Source: a virus. From it: 33,484 nucleotides of DNA. Where the stretch lies: positions 1 to 33,484 of IMG/VR virus record IMGVR_UViG_3300021420_000094; one strand, 5' to 3'. Made by a program: the position numbers and the translations under genes. The first letter of the stretch is position 1. Each line of letters starts with the position of its first letter. The notes beneath the pieces are model-generated. The model ran no database searches, had not been told where the DNA came from, and worked only from the letters and a program-made list of their open reading frames with translations. This document shows positions 1 to 33,484 of this stretch, in pieces.

Positions 1-369
1 GGCGGTATAGGCGGCGGCATTGGTGGCGGCATAGGCGGCATTGGCGGCGGCATGGGCGGCATAGGCGGTTTTCTCGCTTGGGTTTTTTAACCATTTTTTC
101 GCGGCCTGAATTGCCTTACGGGGACGTTTATCTTCTGGATACTGTTTTTCAAAAATATGAATGACTCTTTCAGCACAATATACAGCAAAACGAACATTTT
201 GTTTATGGGTAAACACCTGAACGACCAACCAACAAGCCCAATCGAAATGACCTTTAGCCAAAAGGTTTTTTATCCCGCTAATTAAATCCAGAATTCCTTC
301 GCTTAAAAACCATTCTTTACCAGTTTTACATGCCCCATGTTTTTCTAGCCACGCTCGATCAATATTCAT
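1..369 (-). CDS. Imm-5-like helical protein, C-terminus cut by window edge
   Basis: The ATG is at 369-367, sharing one base with the TAA of the preceding gene (TAATG), so translation is probably coupled. The frame stays open for 123 codons to the window edge. Residues about 44-95 carry F-D-W-A-C-W-L, then V-R-F-A-V-Y-C-A-E-R, I-F-E-K-Q-Y-P, K-R-P-R-K-A-I-Q-A-A-K and W-L-K-N-P. This is the pattern I know from the Imm-5-like helical domain, named for polymorphic-toxin immunity but common in phage proteins of unknown role. After it comes a low-complexity tail of A-Y-A-A/A-N-A-A units, written in DNA as GGC-rich repeats. Seen: the motif string and repeats. Inferred: family assignment. Actual function is unknown, and an immunity role should not be assumed. 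Confidence 0.72.
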   Translation of the reverse strand, partial: MNIDRAWLEKHGACKTGKEWFLSEGILDLISGIKNLLAKGHFDWACWLVVQVFTHKQNVRFAVYCAERVIHIFEKQYPEDKRPRKAIQAAKKWLKNPSEKTAYAAHAAANAAYAATNAAAYTA

Positions 370-785
370 TAGATGCGCCCTCTTTCCATAGCCGCTTTAC
401 AATACTGAGATATAAATTTTATGGCTCGCTCTTTATACTTTTGCGCTGAACCCTTCTCTATTCCTAATATCTCTGCTGTCTCTGCTAACGATTTGCCTTC
501 TCGCATTGTTAAAAAATACACTTCTAGTTGCCTTCCTTGAAGATGCGCAACGGCTTCTCCCATAAGAAAATGTGGAGTTGATGGCTGGCTGCTATCATAC
601 ATTGCTTCATCTTCACGCAAACTATCAGGGTTTGCTCTAGTATCTTCCTTGACAACATCAAATCTATCGCCTAGTTTGCCGTTTGTATGAAATGTAGGAT
701 GTTTCTCGCACCACTTCCCGTAGGCATCATTTGGGCCTTTGATTTCTTTTAGCTTATGCTTTTTTACAAAATGTCTATCACTCAT
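369..785 (-). CDS. Sigma-70 region 4-like helix-turn-helix protein
   Basis: A 138-aa protein. The N-terminal 75 residues are charged and not recognisable. Residues about 81-128 read as sigma region 4/LuxR-type HTH: L-Q-G-R-Q-L-E-V-Y-F-L, then a GKSLAETAEILGIEKGSAQK recognition unit and a final helix. This part of a sigma factor binds the -35 box, and phages use such stand-alone proteins to redirect host RNA polymerase. I place the start at 785 because GAGGA lies 8 bases upstream. An upstream ATG at 800 would add five residues. The start overlaps the end of the preceding 42-aa gene by 8 bases, and the stop overlaps the next start. There is no region 2, so it cannot act as a complete sigma factor; activator or anti-sigma-like roles are inference. 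Confidence 0.75.
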   Translation of the reverse strand: MSDRHFVKKHKLKEIKGPNDAYGKWCEKHPTFHTNGKLGDRFDVVKEDTRANPDSLREDEAMYDSSQPSTPHFLMGEAVAHLQGRQLEVYFLTMREGKSLAETAEILGIEKGSAQKYKERAIKFISQYCKAAMERGRI

Positions 786-906
786 TACTATTTTCCTCAT
801 CTCTCCATTCTAAATCTAGCTCTTTATTTTTTAGACAGCGGGGACAGACATCATCAGAGCTTTCTATTTTATATTCTTGATCATGCAAGAAACAATATCC
901 CTTCAT
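778..906 (-). CDS. 42-aa acidic zinc-ribbon-like microprotein
   Basis: ATG at 906-904 with GGGAG seven bases upstream, and a TGA inside the start region of the sigma-like gene (8-base overlap). The product starts MKGYCFLHDQEY and carries a CPRC pair at residues 21-24; together with C5 and H8 this could hold one metal ion. The C-terminal half is strongly acidic (E-L-D-L-E-W-R-D-E-E). Too short for family assignment. The good ribosome site and tight overlap with its neighbour support it as real. Role unknown. Confidence 0.6.
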   Translation of the reverse strand: MKGYCFLHDQEYKIESSDDVCPRCLKNKELDLEWRDEENSNE

Positions 907-927
907 CGTCTATCTCCCTATGTAGTC

Positions 928-957
928 ACCTATCCCCATCAACGTAAGACAGGTCAA
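928..957 (-). promoter_or_regulatory. Weak candidate promoter in the 62-base gap
   Basis: The only sizeable gap in the lower operon (907-968) holds TTGACC (957-952), then 18 bases ending in TGGGG, then ATAGGT (933-928). The TGGGG just before the -10 position resembles the two stronger leftward promoters at 3784-3812 and 4738-4766, but the -10 box is poor. It may boost the last three genes, or the likeness may be chance. Confidence 0.25.
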
Positions 958-968
958 TTTCCGCGTGA

Positions 969-1124
969 TTATTCACTCTGTTCTAATTCTTGCTTCGCTA
1001 GTCGTCGTGCTTTGCGCCGAAGTCGTGCCATTTTTCCATTGGCTACAAATATACCTCCTCTGGCATGTTTGCGGCTCATGCGTTGAAGAGTATCCTTCTT
1101 TTTTGGATAGGCTTTGTAATTCAT
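969..1124 (-). CDS. 51-aa basic protein
   Basis: ATG at 1124-1122 forms an ATGA overlap with the stop of the 3D-domain gene, and GGAGG lies five bases upstream: a convincing translation start. The product begins MNYKAYPKKKDTLQRM and is rich in Lys/Arg (R-L-R-R-K-A-R-R-L-A-K-Q), with an acidic last few residues. The charge suggests nucleic-acid or protein binding, but no family is recognised. It is the last gene before the 62-base gap. Confidence 0.62.
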   Translation of the reverse strand: MNYKAYPKKKDTLQRMSRKHARGGIFVANGKMARLRRKARRLAKQELEQSE

Positions 1125-1465
1125 TTTTCCTCCACTCGAATTAAATATACTTTCGTATGTCTGACCCCTATTTTTCTTTCCTCGTTTTTTGTGAAAACAA
1201 GTATATCCGCAGCTTTATTATTCCGCTTAGCCATAGTATCATTAACCACCCTATAACCAATATCAGGAATATACAAACAATCCCCGTAATGTACAGTCCC
1301 ATTAGCGAGCAAATCTTGAGAAATCGCCATGCCTGTTTCACTGGTATTATCTCCTATCGATGTGCGGCAGTTAGAGCGGTTTGTGCATTCTGGTTTTGTT
1401 TGCCAACTAACTGGGCGATATGCAGTAACAACCAATGTCCCCACTAAAACTAATTTTACTATCAT
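1121..1465 (-). CDS. 3D-domain cell-wall protein with hydrophobic N-terminus
   Basis: A 114-aa protein. I choose the ATG at 1465, which forms ATGA with the stop of the gene before it and has GGGGGA six bases upstream; an ATG at 1477 is the alternative. Residues 2-13 (IVKLVLVGTLVV) are a short hydrophobic export or anchor segment, leading straight into T-A-Y-R-P. The 3D (Asp-Asp-Asp) fold follows: G-M-A-I-S, then G-T-V-H-Y-G-D (D62), Y-I-P-D-I-G-Y, V-V-N-D-T (D75) and A-A-D-I-L-V (D87). 3D domains form the catalytic barrel of MltA-type lytic transglycosylases and of Rpf/YocH-like wall proteins. Two Cys in the middle may form a disulfide outside the cell. A role in peptidoglycan cleavage during lysis or exclusion is inferred. 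Confidence 0.75.
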   Translation of the reverse strand: MIVKLVLVGTLVVTAYRPVSWQTKPECTNRSNCRTSIGDNTSETGMAISQDLLANGTVHYGDCLYIPDIGYRVVNDTMAKRNNKAADILVFTKNEERKIGVRHTKVYLIRVEEK

Positions 1466-1722
1466 TCTATCCCCCATTTCCTATATTCCTTGACGCACCT
1501 ATCATCGCAAAAATGTATTTTTACTTCTCTATTGTTCACTAAGCATTCTGGACACATAACATACTGTGTTGGTCTTTCATTATTTGCTTTTACAATAGGC
1601 AAACTATTTTGCCGCCATAATTCTTTGCTATCCCATTCATTAACAAAGAATTCAATGCAGCAGTTAGGAATCAAAGAATGTTCGCCAAATGCACGATGAT
1701 AAGCCCTCCAGTCTCTAGTCAT
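1462..1722 (-). CDS. Small protein with C-terminal CPEC/CDDRC zinc site
   Basis: About 86 aa from the ATG at 1722 (8-base overlap with the upstream gene); an ATG at 1737 would give 91 aa, and neither has a strong ribosome site. The N-terminal half contains Y-H-R-A-F-G-E-H and the pattern C-I-E-F-F-V-N-E-W. The C-terminal half has Q-Y-V-M-C-P-E-C-L and F-C-D-D-R-C, a plausible four-Cys zinc knuckle. Small phage and prophage proteins with this layout are common and uncharacterised. Its stop overlaps the start of the 3D-domain gene (ATGA). Confidence 0.6.
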   Translation of the reverse strand: MTRDWRAYHRAFGEHSLIPNCCIEFFVNEWDSKELWRQNSLPIVKANNERPTQYVMCPECLVNNREVKIHFCDDRCVKEYRKWGIE

Positions 1723-1921
1723 TTGGGCCGAAGGCATCTCTTTCGGGTATAAAGCCGTTCCATTCTATTTCTTTGCCCGTCCCTTCACATGCTTCGCAGG
1801 GTTGCCAATCGTCGTATACTTCACAATCAGTTGAAGCATCGTAACCGCCCATACCTTTGCAGACTTTGCAATCGGGCGGCTCTTTGTCATCATCATGTTC
1901 CGTCATCATTGCAACAGTCAT
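1715..1921 (-). CDS. 68-aa DnaJ-type zinc-finger protein
   Basis: Two C-x-x-C-x-G-x-G repeats, C-K-V-C-K-G-M-G and C-E-A-C-E-G-T-G, sit about 24 residues apart. That is half of the central zinc-binding region of DnaJ, with no J-domain. AGGAGA lies eight bases before the ATG at 1921, and the start overlaps the stop of the 35-aa gene. Stand-alone mini-DnaJ zinc fingers are frequent in phages and are thought to bind protein or RNA; the target here is unknown. The protein is strongly acidic outside the finger. Confidence 0.7.
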   Translation of the reverse strand: MTVAMMTEHDDDKEPPDCKVCKGMGGYDASTDCEVYDDWQPCEACEGTGKEIEWNGFIPERDAFGPND

Positions 1922-2025
1922 CGTGTTTTATCTCCTCGTTTGATTCTACACACCCTGCAAACATCCTCCAGAGGCACTACTCCCGGTATTTCATCTAGAC
2001 ATAGGCGGCATCTCCAATAGGTCAT
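1918..2025 (-). CDS. 35-aa CxxC/CxxC microprotein
   Basis: The frame begins MTYWRCRLCLDEIPG and ends with C-R-V-C-R-I-K-R-G-D. Two CxxC pairs 14 residues apart make a minimal zinc ribbon. GGGGGT lies eight bases before the ATG, and the TGA overlaps the next start (ATGA). The Arg/Lys flank after the second pair would suit RNA or DNA binding. Very short, but the spacing of signals and the perfect tetracysteine pattern argue for a real gene. Confidence 0.58.
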   Translation of the reverse strand: MTYWRCRLCLDEIPGVVPLEDVCRVCRIKRGDKTR

Positions 2026-2029
2026 CTTA

Positions 2030-2170
2030 TCAACCCCCAAAACAATCAAGATATTCTATAAGTGTTTCCCCACAATTGGCATTCATACATACATAGATAT
2101 CGCCACCGTCCATTGTTTTATGGTACCCCCAGCGATGATAGCCATTGTCTCCAGTCTGGCATATACTCAT
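2030..2170 (-). CDS. 46-aa Cys/His-containing small protein
   Basis: I choose the ATG at 2170 (MSICQTGDNGYHRWGYHKT) with GGAG about ten bases upstream. A longer frame from 2224 would read across the small membrane peptide gene and lacks a ribosome site. Residues I-Y-V-C-M-N-A-N-C-G-E give a Cys pair; with C4 and H11 or H16 they could bind zinc. No family recognised. It begins two bases after the stop of the 27-aa gene. Confidence 0.55.
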   Translation of the reverse strand: MSICQTGDNGYHRWGYHKTMDGGDIYVCMNANCGETLIEYLDCFGG

Positions 2171-2171
2171 T

Positions 2172-2255
2172 TTATTGGCTCCTTTGAAAAATAAGATAGA
2201 ACAACATAGCCCACACGATAACAACGAATAGAGTAGTGAAGTTTATGTATTTCAT
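2172..2255 (-). CDS. 27-aa single-helix membrane peptide
   Basis: ATG at 2255-2253 overlaps the TAA of the upstream gene (TAATG), and the stop is two bases before the next ATG, so the frame fits the operon exactly. The product is M-K-Y-I-N then a hydrophobic stretch (FTTLFVVIVWAMLFYLIF) and Q-R-S-Q: one membrane helix with a positive tail. No independent ribosome site is obvious, so translation probably depends on coupling. Tiny phage membrane peptides can act in lysis, superinfection exclusion or as inhibitors of host membrane proteins; none can be assigned here. Confidence 0.55.
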   Translation of the reverse strand: MKYINFTTLFVVIVWAMLFYLIFQRSQ

Positions 2256-2533
2256 TAGCCGATTATCGGACTTTCTAGGCCCACCGATTCAAAAATACTT
2301 GCTATATGTCTTTCGACAAGCTCTATGGTAGCCTCTTTGCTACGTGTTGGCACTGGGATAGGTTCAAGAAATCCTCTAGTAACACCTGTGATATCATTAG
2401 ATTGCCATGTAACCCCCTTTAAGTCTGCTTTCATGGCAGGATTATGGGTAGACTCCATATGATCATGGTATTGCGCCCAAGTTTTAAAGCCCACACACCC
2501 ACATAAACTACAAGCATTAATAGATGATTTCAT
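2255..2533 (-). CDS. 92-aa protein with N-terminal C2H2-like finger
   Basis: Residues 8-29 contain C-S-L-C-G-C, then Y-H-D-H-M-E-S-T-H: a pattern close to a classical C2H2 finger (two Cys, a hydrophobic core with F and W, two His). The rest is unrecognised and ends in a predicted helix rich in Glu. The start overlaps the previous stop (ATGA), with only a weak GAGA ribosome site, again suggesting coupled translation. Single-finger phage proteins of this kind are often DNA-binding, but no target can be inferred. Confidence 0.62.
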   Translation of the reverse strand: MKSSINACSLCGCVGFKTWAQYHDHMESTHNPAMKADLKGVTWQSNDITGVTRGFLEPIPVPTRSKEATIELVERHIASIFESVGLESPIIG

Positions 2534-2688
2534 ATAAGTCTCATTTCTTTTAGTGTATCCTCGCTCACTGTAGATCCTGCTGGATGATACTCGTTACCCT
2601 CATGCAGATTATACAAAGCAATTTTACCGCCGGGGTATTCCTGCCACCCTAAGAAATAGAATGCGTCTGTATTGGGCAGTCTATACAT
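2530..2688 (-). CDS. 52-aa protein of unknown function
   Basis: ATG at 2688-2686 with AAGGAGGG nine bases upstream, one of the best ribosome sites in the window. The TGA overlaps the next ATG. The product begins MYRLPNTDAFYFLGWQEY and is rich in aromatic residues and Gly (Y-P-G-G-K-I-A-L-Y), suggesting a small beta-sheet fold followed by a C-terminal helix (S-E-D-T-L-K-E-M-R). No family recognised. Confidence 0.62.
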   Translation of the reverse strand: MYRLPNTDAFYFLGWQEYPGGKIALYNLHEGNEYHPAGSTVSEDTLKEMRLI

Positions 2689-2827
2689 TTTGGCATCCCT
2701 CCTTTAGTTCAAAATGCTTATCCCAGCCTTTGAGCACTAAACGTCCTATTGTAGATTGTGCTCCTAACCGGGTAAGATGGGTAGATGCAAGCTTTCCATC
2801 ATACCATACCTGAAAATGCTTATTCAT
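2681..2827 (-). CDS. 48-aa protein of unknown function
   Basis: ATG at 2827-2825, one base after the TAA of the upstream gene, with GAGG about eight bases before it. The product begins MNKHFQVWYDGKLASTHLTR and ends with G-W-D-K-H-F-E-L-K-E-G-C. Its last eight bases overlap the next gene. It looks like a compact alpha/beta protein with no metal site. Supported by signals and operon fit only. Confidence 0.58.
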   Translation of the reverse strand: MNKHFQVWYDGKLASTHLTRLGAQSTIGRLVLKGWDKHFELKEGCQNV

Positions 2828-2828
2828 T

Positions 2829-3284
2829 TTAGGCCCTCTCTCCATCGACAGTGAATTCGTATTCCTTCGCTTTGATATACTCTTCTATACCTGCGTCTGA
2901 GGTTCTATAATCTGCTTCGTTGTTTAATAGGACCAGGTATTCCTCTAACAATGCGTGTTTAAACTCACGGATAATCTCATCTTGGTCATTACTTTTCCGC
3001 CGATCAATGCTTTTGGCCAGCTTATATGTTCCGCAGCTTTTTCCATGCGCTTTGATAATCATGGAGCATACATCATTAACCGTATCTGTTAATTTTCCTT
3101 CTATGGTATGGCGATAGCAATCAAACGTATTGATAGCTAGTCCTATTGTTTTTGCATCTTCATAGATAAACTCCCACCAGTAATAATCTAGAGCCCACTC
3201 ACAATACCATTCGCGTGCCTTCTCTTTTGCTTTTTCAGTTGGCAATTCATCATATTGATAAAGTGTTGTTTCAATAGTACGCAT
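2829..3284 (-). CDS. 151-aa conserved phage protein with ELxxxAKxKAxEWY start
   Basis: I choose the ATG at 3284 (GGAGG about ten bases upstream); a frame from 3326 would add 14 residues inside the upstream gene. The N-terminus, T-L-Y-Q-Y-D-E-L-P-T-E-K-A-K-E-K-A-R-E-W-Y, is a pattern I know from many phage and prophage proteins, some loosely labelled antitoxin-like without proof. The middle (W-W-E-F-I-Y-E-D-A-K-T-I-G) and the C-terminal helices (Y-L-V-L-L-N-N-E, I-E-E-Y-I-K-A-K-E-Y-E-F) complete an all-helical protein. The largest of the unknowns in the leftward block. No toxin partner is visible beside it. Confidence 0.65.
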   Translation of the reverse strand: MRTIETTLYQYDELPTEKAKEKAREWYCEWALDYYWWEFIYEDAKTIGLAINTFDCYRHTIEGKLTDTVNDVCSMIIKAHGKSCGTYKLAKSIDRRKSNDQDEIIREFKHALLEEYLVLLNNEADYRTSDAGIEEYIKAKEYEFTVDGERA

Positions 3285-3285
3285 A

Positions 3286-3495
3286 TTATTTTCCCTCCGC
3301 TTGGGCGATGGCTTTGTGCAGGGCATTTATCGTTTTAGGCATGATTCCGATATCACGAATATCTTGAGCGGCCCTTAGAAGTGCTTCGTGCGCGTTGACG
3401 GCGCGGCTTTCATAGGCGCACCGTTTACAATTTAAAACACGCGTGTAGTCATGCGAATGTTCTAGCATCGGGGTGTGAGGGGATTTATTATTCAT
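3286..3495 (-). CDS. 69-aa small protein with one CxxC pair
   Basis: ATG at 3495 with GGAGGTG eight bases upstream. N-terminal half: H-S-H-D-Y-T-R-V-L-N-C-K-R-C-A-Y, which can provide two His and two Cys for a metal site. C-terminal half: a helix (A-H-E-A-L-L-R-A-A-Q-D-I-R-D). This histidine/CxxC plus helix layout recurs in short phage proteins of unknown role. It lies two bases downstream of the 80-aa gene and one base upstream of the 151-aa gene. Confidence 0.62.
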   Translation of the reverse strand: MNNKSPHTPMLEHSHDYTRVLNCKRCAYESRAVNAHEALLRAAQDIRDIGIMPKTINALHKAIAQAEGK

Positions 3496-3497
3496 AA

Positions 3498-3740
3498 CTA
3501 TTTCACCTCCGCAATGAGATTGTCAAAGAATTCTTGAGGCCTTAAATATACATCCTCACGCCCGTCTAGCCATTTATTGATATGCCGCGTAGTGGTGACA
3601 CTCCATTTATACGAAGTCCTGAATACTCCCGGATGGTGGCCGATATGCATTGCCGCCACGGGAGTGCTGTAGCTAAAAAGAATTTTCCATCCACTGATTT
3701 CGAGTTCCGTCATATTTGCCGCTAGTGGTTTGAGGTTCAT
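3498..3740 (-). CDS. 80-aa conserved small phage protein
   Basis: First gene after the promoter at 3784-3812, with AGGAGA nine bases before the ATG. The sequence I-L-F-S-Y-S-T-P-V-A-A, then Y-K-W-S-V-T-T-T-R-H-I-N-K-W-L and P-Q-E-F-F-D-N-L, belongs to a small protein family I have seen in many unrelated phages. It is carried as a domain of unknown function (I believe DUF8033, from memory). The S-T-T-x-R-H-I-N-K-W-L core is its most constant part. Its placement directly behind a near-consensus promoter suggests early, strong expression. Confidence 0.72.
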   Translation of the reverse strand: MNLKPLAANMTELEISGWKILFSYSTPVAAMHIGHHPGVFRTSYKWSVTTTRHINKWLDGREDVYLRPQEFFDNLIAEVK

Positions 3741-3783
3741 TGTCTTATCTCCTCTCGTGCTATCATAGGCTTGCTACGCTTTA

Positions 3784-3812
3784 AGTATAGCCCCAGTTCG
3801 CCTATTTGTCAA
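3784..3812 (-). promoter_or_regulatory. Strong sigma70-type leftward promoter
   Basis: -35 TTGACA at 3812-3807 (perfect), 17-base spacer, -10 TATACT at 3789-3784 (one mismatch). Transcription should begin near 3777 and give a 37-base leader with an AGGAGA ribosome site for the gene starting at 3740. The -35 lies in the last codons of the 64-aa gene upstream. It shares CTTGACAA, TGGGG before the -10 and TATACT(T)AAAGC after it with the promoter at 4738-4766. Confidence 0.85.
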
Positions 3813-3996
3813 GGCCCAAATATAAATAATTCTTACATTTGGCATGCCTGACAAGCTCCCCCACGCGTATTCTAGCCCATTGCGGGAGCTTCAGGAAGTT
3901 AACTATCTTGCCACATATGAAACAACGCTGTGTCCATGGCTTACCTTCTGAGGTTAAACAAGGCTTGAGCATATATGGGTCTGTTATGTTATTCAT
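3802..3996 (-). CDS. 64-aa protein with a CxxC...HxxC metal site
   Basis: I choose the ATG at 3996, which overlaps the upstream stop by eight bases. Longer starts (GTG at 4065) would run across the neighbouring gene. The product contains Q-R-C-F-I-C-G-K and, 19 residues later, R-H-A-K-C, a probable CCHC zinc site around a basic helix (Q-W-A-R-I-R-V-G-E-L-V-R-H). Last gene of the upstream leftward block: the second promoter overlaps its 3' end. Confidence 0.6.
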   Translation of the reverse strand: MNNITDPYMLKPCLTSEGKPWTQRCFICGKIVNFLKLPQWARIRVGELVRHAKCKNYLYLGLDK

Positions 3997-4093
3997 ATTG
4001 TTTGCATTGGCCCGTTTCAAATCGGCAAGCATCCGCATGTTTATGATGCCCCGGGCCATGTCCACAACCGAAACATACAGTTATGCCCGGCAT
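3989..4093 (-). CDS. 34-aa Cys/His-rich microprotein
   Basis: I choose the ATG at 4093 (MPGITVCFGCGHGPGHHKHA) because the longer frame from 4171 would overlap the well-supported 49-aa gene by 91 bases. Pattern: C-x-x-C-G-H, H-H-x-H, C, C. It matches a recurring type of short phage and actinobacterial protein with C-x-C-G-H...H...C...C-x-C that is thought to bind zinc. The ribosome site is weak, so coupling to the upstream gene (13-base overlap) is likely. Start uncertain. Confidence 0.5.
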   Translation of the reverse strand: MPGITVCFGCGHGPGHHKHADACRFETGQCKQYE

Positions 4094-4230
4094 TTCATTG
4101 GATGTAAACCACCATGGAAATTTATCGGTCGTTGTTTTTCCCACTTTATTCGGCGTCTTTTGCGGCCACATGTTCTACATTGCTTTTTATAAATTTTGTT
4201 ATCTGTCCCACAAATACAGGTATACATCAT
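4081..4230 (-). CDS. 49-aa zinc-ribbon-like basic protein
   Basis: ATG at 4230 forms ATGA with the upstream stop and has GGGAGG six bases before it; a second ATG follows directly. The product begins M-M-Y-T-C-I-C-G and has C-R-T-C-G-R-K-R-R-R at residues 18-27: two CxC/CxxC pairs, with the second followed by a cluster of Arg/Lys. This looks like a tiny nucleic-acid-binding zinc ribbon. A longer alternative frame over the same bases (from 4171) is treated as the neighbour with a late start. Confidence 0.58.
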   Translation of the reverse strand: MMYTCICGTDNKIYKKQCRTCGRKRRRIKWEKQRPINFHGGLHPMKCRA

Positions 4231-4382
4231 ACCTTCCCTCCCGCTTCTTCTATCATAAATTCTGCTTTGAATATCATAGCTAACCGATTGTTATAAATCT
4301 CTGCCAATAGTCGATTATCTTCCTGTAAATAGCTCGCATAAGCCCTGACCGTTTCACCATATAATTGCTCTAGATTCTTCAT
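4227..4382 (-). CDS. 51-aa acidic helical protein
   Basis: ATG at 4382 overlaps the previous stop and the TGA overlaps the next start, both as ATGA. The product begins MKNLEQLYGETVRAYASYLQ and continues as one long amphipathic helix (L-L-A-E-I-Y-N-N-R-L-A-M-I-F-K-A-E-F), probably a coiled coil. No family recognised. Its 3' end also supplies the GGGAGG ribosome site of the next gene. Confidence 0.58.
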   Translation of the reverse strand: MKNLEQLYGETVRAYASYLQEDNRLLAEIYNNRLAMIFKAEFMIEEAGGKV

Positions 4383-4528
4383 ATCCTTAAGCCACCCTTC
4401 TTTGCATAATAACGTAGGTCATTCCATTGGCTACATTCTATCCAAGCTATGTCAGTGAATTCAAGCTCTAGGAAATGGGCTACGTCTATCTTATCTTGGA
4501 GCTGATACACCATAGTTAGAGTGGTCAT
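4379..4528 (-). CDS. 49-aa protein of unknown function
   Basis: AGGAGG lies five bases before the ATG at 4528; an out-of-frame ATG four bases earlier reads only 13 codons and is unlikely. The product begins MTTLTMVYQLQDKIDVAHFL and has W-I-E-C-S-Q-W-N-D-L-R-Y-Y near the end. Likely alpha/beta fold; no metal motif. Separated by nine bases from the first gene of the operon. Confidence 0.55.
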   Translation of the reverse strand: MTTLTMVYQLQDKIDVAHFLELEFTDIAWIECSQWNDLRYYAKKGGLRI

Positions 4529-4537
4529 GCATTCCTC

Positions 4538-4732
4538 CTATTTCAATAGTTCGCTAGGAACAAACCGCATTTGATTTGTAGCCTCGCTGAATTCGAATAC
4601 GCGGCTACCGTATAAGGCCTGTAGCCTTTTGAACGCTCGAACCGTCCGAGCATCTTTGGCTAGGCTATTCCACTGATTAGGATAGTTTTCTAAGAACTGC
4701 ATTAGCTTTAAACTGTCTTTTGTGTTGGTCAT
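4538..4732 (-). CDS. 64-aa first early gene, winged-helix-like, probably leaderless
   Basis: First gene of the leftward operon. The ATG at 4732 lies only five bases after the -10 box of the promoter at 4738-4766, so the transcript should start at or next to the ATG and no ribosome site is possible. The product (MTNTKDSLKLMQFLENYPNQ...) ends with F-E-F-S-E-A-T-N-Q-M-R-F. Short phage proteins with L-x-F-L-x-N-Y-P, then a Lys/Arg helix and a T-N-Q-F-like strand are common and look like small winged helices. Its position suggests a regulator or first host-takeover protein; that is inference. Confidence 0.68.
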   Translation of the reverse strand: MTNTKDSLKLMQFLENYPNQWNSLAKDARTVRAFKRLQALYGSRVFEFSEATNQMRFVPSELLK

Positions 4733-4737
4733 GCTTT

Positions 4738-4766
4738 AGTATACCCCCAAAACAGTATCTTGTCAA
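4738..4766 (-). promoter_or_regulatory. Strong leftward promoter giving a leaderless mRNA
   Basis: -35 TTGACA at 4766-4761 (perfect), 17-base spacer ending in TGGGGG, -10 TATACT at 4743-4738, then AAAGC and the ATG at 4732. The expected start site, six to seven bases after the -10, falls on the A or T of the ATG. It is the twin of the promoter at 3784-3812. Confidence 0.85.
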
Positions 4767-4843
4767 GCCCCGCCATGCTGAATTTGTTGATTTTACCACA
4801 AAAAATGATATCCGATTTATTATTTAGGCGTTCACTATCTGTA

Positions 4844-4872
4844 TTACGTTTGTGGGGGTATGTGGGTATACA
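4844..4872 (+). promoter_or_regulatory. Weak candidate rightward promoter
   Basis: TTACGT, a 17-base spacer and TATACA, preceded by GTGGG. The -35 match is poor, but the GGG next to TATAC repeats the layout of the two leftward promoters. No gene follows closely. Confidence 0.25.
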
Positions 4873-4969
4873 GGGAAGCACTATCATCATTTCAATAGAT
4901 TAGAGATTGGCAACCCGGCGGCACTCCCCCACCGCACAGGTGCATAGGCTGAGGCCTAGAATAATAATT

Positions 4970-4988
4970 CCTAGACTATACGTCTAGG
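4970..4988. repeat. Perfect 7-bp hairpin
   Basis: CCTAGAC at 4970-4976, loop TATAC, GTCTAGG at 4982-4988. It could work as an operator or as a weak bidirectional terminator; there is no T-run after it on the plus strand, and only an AT-rich stretch on the minus strand. Confidence 0.6.
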
Positions 4989-5074
4989 GGGCTTGTTCTT
5001 TGCCGAAAACGCCATGACGCCACGGCTTTACATAGCTGTTAAATGCGGATGGTGTTGACGTTCAAGCGAAGCGA

Positions 5075-5124
5075 TAGCGAGCTTGCACATGGCTGCTTTA
5101 GCGAGCTTGTAGATGGCCGTTCTA
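5075..5124 (+). repeat. Two 24-base direct repeats, plus a degenerate third
   Basis: Both copies begin TAGCGAGCTTG (5075 and 5099) and agree at 19 of 24 positions (ATGG is shared further on). A weaker third match begins at 5123 (TAACAGGCTTA). The exact 24-base spacing recalls iterons bound by a replication or control protein. Confidence 0.5.
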
Positions 5125-5134
5125 ACAGGCTTAT

Positions 5135-5218
5135 AAACTAGTGTATTATGTTGCTAGAATTCAATATGAATAGCATACTAGTTTTTAATAGCGGCGTTGA
5201 AACGCTTAACGCTATTCA
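5135..5218. repeat. Cluster of inverted repeats over the candidate rightward promoter
   Basis: AAACTAGT (5135-5142) pairs with ACTAGTTT (5177-5184). TGAATAGC (5167-5174) pairs with GCTATTCA (5211-5218). AATAGCG (5187-5193) pairs with CGCTATT (5210-5216), enclosing the small palindrome GCGTTGAAACGC (5194-5205). The last two overlap the -35 box at 5206-5211, as a repressor operator would. Confidence 0.55.
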
Positions 5219-5233
5219 CATCTTCGTTATATT
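5206..5233 (+). promoter_or_regulatory. Candidate rightward promoter before the packaging genes
   Basis: TTAACG at 5206-5211 (four of six -35 matches), a 16-base spacer and TATATT at 5228-5233 (five of six). Transcription would start near 5240, about 46 bases before the first rightward gene. A perfect TATAAT at 5249-5254 has no partner -35 box and is a second possibility. Inverted repeats overlap the -35. Confidence 0.4.
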
Positions 5234-5285
5234 GCTTTAATAAACTAATATAATGCGTTTACTTGCAAATAGGTAGGTTATAAGT

Positions 5286-5600
5286 ATGAGTATAGAATCT
5301 AATCCCCCTACCCCACTTATTACCGCCCATCCTCTGAATAAAGGCGGTAGACCCAAGAATAGCGTTAATTTGCATTCTAAGCAGCCTAGCGGCATAGCTC
5401 AGCGGCTAAGACGCGCCGGTGTTGACTGGGTGGTGGACCTAGCCAACGCTATTAAAGCTAATGACCTAACACGCATTAACATATGGATGAAGCTATTGCC
5501 GTACCTCGTCGTGACACAGGGACACAGGCGTGTGAAGAAATTTAAAGGCAAAGCAAGCAAGGCGGCTATAACGGCCTTGGAAGCAATGGAAGGCAGGTAG
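5286..5600 (+). CDS. Candidate terminase small subunit/DNA-binding protein
   Basis: 104 aa, first gene of the rightward block. The N-terminal 25 residues are disordered and run into N-K-G-G-R-P-K-N-S-V-N, the G-G-R-P-K-x-S-x-N hook common at the start of small terminase subunits and other phage DNA-binding proteins. Next come R-L-R-R-A-G-V-D-W-V-V-D-L-A and a Lys/Arg-rich helix (G-H-R-R-V-K-K-F-K-G-K-A-S-K). The large subunit follows 1.7 kb downstream on the same strand. Ribosome site weak (AGG, eight bases away). Could instead be a transcriptional regulator; the motif alone does not decide. Confidence 0.5.
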   Translation: MSIESNPPTPLITAHPLNKGGRPKNSVNLHSKQPSGIAQRLRRAGVDWVVDLANAIKANDLTRINIWMKLLPYLVVTQGHRRVKKFKGKASKAAITALEAMEGR

Positions 5601-5686
5601 ATTTAAGCATTAACGCAAAGAAACGAGCGACCCCTATACAACGGGAACTTAGCCAGTGTAAGTCTGGTCAATGCACATTTTATACA

Positions 5687-5794
5687 ATGAACGATACAAC
5701 ATTATTGCTAGGCATGATATTAGGTCTTGGCTTAGGCTTTAGCTTAGCGTACGTTGTAATTTATATTTTGATTGATCAAAGAACCGATGATTAA
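5687..5794 (+). CDS. 35-aa single-helix membrane peptide
   Basis: From the ATG at 5687: MNDTTLLLGMILGLGLGFSL, then A-Y-V-V-I-Y-I-L-I-D-Q-R-T-D-D: one membrane helix with a glycine face and a polar tail. The stop overlaps the next gene by eight bases. There is no clear ribosome site, and the same frame is open upstream to 5546 without an ATG, GTG or TTG; an ATT start near 5609 would add residues including Q-C-K-S-G-Q-C. The start is therefore uncertain. Confidence 0.45.
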   Translation: MNDTTLLLGMILGLGLGFSLAYVVIYILIDQRTDD

Positions 5795-6176
5795 TAACCT
5801 TCTAGATTTTTTCTTCTCGTTATGCAATCGGCGGGTAGTGCGCCTCGCTATTGTGCGGCGTTATGCAGACGCGAACGGCTCTTATGTAGGCGAGCTATAC
5901 GCAGAACGCAAGGGAAAGAATTTCACGGGGTATGAGATGATAGGGGCTAGCTTGGACACGCTGCCATTCGATATACAGAATGAGACGGATGTATTCGCCT
6001 TGGATACACGAAATGATTTCCTAAAGCCTATGCCGCCAATGACAATACGTGTGGGAGCATTAAATCCAAAAGACAACGACGATGTGCGTACAACGGTACG
6101 TAAATTGCGTAGAAGAGGAATGATACTCATGATACAGAATGGATTTATTGAGCATGTGTTAGCGAATAAGATATGA
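5787..6176 (+). CDS. 129-aa conserved hypothetical protein
   Basis: From the ATG at 5787 (a TTG at 5772 would add five residues). Residues R-L-A-I-V-R-R-Y-A-D-A-N-G-S-Y-V-G-E-L-Y, then M-I-G-A-S-L-D-T-L-P-F-D, look like a small beta-rich fold found near packaging genes in some phages; I cannot name the family. The C-terminal part is basic (V-R-K-L-R-R-R-G). The TGA overlaps the next ATG. Confidence 0.6.
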   Translation: MINNLLDFFFSLCNRRVVRLAIVRRYADANGSYVGELYAERKGKNFTGYEMIGASLDTLPFDIQNETDVFALDTRNDFLKPMPPMTIRVGALNPKDNDDVRTTVRKLRRRGMILMIQNGFIEHVLANKI

Positions 6177-6385
6177 TAAGACAACGTGAATGTGGACATT
6201 CCTGTGACACCACCACAATTTGGCATAATCGCCATCCCACGAGATGTGCCTATTGCGATTGGCAAGACCCTGTAGAATGCCCTGTCGCGAACGCTAAGGG
6301 GTCTAATTTTAACGATCTCGCTAAAACCGTACTTAGACGCCATCCAAGAAAACAGGCCCCTAGAATCGAAGATAAAGCCCTATGA
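6173..6385 (+). CDS. 70-aa zinc-binding small protein
   Basis: ATGA overlap at both ends. The product begins MIRQRECGHSCDTTTIWHNR and continues with R-C-A-Y-C-D-W and E-C-P-V-A: C, H, CxxC and C residues for one or two metal sites. The basic C-terminus (L-R-R-H-P-R-K-Q) suggests nucleic-acid binding. No family recognised. Confidence 0.6.
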   Translation: MIRQRECGHSCDTTTIWHNRHPTRCAYCDWQDPVECPVANAKGSNFNDLAKTVLRRHPRKQAPRIEDKAL

Positions 6386-6675
6386 GTGATCAAACACGAT
6401 CTAGTGCAAATACAGAGCCTCAGCTGTTGCTAGAATCAGGCCCTATGCTTCTTAGGGATTTCAATCCCAAGGCTATATTGCGCTTTACAGGCCGTAAGTG
6501 CATTAATCTAAGCTGTGGCCGTGAGATAATGGATCATTGGCTCAGGCCACATACTGATCCGAATTTACGTGGTGAATACTGGTGTGAAAGAGAAGGCGGC
6601 TTAGCTAGCATGGGTATAGCAGATGGCGCATGGGACGTGCCCAAGGATATGCAGAATAGTACCGATAGGGTATAA
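6382..6675 (+). CDS. 97-aa hypothetical protein with Cys pair
   Basis: ATGAGTGAT overlaps the previous stop. Middle: R-K-C-I-N-L-S-C-G-R-E-I-M-D-H and E-Y-W-C-E-R-E-G-G, giving three Cys and a His for a possible zinc site. The rest is unrecognised. Last of a tightly overlapping group; a 105-base gap follows. Confidence 0.58.
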   Translation: MSDQTRSSANTEPQLLLESGPMLLRDFNPKAILRFTGRKCINLSCGREIMDHWLRPHTDPNLRGEYWCEREGGLASMGIADGAWDVPKDMQNSTDRV

Positions 6676-6737
6676 ATACTGTTTTGTAGGTGCAAATACT
6701 CACCACACTTAACAATTTTGTAGCAAAGTATACCAAT

Positions 6738-6755
6738 TATACCCTAGAGGGTATA
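6738..6755. promoter_or_regulatory. Palindromic operator-like site in a promoter-like gap
   Basis: TATACCCTAGAGGGTATA: two perfect 8-base arms around AG. It lies in the 105-base gap 6676-6780, just before TATAAAATATAAT and a GGGGGAT ribosome site for the gene at 6781. GGGTATAAA also occurs at 6668-6676, and TTTTGTAG is repeated at 6682 and 6716. No sigma70 -35 box fits, so this may be a site for a phage-encoded regulator or an RNA hairpin. Confidence 0.5.
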
Positions 6756-6780
6756 AAATATAATCGGGGGATATAATAGA

Positions 6781-7125
6781 ATGAGTAATATCGAGAACGT
6801 AAGACCACCGGAAGAAACGGTAACATCGCCAAATCCGGCGCAACCAACGCCAAAGCAGAATCTACAGAATCTTGAAGCTGTACGAGATTTGTTCGCTGCG
6901 GCTCATGACATGATCGCACAGGCGCAGCATCCCGGCCATTTAAGCGCGAAAGTGGATCAGGTGATGCATTTCCTCAAATTCCATTATTCGGACTTTAAAT
7001 CGAGAGCTGAGGGCCTAGCAAAGCAAATAGAGAACGAAGCGAAGGCCGAATTAAGCAAAGTGGACGTTGAAGCAGCTAAAGCGGCTACAAAGGCAGTGTT
7101 AGCTCCTGAGACACCTAAAGCCTAA
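6781..7125 (+). CDS. 114-aa helical protein of unknown function
   Basis: GGGGGAT nine bases before the ATG. Residues 1-28 are Pro/Thr/Asn-rich and disordered. From about 30 the chain is helical (L-E-A-V-R-D-L-F-A-A-A-H-D-M-I-A-Q-A), with a Lys/Ala/Glu coiled-coil end (K-A-E-L-S-K-V-D-V-E-A-A-K-A-A). The position two genes before the large terminase would also suit a small terminase or packaging helper, but no DNA-binding motif is visible. Confidence 0.58.
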   Translation: MSNIENVRPPEETVTSPNPAQPTPKQNLQNLEAVRDLFAAAHDMIAQAQHPGHLSAKVDQVMHFLKFHYSDFKSRAEGLAKQIENEAKAELSKVDVEAAKAATKAVLAPETPKA

Positions 7126-7337
7126 TGGATATATCGGGTAATTATCCTAGATGTGATTGTCACGGATGTACACAGCTAAGGGGAAGAGAAGAACCTCCAC
7201 CGATACAATACCGTTGCGTTTATTGCGGGGCGACAAATCAACAACATTTATGCAGTGGCGATACCATAATTAGTAGTGGTTTATATCCGCCCTGCTATTG
7301 TTTGCTAGGGCAACAATGCCAACTTCATGTCCACTGA
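7125..7337 (+). CDS. 70-aa cysteine-rich protein
   Basis: TAATG overlap with the previous gene and an 11-base overlap with the terminase. Ten Cys in 70 residues: C-D-C-H-G-C, C-V-Y-C-G, C-S-G-D, P-P-C-Y-C, and C-Q-L-H-V-H at the end. Probably two zinc sites. No family recognised; translation is likely coupled with the terminase. Confidence 0.58.
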   Translation: MDISGNYPRCDCHGCTQLRGREEPPPIQYRCVYCGATNQQHLCSGDTIISSGLYPPCYCLLGQQCQLHVH

Positions 7338-8820
7338 TGCTGAGAAGGCAATAGAGGCATCATGGCAAGTAGGTAGGCTATATGTCCACCTCAATCCATC
7401 GCAGCGAAAGATATACGATGCATTTAAAGCCAGTAAAGGCACGAATTCAAAGTTCATTGTTAATTGTAGTAGAAAGATAGGCAAGAGTGTACTAGGGCTA
7501 TTTCTAGGTGTTGAAACCTGTATAGCCAATAAGAATGCACTGGTAGCCTTTATCGCTCCTACAGTAGACGATGTACAAGAATATGTCCGACAATTATATG
7601 ATGTAGTGTTTGCCACCTGTCCTGAGCCTCTAAAGCCAAGACTTGGCAAAACACAAATACGCTTCGGGAATGGGTCTAAGATACTTTTCAGAGGGGTAGG
7701 CAAAGGGGTAGGCTCATCTTATAACAATCTTCGTTCGTTCGCGTTTGACCTGATAATCCTCGATGAGGCAGGTTTCAGTGCGAATCTGGACGAGATAGTA
7801 GACGGGGCTCTGCTATCCACCCTTATCCCGCGTAATGGCAACATGCTTCTGCTATCCACGCCGCCTGTAACCCCAGATCATGCCTTTAAAAGCTATTGTG
7901 ATCAGGCCGAGATGGATGGGGCTTACATGAAGCTCACCATCCGCGACAGCCATTATTCGCTGGAGCGGCAAGAGAAGTTCATCAAAGACTTGGGGGGTCT
8001 TACCTCTCATAAAGTACGCAGAGAGTTCTTCTGCGAGTTTGTTATAGATACAGACTTCCAGCTTTGTCCAGAATGGAAGCCAGAATATGAGCGGGAAATG
8101 CCGAAGGGAGACAACTTCAAACTTTGGTATAAGTATGATGCTTTAGATCAAGGCTGGACTGATAACTCTGTTTGTGGCTTCGCTACGGTAGAGTGGATGC
8201 CTGATTTTGATAGGCGTGGCTATAAATCCGTGCTAGTGCTTCGTGATGAAGTGTGTATGAAGAGCCCAGAGCAAACTACGGACTTACTTGCGGAGCGCAT
8301 CATTGCAAAGGAAAAAGAAGTGTTTGCGGAAGCCGAAATTAAGAAAAGGATTGCGGATAACAATACCCCATCTTTACTTCAGGACTTCAATCTCCGGCAC
8401 CACCTATACTTTTCTCCTGTGGAAAGCAAGACCTATCTAGACGTAATGGTGTCTGATGTTCGTGAATTGGTTAAACAAGGGCGTGTATTTATTAGCCCTA
8501 AATGTGTTCAAACTGTAGGCTGTTTACGTAATGGCGTATGGACAAAGACAAAGGGCGGGGCTAGGGGCAAGGAATTCTCCCGCTCTAAGACATACGGGCA
8601 CTACGATGGCTTTGCTATGTTGATGTATCTTATCCGTAGCATTGATATGACAACAAACCCTCTACCGCCAGAATATAGACACAATATAGAGAATACTTTT
8701 GTTCCCAAACAGCTACTCGAAGGCGACAAAGCTCGGATTCAAGACATTGTTGGAGCTGGTATGGATGAAGCATTGAATCAAACATTCAACTATAAAGATC
8801 ATAACGAAAGCTATGACTAA
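7327..8820 (+). CDS. terL: Terminase large subunit
   Basis: 497 aa, the DNA-packaging motor. ATPase domain: a variant Walker A C-S-R-K-I-G-K-S (47-54), Walker B L-I-I-L-D-E (142-147) and the coupling motif L-L-L-S-T-P-P (174-180). Nuclease domain: D271/D274 in K-Y-D-A-L-D-Q-G-W-T-D-N-S, D344 in I-A-D-N-N, and D427 in G-H-Y-D-G-F-A-M, the acidic cluster of an RNase H-like headful or cos nuclease. Length and motif order are normal for the family. It overlaps the cysteine-rich gene before it by 11 bases and the gene after it by eight. It works with the portal at the capsid vertex. Confidence 0.97.
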   Translation: MSTDAEKAIEASWQVGRLYVHLNPSQRKIYDAFKASKGTNSKFIVNCSRKIGKSVLGLFLGVETCIANKNALVAFIAPTVDDVQEYVRQLYDVVFATCPEPLKPRLGKTQIRFGNGSKILFRGVGKGVGSSYNNLRSFAFDLIILDEAGFSANLDEIVDGALLSTLIPRNGNMLLLSTPPVTPDHAFKSYCDQAEMDGAYMKLTIRDSHYSLERQEKFIKDLGGLTSHKVRREFFCEFVIDTDFQLCPEWKPEYEREMPKGDNFKLWYKYDALDQGWTDNSVCGFATVEWMPDFDRRGYKSVLVLRDEVCMKSPEQTTDLLAERIIAKEKEVFAEAEIKKRIADNNTPSLLQDFNLRHHLYFSPVESKTYLDVMVSDVRELVKQGRVFISPKCVQTVGCLRNGVWTKTKGGARGKEFSRSKTYGHYDGFAMLMYLIRSIDMTTNPLPPEYRHNIENTFVPKQLLEGDKARIQDIVGAGMDEALNQTFNYKDHNESYD

Positions 8821-8974
8821 GCATTGCGAGAATGTAAAGGCAGGATGGGTGCGCGAAGAAGATTTTGCTTCATTTCTTAGGCATGTAAGTACGTGCCAAG
8901 ATTGTCAACGCCGTATCAAAGCTCGATTTATTACAGAATTTAACCAGAGGAGAACGAATGGCGGTCATTGCTAA
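8813..8974 (+). CDS. 53-aa protein with HxxxxCxxC motif
   Basis: ATG at 8813 overlaps the terminase stop by eight bases. The product begins [20 protein letters not shown] and has [13 protein letters not shown] at residues 22-34, a pattern seen in anti-sigma zinc helices and small phage proteins. Its last 17 bases overlap the HNH gene. No strong ribosome site, so coupled translation is likely. Confidence 0.52.
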
Positions 8975-9434
8975 ACGAGATTATTGTCGCTATGGCCACG
9001 ACCGCCAAGTGGTTGGTATCACCAAGAGTAGCAACTGTAAAGCCTGTAATGAAGTTTATATGCGGCTCTATAAACAAACCCCAGATTATAAACGTTATAT
9101 TAGTTCTTATAATCGAGAATTTCGCAACTCAGAGTGGTATAAGAACTACCAAAAATCAACAGTTGTAAAAGATATCCAGAAACGATATAGACAGGAGCAT
9201 CCTGAACTAATGCGAATGTGGCATTCCGTATGTAAGAAGAATAGAAAACTACGAATACCAAAGTTCGGACAGGAAGGCATAGGTGACTTTTATAAGAACT
9301 GCCCAACTGGAATGGTCGTAGATCATGTCATACCGCTCCAAGGAAAGCTAGTGTCAGGCCTTCACGTCGTCTGGAATCTTCAATATCTTACGCCCGAGGA
9401 AAATATGAAAAAGGGAAACCGCTATGGCATCTAG
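8958..9434 (+). CDS. Free-standing HNH endonuclease
   Basis: 158 aa. GGAG seven bases before the ATG. An N-terminal Cys/His cluster (C-R-Y-G-H, then C-K-A-C) is typical of phage HNH proteins. The nuclease core is [17 protein letters not shown] at 120-136, with D122-H123 and H136, followed by W-N-L-Q and N149/N154 in E-E-N-M-K-K-G-N-R. Such enzymes cut one specific site and spread by homing, though some assist packaging when next to terminase genes. It overlaps both neighbours (17 and 11 bases), so it is well fitted into the operon. Confidence 0.9.
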
Positions 9435-11517
9435 TTCGATGAGTAGTACAACATTTCGCGGGCAACCTGATCAGTATTTTGCTACACTTCCAGTAGAAGA
9501 ACTACTACAAGAATGTGAACGCAGAGTGAATGATTACCAAGACTACGCTCTTAGAACCGGAAAACTGACGACATGGCGAACCGGCTGGGAAATGTGGATG
9601 CGATCAGAAATGAAGATAGGGATTCGCTTTGGGGGGGATCGTGGACAGTACAAACTTATCGAATCAAACATTTACCGTTCTATCGTCACAGGTCTGGTCA
9701 GCACAATCGCTAACCAACGTCCTAGCTTCCAACCAGAGGCTATCAATGATGACCATAAGTCGATGTCTCAGGATATCATCTTTGATTCTGTAAGCAACTA
9801 TTATCTTAAAGTGAAGCATATGGAAGATGCTTATAAAACGGCTCTTACATACGGACTAGTTACTGGTGAAGGCTGGATGTTCGAGAAATGGAATGCGGAT
9901 ATTGGTTCGGTTGTAGATGTTGTCTCCGATCCCACCGGCAAGCAAGTCCCCGTTAAAGAAGGGGATTTTCAATATACTATTCTAGGGCCTATGGATGTTA
10001 TCCGCGATTACACTCGCATGGATATTGATAATGACTGGTACATTGTGCGTGAGTATCTTAATAAGTGGGATTTAATTGCGCAACGCCCGGATTTAACGGA
10101 TGAGTTGAAAGGTTATAGCTTACCAACGACTCTCCAGCGGTTCCGATTCGGGCATATTGTAGATGCTCAAACTTCTAATTCTGATTTAATTCCTGTATAT
10201 ACATTTATTCATAGAAAAACTGCTGCTTGTCCAGAGGGACGGATTACTCAGTATGTAGATGCAGATACATGGATACTCGATACGGCTCTTCCGTATGATG
10301 AGATACCGTTATATCCTATGATGCCAGACCAAACTCTTTTCAATAATTTTGGCAGTACGGTTATGACTTCTTTAGTCAAACTCCAATATGCCTACGATAA
10401 AACTTTAAGTGTTATCGTCACCAATCAGCAAGCCTTCGCCATTACTAACATTGTCATCGATGAGTCTACTCAGACTAAACCAGAACAAGTAATCGAAGGT
10501 TTGAATTTCATAAAAACTAATCTAAAGAATGGGGTGCCAGTTGGATTAGAGCTTTGTAAGACTCCAAAGGAAGTATTTGACTTCTTGGAACTGTTAGAGT
10601 CTCAGATGGAGAAGTTATCCGGCCTGCCATCTATCCTGCGCGGCCAGCCGCCTACTGGTGTGGAGTCTGGTACGGCAATGGCTTTTTTACAAGCGCAAGC
10701 ACTTGTTTTCAATAGCCCTATACAGCAAGCGTACATTTCCTTTTTGGAACGATCCGCTACTGGACTATTTAATATGCTAAAGTCATTCGCTAATAGTAAG
10801 CGTATGATTACAATCGCTGGAGCGAGCAAGTCGCCATACATGGGAGAATTCTCTGGTGCTGATCTGTCAAATATATCTCGTGTTATTGTATCTGCGGGTA
10901 ATCCAGCCACGCGCTCAGAAGCAGGAAAACTCCAAATCGCGCAAGACCTTATGGCTAAAGGATTAATAAAAGACACAAATCAGTATTTTGAAGTGTTGAC
11001 CACTGGACAGATTGATCCAATGGTAGAAGGGCCGGAAGCCGAAAATATGCTGATTGTCAAAGAAAATGAACAACTTAGGCGCGGAATTCCTCAAGTGGCC
11101 GCACCGTGGGATAATCATGCTAATCATATAACACAACATTTTGTTACTATGATGAATCCCGAGATTCGACAAAAACAAAATGATCCTATTTTTATCGCAG
11201 TAACACAGCATGTCATGTCCCACGCTGGATTTTTATTTCCGGGTATCACCACTTTAACTGATCCACGTCTTATGGCATTAATGGGCAATAATGTGCAGGG
11301 GCCACCTCCCCCGCCTCAACCAGAACAACCTACACCGGGTGCAGTACCTAATCCGATGCCAGCCGGATCGGCACCAGTGATGAATAATACACCACCTTTG
11401 TTGCAAGCAGCGGGACATATAAAGCCGCCCCATGGGCCGATTTTGCCACGAGCTACACCAACACCAGTCGTTAATGCAGCAGCCCAGATGGGAAATGCTG
11501 CTCTACCGAAAAAATAA
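9424..11517 (+). CDS. Portal protein
   Basis: 697 aa, the dodecameric ring at the packaging vertex. Recognised by its place directly after the terminase, its size, and internal patterns: a helical stem region near residues 115-155 ([17 protein letters not shown]), [10 protein letters not shown] near 399, then [12 protein letters not shown]. From about residue 627 the C-terminus is a Pro/Gln/Ala-rich flexible tail (P-P-P-P-P-Q-P). Length agrees with P22-type rather than lambda-type portals. AGGG lies nine bases before the ATG, inside the HNH gene. Confidence 0.93.
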
Positions 11518-11533
11518 TTGAGGAGCTAAAAAT

Positions 11534-11914
11534 ATGAGTTTAATAGCCGTTAATCAAGCCGTAATAAATTTCACAAATCAGACAACTACTTCTGGTGTTA
11601 TTTTAGACTTGAGCACTATTGATCTTATTTCTATTTCTGGAACATACGTTCCTGTGAGTAGTGGTACTGGTACTCTAGCGGTTTATGAATCAGTGGATGG
11701 TGTTAATTATGTAGCCGTCACTGGACTCACGGTAGCAATCAGTATGAGTGGTACGACCATTTGGCATATCAATCCGATCTTCAGCCGCTACTATAAGATT
11801 CTGTATACCGCGACAAGTAATGGTATGAATCTTACAGTTACCATCAACGCACGAAACAATGCCGATTACGATGATGTTACTATTCTTCCGCCGCCAGTTA
11901 TTGTAGCTTCCTAA
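11534..11914 (+). CDS. Small beta-sandwich virion protein
   Basis: 126 aa with GAGGAG nine bases upstream. Ser/Thr-rich, almost all strands. Y-E-S-V-D-G-V-N-Y-V-A-V and S-R-Y-Y-K-I-L-Y-T mark a sandwich domain found in phage head or fibre proteins. The S-x-D-G-x-N motif recurs in the products at 16021 and 16562, so these are probably paralogues. First gene of the cassette between portal and scaffold; decoration or fibre-attachment role inferred. Confidence 0.7.
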   Translation: MSLIAVNQAVINFTNQTTTSGVILDLSTIDLISISGTYVPVSSGTGTLAVYESVDGVNYVAVTGLTVAISMSGTTIWHINPIFSRYYKILYTATSNGMNLTVTINARNNADYDDVTILPPPVIVAS

Positions 11915-11926
11915 TAGGAAATATAC

Positions 11927-13489
11927 ATGTCTGATACAGATAAAAGTTTATATAGCCTACGCTATAATCAAGTCACGAGTAATCTAGAAGCTTTTGGGGG
12001 TGGTTCTCCCCAATGGACTCTCGTGGCATTAAATAATGTCGATCCCACGCAAGTTCCGGTGACTCGTCTTATTAATACTACGGCTCCTCTCCAAGGTGGC
12101 GGTAATCTAACAGCAGATCGTACTCTTTCGATTACGCAAGCAACAAATCTAAGTAATGGTTACCTATCTTCTGCTGACTGGATGACTTTTAATGCGAAAC
12201 TAACATCAGTGCTACCTTCCGCCAATATTTTTATAGGAAGCGGTTCCAACGTAGCAACTGCGCAGCCTATATCTGGCGATGTTACACTCTCAAACACTGG
12301 AGTAGTTACATTACAAACAGTTAATGCAAATGTGGGTTCTTTTACTAATGCAAATATTACTGTGGATGCAAAAGGCCGTATTACGGCAGCAGCAAGTAAT
12401 ACAAATGATTTGACGCAACTTACGGGAGATGTAACAGCTGGGCCGGGAGGTGGTTCCCAAGTCGCCACTCTTGCCACAGTCAATAGTAATGTTGGTTCCT
12501 TTACAAACTCTACCATCACTGTAAATGCGAAAGGGCTTATTACCGCAGCTTCTTCTGGTACCGCTCCGGTTACAAGTGTAAGTGGAACAGCAGGTGATAT
12601 TAGTTCCACAGGTGGTACAACGCCTATAATTGATTTAGTTAATACTGCTGTCACACCGGGCAGTTATACTTACACAAGTCTGACAGTTGATGCCAAAGGC
12701 CGTTTAACAGGCGCTTCCTCTGGTACTGCTCCTGTCACGAGTGTATCAGGCACAGCCGGAGACATCAGCTCTACAGGTGGCACTACACCTGTTATTGATC
12801 TAGTAAATACGGCAGTTACTCCCGGTTCTTATACTAACACGAATTTAACAGTTGATGCTAAAGGAAGAATTACAACGGCTTCCAACGGTACAGCAGTTAC
12901 GAGTGTCAGTGGTACTGCCAATCAAATTACTTCCACAGGTGGAAATACACCTGTTATTGCTATAGCCAATCCAGTTACTTTCCCCGGTGCAATGACCGCT
13001 GGTGGAACATTGTCGATGGCTTCTAATAAGATCACCAATCTAACGAATGGAACTGCCGCGACAGATGCACAAGCTTTTGGTCAGAATAAAGTATTTCAAT
13101 TTGTTCAAGGTACTACCACATCTACAAATAGCAGTACCTCTGCTAGTTTTGTAACGGCGGGTACAGGTGGTACTACTCTTTCTGCCACGATTACCACCAC
13201 AAATAGTCATCGGGTACGAATCACATCTTCGTTTACTATTAGAGGTTCTACTGCTACCACCGTCCGTGTTACGTATGCTATTTTTAATGGCACAACTCAA
13301 ATTGCTCAACTAGGCGAAGTACAAACTACGAATACGTCTGAAATGAATATAGCTGTAGATTATATAGATAGTCCGGCAACAGGTAGTACTACATATGCAA
13401 TTCAATTAGCGAACCAAAGTGGTGCGAACGGGTATGATTTTAACGTTGGTACTTTCGTTCAAACTATTGTTCTAGCGGAGATTGTGTAA
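11927..13489 (+). CDS. Tail or head fibre protein with tandem repeats
   Basis: 520 aa. Residues 50-320 consist of fibre repeats built on S-F-T-N-x-x-I-T-V-D-A-K-G-R-I-T-A-A-S, T-G-D-V-T and a 55-residue unit present twice (about 210-264 and 265-319). Repeats of this kind form beta-rich trimeric shafts. Residues about 362-390 hold M-A-S-N-K-I-T-N-L-T-N-G-T-A-A-T-D-A-Q, the usual lead-in to a C-terminal globular domain. The C-terminal 130 residues resemble the end of the second fibre (23053-24240); both finish in A-E-I-V or A-E-E-I-V. Probable host-receptor or surface fibre. Confidence 0.82.
   Translation: MSDTDKSLYSLRYNQVTSNLEAFGGGSPQWTLVALNNVDPTQVPVTRLINTTAPLQGGGNLTADRTLSITQATNLSNGYLSSADWMTFNAKLTSVLPSANIFIGSGSNVATAQPISGDVTLSNTGVVTLQTVNANVGSFTNANITVDAKGRITAAASNTNDLTQLTGDVTAGPGGGSQVATLATVNSNVGSFTNSTITVNAKGLITAASSGTAPVTSVSGTAGDISSTGGTTPIIDLVNTAVTPGSYTYTSLTVDAKGRLTGASSGTAPVTSVSGTAGDISSTGGTTPVIDLVNTAVTPGSYTNTNLTVDAKGRITTASNGTAVTSVSGTANQITSTGGNTPVIAIANPVTFPGAMTAGGTLSMASNKITNLTNGTAATDAQAFGQNKVFQFVQGTTTSTNSSTSASFVTAGTGGTTLSATITTTNSHRVRITSSFTIRGSTATTVRVTYAIFNGTTQIAQLGEVQTTNTSEMNIAVDYIDSPATGSTTYAIQLANQSGANGYDFNVGTFVQTIVLAEIV
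12551..12880 (+). repeat. Two 165-base in-gene repeats
   Basis: Two adjacent units in the fibre gene encode almost the same 55 residues (S-G-T-A-P-V-T-S-V-S-G-T-A-G-D-I-S and so on), but differ at many third codon positions. Similarity is strong at protein level and much weaker at DNA level. Confidence 0.75.
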
Positions 13490-13653
13490 TGGCAAATCCC
13501 ACGCATGATCAGGTTTTAAATACACTACGCACTAATTATCCCACGGCCCAATGGAATTTTGGTTTTCCTGATTTAAATACTGTATTGTATTCAAATTTTA
13601 TTTGGTTTGATGATCCTGCTACTAAGCCAAGTGCCGCTGATTTAGGATTCTAA
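13489..13653 (+). CDS. 54-aa fibre-associated small protein
   Basis: TAATG overlap with the fibre stop. The product begins MANPTHDQVLNTLRTNYPTA and has Q-W-N-F-G-F-P-D-L-N and F-I-W-F-D-D-P-A-T-K-P-S. No recognised family. Its coupling to the fibre gene suggests a small fibre chaperone or attachment piece (inference). Confidence 0.6.
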   Translation: MANPTHDQVLNTLRTNYPTAQWNFGFPDLNTVLYSNFIWFDDPATKPSAADLGF

Positions 13654-13670
13654 CTAAAGGAGTTTAGCTG

Positions 13671-14324
13671 ATGGCTGGCCCTGTCCCCACATATTCAACT
13701 ACACAGACAGCAGCACAAACAGCCTTTACCGTTCCATTTGGACTTTTAGCTTTAGTTAATGGTGCTATAGCTACTGCTACAGCGGCGGGAGAGTTTAATA
13801 CCACTGTAGATTGTTCATTATTCACAGCCGTAGATACTTCCAATCTTAGGATATATCTAGACAGTTTAGGATATCTTGTAGAATTTGCAGAAAATACAAG
13901 TGAACATGGCCTATTAATAGATTGGGGAAAGCCCGAAGCAAATAGTGGCACAACCACCGTAGTTACTCAAGGAACAAGCCCTTGGATAGTAGCAGAAGTC
14001 CCCAATCCAAATGGCGTAAGTTTATTTGCATCTAGTGATACAGTACCGAATGGCGTAGAAACAACAATTTTATCTTATACGGTACCTGTATCTTCGTTTC
14101 ATATCAGTCAGGTTATAGGTTGGGGAACATATGACGGAGAGTTTCTTGTTCGTAAGAATGGTACCATCGTTAGCGGCGGAAGAACTTCAGCGGCAACCCG
14201 TACTTTAAATATTTTATATGGAGATGCCCAAATTCCTGCTACAACTGGTGATATCATCACAGTGACAATATTAGAGTATGGTCCCGGAATGCAACAATTT
14301 CGTGTTCATCTCTTGGGAGAATAA
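13671..14324 (+). CDS. Virion protein of the cassette (QGTSPW type)
   Basis: 217 aa with GGAG nine bases upstream. Contains V-V-T-Q-G-T-S-P-W-I-V-A near residue 100, a short motif I have seen in many phage structural proteins, and a second beta-rich half with S-Y-T-V-P-V-S-S-F-H-I-S-Q-V and E-F-L-V-R-K-N-G. Probably a two-domain surface protein. No enzymatic residues visible. Confidence 0.65.
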   Translation: MAGPVPTYSTTQTAAQTAFTVPFGLLALVNGAIATATAAGEFNTTVDCSLFTAVDTSNLRIYLDSLGYLVEFAENTSEHGLLIDWGKPEANSGTTTVVTQGTSPWIVAEVPNPNGVSLFASSDTVPNGVETTILSYTVPVSSFHISQVIGWGTYDGEFLVRKNGTIVSGGRTSAATRTLNILYGDAQIPATTGDIITVTILEYGPGMQQFRVHLLGE

Positions 14325-14519
14325 ATGTCCGACAATGACCCAAATAAGAAACTTAATGCAAAACGGTTAGAGATTGAGGCATTCGGACTTCAGCTCAATC
14401 TTAAACGTCTTGAACTTCGTGTGATGGAAATAGAAGAGGAGAAAATAAAGATAGCAGAAAATGTAGAGGCATCTAATAAACGGATAGGGGAAATCCAAAA
14501 AGTCTTAATGGAGAGCTAA
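14325..14519 (+). CDS. 64-aa coiled-coil protein
   Basis: Starts directly after the previous TAA, with GGAG seven bases upstream. Almost entirely one charged helix with heptad-like Leu/Ile spacing (L-Q-L-N-L-K-R-L-E-L-R-V-M-E-I-E-E). A small oligomerising protein, possibly a fibre or head chaperone. No family recognised. Confidence 0.62.
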   Translation: MSDNDPNKKLNAKRLEIEAFGLQLNLKRLELRVMEIEEEKIKIAENVEASNKRIGEIQKVLMES

Positions 14520-14520
14520 A

Positions 14521-15267
14521 ATGGCAGATTTCGACGCGCAGTTACCGGTACGAGCATTAGCCACAGAATTCACTACAGAAGTAGCTAATTCTATTGGCGC
14601 AACGATCAATCCAGCAGAAGATTGGGCTCAGGGAAGCACCACCTCTGGTCAGAATGGTGTATTAGATCAGGGTGCGGTAACAACCGCTGCCCCGACTTAT
14701 ACTACAGGTACTACTAATCCGCTTTCCCTCACGACCGTAGGAAATCTTCGTGTGGATGGCTCTAGTGTTACACAGCCTGTCTCTGGTACTGTCACAGCCA
14801 ACCAAGGTACTCCGAATGCTACGCCTTGGAATGAGAATATTGCTCAGTATGGTGGAACTGCAACTTCATTAGGACAGAAAGTTTCTGCCTCTTCTGTTCC
14901 TGTTGTTATAGCCTCCGATCAATCTGCTGTTCCTGTTACATTCGCTTCACCAACATCTGTTTTAACATATTTCACAGATGCTGCTGTGGCAAGTGGTGCC
15001 ACTACTACTCATTCTGTGGCTGGCCCTATTAACTTGGACAAGGTATCCGCTTCTGGTTCTGGTGAAATTAAATTGACAGTTGCTATTGGAACAACTGGGA
15101 GCGAAGTCACTTATTGGAATAGCTTCACTAGTGCTTCCGATCAAAACACTCAGATGGATTTTGAAGGACGCGCTTATATTATTCCTTCTGGTCAATCTGT
15201 GAAAGTTACACTTAAAAACCGCGATACAGCGGCGCAGGACTTATACGTTACATTCTTCACGCATTAA
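14521..15267 (+). CDS. Virion protein with PVVIASDQS motif
   Basis: 248 aa. Near residues 125-140 it has S-S-V-P-V-V-I-A-S-D-Q-S-A-V-P-V, a motif widespread in phage structural proteins, preceded by L-G-Q-K-V. The C-terminal 110 residues form a beta domain (G-E-I-K-L-T-V-A-I-G, Y-I-I-P-S-G-Q-S-V-K-V-T-L). Another surface or decoration candidate. One base separates it from the gene before it. Confidence 0.65.
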   Translation: MADFDAQLPVRALATEFTTEVANSIGATINPAEDWAQGSTTSGQNGVLDQGAVTTAAPTYTTGTTNPLSLTTVGNLRVDGSSVTQPVSGTVTANQGTPNATPWNENIAQYGGTATSLGQKVSASSVPVVIASDQSAVPVTFASPTSVLTYFTDAAVASGATTTHSVAGPINLDKVSASGSGEIKLTVAIGTTGSEVTYWNSFTSASDQNTQMDFEGRAYIIPSGQSVKVTLKNRDTAAQDLYVTFFTH

Positions 15268-15279
15268 TCGGGGGAGTAG

Positions 15280-16020
15280 ATGGCTGATCTGCCAATAACA
15301 TCGGATGAAGGAGCTACACCTGTAGTTATAAATGATCCTGTTACAATAGCAAATGTAGCGGGAGTAAACTCATCCAGTGCTCTAAAAACAGATCGGACGA
15401 CTGTAGCAGGTGTGGCTGTTGCCACAGCAGCGGCGGGAATACAGAAGATTGGTGTAACGGACGGTTCGGGGACGGCTGTCACTTCCACAACGCTAGGCGC
15501 AAAGCAAGGATTGGACGTAACTGCCATTGCCTCACCAAGCCAAGTGGCTGCGGCCCTAGGGCAAGTGTACGTTACGTCATTTGAGGTCAATCTTCCAACG
15601 AATGGCATTGAGTCCCCGGCGGTCTATATCAAGAACCCTAGTGGCTCTGGCAAGACGTTGATATTAAAGATAGTATCCGCCTCCTGCGAAGATGCGACAA
15701 ATGGAGCTGGAGTCATTCGAGTATACGGTGATCCAACGACATCTGGCAATGGAACGTCAGAAACGATCTCCTCTACAAGTGTAGGTGGTGGAGCAGCCAG
15801 TTCTGTCATGACCGCCTTTTCTGGCCCAACGGCCTCTGCGAACGGGTCTATTCTATTCGCTATAAATACAGGATCGGGGAATGTGACTACTGCTGGAAGT
15901 ATGCCGCTACATTTAGATGGGCTTATAAGAATATCAGCAAACCACGCTCTATTAATTACTGGCGAACCTTCAACTAATAACATGAATTATTCTTTTACTG
16001 TTATATGGCAGGAAGTTTAA
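15280..16020 (+). CDS. Beta-rich virion protein
   Basis: 246 aa, GGGGGAG upstream. The N-terminal Ala/Thr/Val part (T-I-A-N-V-A-G-V, T-D-G-S-G-T-A-V-T-S) resembles that of the preceding gene. The C-terminal jelly-roll-like part has L-I-L-K-I-V-S-A-S-C-E and the end Y-S-F-T-V-I-W-Q-E-V. Probably a paralogue or partner of its neighbour. No other function can be stated. Confidence 0.62.
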   Translation: MADLPITSDEGATPVVINDPVTIANVAGVNSSSALKTDRTTVAGVAVATAAAGIQKIGVTDGSGTAVTSTTLGAKQGLDVTAIASPSQVAAALGQVYVTSFEVNLPTNGIESPAVYIKNPSGSGKTLILKIVSASCEDATNGAGVIRVYGDPTTSGNGTSETISSTSVGGGAASSVMTAFSGPTASANGSILFAINTGSGNVTTAGSMPLHLDGLIRISANHALLITGEPSTNNMNYSFTVIWQEV

Positions 16021-16560
16021 ATGCGAATTGTAAATATTCCCTACTCTCAGTGGAAAAGTATTCTCGCTTCTAATGATCTAAATGCTCAGTATCTTGAAAA
16101 TCCTGATAGTTATGATATTTTTGCTATTGAATATCACATCTCATGGGAAACAAGAGTTCTAAAAGATGGCGGTAGTAATCAAACTGATTTTGAAACTAAT
16201 TACAAACCTACAGCCAATCAACCGCTAGGAGCAAGACAAACAGATACAAGTTCTACTGCAAATACATTTACATCTACAGGAACCGGAACGGCTTTAACTA
16301 CACCGCTTTCGTTCGATCAATACGCTTTACAAATACAAGTGACTGGTACCGCTACTACTACCTTATGGAATGTCGTTCTGGAGGCAAGTTTAGACGGTGT
16401 TAACTTCTCTACAATTCTTACTTCGACGCATTTACTTGGTCAGGGTGTTATATGGGGAAGTACTTTAACTGCTCCATCTATCTATATTCGTTCTAGGGTT
16501 ATTGCATTAGCTTTGGGTTCTGCAACAAATATTATAGTAACAATTTTAGGCCAAACCTAA
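16021..16560 (+). CDS. Virion protein with SxDGxN beta-sandwich
   Basis: 179 aa, starting directly after the previous stop. N-terminal M-R-I-V-N-I-P-Y-S-Q-W-K, a middle linker rich in Thr/Ser, then E-A-S-L-D-G-V-N-F-S-T-I and Y-I-R-S-R-V-I-A-L at the C-terminus. The sandwich motif is shared with the genes at 11534 and 16562. No strong ribosome site, so coupled translation is likely. Confidence 0.62.
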   Translation: MRIVNIPYSQWKSILASNDLNAQYLENPDSYDIFAIEYHISWETRVLKDGGSNQTDFETNYKPTANQPLGARQTDTSSTANTFTSTGTGTALTTPLSFDQYALQIQVTGTATTTLWNVVLEASLDGVNFSTILTSTHLLGQGVIWGSTLTAPSIYIRSRVIALALGSATNIIVTILGQT

Positions 16561-16561
16561 T

Positions 16562-17419
16562 ATGGCTATACAACAGAATATAGTATCTTATAATAACTCA
16601 AGTACGATCCCCCTCGCGGCGAATGCTACATTCACTGGAGTATTTGAGAATGTTCTTCAGTATCAAGAACTTAGCTGTTTTTGTACATCAGATGTGGGCG
16701 GCACACTCTATTTAGACTTTAGTGTAGATGGTCTTAATGTCTTATCGTCTTTCCCATTTACCTCAACTGGTAGTACATTTTTTCGCACACCAAGCAGTCA
16801 GGCATATGCACGAGTGCGATATATCAATGGTGCCACACTCCAAACACAGTTTTCTTTAACTACAATTTATCGTCCCGTCGCTGGTGGTGCCGCACAGGTT
16901 CCATTCTCTAATCCAGTTTTCGATGTGTCATTGGCACAAAATGAAAGGGCCATTCTTTACGGGAAAAATGCAGGTGGAACATATGTGCAGATACCTGCCG
17001 ATACCGATACTGGCCTACGGGTAACAAGTTCATTGGGTACAACACTCGGTAAGACCAATGTTTTAAAAACAGGAACGCTAACTACTACTTCAGTAACGGT
17101 AGATCAAGTCGTATTGACCTATACTGTTACAGCAGGAAAAATCTTCTATGTACAATATATAGAGATGAACGGAATTCAAACAACTCCGGCCGGGGGATCA
17201 GCAGTAAATTTAGGCATTATAAGCCTTGAAATCCCTTCGGGAACAAAAGTAATAGCAAAACGTTGTGTAGGAGCGGCAGCAATTGATCCTGTGGGTCTTT
17301 TAATCCCTTTTTTAGAACCAATCCCCGTTGCGGCTGGTACAACTATACGGGTTGTTGTAACGCCAGCCACAACTAGTAGTTTTACATGGGCCGCAAATTT
17401 TGGAGGGTATGAAAAATAG
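16562..17419 (+). CDS. Two-domain virion protein with SxDGxN sandwich
   Basis: 285 aa. The first domain (to about 115) has D-F-S-V-D-G-L-N-V-L-S-S and A-Y-A-R-V-R-Y-I-N-G-A-T, matching the sandwich type of 11534 and 16021. The second domain begins near 160 (L-G-K-T-N-V-L-K-T-G-T-L) and has F-Y-V-Q-Y-I-E-M-N-G-I and T-T-I-R-V-V-V-T-P-A. It looks like a fusion of an anchor domain and an outer domain. Role inferred from context. Confidence 0.62.
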   Translation: MAIQQNIVSYNNSSTIPLAANATFTGVFENVLQYQELSCFCTSDVGGTLYLDFSVDGLNVLSSFPFTSTGSTFFRTPSSQAYARVRYINGATLQTQFSLTTIYRPVAGGAAQVPFSNPVFDVSLAQNERAILYGKNAGGTYVQIPADTDTGLRVTSSLGTTLGKTNVLKTGTLTTTSVTVDQVVLTYTVTAGKIFYVQYIEMNGIQTTPAGGSAVNLGIISLEIPSGTKVIAKRCVGAAAIDPVGLLIPFLEPIPVAAGTTIRVVVTPATTSSFTWAANFGGYEK

Positions 17420-17421
17420 TT

Positions 17422-17919
17422 ATGTTAAGCGGATACTATTCAGCCCCCATTAAAATTCGCCAGTCGGCTTCCACAGGTAGTGGAGCTACTGTTTGGTCTA
17501 TGCGTAATTCTGCATCATCAACTGTAACAGTTTTTATAGAAAGGATTGAACTTTTGCTCGCGTTTGACTCAGGAACACCGCTGACGCGCAGCCTTCAACT
17601 ATATGATCTTGTTAGATTTTCAACCGCAACACCCACAGGTGGAACAACCGTATCAGTGGCCCAGATGTATAGTGGAGATACTGGAACACAAGTGTCTGAT
17701 GTGAGATTTCTTGACACGGGTCTAACAACTACTGGTGCAGTATTCAATCCCCCGTTTTGTACTATTGGTTGTCCCGCCACGGATGCTACTACTACAAAAT
17801 ATCAACGTGATACAATAGCGTTAATATTAGGAATTGGCGAAGGATTTTGTATAAAACTCAATGGAGCAGCAGTAATTGGTCAGAGTTTGACAGGTGAAAT
17901 TGTTTGGAGTGAACGATAA
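17422..17919 (+). CDS. 165-aa beta-rich virion protein
   Basis: The N-terminal part reads Y-S-A-P-I-K-I-R-Q-S-A-S-T-G-S-G. Then come F-I-E-R-I-E-L-L-L-A-F-D-S-G-T-P and L-Q-L-Y-D-L-V-R-F-S-T-A-T-P-T-G-G-T, a pattern that recurs in structural proteins of unrelated phages. Three Cys (two in F-C-T-I-G-C) are unusual in this cassette. TAATG overlap with the next small gene. Confidence 0.62.
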   Translation: MLSGYYSAPIKIRQSASTGSGATVWSMRNSASSTVTVFIERIELLLAFDSGTPLTRSLQLYDLVRFSTATPTGGTTVSVAQMYSGDTGTQVSDVRFLDTGLTTTGAVFNPPFCTIGCPATDATTTKYQRDTIALILGIGEGFCIKLNGAAVIGQSLTGEIVWSER

Positions 17920-18053
17920 TGACAGTTGCTACGGTTACCGTTCTTGATCCTGCGAATCCTATAGAACTTCAAGCATGGCTAGACAATAATCCTAACGTTA
18001 GTATTTTCACTATTCTTGGCAATAGTACAATTTTTTATATTTTATATAACTAA
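17919..18053 (+). CDS. 44-aa small protein
   Basis: TAATG overlap with the gene before it. The product begins MTVATVTVLDPANPIELQAW and ends with an aromatic strand, S-T-I-F-Y-I-L-Y-N. It resembles the 54-aa gene at 13489 in size and in its coupling to a structural gene. No family recognised. Confidence 0.55.
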   Translation: MTVATVTVLDPANPIELQAWLDNNPNVSIFTILGNSTIFYILYN

Positions 18054-18081
18054 TTTTATATAATTAAAAGGAGAAATTACA

Positions 18082-18501
18082 ATGTCTTTAGGCCCCCAAC
18101 CTTATCCAGTAGTGTATGACACACAAAACGGTTTATCTTACATTTTGCCAACTGTAGGTTCCATTGGCATTCCTGTTGATAATAATGCGATTACAGCTCT
18201 AACAGGAGATGTTACGGCATCTGGGCCGGGCAGTGCTTCTGCTTTGATTTCATCGGCAACTGTCACAGGTAAATTATTGACAGGTTATGTATCTGGAGCT
18301 GGTGTAGTGGCTGCAACGGATACTCTTCTTCAGGCTGTAAATAAACTAAATGGCAACACTGCTGCCGCTACATTGAATACTATTAGTCGTGTTGCAACTG
18401 ATCCTGTTAGCCCCACCGAAGGAACAGTTTGGTATAATACAACTTCTCATGTGCTAAAATATTATGATGGCACTGCTGTTCAAACGCTATCACATGTCTA
18501 A
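18082..18501 (+). CDS. Fibre-type virion protein, 139 aa
   Basis: AAAGGAGA lies about eight bases before the ATG. Residues about 38-90 show the fibre-type T-G-D-V-T-A-S-G-P-G-S and T-L-L-Q-A-V-N-K-L-N-G-N. The C-terminus, P-T-E-G-T-V-W-Y-N-T-T-S-H-V-L-K-Y-Y, is the short end module common in phage fibres and head proteins, also present in the 78-aa gene at 20058. Last gene of the cassette. Confidence 0.68.
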   Translation: MSLGPQPYPVVYDTQNGLSYILPTVGSIGIPVDNNAITALTGDVTASGPGSASALISSATVTGKLLTGYVSGAGVVAATDTLLQAVNKLNGNTAAATLNTISRVATDPVSPTEGTVWYNTTSHVLKYYDGTAVQTLSHV

Positions 18502-18514
18502 AAAGGAGAAACAA

Positions 18515-18778
18515 ATGCAAAAAACACAAGTCGGGGAAGAGATAGCAGCCGTTGTACCAGCAGTAATCTCTCTTGCGTTTCGAGTAAAGCCGATGGATGA
18601 TGGTCTATTCGGCGCAGAGATATTGATGTTATCAAATAATGTGGTTATAGCTACTAGACATACGCCGGGCACAACGCTCGGTCATGCCATTGCCGCCGCC
18701 GATGACCTTATGGATGGGTGGGCATTCAATGAGATTGAACAGAAGCCAGAGGCCTTTTTCAAAGAGGTCTTTCTATGA
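18515..18778 (+). CDS. 87-aa hypothetical protein
   Basis: I choose the ATG at 18515, nine bases after AAAAGGAG; a frame from 18464 lies inside the previous gene. The product has V-P-A-V-I-S-L-A-F-R-V-K-P-M-D-D-G and H-A-I-A-A-A-D-D-L-M-D-G-W-A-F, an alpha/beta pattern. The TGA overlaps the start of the membrane protein gene (ATGA). No family recognised. Confidence 0.62.
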   Translation: MQKTQVGEEIAAVVPAVISLAFRVKPMDDGLFGAEILMLSNNVVIATRHTPGTTLGHAIAAADDLMDGWAFNEIEQKPEAFFKEVFL

Positions 18779-19041
18779 AAGAGTATATAGCTATTTATCT
18801 ACTCACAATCGCACTATTGGGAGAAGCTATATATCTTCATTCACCAGTGGTAGCTATATCTGCGGTTGTGCTATGGGGAGTGCAGGTTGCACAGTCAGTT
18901 CTAACGCGCAAAAATAGAGATGAAGATATTATAGAGATGCGGTCTATTCTGGCCGCACATAAATTAAAAATGGACGCGCTTACTCGTGACATTACGAATG
19001 TCGCTGAGAGAGCGCGTACTATCCTTGGGGAGAACTTCTAA
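18775..19041 (+). CDS. Two-helix membrane protein with charged tail, holin candidate
   Basis: 88 aa. Hydrophobic helices at about 3-21 and 24-43 with a very short turn (H-S-P), then a charged helix (R-K-N-R-D-E-D-I-I-E) and a coiled coil. Size and topology are those of small holins, but the place, between the fibre cassette and the scaffold gene, is not a usual lysis position and no endolysin adjoins it. It could also be a membrane-bound assembly factor. Confidence 0.55.
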   Translation: MKEYIAIYLLTIALLGEAIYLHSPVVAISAVVLWGVQVAQSVLTRKNRDEDIIEMRSILAAHKLKMDALTRDITNVAERARTILGENF

Positions 19042-19042
19042 A

Positions 19043-20014
19043 ATGGCAGAGAACAACGCAGCACCAGCCGCACCCGTTGCACCAGTATCTAGCGGCGCGA
19101 ACAATGCGCCTAAAGCCGATGCCACTGCTCCTGTGAAGGCTGATGCTCCAGTCGTCAAAGTTGATGATGATGGCGTTGGAGAAGCCCCAAAGAAAATCTA
19201 CAAGCTTAATGTCAATGGGAAAGAAGTTGAATATGATGCTTCTAACGAAGATAAACTAAAGGCCGATCTTCAGAAAGTATTTGGTATTGAAGAGAAAGCG
19301 CGTACCACTGCTCAGAAAGTAGATATGGCTGAAAAGCTTATGGGGATGCTACAAACTGATCCTTTGGGTTTTGAGAAGCAATGCAAACTCAATGGAATTG
19401 ATGCTACAAAACTAGCTACTGAAATTCTTTATAATCAACTTCGGCTTCAGAATATGACGCCAGAGCAACGGGAACTCGAAGAGTACAAAGAACGCGAGAA
19501 AGAAGCTAATGCTCTGAAAGAGCAACAGAAAATTGAGCAAGAAACCGCTGAAGGTAAACGAAAAACACAGGAATGGGCACAGAAGTTTGAAAAAGAGTGC
19601 GAAACTGCCTTAAATGCTAATCAAATTCCTAAAACTCGTCTGAGTCTAGCCCTTATTGCTCAGTATGTTGATGCTGGATTGGCTGAAAACAAAGAATATA
19701 GCGTAGAACAGGTTCTTCCCTATGTTGCGCGAGATTTAAAAGAAATCCATCGGCAAACTATGGAACAACTTGATGGAGATGCACTTCTAAACTATGTTGG
19801 TGAAACGCTATCTAACAAGATTGCAAAAGCGCGTGTGGATCGTTATAAACGCACTACAGCAAATCCCGTGCCGGATAAAAAGACTGTTAATACTAATCCT
19901 CAGAACAAACAGGATATTTCTAAGTTGAAAGGGAAGGCCTACTGGAAAGCCCTTCGGCAACAGAAATCTGAGGCTGGAATTGGGCTTAATCCGGGCGCAC
20001 CGGGTAATTTCTAA
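19043..20014 (+). CDS. Scaffolding protein
   Basis: 323 aa from the ATG at 19043 (one base after the previous stop; GGGGAG about eleven bases upstream). An in-frame ATG at 18986 would read from inside the membrane gene. Residues 1-45 are Ala/Pro/Val-rich. Y-K-L-N-V-N-G-K-E-V-E-Y-D follows at about 53, then long charged helices rich in Lys/Glu/Gln to about 270, and a basic C-terminus with L-K-G-K-A-Y-W-K-A-L-R-Q-Q. This build, directly before the capsid gene, is that of an internal scaffold that directs capsid assembly and then leaves. The basic end would contact the capsid protein. Confidence 0.85.
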   Translation: MAENNAAPAAPVAPVSSGANNAPKADATAPVKADAPVVKVDDDGVGEAPKKIYKLNVNGKEVEYDASNEDKLKADLQKVFGIEEKARTTAQKVDMAEKLMGMLQTDPLGFEKQCKLNGIDATKLATEILYNQLRLQNMTPEQRELEEYKEREKEANALKEQQKIEQETAEGKRKTQEWAQKFEKECETALNANQIPKTRLSLALIAQYVDAGLAENKEYSVEQVLPYVARDLKEIHRQTMEQLDGDALLNYVGETLSNKIAKARVDRYKRTTANPVPDKKTVNTNPQNKQDISKLKGKAYWKALRQQKSEAGIGLNPGAPGNF

Positions 20015-20057
20015 TAATTTGTAGTCGGGGATATTTAACTAACAGGAGAATGAAATC

Positions 20058-20294
20058 ATGTCAGCAGCTACCCCGAAACCGTACAATACCGTCTATGACG
20101 GGCCAACGCAGCAGATTCAATATGTAGACCCCAACAACGGATGGGTTGCTATCAATAATGTATTGAATAGCTATACCACCACCCAAAGAACCGCGTTAAC
20201 GCCCCTACAAGGAACAATTGTTCTAGATTCAACCCTGAACAAATTGTATTTCTGGGGCACCGACGCGGCTTGGCACGCAATTACATCAGCCTAA
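20058..20294 (+). CDS. 78-aa capsid-associated protein
   Basis: A-C-A-G-G-A-G about ten bases before the ATG. Between scaffold and major capsid genes. Contains T-V-Y-D-G-P-T-Q-Q-I-Q-Y-V-D and the end module L-Q-G-T-I-V-L-D-S-T-L-N-K-L-Y-F-W. That module occurs in many small phage proteins encoded next to capsid genes and ends the 139-aa gene at 18082. Candidate capsid decoration protein. The following 167 bases before the capsid gene hold no gene that I can see. Confidence 0.65.
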   Translation: MSAATPKPYNTVYDGPTQQIQYVDPNNGWVAINNVLNSYTTTQRTALTPLQGTIVLDSTLNKLYFWGTDAAWHAITSA

Positions 20295-20461
20295 TAAAAG
20301 CTTTGCCTCTATCTGTACCCACTAGACAGACGAGTGCTAATTTAAGTGTGGAGAATGATGCTGATGCGGCTATCGATGTTACTAAGCAACGGACGCTAAT
20401 ACCTATCCAAGCTTGGTAGCAGAATCTCGCGTATCACTACATTGTTATAAAGGATATCAAA

Positions 20462-21748
20462 ATGAGTGATGTAGATTTATCAGCCCTTAACGGGGACTTC
20501 AAACAGGCATATCAGGACAAGATCAAAGACTTAGTTCCTAACTATGCGTATGTTCTTAAAAATACGACCGTAGAAAAAGGAATGAAGCAGCTCGGAGACA
20601 AGTTCAACGCGCCCGTCAAAGTGCAAAGCGGCCAAGGCTATACGTACAATACGGATGGCTCCGCTTTCGCGCTCAATGCGGCTATTGGACTCCAGATGGA
20701 AAATGCGCTTGTTCCGGCATTCTCTCTCATCCGCCGGGACAACATCAGCTATACGGCTATCAGCCGTTCTGCTGGTAAGAACAGCTTCGGAAAGGCCGTT
20801 GACATTACCCTCAACGACATGACCGAAGGTGCGGGGTTCCGCCTAGAAGCTACGTATCTTCATGGTACGCAAGGCATCGGGCAGACCTCCTCAACCACCA
20901 TGGTTAGCTCCACCCAAACCACGGTGCAACTCACTGCCGCGACATGGGCGACTGGTATTTGGGCTTCTTCAATCGGAGCACAGGTGCAGTTCTATGTTAT
21001 CGCTGGTGGCGCGTTGGTTTCTTCAGGCGCGGATTCTGTGTTCCAAGTTGTGGGAATGAACTTCACTGCCTTCACAATCACTGTGAATGGTACCACGACT
21101 GGTAGCACGGCTCTCGTTGCTGCTTCTGGAACGCCTCTGAATGTTGCCTTTAATGGCGCGTTCGGATCGACGTTTGCTCTCCCCATCGAAGGCGTTGGCT
21201 TAATGGCTATCGCTTCTAACGTTGGGACGCTGTTTAGCATCAATTCTCAGACGTGGCCGCTGTGGCAGGGAAATACGTACGACGCTGGTGCGGCTCCTCT
21301 GACCTTCGGTAAACTTCAGAAAGCCATCACACTGCCCGGCGATAAGGGCTTGATGGGAGAAGAGTGCACGGTTCTCGTGCCTTTGACCTCATTCAGCGAC
21401 TTACTCACCGAACAGGCGGCTGCTCGCCGATACGGCGACGTGAAAGGGAAAAAGTTCGACAACGGCTGCGATGCGTTGGAGTTCTATTCTCCGGCTGGCA
21501 CAATGACCATCGTTCCCCATCCTTTGGTGAAACGCGGTCAGGCGTTGCTGTATCCGACAGATAGCATCACCCGCATTGGTTCTAGCGAGTTGACGTTCCA
21601 GCTCCCCGGCACCTCGACGGACAGCTATCTTCAGGTTCCTCTCGGAGACTTTGCTGGCTACCAAGTTCGTATTTGGGCTGACAATACCATCTTCGCGGAA
21701 ACCCCGTCGCATATGTGCTACATCACGAACATCGTTCCGCGAAGCTAG
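20462..21748 (+). CDS. Major capsid protein
   Basis: 428 aa, directly after the scaffold module, with AAAGGAT about eight bases upstream. Helical N-terminus (F-K-Q-A-Y-Q-D-K-I-K-D-L-V-P), then a long region G-K-A-V-D-I-T-L-N-D-M-T-E-G-A-G-F-R. The centre (about 150-265) is Ser/Thr/Ala-rich, an inserted surface domain, and is followed by the core elements M-G-E-E-C-T-V-L-V-P-L and L-Q-V-P-L-G-D-F-A-G-Y-Q-V-R. Probably HK97 fold of the P22 or similar type. G+C is clearly higher than in its neighbours: 34 of 60 bases at 21421-21480, against 23 of 60 at 17041-17100. This suits a highly expressed gene or a different origin. Confidence 0.85.
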   Translation: MSDVDLSALNGDFKQAYQDKIKDLVPNYAYVLKNTTVEKGMKQLGDKFNAPVKVQSGQGYTYNTDGSAFALNAAIGLQMENALVPAFSLIRRDNISYTAISRSAGKNSFGKAVDITLNDMTEGAGFRLEATYLHGTQGIGQTSSTTMVSSTQTTVQLTAATWATGIWASSIGAQVQFYVIAGGALVSSGADSVFQVVGMNFTAFTITVNGTTTGSTALVAASGTPLNVAFNGAFGSTFALPIEGVGLMAIASNVGTLFSINSQTWPLWQGNTYDAGAAPLTFGKLQKAITLPGDKGLMGEECTVLVPLTSFSDLLTEQAAARRYGDVKGKKFDNGCDALEFYSPAGTMTIVPHPLVKRGQALLYPTDSITRIGSSELTFQLPGTSTDSYLQVPLGDFAGYQVRIWADNTIFAETPSHMCYITNIVPRS

Positions 21749-21750
21749 AA

Positions 21751-22161
21751 ATGAATACGTGTTGTCGTTGTGATAAAGTTCACTCCTACTCTCAAAAGTA
21801 TTATTGTCGAGAGTGCTGGGGAAAGTTGAATAAAAAATATCGAATTCGTTGGAATAGCGAAAATCCTGGTAGAGAAAAACTTCGCCATAGGAAAAACGCT
21901 TTGAAAACAAACTTCGGTATGACTCTTGAAGATTACAACACGCTATTCACTAGGCAGGATGGTAGATGCGCTATTTGTGGTAAGCATCAGTCAGACTTTA
22001 CAAAAGCTCTCCATATAGATCATGACCACAAGACCGGCAGTATACGCGGTCTTTTGTGCAATGAATGCAATCATGGGGTCGGCAATTTTAAAGATGACCA
22101 AACTTTACTACAGAGAGCGATTATTTACTTATCTAAATTCGCATTAGTTCCACGGTCGTAA
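21751..22161 (+). CDS. Endonuclease VII-type HNH nuclease
   Basis: 136 aa from the ATG two bases after the capsid stop; a frame from 21715 lies within the capsid gene. N-terminal Cys cluster C-C-R-C...C-R-E-C. Core: M-T-L-E-D-Y-N-T-L-F (57-66), zinc pairs C73/C76 and C103/C106, and the active site H-I-D-H-D-H (88-93) before G-S-I-R-G-L-L-C-N-E-C-N. This is the T4 endonuclease VII family, which includes junction resolvases and many mobile homing-type nucleases. Here the absence of a ribosome site, the sharp G+C drop (25 of 60 at 21841-21900) and the place beside the capsid gene favour a mobile gene. It ends in V-P-R-S, as does the capsid protein. Confidence 0.9.
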   Translation: MNTCCRCDKVHSYSQKYYCRECWGKLNKKYRIRWNSENPGREKLRHRKNALKTNFGMTLEDYNTLFTRQDGRCAICGKHQSDFTKALHIDHDHKTGSIRGLLCNECNHGVGNFKDDQTLLQRAIIYLSKFALVPRS

Positions 22162-22195
22162 TCCCAATAAGGTAGGCTGAGTATCGGACTACCTC

Positions 22196-22251
22196 CGTCT
22201 CAATACGCTGCCCTTCTGCCTCCCCGACGGGAGGGCAGCAGTGTTGAGATG
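22196..22251 (+). terminator. Long stem-loop after the capsid/nuclease pair
   Basis: CGTCTCAATAC (22196-22206) pairs with GTGTTGAGATG (22241-22251), with two G-T wobbles. GCTGCCCT (22207-22214) pairs with AGGGCAGC (22232-22239), with one A bulged at 22240. An inner hairpin TCCC-CGAC-GGGA can form at the tip. About 19 pairs in all. There is no T-run, so it may be a processing or stability element rather than a classical terminator. Confidence 0.7.
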
Positions 22252-22298
22252 CAAATAGGTTACAGTTTTTGTAACTATTCTACCCACAGGAGAAAAAC

Positions 22299-22475
22299 AT
22301 GGCTACTCTCGTAATCACAGTTGTTACGACTGATACGGATGCAATGATAACTGATCAGCTGCAAGGTGTTGGTACAATTACCGATCCTGAAGCGATTGGC
22401 CGTATTGCTCGTTATATTAATGGACTTGCGGATGGTGCATTCTACGAAACTTCCGTTACCACGGCTGTATCATAA
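22299..22475 (+). CDS. 58-aa virion-type small protein
   Basis: AGGAG seven bases before the ATG. The product begins MATLVITVVTTDTDAMITDQ and continues with T-I-T-D-P-E-A-I-G-R-I-A-R-Y-I-N-G-L-A-D-G, a strand, a helix and a final strand. Found right after the hairpin, as a new translation unit. Probably a small head or tail component. The hairpin GTTAC/GTAAC just upstream could shape its leader. Confidence 0.62.
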   Translation: MATLVITVVTTDTDAMITDQLQGVGTITDPEAIGRIARYINGLADGAFYETSVTTAVS

Positions 22476-22492
22476 TCCAAGGAGACACTTAC

Positions 22493-22966
22493 ATGAATGA
22501 CCCATTCAGTGAAAAACGGGGCATGGTGCAAATGCTTCTGAAAATGCTAAAAAAACACGCTTCCGATGAAGTTGGTAGCGGTCTTAAACATCCAGAAGGT
22601 GAAGGCGATATGCACGGTCTACAGGCTGAAAAAGTAGAAGATTTGCCTAATCACGAGATGGATGCATCAACGCCAGAACACGAAGTTGATACGAAGTTAA
22701 TACCGGAAGATCAGCATACTGCGAATATGGGCTATAGTAAAGGCGGAGTTGTTGAGAAAGTTAATGCTACCGATCCTACACCTAAAATTCATTCTGGGCC
22801 AATTCCTTATGAATCTGCTGAAGGTCATCCTGACACTCGCGGAGCTGTTCAAGAAGAAGCTAATGAACCACTAGACGAACGAGAAGCCGAAATTCCCGAA
22901 GAAAATGGTTCATTATTCGATAATTTCCTGCGACCTCTAAAGAAACGCAAGTCACCCATAAAATAG
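22493..22966 (+). CDS. 157-aa acidic protein with YSKGG motif
   Basis: AAGGAGA eight to ten bases before the ATG. The N-terminus is an amphipathic basic helix (M-V-Q-M-L-L-K-M-L-K-K-H). The rest is disordered and strongly acidic, with M-G-Y-S-K-G-G-V-V at 79-87 and a basic end L-K-K-R-K-S-P-I-K. The G-Y-S-K-G-G element recurs in the ejection-type protein at 30981, and A-K-G-G variants occur in the last gene. Probably an internal head or ejection component. Function unknown. Confidence 0.62.
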   Translation: MNDPFSEKRGMVQMLLKMLKKHASDEVGSGLKHPEGEGDMHGLQAEKVEDLPNHEMDASTPEHEVDTKLIPEDQHTANMGYSKGGVVEKVNATDPTPKIHSGPIPYESAEGHPDTRGAVQEEANEPLDEREAEIPEENGSLFDNFLRPLKKRKSPIK

Positions 22967-22969
22967 TCT

Positions 22970-23013
22970 GCGAGAAAAAAGAGTGTATTTTTCTTGCATC
23001 CGTTTGGGGTGCA
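22970..23013 (+). terminator. Two competing hairpins before the second fibre gene
   Basis: GCGAGAAAAA (22970-22979) pairs with TTTTTCTTGC (22988-22997) over an 8-base loop. TGCATCC (22995-23001) pairs with GGGTGCA (23007-23013). They share three bases, so both cannot be complete at once. The T-run in the first stem is compatible with a weak terminator; a regulatory switch is also possible. They lie in the 86-base gap between two genes. Confidence 0.5.
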
Positions 23014-23052
23014 TCGGCACAAAACCCCGTGTTTTAGTATAGGAGAAATAGC

Positions 23053-24240
23053 GTGTCAATTCCACTTATTATAAACGGCCAAACATTTGATTATCCCGTT
23101 AATTTTGATGAAGAATGGGGTATAGATGCCACCGGCTGGGCACAAGCTGTAACGAATGGTATGCTACAACGGGCGGGTGGTAACTTTCCCCTGCTCGCTG
23201 ATGTTAATTTTGGAGCATCCTTTGGCCTTCTTTCTGCCTATTTTTCCTCCCGCGCTGCAAATCCCTCCACCGTTGGTACTATACGCCTAGCTTCTGCTGA
23301 TGCTGGTATCGGTTTTCGTAATAACGCTAATACTGGTAATCTCATACTCACCACTAATAATACCGATCAACTTACTTTTAACGGCTCTGCTATAGGTTTT
23401 ACAGGAGCCGTTAATGCTGGTACACAATATCAACTCGGTTATTATGCCACTTCTTCAAATGTTATTAGCAGTAATCCAAATACTGTAGCTGGAACACAAG
23501 TTTTAGTAACTGATGTTCATGGCGTACCTACTACTACTGGAAATGGTGGTACAACCCCAACCGAGATTGGTTATGTTCATGGTGTAACTTCTTCTATTCA
23601 ACCTCAAATTAATGCTACTGTGGCAGTGGCTAATGCCGCACTTCCTGAAACTGGTGGTACCATGTCTGGTGTTATTAACATGGGAGCCAATAAGATCAGC
23701 AATTTGGCCGCTCCAACTGTGACAAATGATGCCGTGGCTTATGGGCAAACATTTGATGTTGGTAGCCATAAAATAACTGGATTGGCGAACGGTACAGCAG
23801 CAACAGATGCCCAAACTTTCGGTCAAAAAAAGTACTTCCAAACTGTCATGAACACAAGTACGACAAACACAAGCAGTTCATCTACTACTTATGTGTCAGT
23901 AGGACTATCAGTAACTATTACTCCTACTAGTGCAAGTAATCGTATAAAACTTAGTTGGACTGGATCAGTAAGAAACTCCGCGAGTGGGGCTTTCCAAGTA
24001 GTCCAGCAAATCACTGATGGCACTAATGCCAGTGGTGATTTAACAATCTATCAATGGGGCAGTACGATTACATCTCAAATTGGATTTCCTGTTAGTGGTA
24101 TATGGGTTGCCTCTCCCGCTACTGTAAGTCCAGTTACTTATTCATTACAGATGCGAGTTTTTAGTTCTTCAGGCGGCATCAATTTTGATTGGAATATAGA
24201 TAATTTAGCGACCGTTATGATAGCAGAGGAGATAGTGTAA
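23053..24240 (+). CDS. Second fibre protein (GTG start)
   Basis: 395 aa starting at GTG with AGGAGAAA eight bases upstream; no ATG fits better. The N-terminal 60 residues (G-Q-T-F-D-Y-P-V-N-F-D-E-E-W-G, then G-W-A-Q-A-V-T-N-G) are a typical attachment domain. Shaft: G-T-M-S-G-V-I-N-M-G-A-N-K-I-S-N-L and again H-K-I-T-G-L-A-N-G-T-A-A-T-D-A-Q. C-terminal 130 residues: a beta domain ending N-L-A-T-V-M-I-A-E-E-I-V, related to the end of the fibre at 11927. It lies between head and tail genes. TAATG overlap with the adaptor gene. Confidence 0.8.
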   Translation: MSIPLIINGQTFDYPVNFDEEWGIDATGWAQAVTNGMLQRAGGNFPLLADVNFGASFGLLSAYFSSRAANPSTVGTIRLASADAGIGFRNNANTGNLILTTNNTDQLTFNGSAIGFTGAVNAGTQYQLGYYATSSNVISSNPNTVAGTQVLVTDVHGVPTTTGNGGTTPTEIGYVHGVTSSIQPQINATVAVANAALPETGGTMSGVINMGANKISNLAAPTVTNDAVAYGQTFDVGSHKITGLANGTAATDAQTFGQKKYFQTVMNTSTTNTSSSSTTYVSVGLSVTITPTSASNRIKLSWTGSVRNSASGAFQVVQQITDGTNASGDLTIYQWGSTITSQIGFPVSGIWVASPATVSPVTYSLQMRVFSSSGGINFDWNIDNLATVMIAEEIV

Positions 24241-25202
24241 TGCCTCTTTCACTCTATACAACCGATTCTCTTATTCCAACACTACGCCTTTTGCCACTTA
24301 TGCCATCAGTGCAAGCTTTATTTAGTGATGCAAATTTAGTCACAATTATGGATTTTGAGATGAGTGCAAAGATTCTTCCTATGATTGATAATCAGGCAGA
24401 GGAATATTTTGTGCGAGTACAGGATATACCCTATTCAACATCACAAACAGTATTTCCACTACCGACAAGAGCTACTGCTGATAAATTGCGCTCAGTATCT
24501 TTTAAAGATAATGATAATAATGAAATTAGAATTCCTCGCCTTCGTCCCGAAGATATCATGTCCAATGTGAACGCCACCGGACTTGCAATCAATCCTGCTC
24601 TTTGGGGATTCTATCTACAGGATAATCTAATAGTTCTTTATCTCAGCAGTGCGAATGGTGGAAGCAGCTCATTCCCATTTCTGCGTATCCGTTATGTTAG
24701 AATGCCTAGTACGCTTGTAGAAGAAGCAAATTGCGCTCAAATCACCGCCATAGCAGGGAATGTTATAACTGTAAACACTGTTGCAAATCCTCTACCAACT
24801 ACTTTTACTACTACGGCGACGTATGATATTGTTTCTAATACTCCTCAAATGTTTGTGAGCAAAGGCGATGATTTAACTATTACAAATATCACGGGGAATA
24901 TGATGACCTTTACATCTCTGCCGGTGGTACCATCAACGCTTCCCGGCCCCCAGATCGGCGATTGGGTCTGCCTCGCTATGCAGTCCCCGATTCCTCAAAT
25001 TCCTTTTAAACCGGGATTTCAACTGCTTCTTCAATTATCAGCAGCTAAATGTCTTGAAATTCATGGTGATGCTCAAGGGTTTAATGTGGCGATGAGTCAG
25101 GCGGCGGATATGAAAGATTATTTTATCTCTGTCTTAACCCCACGAGTAGATGGTAATGTTATTCGTCTTACTACTCCAAATTCTCTCTACGGATGGGATT
25201 AG
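24240..25202 (+). CDS. Head-to-tail adaptor (P22 gp4-like position)
   Basis: 320 aa. Has I-L-P-M-I-D-N-Q-A-E-E-Y-F-V, S-T-S-Q-T-V-F-P-L-P-T-R-A-T-A-D-K-L, W-G-F-Y-L-Q-D-N-L-I-V-L-Y, then F-L-R-I-R-Y-V-R-M-P. The C-terminal helices L-L-L-Q-L-S-A-A-K-C-L-E and A-M-S-Q-A-A-D-M-K-D-Y resemble those of connector proteins that bind under the portal. A Ser/Thr-rich segment in the middle (about 165-225) looks inserted. The place before the nozzle gene supports the role, and identity is by context as much as sequence. Confidence 0.6.
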   Translation: MPLSLYTTDSLIPTLRLLPLMPSVQALFSDANLVTIMDFEMSAKILPMIDNQAEEYFVRVQDIPYSTSQTVFPLPTRATADKLRSVSFKDNDNNEIRIPRLRPEDIMSNVNATGLAINPALWGFYLQDNLIVLYLSSANGGSSSFPFLRIRYVRMPSTLVEEANCAQITAIAGNVITVNTVANPLPTTFTTTATYDIVSNTPQMFVSKGDDLTITNITGNMMTFTSLPVVPSTLPGPQIGDWVCLAMQSPIPQIPFKPGFQLLLQLSAAKCLEIHGDAQGFNVAMSQAADMKDYFISVLTPRVDGNVIRLTTPNSLYGWD

Positions 25203-25211
25203 GTATAAAAC

Positions 25212-28200
25212 TTGTCACTTCAAACTGATCCACAATATATTCAACTCGATTGTAAAGGGCTTTTTACAATGCCCAATTCTCTTAGCCAAGTGCCGAAGGG
25301 TTCTTTACTAGAGGCTGAGAATGTAGTGGTAAGCTATAATGGCTTACTTTCAGTGCGTCGTGGGATAAAACAATTCGGTACCAATCTTGCCACACTAATT
25401 AGTAATCCAAATACTGAAGTTTTTCAAGAGTTTTTTTATAAAGGCAGCAAACTAATCTGGTTTGGAGATTCGACTGTCCCAAGATTTAATCCTGCGAAAG
25501 CCTATTTTGCCTATGATAGCGATGGCCTTGGGACATGGATACAAACAACCCACCCTTTTCCACCGCCAGCGTATACTCTGACAGATACCTATAGATCAGC
25601 CCAAAGTAATGATAATATATACTTTACATCGACCAATGGGGCTCTAAAGACAGATAATCCAGCAAATGCTCTATACTCAGCGGGTGGTCTGCCGGGATTA
25701 GATGGACAGGCTGTGCTTGTCAATGCAGCGGGTTTTCTTTCCTCCGATACTTCCGTTGCCTATAGAATGACTTGGACTTATACAGACGCGAACCACAATG
25801 CCGTACAAGGAACACCGAGTACGCGGTTAGTAATAGCAAATACCTTTGGTTTAGTTACTGATACTACATCTGGTGCGACATTTGCCATAAATACCATTCC
25901 TAGCGGCACTAAATTCACGGTTAGCACGACATTGGGACTTTCGCCGGGAGATTCCATCACCCAAGGTGCTGCCACCACGACTATTTCTACGGTGGGATTA
26001 GCATTTACTATTACATCTGTACCGACTTCGACCACAATAGACGTAAGTAGCGCGGCTGGTCTTTCCGTCAATGATACTATTGTGCAGGGTGCAAATACTA
26101 CAGTAATACAAGGAATATCAGGTCTTACATTAACAGTAAATAGTACAGCAGGTTTTATAGCCGGTACGGCCTATGATACTTCCGTACTGCAAATAACAGT
26201 TTTCTCTACGGCGGGATTTGTTGCGGGTCAAACAAGTAATGTGCAATTGACTTATACAATTCCGCACGGTACTACCACCGCTTTTGAATGGCAGATATAT
26301 CGTACTATTATGTCGGCTTCAGCTTCTACTGATCCGGGGGATTCAGAACAGTTAGTCGCTTCAGGAAATCCAAGTTCCACTGATATAACAAACGGCTTTT
26401 TTACTGTAATAGACGCTCTTCCGCAAAGTCAATTAGGAGCAGCACTCTATACTAATGCAGGACAGGAAGGTATAGCACAGGCGAATAATATTCCTCCTTT
26501 GGCGAATGATATGTGCTTCTTTTTTGGCTATATCATTTATGGAGCGGCTACAACTCAACAAAAATTTATTCTGTCGCTTCTTTCCGCCGAACCACCAAAT
26601 GGTATACAGGTTGGAGATACTTTTACTATAACAAATGGAGCTTCGCACTTTACATTAACCGCTTCAACTAGTGAGAATATCTCGCTAGGCGATTTTAAAG
26701 TGTTTACAGGTGGCGATCCGGGTAGCGATATTCTGCAAACAAAATTATCGCTAATTCATATTCTTAATCGGTATAACCAAACCTTAGTTTATGCTTATGA
26801 TGCATCTGATACGAGCGCATCTGGTACTCTCCCCGGTGATTTCTACTTGCAAGAACAGAATATCGGCGGCGGTGTATTTGAAGTATCATCTTCGCGTTCT
26901 ACTTGCTGGAGTCCAGCTCTTACAACTACTCCGTCCGATAATCAATCTCTAACAGGTGGGGGCTTAGGTATGGGCTATTGTTCAAAATTTGAACAGCCCG
27001 AAGCCGTTCCAACAGCCAATACAATTAATGTAGGTAATCCAAACTTTGAATGGCTTCGTTGTTTCCAGCTACGGCATAGTGTCATTATATTAAAGGCCGA
27101 TGGACTATTTCAGTTAACTGGCACTACCTTTCCCTTTACGGTTACTATTCTTGATACAGGAACTATTCTCACTGCTCCTGAATCCTGTGCGATCATGAAT
27201 AATCAGGTTTTTGCCTACACGAACCAAGGAGTTGTGTCAATAGCGGAAACCGGCCCCGGTATCATTTCTCGACCAATTGAAAATCTCCTTCAGCCAATTA
27301 GTTCTTATCTCTATCCAAATTTTCCACAAGTAACGTTTGGAACGGCTTATCAAACCGATAGAAAATATCTGATGAGTACGATTTCCAGCGATGATAATTT
27401 TCAACGAGCCACTATCCAGTATGTATATGATGCCATAACAGAAACATGGACGACATACACCTATCCCATAGCAGTCTGGGATATCCTAGAAAGTCCTGAC
27501 GATCATCGTTTATATGTGGCATCTGCTGATATAACCTATCCATATGTGTTTCAGGAAAGAAAGTCTTTTACTCGCATTGATTTTGCTGATGTTGAAATAC
27601 CTGTTACTATAACAAACTCCAGCGGAACTATTGTTGATCTTACTGATACATCAAAAGTTACAGTTGGATGGAGTTTAGTACAGCTCGTTACAGAATCAAT
27701 ATCAATGCCCTCACAAGTATTGAATTTATCAGTTATAACAGCCGTACTTAACTCCACACAAATTATGGTTACTGATATACTAAATTGGGATTTATCAGGT
27801 AATTCATTCACGGCAATAGAACAACCAGTCCCTGTAAATGTTCGCTATTGTCCTATAGTAGGAGCCGCTGCTTATCCAGCTACTACCGGGAATCCCGGTA
27901 TCATAAAATTCTTCAAAGAAGTCCAGTTCATGTTTCAGGATATAGAATTTGATGCCGTTAATGTTACATTCTCCAGTGATTTTATAGCTAATAGTACACC
28001 TGTAGCTTTAGTGCCTGTACCAGCCGGAGTGCAGTGGGGTCAGTTTCCGTGGGGTCAAGCTCCTTGGGGGGGACTGGACGAGTTTGCTGTATCTTCTGTT
28101 AGAACATATGTCCCTCTTTATGCAAGACGAGCACATTGGTTGAATCTTTCTTTGAATCTAAGTCAGGCTATGGTAGGATTTACGTATGGCGGATGTGTAG

Positions 28201-28235
28201 TGGTTTATCAAGACGTAACTACTCGGAGTAAATAA
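25212..28235 (+). CDS. Tail nozzle protein (P22 gp10-like)
   Basis: 1007 aa. Starts at TTG with AGGT eight bases upstream; an ATG 57 bases later is the alternative. N-terminus: P-N-S-L-S-Q-V-P-K-G-S-L-L-E-A-E-N-V-V, V-R-R-G-I-K-Q-F-G. Beta-propeller-like blades run through the middle (F-A-Y-T-N-Q-G-V-V-S-I-A-E-T-G-P-G-I-I-S). C-terminus: F-F-K-E-V-Q-F-M-F, Q-W-G-Q-F-P-W-G-Q-A-P-W-G, then A-R-R-A-H-W-L-N-L-S-L-N. This layout fits the gp10-type nozzle that stabilises packaged DNA. A repeat-rich insert (about 220-340) with T-V-S-T-T-L-G-L-S-P-G-D-S-I units makes it longer than P22 gp10. Confidence 0.75.
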   Translation: MSLQTDPQYIQLDCKGLFTMPNSLSQVPKGSLLEAENVVVSYNGLLSVRRGIKQFGTNLATLISNPNTEVFQEFFYKGSKLIWFGDSTVPRFNPAKAYFAYDSDGLGTWIQTTHPFPPPAYTLTDTYRSAQSNDNIYFTSTNGALKTDNPANALYSAGGLPGLDGQAVLVNAAGFLSSDTSVAYRMTWTYTDANHNAVQGTPSTRLVIANTFGLVTDTTSGATFAINTIPSGTKFTVSTTLGLSPGDSITQGAATTTISTVGLAFTITSVPTSTTIDVSSAAGLSVNDTIVQGANTTVIQGISGLTLTVNSTAGFIAGTAYDTSVLQITVFSTAGFVAGQTSNVQLTYTIPHGTTTAFEWQIYRTIMSASASTDPGDSEQLVASGNPSSTDITNGFFTVIDALPQSQLGAALYTNAGQEGIAQANNIPPLANDMCFFFGYIIYGAATTQQKFILSLLSAEPPNGIQVGDTFTITNGASHFTLTASTSENISLGDFKVFTGGDPGSDILQTKLSLIHILNRYNQTLVYAYDASDTSASGTLPGDFYLQEQNIGGGVFEVSSSRSTCWSPALTTTPSDNQSLTGGGLGMGYCSKFEQPEAVPTANTINVGNPNFEWLRCFQLRHSVIILKADGLFQLTGTTFPFTVTILDTGTILTAPESCAIMNNQVFAYTNQGVVSIAETGPGIISRPIENLLQPISSYLYPNFPQVTFGTAYQTDRKYLMSTISSDDNFQRATIQYVYDAITETWTTYTYPIAVWDILESPDDHRLYVASADITYPYVFQERKSFTRIDFADVEIPVTITNSSGTIVDLTDTSKVTVGWSLVQLVTESISMPSQVLNLSVITAVLNSTQIMVTDILNWDLSGNSFTAIEQPVPVNVRYCPIVGAAAYPATTGNPGIIKFFKEVQFMFQDIEFDAVNVTFSSDFIANSTPVALVPVPAGVQWGQFPWGQAPWGGLDEFAVSSVRTYVPLYARRAHWLNLSLNLSQAMVGFTYGGCVVVYQDVTTRSK

Positions 28236-28661
28236 ATGCAGTTGCCCCTGTACCGGAGAATCACCGAAGAAGATTTGCAAGATGCCCCTAAAGGCAACTG
28301 GAAAAGTAAATTACTTTATGCAATCAATCTTTTCTTTCAGCAGATTTATTATGGATTACAAAACCAACTTACACCAGAGCAGAATGATATTTGTCAAGTT
28401 GAGGTATTTACTTTGACAGGTTCATCTACACCAAGTAAGAATATCTATAGTTTTACAACAAATTTCTCGTACTATCCAAGCAGAATGACACTAGGACAGA
28501 TAATACCGACAGATGGTTCAACATATGTATTTACCACTGCACCGTTTGTCAGTTGGAATTTTAATAATGGCACCTTTAACGTGCTAGGTATTTGTGGTTT
28601 AAAAGATAATGTTCCATATAAGGTGACCCTAGAAATACGATGGGCACCTATTGTAAACTAG
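28236..28661 (+). CDS. Tail knob/needle-type protein, 141 aa
   Basis: Begins directly after the nozzle stop. N-terminal half helical (N-W-K-S-K-L-L-Y-A-I-N-L-F-F-Q-Q-I-Y), then L-T-P-E-Q-N and a C-terminal beta domain ending Y-K-V-T-L-E-I-R-W-A-P. A helical stalk plus a globular tip, encoded after the nozzle, fits a tail tip plug or knob; in P22 this place is taken by the needle gp26. The assignment is by layout. Confidence 0.58.
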   Translation: MQLPLYRRITEEDLQDAPKGNWKSKLLYAINLFFQQIYYGLQNQLTPEQNDICQVEVFTLTGSSTPSKNIYSFTTNFSYYPSRMTLGQIIPTDGSTYVFTTAPFVSWNFNNGTFNVLGICGLKDNVPYKVTLEIRWAPIVN

Positions 28662-28674
28662 AGAGGGTACTAAA

Positions 28675-30765
28675 TTGCCTTTTGTAAGCAACATGCCTGA
28701 GGAAGAGAAACAAGACCCCACTGCGGCCCCTCAAGGGGCTGTTCCACCTGTTGGTGGAGCTGGGGCAGTACGTCTATCCCCCTCTGCGGGAGTGGCATCA
28801 CTTGGTGGGGCTGCTCCATCGGGCGGCACTACAGGTGGCACTGCTGCTGGTGCGCCTCCTCCTACTGCTGGTGGCCAGTTTGGCTCCCTTAACCAATATC
28901 TTACGGCAAATCAAGGCCAAGCAGCCCCTCTAGCTCAAAAGGTTACAACAGGCATCAACAATCAATATAATAATCTCAACACGCAAGGAAATGCGGCACT
29001 TGGCGCGATTAATAATCAAATCGCTGCTGGAGCCGCACCAAATGCCACTGATGCTAATTCTATTATCGCTCAAGAAACAGCCAATCCCTCATCTTTTACA
29101 AGCACACCCGCTAATGTAACCTCTTTTCAAAATCTACTTAATGCATCTTATGGTGGCCCCACTTCCGCCGAAAGCACAAATACCTATCAGAATCAGCAAA
29201 ATGCCGTAAATAGCGCGATATCTGCCGGGCAAAATGCAGTTGGTACGGAAGCTGGCCGAGAGAATCTTCTATCACAAAATGAAACTGCCCCAACAACAGG
29301 TGTTACTGCTCTTAATAGTGCGATTTTATCTCAAGACCCCAATGCTCTGGGTTCTATAGAAAATGCTTATGCGCCTTTTAGTGGCCTTTTAAATAATTTA
29401 CAAACAGGTGCAGGAACGGCCAACACACAAATTGCACAAGAACAAGGCCAAGCTGCTCAAGCTCAACAAGCTTCTAATCAGGCTATAAATAATCAGATTA
29501 ATACATTAAATACAGGTGTAACTGGTGAACTTACAGCAGCTCAACAAGCAGCTACAACCCAGAATGCCCAGATCAAATCAGATTTAGCTGCTGGTACCCC
29601 TACTCCTGCTGATCTACAAGCTCTTGGTATGACTCCCACGCAATGGAGTTCTTTGTCAGCAGCCGATAAAGCAGCAGCTACGGCTCAGGTTGTTACGGCT
29701 GGCGGCGGTGGTGAAGCCACTGCCAGTAGTGGCACCACTACTATTGATCCTACACAGTTTTTAACGCAACAAAATCCTAATAATGCTATCACTGCTGCCA
29801 ATATTGCCACTCCCCAAGATTATGCAAATGCACAAGCATTTCAAACTTTGCTTCAAGGTATGAATACACAAGCACCAGCTACTATAATAAATCCTACCAC
29901 AGTTTCACAGGCTGGAACGGCTCCAACTAACTTAAATCAGTATAACTATCAAACAGCCCTGAATACCGCTACATCAACGAAAGCGGATGAAGTAGCTGCT
30001 GCTCAAGCTTATGTGAATGCGATACAAAGTGGTATGGACGAAAACCACGCACAACAAGTAGCGGCGGATGCTGCAAAAACTGCACAATATGAAAATAATG
30101 CTGCTGCGGCCAGTACCATAGTCGGTGCACCAACAGCGGCTCTCGCAGCCAGCGGTGTAGGTGGTGATGTCGGAAAATATGCAAATCTTATATCGCAAAC
30201 CATTGGAGCCCCTGTTCGGCAAATTGAAACGGGTGCAGTTAAACAAGGTGTCTTGGGGCAAGGAAGTGGCACCGCTGGCGGAGCGGCCAAGAGTACAGCG
30301 GCCCAATCTGCTGTTAATATGGCGGGTCTTGGAATTCCGCAAGCCGCAAATGCTATCGTAAATGCCGTAAAATGTTTCGTTAAAGATACTCTGATTGAAA
30401 TGCAAGATGGAACAGAAAAAGCCATACAGGATATAAAAATCGGAGATGAGACGCGAGGCGGAAAAGTAACCTTAACTATAGCGGGAGAAAGCAATGATCT
30501 ATATGAGTACAAAGGAATCGTAGTCGTAGGGGGACATTCTATACTGCCATCCTACACTTTTGTACGTGATGTCGGTAGAAAAATAGAGCCGACAAAAGAA
30601 CTTCCTGTTTATTGTATTTGTACTACAGAACATTCAATCTGGATAAAAGGTATTGGTTTCTCAGATGCAGTTAGTATGGCATGGTTTGATTTATATTATT
30701 TAAAAAATGAACAAAACGAAGCGCGAGAACTACTACAAGAAATAATTGGGGCACGACATGATTAA
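28675..30765 (+). CDS. Ejection-type protein with C-terminal Hint domain
   Basis: 696 aa. TTG start with AGGG seven bases upstream; the ATG at 28693 is the alternative. Residues 1-70 are Gly/Pro/Ala-rich, and 75-560 are Ala/Gln/Asn/Thr low-complexity helix, as in internal or ejected virion proteins. At C567 a Hint domain begins: C-F-V-K-D-T-L-I-E-M-Q-D-G-T, A-I-Q-D-I-K-I-G-D, V-V-G-G-H-S-I (H621), V-R-D-V-G, and C-T-T-E-H-S-I (block B, H653). The terminal His-Asn of splicing inteins is absent and the chain ends at 696. Self-cleavage before C567 is possible; splicing is not expected. Its partners are the two following proteins. Confidence 0.75.
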   Translation: MPFVSNMPEEEKQDPTAAPQGAVPPVGGAGAVRLSPSAGVASLGGAAPSGGTTGGTAAGAPPPTAGGQFGSLNQYLTANQGQAAPLAQKVTTGINNQYNNLNTQGNAALGAINNQIAAGAAPNATDANSIIAQETANPSSFTSTPANVTSFQNLLNASYGGPTSAESTNTYQNQQNAVNSAISAGQNAVGTEAGRENLLSQNETAPTTGVTALNSAILSQDPNALGSIENAYAPFSGLLNNLQTGAGTANTQIAQEQGQAAQAQQASNQAINNQINTLNTGVTGELTAAQQAATTQNAQIKSDLAAGTPTPADLQALGMTPTQWSSLSAADKAAATAQVVTAGGGGEATASSGTTTIDPTQFLTQQNPNNAITAANIATPQDYANAQAFQTLLQGMNTQAPATIINPTTVSQAGTAPTNLNQYNYQTALNTATSTKADEVAAAQAYVNAIQSGMDENHAQQVAADAAKTAQYENNAAAASTIVGAPTAALAASGVGGDVGKYANLISQTIGAPVRQIETGAVKQGVLGQGSGTAGGAAKSTAAQSAVNMAGLGIPQAANAIVNAVKCFVKDTLIEMQDGTEKAIQDIKIGDETRGGKVTLTIAGESNDLYEYKGIVVVGGHSILPSYTFVRDVGRKIEPTKELPVYCICTTEHSIWIKGIGFSDAVSMAWFDLYYLKNEQNEARELLQEIIGARHD

Positions 30766-30979
30766 TATCCCTAGACTTTTGCCACTTGTGCGAAAGGAAT
30801 TTCCAAAGGCACCGCTTTCTCAGATTCTTAAAGCGATGAATGATTTTGCTCAAGCGCATCCAAATCTTACAGATGAACAGGCAGTGCAAGCATTTCAACT
30901 AGCGATGCAAAGCGCAAAACAACAAAAACAACAGCAACCTCCATTTCAAAATCTAATTAACCAAATAGGGAGCCGCTAA
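30758..30979 (+). CDS. 73-aa Gln-rich helical protein
   Basis: ATG at 30758 overlaps the previous stop by eight bases, with GGGG eight bases upstream. The product begins MINIPRLLPLVRKEFPKAPL, has A-H-P-N-L-T-D-E-Q-A-V-Q-A-F-Q-L-A-M-Q, and ends with a Gln-rich stretch. A small helical partner of the ejection-type proteins around it. No family recognised. Confidence 0.62.
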   Translation: MINIPRLLPLVRKEFPKAPLSQILKAMNDFAQAHPNLTDEQAVQAFQLAMQSAKQQKQQQPPFQNLINQIGSR

Positions 30980-30980
30980 T

Positions 30981-32270
30981 ATGGCCGGATTATTCGATTC
31001 TTCTGATACCGAAGCACAAAATTATTTACAACAAGCACTCCAGGCCTATCAAACGGCTCCTGTTCCTACCATCGCTTCTGAAACTGTTGGTCAACTCCCG
31101 ATGGAAACAGTACAGGGAGCCGTCAATCCTGCTGCTATTCAAGTCGCTACACAAGCTCCTTCTGCCTTCAATAATATATCGCTTGATCCGGCTACAAGAG
31201 CCGCCCAAATGCAAGCCCTTCAGCAATATCAACAGATTGCTAATACACCCGGTTTAGACCCGGCTTCTAAATTAGCCCTACAGCAAGTTATAGATGCGGC
31301 AAATGTTCAATCACAAGGAGCGCAAGGAGCTATTCAGCAACAGGCGCAAGCAGAAGGCCAAGGCGGCGGAGATTTTGCCCTTACACAACGGGCTTTAGCC
31401 GCGCAAGGCGCATCTAATACTGCTGCGACACAAGGAATGCAAGCGGCAGCAATGGCCGAAGCAAATCGACAGGCTGCTTTAGGAAATATGGCTAGTATCG
31501 GTGCCACACTTAATGCTTCTGATTACGCACAGGCAGCTAATAAAGCAACGGCCCAAAATACTATAAATGCTACGAATCAAGCAGCTACAAACACAGCTAA
31601 TACTGGAAATGTAGCAAACACTATACAAACAGGGGAGTTTAATACAAACACTGCCCAAGGCGTGAACGCTGCTAATACAGCAGCAGGTCAAAATCAGGCG
31701 TATTATAATGCCGCATTGCCCCAACAACAATTCAATAATCAATTACAGAAAGCTAGCGGGATTGCAGGTGTTAGCGGTGCACAAGCAGCACTTGCACAAA
31801 CAGCTCAAGGCCAACAAAATGCAATGACGGGTTCTCTCTTAGGAGCGGCTGGTACTATTGGCGGCGCGGCTTTAGGGGGGCCAGCAGGAGCGGCTATTGG
31901 TAGTCAAGTTGCAAAACAAGTAGCTCCTTCTAATAATGCTTCGGCTGGAGAGGCAAATGTGGCACATGGCGGCGCAATCGGCTATAGTAAAGGTGGCTAT
32001 TCTTGCTATGCTGAAGGTGGAATAGCACATGATCACGCTATTTGTGCAAAATTAGGTATGCTAGTGCCCGGAAAAGCGAAAGTGGATGGCGATAGCGAAA
32101 CCAATGATACTGTACCAGCTATGTTAAGCCCCGGCGAGTTAGTTATCCCCCGATCAGTGCCCAAAGACGGAGCGAGTATGGAAGAATTTGCTCGTAATGC
32201 ACCCGTACCCGGTACAGGCAAGAAAGTTGATTTAACATCATTTACTGCAAAATACAAGAGGCCACGCTAA
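30981..32270 (+). CDS. Ejection-type protein with [12 protein letters not shown] motif
   Basis: 429 aa. Residues 1-285 are Ala/Gln/Asn-rich helix. Near 290-315 lies a glycine-zipper-like hydrophobic segment ([20 protein letters not shown]), which could enter membranes. Then [39 protein letters not shown], and V-I-P-R-S. The last motif is widespread in phage tail-end or ejected proteins. Its likely job is to help make the DNA channel through the cell envelope. TAATG overlap with the next gene. Confidence 0.72.
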
Positions 32271-33484
32271 TGCCCTTAAAACCCGGCACTTCAAAAGAGA
32301 CAATCAGTCATAATATTTCCGAGATGGTTAAGTCTGGTCATCCACATGACCAAGCTGTTGCTGCTGCCTTGCATAATGCTCATCCGAATGGTGGAAAGAA
32401 TATGGCCGATGGCGGAATGAGTACAGATGACCTACGAAAGTCTGACACTGGCGTTCAAGATGCCACTGTTTCTGATTTTTTAGCTCCTTATCTTCTTGGC
32501 CCTGTGGCTGGTAAAATAGGCGAAGGATTGGCTCCCGCTCTAGAGGGCTTAGGCGAAACAGGTGCAGTTACTCTGGGTAAGAATGCCCCTAAGATGGAAG
32601 AAGCTCTTGAACCCGGTGCATCTAAATTAGAAGCCTATATTCAAGGAATTCAGAAAGGCGCAAAAGGAACACCTGATGTTGAAATTTGGAATGTTAAAGG
32701 TGATCCCGACGAGATTGCTAAACTAGGTTTTGGCCCAAATCCCGGCTCCGTTCCAAAAAATGTTTTACAAGCAAAAGGGATTTTGCCACCACAAGTAGCT
32801 GTACCGGGACAGATGGCTCCCAATCCTTATGCAAAAGGTGGATTAGTCAAATCATTAGAAGCTGTTCATAATATGCCAAGTAATACAACGCCCACACCAT
32901 TTGCAAAGGGTGGCAAAGTAGAACGTTCTTCCTTAGCTTATCCAGAACCAAACGGCATGATGGCTAGAGCTATGTGTATGGGCGGATATTCTGAAGGTGG
33001 CTATCCGCATGTTACGTTCTTAGAAAATGAAAGTCCAGCAACAGTGAATAAAGTGACTCATGTAGAACATGCACCATCAACACCTGCTACTTCCACCGAA
33101 ACTGGAGAAAAAGATAATCCTAAACATATGGCAAAGGGTGGCGCGGTAGAACATGCGCCCGGCGGGGATGTTCATGTCAATAGAGAATCACATATGTCTG
33201 TACCTATAGTGTCTAAAGATACAGAGTTCCATCTAAAACGTACGCCCCAAGAAATGGCTAAGGATGATGTTGGCGATACCGTTAAAGTGGCCCTTCCGGC
33301 CACGGTTACATCCAAAGAAGGCGATATGGAACGCGTAAAGACTCATGGCGATGCAGAAGTGCAAAAAACGGGGCAACCATCCATGCCAATTATGATGAAT
33401 GAGGGCGGAAAAACTCCTCACTTCTTGGAAGGTTTGAAAAAAGGAGCTTTGCACAAAGAAATGGGTATCTCCGAGGATAAGAAA
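32270..33484 (+). CDS. Large virion protein with repeated KGG motifs, 3' end cut by window
   Basis: Open for 405 codons from the ATG at 32270 to the window edge, with no stop. N-terminus: [17 protein letters not shown], then [10 protein letters not shown], a short helical module found at the start or end of many phage proteins. The rest is mainly disordered, with repeated Gly-Gly elements: M-A-D-G-G, Y-A-K-G-G, F-A-K-G-G, Y-S-E-G-G, M-A-K-G-G and M-N-E-G-G. Near the edge is [15 protein letters not shown], another recurrent phage module. Internal or ejected protein by context. Confidence 0.65.

What the first reader, a model, noticed from the sequence alone, without database searches (positions are those of the whole stretch)
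28675..30765. Ejection-type protein ending in a Hint (intein/hedgehog-type) domain
The low-complexity virion protein suddenly becomes an ordered domain at C567, with block A (C-F-V-K-D-T-L, D-G-T, I-K-I-G-D) and a block B-like T-T-E-H (H653). There is no terminal His-Asn, so splicing is unlikely. An N-S acyl shift at C567 could release the N-terminal 566 residues or attach them to a nucleophile, as hedgehog proteins do. Self-processing during virion maturation or ejection would be an unusual role. Hint domains are known in phage proteins; their function there is, as far as I know, unsettled.
Basis: partly seen in the sequence, partly recalled or inferred. Interest (0 to 1): 0.75.

Follow-up and report, generated by a model that had tools for sequence, protein, structure and literature searches.

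The report
Optional Hint module on phage proteins
A phage protein of the tail/ejection region ends in a small self-processing (intein/hedgehog-type) domain from a widespread family seen here only in uncultured phages; it comes and goes between near relatives and is often encoded with an overlapping acetyltransferase gene, so it is probably an optional chemical tool of the virus whose target is unknown.

Summary
Residues 567-664 of the 696-aa protein (window 28675-30765) form a genuine Hint domain. The window sequence alone gives only sub-threshold Pfam hits, but a profile of 34 diverse relatives matches solved inteins (E=3e-6), and the top 36 PDB hits of the AlphaFold model are all Hint structures. 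C567, T572, GG595-596, V598, H621 and D664 are invariant in 34/34. There is no terminal His-Asn and no nucleophile after the domain, and no C-intein was found, so splicing is very unlikely. What remains is thioester chemistry at C567.

New facts: the domain (209 IMG/VR stretches) ends at least 16 unrelated phage proteins, including lambda gpI; it is under purifying selection (median dN/dS 0.14); it is dispensable (of three ~50-kb relatives, one has Hint, GNAT acetyltransferase and a 73-aa gene, two lack all three); in 13 cases a GNAT gene overlaps the 3' end of the Hint gene, and others carry SET or hydroxylase genes.

The window copy lacks the GNAT and has V618 where relatives have S/T/A. Self-cleavage and presence in virions are inferred, not shown.

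The parts
28675..30765 (+). Hint-bearing protein of the tail/ejection region, 696 aa, TTG start
   Evidence: homologues with (L140) and without (L141, L142) the Hint
28675..30372 (+). Carrier: residues 1-566, low-complexity A/Q/N/G-rich; homologous to the Hint-less 450-456 aa proteins of L141 and L142, mainly over its first ~280 residues
30373..30666 (+). Compact Hint domain, residues C567-D664 (98 aa)
30373..30459 (+). Block A: C567 (putative nucleophile), T572, G579, K582, I584
   Evidence: invariant or nearly so in 34 relatives; matches PI-SceI block A
30457..30468 (+). G595-G596-x-V598, invariant in the family
30526..30537 (+). Block B: V618-G-G-H621; H621 invariant, V618 unusual (S/T/A in relatives)
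30604..30666 (+). Block-F-like last hairpin (V644-Y...D664), ending in invariant D664; includes the non-conserved H653
30667..30762 (+). C-terminal tail, 32 aa, unlike the tails of GNAT-coupled relatives
30758..30979 (+). 73-aa gene overlapping the Hint gene; present in L140, absent from L141 and L142
24240..28235 (+). Tail-tube A-like and B-like genes upstream (context); labels inferred from gene order, size and a PHROG match of the equivalent gene in L040 to structural/tail proteins
30981..32270 (+). Low-complexity protein downstream, conserved in L140-L142 and in Silvanigrella phage W8red (context)

Best explanation
The C-terminal 98 residues belong to a compact, apparently phage-specific Hint family that works like the hedgehog and BIL class of autoprocessing domains rather than like a splicing intein. 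Proposed steps: the domain folds; H621 with T572 and possibly D664 promotes an N-S acyl shift at K566-C567, giving a thioester; water or a small nucleophile resolves it, so the 566-residue carrier is separated from the Hint. Splicing cannot follow because there is no terminal Asn and no C-extein. The module is an accessory added to various tail or virion proteins, and in many podovirus-like relatives it is made together with a GNAT acetyltransferase that probably modifies the Hint protein or its acceptor. Shown: homology, predicted fold, invariant residues, purifying selection, modularity, presence/absence, GNAT linkage. Inferred: that it cleaves, when, and the role of the GNAT. The window copy may be less active (V618, no GNAT).
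For: C1, T6, H55 and D98 invariant in 34/34 relatives as little as 22% identical. Hint fold by profile and by model. Median dN/dS 0.138 over 607 non-independent pairs. No Asn, penultimate His or +1 nucleophile and no C-intein motif. Same domain on at least 16 unrelated carriers, one of them lambda gpI. Hint, GNAT and 73-aa gene present together in L140 and absent together from L141 and L142. GNAT genes overlap the Hint 3' end in 13 cases of two sequence families. BIL and hedgehog proteins are known to use the N-terminal reaction without splicing (PMC7664689).
Against: No biochemical or virion data. The window has Val at a position usually Ser/Thr and lacks the GNAT. A free-standing Hint in L002 has no large carrier to release. 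The catalytic role of D664 is inferred: the profile test of its equivalence to the intein Asn was inconclusive and model coordinates could not be measured. Two close relatives live without the module.
Confidence: 0.5

Rival explanations
1. Ligation rather than release: the C567 thioester is resolved by a specific nucleophile (an amine, lipid or sugar of the host envelope, or another virion protein), so the carrier's C-terminus becomes covalently attached to it, as in hedgehog.
For: Nearest structural relative is the BIL2 domain of the Tetrahymena BUBL locus, a locus I recall as linked to ubiquitin-like ligation (own knowledge). One carrier, lambda gpI, has a ubiquitin-like N-terminal domain and sits in the tail tip that opens at the host envelope. 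Coupled modifying enzymes could prepare or protect the acceptor.
Against: No acceptor is known and no sterol-recognition-like region is present; simple hydrolysis needs fewer assumptions.
Confidence: 0.2
2. Non-processing role: the Hint fold is kept as a structural or binding module, for example a docking site for the GNAT or for a tail component, without cleavage.
For: A free-standing Hint exists in L002; the window lacks the Ser/Thr of block B; some members end virion proteins with no other sign of processing.
Against: Invariance of exactly the catalytic-type residues C1, T6 and H55 in 34/34 is hard to explain for a mere binding domain.
Confidence: 0.17
3. Exchangeable accessory cassette (Hint plus GNAT plus small gene) acting against the host or rival phages, comparable to exchangeable C-terminal tips, rather than serving assembly.
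For: All-or-none presence between near relatives, two tandem Hint-GNAT pairs in L002 with a shared leader, many unrelated carriers.
Against: No toxin domain or immunity gene is recognisable; GNAT is not restricted to such systems; the Hint is the last domain, so nothing sizeable is released from its C-terminal side.
Confidence: 0.1
4. N-terminal half of a split intein that trans-splices with a C-intein encoded elsewhere.
For: The length from C567 to D664 (98 aa) resembles N-inteins; phage metagenomes are a known source of split inteins (own knowledge).
Against: The model has the complete fold with the final hairpin; no credible C-intein motif in the window, the L140 locus plus two further pieces of its genome, or other loci.
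Confidence: 0.03

Closest known systems
Bacterial intein-like (BIL) domains (C. thermocellum 2lwy; Tetrahymena BUBL BIL2 6y75/6tmm)
   Same: Best structural matches; Cys1, block-B His, no +1 nucleophile, N-terminal cleavage expected instead of efficient splicing (PMC7664689)
   Different: The BIL2 construct has a terminal Asn (entry title C1A-N143A) and is ~143 aa; this family has Asp at the end, is ~98 aa, and lies at the C-terminus of phage proteins
Hedgehog C-terminal autoprocessing domain (1at0)
   Same: Hint fold at the C-terminus of a carrier; only the N-S acyl shift can be used
   Different: No sterol-recognition region seen; Foldseek match weaker (E about 1e-2); acceptor unknown
Splicing inteins of phage enzymes (terminase, helicase, ribonucleotide reductase)
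   Same: Block A and fold; inteins are common in phages
   Different: No terminal Asn, no +1 nucleophile, C-terminal position, no homing endonuclease
Hint-annotated phage proteins in public sets (e.g. 'Hint' of Phage sp. ctKtV17, uncultured Caudovirales phage)
   Same: Hint fold in phage proteins of unknown function (BFVD hits)
   Different: Not shown to share the GGxV, D664 and GNAT-coupling features; only fold similarity was seen
Tail-spike intramolecular chaperone autocleavage domain (ICA)
   Same: C-terminal self-processing of phage tail proteins
   Different: Unrelated fold and different chemistry (own knowledge); no Cys1 thioester

Membership tests
Hint superfamily | Hint fold | tested here: met
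   Model and Foldseek
Hint superfamily | Block A beginning with Cys1 (or Ser) | tested here: met
   C567, 34/34
Hint superfamily | Block B TxxH | tested here: inconclusive
   His invariant; the T position is S/T in 28/34 relatives but Val in the window
Hint superfamily | Autocatalytic N-S acyl shift | not testable with these tools
   Needs biochemistry
Splicing intein | Terminal Asn/Gln, penultimate His | tested here: not met
   S663-D664; D in 34/34
Splicing intein | C/S/T as first residue after the domain | tested here: not met
   A665 in the window; F/Y/E/L/A/I in relatives
Split intein (N half) | C-intein partner elsewhere in the genome | tested here: not met
   No credible motif; genomes may be incomplete
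BIL domain (type A) | Terminal His-Asn without +1 nucleophile | tested here: not met
Hedgehog Hog domain | Sterol-recognition region after the Hint and sterol transfer | not tested
   Only a 32-aa tail follows; transfer needs biochemistry
Polymorphic-toxin PT-HINT | Hint followed by a toxin domain | tested here: not met
   Domain is C-terminal; 32-aa tail only
Ejection (internal virion) protein | Present in virions and ejected into the host | not testable with these tools
   Only gene order supports it; no useful PHROG match

The most novel reading that the evidence does not exclude
A phage-encoded protein-conjugation cassette: the Hint activates the C-terminus of a tail-tip or ejection protein as a thioester, and the co-translated GNAT-fold enzyme (replaced by a SET methyltransferase or an Asp/Asn hydroxylase in other phages) prepares or catalyses its transfer to an acceptor, a ubiquitin-like ligation that anchors the injection apparatus or tags a target.
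Probability: 0.07. Interest if true: 0.92.

Novelty: new variant of a known kind. Interest (0 to 1): 0.6.

Why it matters
Hint domains in phage structural proteins are annotated in public sets, but I found no tested function for them. The question becomes testable here. The family is defined (compact, C-terminal, invariant Asp, more than 200 stretches), there is a natural with/without comparison between near relatives, there is a candidate partner enzyme whose gene overlaps the Hint gene and is absent together with it, and in some members the carrier is a structurally understood protein, lambda gpI. If the domain cleaves or ligates, thioester chemistry would be part of phage assembly or entry, and the domain would be a very small self-processing unit of use as a tool.

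Tried and rejected
- Split-intein N half: no C-intein motif.
- 'Rz-like spanin' PHROG hit at residues 240-354: judged a low-complexity artefact.
- Single-sequence PDB search: only chance matches; the profile was needed.
- Named phages: only block A of true inteins and other Hints (Achromobacter phages JWF and 2-1, Roseobacter phage DSS3P8), none of this family.
- Bacterial/archaeal genomes: two scans, no member of this family, only other Hint/BIL proteins.
- GNAT as plain T7 gp13: not supported; the proteins match general GNAT Pfam families and the Hint-less relatives have no GNAT.
- Profile test that D664 occupies the intein terminal-Asn position: inconclusive; kept as inference.
- GNAT scan for Hint-free GNAT relatives: returned only the query's own set of contigs and L043's, so not independent evidence of coupling.
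- GNAT remnant in the window: none seen.
- Paper on polinton-like viruses that surfaced in a Hint search: its Hint terms were unrelated.

Full report
OBSERVATION. The ORF at 28675-30765 encodes 696 aa. It begins with TTG; relatives start with the same MPFV..M sequence. Residues 1-566 are rich in A, Q, N and G, and the composition changes at C567 (codon 30373). The window's last 138 residues alone give Hom_end_hint at E=5.6e-4 and Hint at 0.0097, both below Pfam cut-offs, and a single-sequence search of solved structures finds no Hint.

FAMILY. A first scan of 2.9 million IMG/VR contigs with the domain gave one relative of the same kind (L002) among four hits. An alignment with the two L002 copies gave 31 loci, and a wider alignment gave 209 confirmed stretches, of which 80 were kept. 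Thirty-four sequences below 85% identity to each other (22-36% to the window) were aligned with a 10-residue lead. Seven positions are invariant: C567, T572, G595, G596, V598, H621 and D664. Three before H621 stands Ser/Thr in 28, Ala in 5 and Val only in the window. Of the 34, 30 match Pfam Hom_end_hint and 14 match Hint. The profile matches PI-SceI at 3e-6, the NEQ068 intein around block B, and the Tetrahymena BIL. An AlphaFold model from this alignment has block-mean pLDDT 88-98 over the core. Its top 36 PDB hits are Hint domains: Tetrahymena BUBL BIL2 at 1.7e-5, Vint, C. thermocellum BIL, hedgehog, inteins. Profile-profile alignment with canonical Hints from related loci puts H621 on the TxxH His. 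Over 607 non-independent pairs of close relatives the median dN/dS is 0.138 and the maximum 0.254.

WHAT IT CANNOT DO. Canonical Hints found beside this family end ...VHN. The window family ends ...FSD, followed here by 32 residues and the stop. No Asn, no penultimate His and no C/S/T follow, and a motif scan for a C-intein found nothing credible in the window, in the L140 locus with two further pieces of that genome, or in other loci. That D664 occupies the place of the intein Asn is suggested by spacing (DGYLVHN against KGIGFSD); a profile test did not settle it and I could not measure coordinates.

MODULARITY. The N-terminal parts of the Hint proteins fall into at least 16 groups without detectable similarity to each other. 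One is lambda tail assembly protein I (phrog_32, E=5e-38), with gpJ (phrog_31) as the next gene in L059. In lambda, gpI forms a plug in the tail-tip lumen and is found in virions (PMC10721106); the plug opens on receptor binding (PMC11101478); its N-terminal domain is ubiquitin-like (PMC1779556). In other loci a canonical Hint ending VHN precedes this family in the same protein (L016, L083, L099).

PRESENCE AND ABSENCE. The window's tail-tube-B-like protein retrieves three ~50-kb phages of one metagenome at 77-79% identity. L140 has the same carrier with a Hint (683 aa), then an overlapping GNAT gene, then a homologue of the window's 73-aa gene, then the 30981 homologue. L141 and L142 have the same carrier without Hint (456 and 450 aa) and no GNAT or 73-aa gene; searches of the whole records confirm this. 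These records are not certified complete. The window has Hint and 73-aa gene but no GNAT and no visible GNAT remnant. The nearest named relative found, Silvanigrella phage W8red, shares TerL, portal, MCP, both tube proteins and the 30981 protein but has no Hint in its partial record.

PARTNER GENES. Every hit of the GNAT profile A6 in the loci starts (stop-to-stop frame) 10-43 bases before the end of the Hint frame, in 9 distinct contigs, and all nine query members match GNAT Pfam families. A second set follows the Hint in four more cases (L025, L055, L046, first copy of L002). The predicted structure of the L025 protein (mean pLDDT 71) finds GNAT acetyltransferases, several of them N-alpha-protein acetyltransferases. 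L083 and L102 have a SET-domain gene and L048 an Asp/Asn beta-hydroxylase gene overlapping the Hint end. Many marine members have unknown or ordinary neighbours, so the partnership is common, not universal. L002 carries two Hint-GNAT pairs in tandem; the second Hint is free-standing but keeps the short leader found before the first, as if an older cassette had been displaced.

INTERPRETATION. The anatomy permits one classical Hint reaction, an N-S acyl shift at C567 followed by hydrolysis or transfer. Conservation and purifying selection argue that family members are active; there is no direct evidence. Optional presence means that cleavage is not a general requirement for these virions: relatives simply encode the carrier without it. 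I therefore favour an accessory autoprocessing module, with the GNAT acting on the Hint protein or its acceptor, and rate this mechanism 0.5. Ligation, a non-processing binding domain and a cargo cassette are the rivals. The window's copy may be a degenerate or partner-independent variant.

KNOWN OR NEW. Hint proteins in phages are annotated in public sets, and inteins in phage enzymes are well known. I found no paper describing a C-terminal Hint module on phage structural proteins or its linkage to acetyltransferases in the open-access library searched; most subscription papers are not covered. I class it as a new variant of a known kind.

Noticed in passing
window 8958-9434 and 21715-22161: Two free-standing endonuclease VII/HNH-type genes inserted among structural genes: after TerL (phrog_1035, 1e-13) and after the MCP (phrog_2914, 2e-32); likely homing-type insertions.
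   Followed up: no
window 31980-32200 and 32270-33484: Low-complexity proteins with repeated Gly-rich stretches and a '[24 protein letters not shown]' motif, also conserved in L140-L142; function not followed.
   Followed up: partly
L002:4616-6863: Two tandem Hint-GNAT pairs, the second Hint free-standing with a copy of the leader ('IAQERAA'); looks like a displaced older cassette.
   Followed up: partly
L083:1436-1912, L102:1490-1966, L048:8416-9087: Instead of GNAT, a SET-domain gene or an Asp/Asn beta-hydroxylase gene overlaps the end of the Hint gene.
   Followed up: partly
L036 (Achromobacter phage JWF, KP202971.1 29502-33023): A tail-region protein with another kind of Hint, with a radical SAM gene annotated as sulfatase-maturating two genes downstream; again a Hint near a modifying enzyme.
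   Followed up: no
L116:7467-9266: Four tandem canonical Hints (each ending VHN) in one reading frame of a contig binned as Nanoarchaeota.
   Followed up: no
window 11534-17919: A run of small, apparently beta-rich proteins of unknown function between portal and scaffold-like genes.
   Followed up: no
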